Origin: Vicinamibacteria bacterium
Lineage (GTDB): Bacteria; Acidobacteriota; Vicinamibacteria; Vicinamibacterales; 2-12-FULL-66-21
Reading direction: 5' to 3'
NCBI GenBank assembly: GCA_025937075.1
Contig: JAICSD010000268.1
Coordinates: forward strand, 1-6,355
DNA length: 6,355 bases
Shown here: positions 1 to 6,355 of the stretch, piece after piece
Numbering within the stretch: the first letter of the stretch is position 1
How the letters are laid out: every line of letters starts with the position of its first letter
Program-made: the position numbers and the translations under genes
The notes under the pieces: generated by a model
The model's input: only the letters and a program-made list of their open reading frames with translations
Databases searched by the model: none
What the model was told of the DNA's origin: nothing

Positions 1-947
1 CGGTACTCGGCCGGCGTCGTCGCGCCGATGCAGCGGATCTCGCCGCGCGAGAGCGCCGGCTTGAGGATGTTCGCGGCGTCGAGCGAGCCTTCCGCGGATC
101 CCGCGCCGACGAGCGTGTGCAGCTCGTCGATGAAGACGATGATGTTCGGGTTCTCGGTCAGCTCCTTCATGATCGCCTTGAGGCGCTCTTCGAACTGACC
201 GCGGTACTTGGTGCCCGCCACGATGAGCGAAATATCCAGCGCCAGAATGCGCTTATCGGCGAGGAAGTGCGGGACGTCGCCGTAGACGATCTTCTGCGCG
301 AGCCCCTCGACGATGGCCGTCTTGCCGACGCCCGGTTCGCCGATGAGCACCGCGTTGTTCTTGGTCCGGCGGCACAGGACCTGCTGAACTCGCTCGAGCT
401 CCGTATGCCGGCCAACCAGCGGGTCGAGCTGGCTTTTCATGGCCGCTTCGGTCAAGTCCCTCGAGAACTCGGCCAGGAGCGGCGTCTCCTTCACGCGGGT
501 GAGCGTAGTCTTTTCGTTGAGGAGCGCGACGATGTCCTCGCGGACCGTGTTGAGCCGCATCCCCTTCTCCATGAGGATGGTGGCGGCCACGGACCGCTCC
601 TCGCGGAGGATGCCCAGCAGCAGGTGCTCGGTCCCGATGTAGTTGTGCAGCAGCCGGTCCGCCTCTTCGGCAGCGAACTGCAGCACGCGCTTCGTTTCGG
701 CGCTGAAGGGAATCTCGACCGATGTCGAGACCTTCTCGCGGAAGACGGTGCGGCCTTCGATTTCCTTGCGAATGCTTTCGAGAGAGAGATGAGACCGCGC
801 GAAAATCCGACTCGTCAGCCCCTTGCCCTCGCGAATCAGTCCCAGGAGGAGATGCTCGGTTTCAATCGAAATGCTTCCGAGCTGGGAAGCTTCGTAGCGC
901 GCGAAGAACAACACGCGCCGGGCTCGTTCCGTGTAGCGTTCGAACAT
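1..947 (-). CDS. clpC: ATP-dependent Clp protease ATP-binding subunit ClpC, N-terminal part (cut by left edge)
   Basis: The reverse complement from ATG at 945-947 reads without a stop to the left edge, giving 315 codons of a protein that normally has about 800. Residues 1-145 form the double Clp N-domain, with the repeated TEHLLLG motif at about 30-36 and 106-112. The first AAA+ module follows: VGR box at 178-180, Walker A GEPGVGKT at 203-210, aromatic pore loop KYRG at 247-250, and Walker B IIVFIDE at 269-275. ClpC is a cytoplasmic hexameric unfoldase that feeds substrates to ClpP. The C-terminal half (middle domain, second AAA+ module, ClpP-binding loop) lies outside, so ClpC is preferred over ClpA or ClpB on N-domain style and the linker. 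The start is supported by an AGGA six bases upstream and by a promoter at 1002-1030, so the gene is probably transcribed on its own. Confidence 0.95.
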
Positions 948-953
948 CCGGAG

Positions 954-957
954 TCCT
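954..957 (-). promoter_or_regulatory. Ribosome binding site of clpC
   Basis: On the minus strand AGGA lies six bases before the clpC ATG (945-947). It fixes the start at this methionine, which also matches the usual ClpC beginning ([10 protein letters not shown]). Confidence 0.7.
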
Positions 958-1001
958 ATGTGTAAGGGACTTGGCTCGAGGGCATCGCCAGCCTTGCTCG
1001 T

Positions 1002-1030
1002 ATTATACGGCAAAGCTTGGCCCCGGCCAA
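1002..1030 (-). promoter_or_regulatory. Sigma-70-type promoter for clpC
   Basis: Reading the minus strand, a -35 box TTGGCC (1030-1025) is separated by exactly 17 bases from a perfect -10 box TATAAT (1007-1002). Transcription would start near 995 and give a leader of about 50 bases before the clpC ATG. This is the only near-consensus promoter noticed in the window. No CIRCE or CtsR-like operator was recognised beside it. The rest of the 948-1192 gap holds only the clpC ribosome site and weak hairpins. Confidence 0.7.
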
Positions 1031-1167
1031 CGCCTTTCTACTGTGTAAGTACGTTTCGGAGCGAGAGTTATCGCTCTGTAGGGTTAGACGCGCGGGACGT
1101 GCGGGCCGGTTCTTCACCTTGGCCGCTCATCGACACGCGGCATCATCGGCACAGCCCTCCTGCAAGA

Positions 1168-1188
1168 GGCACGTGCGATCTTCGTGCC
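1168..1188 (-). terminator. Weak terminator-like hairpin after the RidA-family gene
   Basis: GGCACG and CGTGCC form a perfect six-base inverted repeat around a nine-base loop, four bases past the stop codon at 1193-1195. The bases after it on the minus strand (TCTTGCAG) are only slightly T-rich, so intrinsic termination is uncertain. Confidence 0.3.
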
Positions 1189-1192
1189 GCGC

Positions 1193-1579
1193 TCAGGTGA
1201 GGATGGCTTCGGCTTCGATCTCCACGAGCATGTCCTGATCGATCAGCCGGCTCACCTCCACCATCGTCGTCGCCGGGCGGCCCGCGGAAAAGACCTCGCC
1301 GTGCGCCCGGCCGATCACTTCCCAGTCCCTGACGATATTCGTCACGTAAATGCGCGTTCTGACGACGTGTTCGAGCGATCCGCCGGCCTGTTCGAGCGCG
1401 CGCCGGATGTTCTGGAGTGTCTGGAGGGTCTGCGCGCGGGCGTCGCCCCGGCCGACCAGCGCGCCGTCAGGCCCCGTGGCGGTCGTCCCGGAGACGTGGA
1501 CGACGGTGCCGACCTTCACCGCGCGGGAGTAGCCGACAACGGGCTCCCATTTCGTGCCGCTGGAGATGTTCTGCCGCAT
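1193..1579 (-). CDS. RidA family (YjgF/YER057c/UK114) protein, non-archetypal subgroup
   Basis: The gene encodes 128 residues, the usual length of the family; it begins [13 protein letters not shown] and ends EIEAEAILT. Conserved features visible are [15 protein letters not shown] residues near 25-35, the QTLQTLQNI helix, VVRTRIYVT, and [11 protein letters not shown] near the C-terminus. RidA proteins are small cytosolic trimers; classical ones hydrolyse reactive enamine/imine intermediates from PLP enzymes. In E. coli RidA the matching segment is PARSCVEV, whose arginine binds the substrate carboxylate. Here that position is threonine, so classical imine deaminase activity is doubtful and the role is unknown. 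The frame could extend upstream to an ATG at 1663, but those extra residues do not resemble the family and would cross a hairpin, so 1579 was chosen. The ribosome site is poor (GGGA eleven bases upstream). Confidence 0.9.
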
Positions 1580-1629
1580 ACCACAAAGTTTCCCACGATT
1601 ACGCAGACATTGCCGTAGGTGGGCGGCGC

Positions 1630-1658
1630 CGGATGATCCGCGAATCCGGATCCATCCG
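1630..1658. repeat. Strong inverted repeat upstream of the RidA-family gene
   Basis: The left arm CGGATGATCCG (1630-1640) pairs with the right arm CGGATCCATCCG (1647-1658), with one bulged base and a six-base loop. It lies in the leader of the RidA-family gene, just behind the terminator-like hairpin at 1670-1698. No T-run follows on either strand. It could be an operator, an mRNA structure or a degenerate repeat; the sequence does not decide. Confidence 0.5.
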
Positions 1659-1669
1659 TACAAGGAAAT

Positions 1670-1698
1670 GGGTCACAGGCTCTGTCAGCCTATGACCC
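1670..1698 (-). terminator. Hairpin terminator after the small exported-protein gene
   Basis: GGGTCACAGGC (1670-1680) and GCCTATGACCC (1688-1698) form an eleven-base stem with one non-Watson-Crick position and a seven-base loop. On the minus strand it lies 31 bases past the stop of the gene at 1730-2134 and is followed by ATTTCCTT, a broken T-tract. On the plus strand it is followed by GTTTT. It probably ends the transcript of the small exported protein. Confidence 0.6.
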
Positions 1699-1701
1699 GT
1701 T

Positions 1702-1727
1702 TTCCGCGTCTTCCGCGTCGTCCGCGG
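1702..1727. repeat. Short tandem repeat, 9-base unit TTCCGCGTC
   Basis: TTCCGCGTC occurs twice head to tail (1702-1710 and 1711-1719), followed by a degenerate third copy. It fills the space between the terminator hairpin and the stop codon of the small exported-protein gene. No function is evident. Confidence 0.5.
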
Positions 1728-1729
1728 CC

Positions 1730-2134
1730 CTACTTCGATGGGGCCGCGCTGGTCCTGACCTGGACGCTGGCGGCGTGCTTCTTGTCCCCCATGTCGTGGT
1801 AGCGGACCGTGACGGTGTCGCCCACGTGCACGAAGTCGGTGATCTGGGTGGCCTTCTTCTCGCCCTTCATCTCGGCCGTCTTGTGGCTGGCGCCGCGCGC
1901 CTGCACGTTCGTCTCGTTGTCGACGGCGAACGTCATGTCGCCCGACTTGGCCTTGACGGTCAGCGAATCCCCGGTAACGGCCGACACGGTGCCGTTCGCG
2001 GTCATCGTCTTGGACGACGACTTGCCGGTGTCGGTCTTCTCGGCCGGCTTCGCCGTCGGCTGGGTGGCCTGGGCGAACGCCGGGATCGCGCTCAGGAGCA
2101 GGGCCCCGACGAACACTGTTACTACCCGTCTCAT
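1730..2134 (-). CDS. Small exported protein of unknown function, DUF5666-like
   Basis: The gene encodes 134 residues. The N-terminus (MRRVVTVFVGALLLSAIPAFA) has two arginines, a hydrophobic stretch and an AFA|Q site, a typical signal peptide with cleavage after about residue 21. A low-complexity linker rich in Thr, Lys, Pro and Ser follows (22-45). A compact beta-rich domain then begins NGTVSAVTGDSLTVKAKSGD and ends VGDTVTVRYHDMGDKKHAASVQV. The pattern 'G-V-x-x-V-x-x-x-S-L-T-V' with a later 'V-G-D-x-V-x-V-x-Y' resembles DUF5666-type small beta-barrel modules; this is recall, not a search. The mature protein probably sits in the periplasm. There is a very strong ribosome site, a hairpin terminator, and it stops at TAG. 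Its proximity to lolD says little about function, since there is no lipobox cysteine. Confidence 0.85.
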   Translation of the reverse strand: MRRVVTVFVGALLLSAIPAFAQATQPTAKPAEKTDTGKSSSKTMTANGTVSAVTGDSLTVKAKSGDMTFAVDNETNVQARGASHKTAEMKGEKKATQITDFVHVGDTVTVRYHDMGDKKHAASVQVRTSAAPSK

Positions 2135-2139
2135 GTGAA

Positions 2140-2146
2140 CCTCCTC
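2140..2146 (-). promoter_or_regulatory. Strong ribosome binding site GAGGAGG
   Basis: GAGGAGG lies five bases before the ATG at 2132-2134. It is the best Shine-Dalgarno sequence in the window, suggesting that the small exported protein is made at high level, in contrast to the poor sites before lolD, lysS and the RidA-family gene. Confidence 0.8.
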
Positions 2147-2156
2147 AGTTGCCCAA

Positions 2157-2172
2157 CATGCGGCACCGCATG
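2157..2172. repeat. Perfect short palindrome between lolD and the exported-protein gene
   Basis: CATGCGG and CCGCATG are perfect inverted seven-base arms two bases apart, in the 71-base gap after the lolD stop (2206) and just before the ribosome site of the next gene. No T-run follows, so it is a poor terminator. It could be an operator or a leader hairpin. Confidence 0.35.
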
Positions 2173-2205
2173 GCGCCGGACCAAAGAGCCACCTATTCTG
2201 TCAGA

Positions 2206-2883
2206 TCACGAAATTTCGCGCAGCTTGCCGTCTTCCAGCCGCAGGACGCGGTCGCAGGCCGCGGCCAGCCGCGGATTATGGGTCGCGATGATGGATGTGA
2301 GGCCGCGTTCACGGTGCATCTCGCGCAGCAGCTCGTGCAGCGACCCGGCGGTGTGTTCGTCGAGATCGCCGGTCGGCTCATCCGCGAGCAGGACGGAGGG
2401 CTCCATCACGAGCGCGCGCGCGATCGCCACCCGCTGCTGTTCACCGCCTGACAGCATGCCCGGCTTGTGGACGAGGCGATCGGCCAAGCCGACGCGATCC
2501 AGCAGCAGACGTGCCCGCGATTCACGCTCGTCGGCCGGCCGCCGGCCGATGCGCATCGGCATGCCCGCGTTCTCGAGCGCGCTGAACTCCGGCATCAGGT
2601 GATGGAACTGAAAGACGAACCCGACGTGGCGGTTCCGGAACGCGACGAGATCCGCCGGGCGCATCGACGACACGTCGGCGTCGCCGATGCGGATCGTGCC
2701 CGCGTCGATCGTATCCAGGCCGCCGAGCACGTGCAGCAGCGTGCTCTTGCCGACGCCTGACGCGCCGACAACCGCGACCATCTCGCCCTTCGCCGCGGAG
2801 AACGAGAGCTGACGCAGGACCGCGAGCGTCGCCGTGCCCACGACGTAGCTCTTGTCGATGTCGGTGACTTCAATGAAGGGCAT
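2206..2883 (-). CDS. lolD: Lipoprotein-releasing ABC transporter ATP-binding protein LolD
   Basis: The gene encodes 225 residues, the family's usual length, with every ABC ATPase motif intact: Walker A GASGVGKS at 40-47, Q-loop glutamine at 92 in FVFQFHHLMPEFSALEN, signature LSGGEQQR at 144-151, Walker B VLLADEP with catalytic glutamate 169, the D-loop, and H-loop histidine 202. The FQFHHLMPEFSALEN stretch is typical of LolD rather than the related FtsE or MacB. LolD sits on the cytoplasmic face of the inner membrane and powers the release of lipoproteins towards the outer membrane. The partner permease gene lies just upstream. No Shine-Dalgarno sequence is visible before the ATG, unusual for this window, and a palindromic element occupies most of the 242-base gap to lolC. 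It ends at TGA. Confidence 0.93.
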   Translation of the reverse strand: MPFIEVTDIDKSYVVGTATLAVLRQLSFSAAKGEMVAVVGASGVGKSTLLHVLGGLDTIDAGTIRIGDADVSSMRPADLVAFRNRHVGFVFQFHHLMPEFSALENAGMPMRIGRRPADERESRARLLLDRVGLADRLVHKPGMLSGGEQQRVAIARALVMEPSVLLADEPTGDLDEHTAGSLHELLREMHRERGLTSIIATHNPRLAAACDRVLRLEDGKLREIS

Positions 2884-2930
2884 ACAGTTGCATGTATAAA
2901 CGTCGGCGATTCGGATAGGGAGCCGCCGCT

Positions 2931-3112
2931 GTCACGATCTCACGCAGAGACCGCAGCGGAGCAGAGCACGCGGACGATATGAAGCGTTTGGCGCCGCGCT
3001 CCGGGGCCGGCGCAGCCGGACCGCCGTACGTCACGTGTTGCGTCAAGCGAAACACTTCTCGTTGCTTGCGTCCTCTGCTCTTCCGCGCCCCTGCGTGAGA
3101 TCTGTCCGTGAC
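2931..3112. repeat. 182-base imperfect palindrome, REP/MITE-like, between lolC and lolD
   Basis: The two ends are inverted copies. GTCAC (2931-2935) matches GTGAC (3108-3112). GATCTCACGCAG (2936-2947) matches CTGCGTGAGATC (3091-3102) perfectly. GAGCAGAG (2959-2966) matches CTCTGCTC (3073-3080). Further in, GAAGCGTTT (2981-2989) pairs with AAACACTTC (3050-3058) with one mismatch, and the centre holds CCGG-rich inverted repeats. There is no coding sequence inside. The CACGCAGAG..CTCTG..CTGCGTG end type resembles repeats often seen in environmental bacterial genomes, from memory. It is probably a non-autonomous repeat inserted in the lol operon and transcribed as a long hairpin. Confidence 0.7.
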
Positions 3113-3125
3113 ACGCCCGGCGCCG

Positions 3126-4355
3126 CTACTGATAGCGCAGCGCCTGCGCCGGATCGAGCTTCGACGCCTGGCGCGACGGGTAGATCGTCGCGAGAAAGCA
3201 AATGAGAATCGCCGAGGCGATCACCGCGAGGAAATCCTGCGGCAGCAGCGTGAACGGCACGTACGAAATCTGATAGACGTCGATCGGGACGTGGATCAGG
3301 CGGTAGCGATCGAGGATGTAAATGATGATCACGCCCCCGAGTGCGCCCGCACCCGTCCCCACCAGCCCGATGATCAGTCCCTGCAGCATGAAGATCCGGC
3401 GGATGCTCGCCGCGGAGCTGCCCATCGTCTTCAGGATGGCGATGTCGCGGCTCTTCTCCATGACGAGCAGCACGAGCGACGCAATGATGTTCAGCGCGGC
3501 CACCATCACGATGAGGCCAATCGTGATCGAGATCGCCATCTTCTCCAGCCAGAGCGCCGAAAAGAGCGACTTGTTCATGTCGGCCCAGTCCTGCGTCATG
3601 TACTCGGCGCCGAGCGTCTCGGGGATCGAATCGGCGACGGCGCGGGCGGCGAACATGTCGTCGAGCCGCAGTTGAATGAAGCCGGGACGATCCTGTCCGG
3701 TCAGGCGTTCGGCGACCGGCAGCGACGTCAGTCCGTATTCGCTGTCGAATTCGTACAGACCGAGGCTGAACGTGCCGACGACCTTGAAGTCGCGGCGGCG
3801 CGTCAGCGGTCCCATCGGGGTCAGCGTCGTCTCGGAGCTGATCACCTTGACCGCGTCTCCGACGTTGACACCGAGGCTTTCCGCAACATCCTTGCCGAGG
3901 ATGATGCCGTCCAGCTGATCCTCGGCGGGCTGGACGGCTTCGAGCGTTCCGGATCGCATGGCGCGCTGGATATCCGTCACCGTCGGCTCGAGCACCGGGT
4001 CGATGCCTTTGACCGTGATGAATGCATCGCCTCGTCCGCTCGAGACGAGCGCCTTGCCCAGCACGCCGGGCGCAGCGCCGATGACGTGCGGCAGCTTGCG
4101 CAGCTTGTCGATCTCCGCGTGATAGTCCCTGATCCCCTCACCGGTCTTGAACACGTAGACATGCGCGGAGGACCCGACGATGCGGTCGCGGAGCTCGCCC
4201 TGGAGGCCCGTCATCAGAGCGAGCGCGATCAGGAGCGCCATCACGCCGACCGTGACGCCGAGCACGGAGATGAGCGAGATGAGCGAGATGAACGCCTGCT
4301 TGCGCGGCGCCAGCAGATAGCGGAAAGCGACGAAGGCCTCGAACGGCAGATCCAT
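3126..4355 (-). CDS. lolC: LolC/LolE-type lipoprotein-releasing permease
   Basis: The gene encodes 409 residues, about the usual 400-415. It begins [15 protein letters not shown] and ends DPAQALRYQ, both characteristic of the LolC/E family. Membrane segment 1 spans about 22-47. A large periplasmic MacB-type domain covers 50-265, and three further membrane segments lie at about 273-298, 321-348 and 373-393 (FtsX domain). The cytoplasmic loop EKSRDIAILKTMGSS at 300-314 is the coupling helix that contacts LolD. The protein extracts outer-membrane lipoproteins from the inner membrane. Only one permease gene is seen; in organisms with a single LolC/E protein it is thought to act as a homodimer. 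The start overlaps the lysS stop by one base (TGATG), which points to translational coupling. It ends at TAG. Confidence 0.93.
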   Translation of the reverse strand: MDLPFEAFVAFRYLLAPRKQAFISLISLISVLGVTVGVMALLIALALMTGLQGELRDRIVGSSAHVYVFKTGEGIRDYHAEIDKLRKLPHVIGAAPGVLGKALVSSGRGDAFITVKGIDPVLEPTVTDIQRAMRSGTLEAVQPAEDQLDGIILGKDVAESLGVNVGDAVKVISSETTLTPMGPLTRRRDFKVVGTFSLGLYEFDSEYGLTSLPVAERLTGQDRPGFIQLRLDDMFAARAVADSIPETLGAEYMTQDWADMNKSLFSALWLEKMAISITIGLIVMVAALNIIASLVLLVMEKSRDIAILKTMGSSAASIRRIFMLQGLIIGLVGTGAGALGGVIIIYILDRYRLIHVPIDVYQISYVPFTLLPQDFLAVIASAILICFLATIYPSRQASKLDPAQALRYQ

Positions 4356-5866
4356 CACGCGCGCGGCCGCATCAGCGGGAACAGGATGACGTCGCGGATC
4401 GACGGACTGTCCGTGAGCAGCATCACGAGGCGATCGATCCCGACGCCTTCGCCCGCTGTGGGCGGCAGCCCGTACTCGAGCGCGCGGACGTAGTCTTCGT
4501 CCATCGCGTGCGCTTCCTGGTCCCCCTCGGCGCGCACGGCGATCTGCGCTTCGAAGCGGCGGCGCTGCTCGGCGGGATCGTTCAGCTCGCTGAACGCGTT
4601 GGCGACCTCGAAGCCGCCGATGTACAGCTCGAAGCGTTCGACCGTCTCCGGGTCGTCCGCGCGCTGCTTCGACAACGGCGAGACTTCCGTCGGAAAGTCG
4701 TAGACGAACGTCGGCTGGATCAACGAGTCCTCGGTGAGGCGCTCGAAGATCTCCGTGACAATCTTGCCGACGCCCCAGGACGGGTGCAGCTCGAGGCCGA
4801 GCTGACGCGCGATGGCGGCCGCCGGCTCGCGCGATCGGAGATCGCCGGGCGGCACCGGGGTTCGCAGCCGTTCGGACGCGGCCTCCCGCGCGCCGTCGCG
4901 CAGCGAGATGCGCCGATACGGCGGCGCGAGCGAGATGTCGTGCTCGCCAAACCGGACGCGATCGGTCCCGATCGCCTCGCGCGCGACGCCGGCGATCATC
5001 TCCTCGGTCATCTGCATCAGCTCGCGGTACTCGCTGAACGCCTGATAGAACTAGAGCATCGTGAACTCGGGGTTGTGCTGGGTCGAGATCCCCTCGTTCC
5101 GGAAGTTCCGGTTGATCTCGTAGACGCGCTCGAGGCCGCCGACGACCAGCCGCTTCAAGTACAGCTCGGGCGCGATGCGCAGGAACAGCTGCATGTCGAG
5201 CGTGTTGTGGTGCGTGACGAACGGGCGCGCGAGCGCGCCGCCGGCGAGCGGCTGCATCATCGGCGTCTCGACCTCGAGATACCCGCGGGCGTTCAAAAAC
5301 GTGCGCACCGCCGCCAGCACGCGGCTGCGGATCTCGAAAACCCGCCGCGAATCCGGATTCACGATCAGATCGAGATAGCGCTGGCGATACCGGATCTCGA
5401 CGTCCTGCAGGCCGTGCCACTTCTCCGGCAGCGGGATGAAGCACTTCGCCAGGAACTCCAGCTTCGATGCCCAGATCGTCAGCTCGTTCGTCTTCGTCCG
5501 GAACAAATGCCCTTCGAGCCCGACGTAGTCGCCGAAATCCAGCAGCTTGAAGATCGCGAATTCGCGTTCGCTGAGCGAGTCCTTGCGGATGTACACCTGA
5601 ATCCGCGCGCGTCCGTCCGAGATGACGAGGAAGTTGGCCTTGCCGAAGCTTCGAATCGCGATGATCCGGCCCGCCGTCCGCGTCTGCACGCGCTCGGCGT
5701 CCAGCGCTTCCCCTGTCTTGGCGGCGTGCGCATCCACGAGCGCCGCCACCGTCTCCGTGCGCTCGAACGCGTGCGGGTAGACGTCGACGCCGAGCTGCTG
5801 CAGCTCCTCGAAGTTGGCGCGTCGCTGCCGGAGCTGATCGGATTCCTTGAGATGCTCTTCCATCAT
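4355..5866 (-). CDS. lysS: Lysyl-tRNA synthetase (class II), interrupted by in-frame TAG at codon 272
   Basis: The frame is 503 codons from ATG 5864-5866 to TGA 4355-4357, the normal length of bacterial LysRS, which charges tRNA-Lys in the cytoplasm. The OB-fold anticodon-binding domain lies at about 64-140. Motif 1 is around 178-203 ([15 protein letters not shown] then [10 protein letters not shown]), motif 2 is [19 protein letters not shown] at 253-271, and motif 3 is [18 protein letters not shown] at 466-483. Codon 272 is TAG where the family has glutamate (FTMLEFYQAY); after it the same frame continues [11 protein letters not shown] and is conserved to the end. Nothing is lost or shifted, so a single T-for-G change explains it. 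As read, translation gives a 271-residue fragment lacking most of the catalytic domain. The ribosome site is weak, and two ATGs in tandem (5864 and 5861) could serve. Confidence 0.93.
5051..5053 (-). other. In-frame amber codon replacing the conserved motif 2 glutamate of lysS
   Basis: The plus strand has CTA here, read TAG on the coding strand. CTC (GAG, Glu) would restore the family consensus FTMLEFYQA. The neighbouring codons on both sides are conserved and in frame, so only one base, plus-strand position 5053, is aberrant. Confidence 0.9.
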
Positions 5867-5878
5867 TTGCGTGCCACG

Positions 5879-5959
5879 CGCCGACGGCGAATCACGAAGA
5901 TCTCGAAGAACACGAAGACATCTTCGTACCTTCGTGGCCTTCGTGGCTAGCCCTCGGCC
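5879..5959. repeat. Palindromic repeat of CTTCGTGG type between nusB and lysS
   Basis: The left half 5893-5918 holds CACGAAGA, CTCGAAGA and CACGAAGA in near-tandem order. The right half 5921-5945 carries the inverted series TCTTCGT, CCTTCGTGG, CCTTCGTG. Only two bases separate the halves. Outside them GCCGACGGC (5880-5888) faces GCCCTCGGC (5950-5958), extending the palindrome to about 80 bases. It would fold into one long hairpin on the nusB-lysS transcript. CTTCGTGG-type repeats recur in environmental bacterial genomes, from memory. No T-run follows, so it is not a typical terminator. Confidence 0.65.
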
Positions 5960-5981
5960 GTGATCAGTCGTCGGCCGTGAT
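5954..5981. repeat. Direct repeat of 11 bases next to the nusB stop
   Basis: TCGGCCGTGAT occurs at 5954-5964 and again at 5971-5981, a 17-base period, right after the nusB stop codon. The first copy overlaps the outer arm of the palindrome at 5879-5959. It may be a duplication from insertion of that element. Confidence 0.5.
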
Positions 5982-5983
5982 TG

Positions 5984-6355
5984 CTACTCTCTTCCCAAAC
6001 TTTTCCTCACCGCATCGAGCACGCCATTGATGAAGGGCACCGGCTCTTCCCCGCTGAAGGTGCGCGCCAGCTCGAGCGCTTCGTTGATGACGACCTTCGC
6101 GGGCGTCCTCGGCTCCGACAGCAACTCGTAGATCGCGAGCCGCAGCACCAGCCTGTCGATCACCACCATCCGCTCGACACGCCAGTTGTGCGCGTGCCGC
6201 GCGATGAGCGCATCCGCCTCGCCGACGCGCTCGATCGTGCCGCGCAGCAGCGCATCCGCGAAGCGCCGCGACTCGTCCGGCACGTCCGCCACATCGTCTC
6301 GATTCGCCCAGTAGGTGACGATGGCCTCGTGCGCGCCGACGCGGCCGACCTCCCA
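5984..6355 (-). CDS. nusB: Transcription antitermination factor NusB, C-terminal part (cut by right edge)
   Basis: The frame runs open from the right edge to TAG at 5984-5986 and shows the last 123 residues of a protein that usually has about 140-160. The visible sequence begins WEVGRVGAHEAIVTYWANR. It includes the family hallmark NWRVERMVVIDRLVLRLAIYELL, then VVINEALELARTFSGEE, FINGVLDAVRKSL and a short tail. NusB is an all-helical protein that, with NusE (S10), binds boxA RNA and prevents premature termination in rRNA operons. An in-frame GTG at 6290-6292 is internal, since conserved family sequence continues upstream of it; the true start lies outside. The gene is 117 bases upstream of lysS in the same direction. 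Confidence 0.93.
   Translation of the reverse strand, partial: WEVGRVGAHEAIVTYWANRDDVADVPDESRRFADALLRGTIERVGEADALIARHAHNWRVERMVVIDRLVLRLAIYELLSEPRTPAKVVINEALELARTFSGEEPVPFINGVLDAVRKSLGRE

Follow-up and report, generated by a model that had tools for sequence, protein, structure and literature searches.

We found that the lysS gene (class II lysyl-tRNA synthetase, LysRS) in a 6,355-nucleotide contig of a Vicinamibacteria bacterium (the whole stretch of DNA that was analysed, hereafter the window) is interrupted by one in-frame TAG codon at the position of an invariant glutamate, and this TAG is very probably a one-base consensus error rather than new biology. A single wrong base, introduced by sequencing, library preparation or assembly into a short metagenome contig, would account for it, and the living organism, an uncultured Vicinamibacterales-like member of the Acidobacteriota, would most likely have an ordinary glutamate codon and a normal LysRS. 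A base-level error in a metagenome assembly would show as reads that disagree with the consensus; here we infer from sequence comparison that the base is wrong. The window shares with such errors one isolated base, a singleton truncated protein, an essential gene and no other decay; for these features, together with the orthologous locus, we favour base-calling or assembly error among the three explanations that an earlier note on this DNA had offered.

An amber codon at the motif 2 glutamate

The window carries seven genes on the minus strand, namely nusB, lysS, a lolC/E-like permease gene, a lolD-like ATPase gene, a gene for a small protein, a RidA-like gene and the start of clpC (Table 1). 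Re-reading the sequence bore out the observation that the 503-codon lysS frame, which runs from an ATG at 5866 to a TGA at 4355, is open except for a TAG at codon 272 (plus-strand positions 5053..5051). When all seven genes were read in frame, no internal stop was found in any of the other window genes. The TAG is one base from GAG, the codon of most relatives. Such closeness to a stop is not rare in itself, as 399 of the 1836 sense codons in the window differ from a stop by a single base; the case stands out for which gene and which residue are affected.

Table 1. Features of the window, with positions in plus-strand numbering.
Feature	Position	Strand	Remarks
clpC, N-terminal part, runs off contig	3..947	-	0 private residues in 263 invariant columns
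Small protein, stop TAG	1730-2134	-	below-cut-off DUF5666 match
lolD-like ABC ATPase, stop TGA	2206..2883	-	PF00005
lolC/E-like permease, stop TAG	3126..4355	-	FtsX and MacB_PCD
lysS, class II lysyl-tRNA synthetase	4355..5866	-	503 codons + TGA; PF01336 and PF00152
lysS codon 277, TTC (Phe)	5036..5038	-	Tyr in 120/120 listed homologues
In-frame TAG, lysS codon 272, invariant motif 2 glutamate	5051..5053	-	
nusB, 5' end off contig, stop TAG	5984..6355	-	PF01029

The product read through the stop has both domains of a class II LysRS, tRNA-synt_2 and the anticodon-binding OB domain, and the tRNA-synt_2 profile (PF00152) is matched almost without gaps, its positions 2-117 lying upstream of the stop and 120-307 downstream. 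The closest listed homologues are 92% identical at 100% query coverage, and close homologues with a name are labelled Vicinamibacterales or Acidobacteria. Whole-length homology, motif 2 context and an orthologous housekeeping locus are shared with LysS/LysU enzymes; the difference is that the window has TAG where these have the invariant motif 2 glutamate, and this in the present contig only. Column 272 is Glu in 120/120 listed homologues (the best 120 of 8000 scored), and a motif search in which position 272 was left free (145 loci; 5 duplicate loci dropped) gave 99 matches with GAG in 78 and GAA in 21, so that the conservation claimed for this glutamate holds in both sets. Its proposed equivalence to Glu278 of E. 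coli LysU also holds in the numbering of PDB chain 1e1o_A (504 residues), in which residue 278 aligns with window residue 272 and is, we presume, a lysine-pocket contact. A protein ending at residue 271 would be without half of motif 2 and without motif 3, and from the anatomy of class II synthetases it could hardly be an active enzyme. Since residue 272 is invariant and the truncated product would lack these parts, this copy of lysS could hardly sustain the organism.

Gene order and constraint around lysS

Among 193 genomes of the class, the best full-length match was in the genome G047, whose LysRS is 84% identical. In that genome (locus L203) the order nusB-lysS-lolC-lolD-clpC is identical and on one strand, indicating that the window lysS is the orthologue and not a spare copy. 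RidA-like and DUF5666-like genes also lie near clpC of G047 (L123). A decayed paralogue was considered and is unsupported, the gene order being kept. As a side observation, the start of the small protein resembles a signal peptide by eye, and its relatives lie near clpC in L122 and L123.

We then counted private residues, that is, window residues departing from columns invariant among relatives, after selecting loci on identity and coverage and keeping one copy of each protein sequence. In lysS there was 1 in 203 invariant columns (31 relatives), namely the stop itself, in agreement with the earlier statement that no other lysS codon shows decay. For the neighbours, the counts were 0 of 263 in clpC (30 relatives), 1 of 104 in lolC (25 relatives), 4 of 107 in lolD (12 relatives) and 0 of 21 in nusB (22 relatives). 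At the lysS columns that are at least 97% conserved in the 120 listed homologues, the window differs at 3 of 297 (272, 277 and 447); the other listed homologues have a mean of 1.14 differences there, gaps counted, and 22/120 have 3 or more. As judged from these alignments, lysS is under normal constraint and not decaying.

The Phe277 codon lies 15 bases from the TAG. A local cluster of errors, with Tyr277Phe as a second one, was considered and dropped: TTC is present at this codon in 4/99 motif matches (L004, L005, L106 and L110), so Phe277 is best taken as natural variation. A high overall error rate in the contig is likewise unsupported, since clpC is clean. That the contig is otherwise so clean is at the same time a point against error as the source of the TAG.

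Other lysyl-tRNA synthetases in relatives

A real and recent nonsense mutation could be tolerated if the organism had another LysRS, either class I (lysK) or a second lysS, as the earlier note had suggested. We consider this unlikely. The 12 near genomes (G037-G048) comprise the seven best LysRS matches and are not all complete. Each had one lysS orthologue, which lies in two pieces in G038 and G046 and is truncated by the end of its contig in G041 and G048, and none showed a second lysS or a strong lysK: the remaining lysS matches were at E 8.6e-18 or weaker, which is the level of other class II synthetases. A class I enzyme is present in the class, with a strong lysK match in 1/193 genomes, G137 (277.8 bits to PF01921; L202 1021..3609, minus strand, G137:C121). 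Although 168/193 genomes gave some match to PF01921 and 49 passed the family cut-off, only that of G137 was counted as lysK; none of the other listed matches (to E 1.0e-4) exceeds 33.4 bits or extends over more than about 107 of the 360 profile positions. The best lysS match in G137 (E 2.2e-14) is no stronger than other class II synthetases give, and lysS has likely been replaced by lysK there, unless contamination or an incomplete genome is responsible. The relatives thus lend no support to a second LysRS, and lysS itself is unrelaxed elsewhere along the gene.

Singleton product, expected errors and broken lysS genes

In a protein search that scored 7997 candidates, the truncated protein had a single member, 100% identical to the window's and listed with one contig of 6355 bases, so that the window appears to be an entire contig. 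No truncated twin from another assembly was found among the best 120 of 944 matches, the other 119 being at most 88% identical, in a database clustered at 90% identity, so that closer members may sit inside clusters. A short contig with a singleton truncated protein would also fit a low-coverage genome in which the template captured was real but rare or damaged, for example a copy made during library preparation or PCR, or DNA from an inviable cell. We give this reading little credence, as such alleles, if natural, should reach only very low frequencies in a population, and it shades into that of an error.

For a consensus error, the expected frequency can be put in numbers. Of the 16524 single-base changes possible in the window's 1836 sense codons, 450 create a stop, which at an assumed 1e-4 errors per base amounts to 0.015 stops per window arising by error; many would therefore turn up if thousands of windows were scanned.

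Broken lysS genes were also found in the relatives. In no fewer than five of the 193 class genomes (G038, G046, G063, G093 and G188), lysS is divided over two frames within one contig. The break removes roughly 8 to 80 residues, except in G063, where the pieces overlap slightly, and in all five (L181, L182, L205, L206 and L208) it falls after residue 333. These splits are frameshifts or deletions and not nonsense changes; that they are errors is presumed and unproven, and their cause may be assembly error or something regional. They count in favour of error in so far as broken lysS genes occur in such data, but do not show that the base in the window is one. No internal stop was found in lysS of relatives among the matches listed (193 class genomes, to about E 1e-165), and in 40 genomes chosen for weak or cut lysS matches the one flagged stop (G102) lay outside the aligned residues. 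That the listed relatives yielded no isolated stop comparable to this one is a second point against error. Stops in clpC of relatives were tried as a base rate and discarded: in each of the six flagged rows listed, the stop lay just ahead of the start codon, a stretch taken in only because the query started three codons early.

TAG as a stop codon

The TAG might be read as sense, or serve in regulation, if an amber-reading tRNA inserted an amino acid at codon 272. The conservation of the frame downstream of the TAG to its normal end is what such read-through would give, and an in-frame TAG in a conserved gene is common to this case and to amber recoding systems (pyrrolysine; TAG as Gln in phages). 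The window, however, uses TAG as a stop and has only one internal TAG in its seven genes, so that the repeated internal TAG expected under recoding is not seen there. As previously noted, nusB, lolC and the gene at 1730 all terminate in TAG. We compared the first two with relatives at least 55% identical whose alignment ended at most 4 residues from the window C-terminus (37 of 98 matches for lolC and 12 of 38 for nusB). The lolC TAG position is a stop in 37/37 of these (15 TGA, 14 TAA, 8 TAG), and the nusB TAG position in 8/12, with the stop of the remaining four 4 to 8 codons further on. This strengthens the argument, made before from TAG as a terminator, against a genome-wide change of code.

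The decoding machinery of the relatives points the same way. Release factor RF1 was above cut-off in 10/12 near genomes; G039 and G041 gave only weaker matches to the RF1 profile (254.2 and 251.2 bits), which we took for RF2. No PylS was over cut-off in the 193 class genomes (weak matches in 164/193; 1/14 control genomes was over cut-off with the same profile). In the relative G047, in which 49 tRNA matches were found, ARAGORN called 48 and missed one weak match, and none of the 48 called had a CUA anticodon. As far as these relatives can tell, the lack of PylS over cut-off and of a called CUA tRNA also sets the case apart from amber recoding. According to PMC8629427, every bacterial code change known until then reassigned UGA; its own screen inferred a sense meaning for 290 bacterial stop codons, these being candidates, with contamination as one source of error.

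From the lolC and nusB stops and, in relatives, from RF1 and the lack of PylS over cut-off and of a called CUA tRNA, we judge a changed code or suppressor very unlikely, and read-through or suppression as put forward in the earlier note hardly credible. The more particular case of a strain with a natural amber suppressor tRNA on which its sole LysRS depended, lysine charging being tied to read-through, seems to us extremely improbable. Finally, a split LysRS would require residues 1-271 to assemble with a second polypeptide begun anew at ATG 284 or 286. The ATG-started ORF of 220 residues downstream is in its favour, but neither polypeptide would contain residues 272-283 with their invariant motif 2 glutamate, and no truncated twin besides the window's own is among the best 120 of 944 matches; we regard it as extremely improbable.

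Implications

The preferred reading, a consensus error in an otherwise normal lysS, carries a caution: when very many contigs are read, even a small consensus error rate will leave some short contig with a lone stop in an essential gene. If the TAG were real, the organism would have another LysRS or would read amber as sense, and both would be notable.
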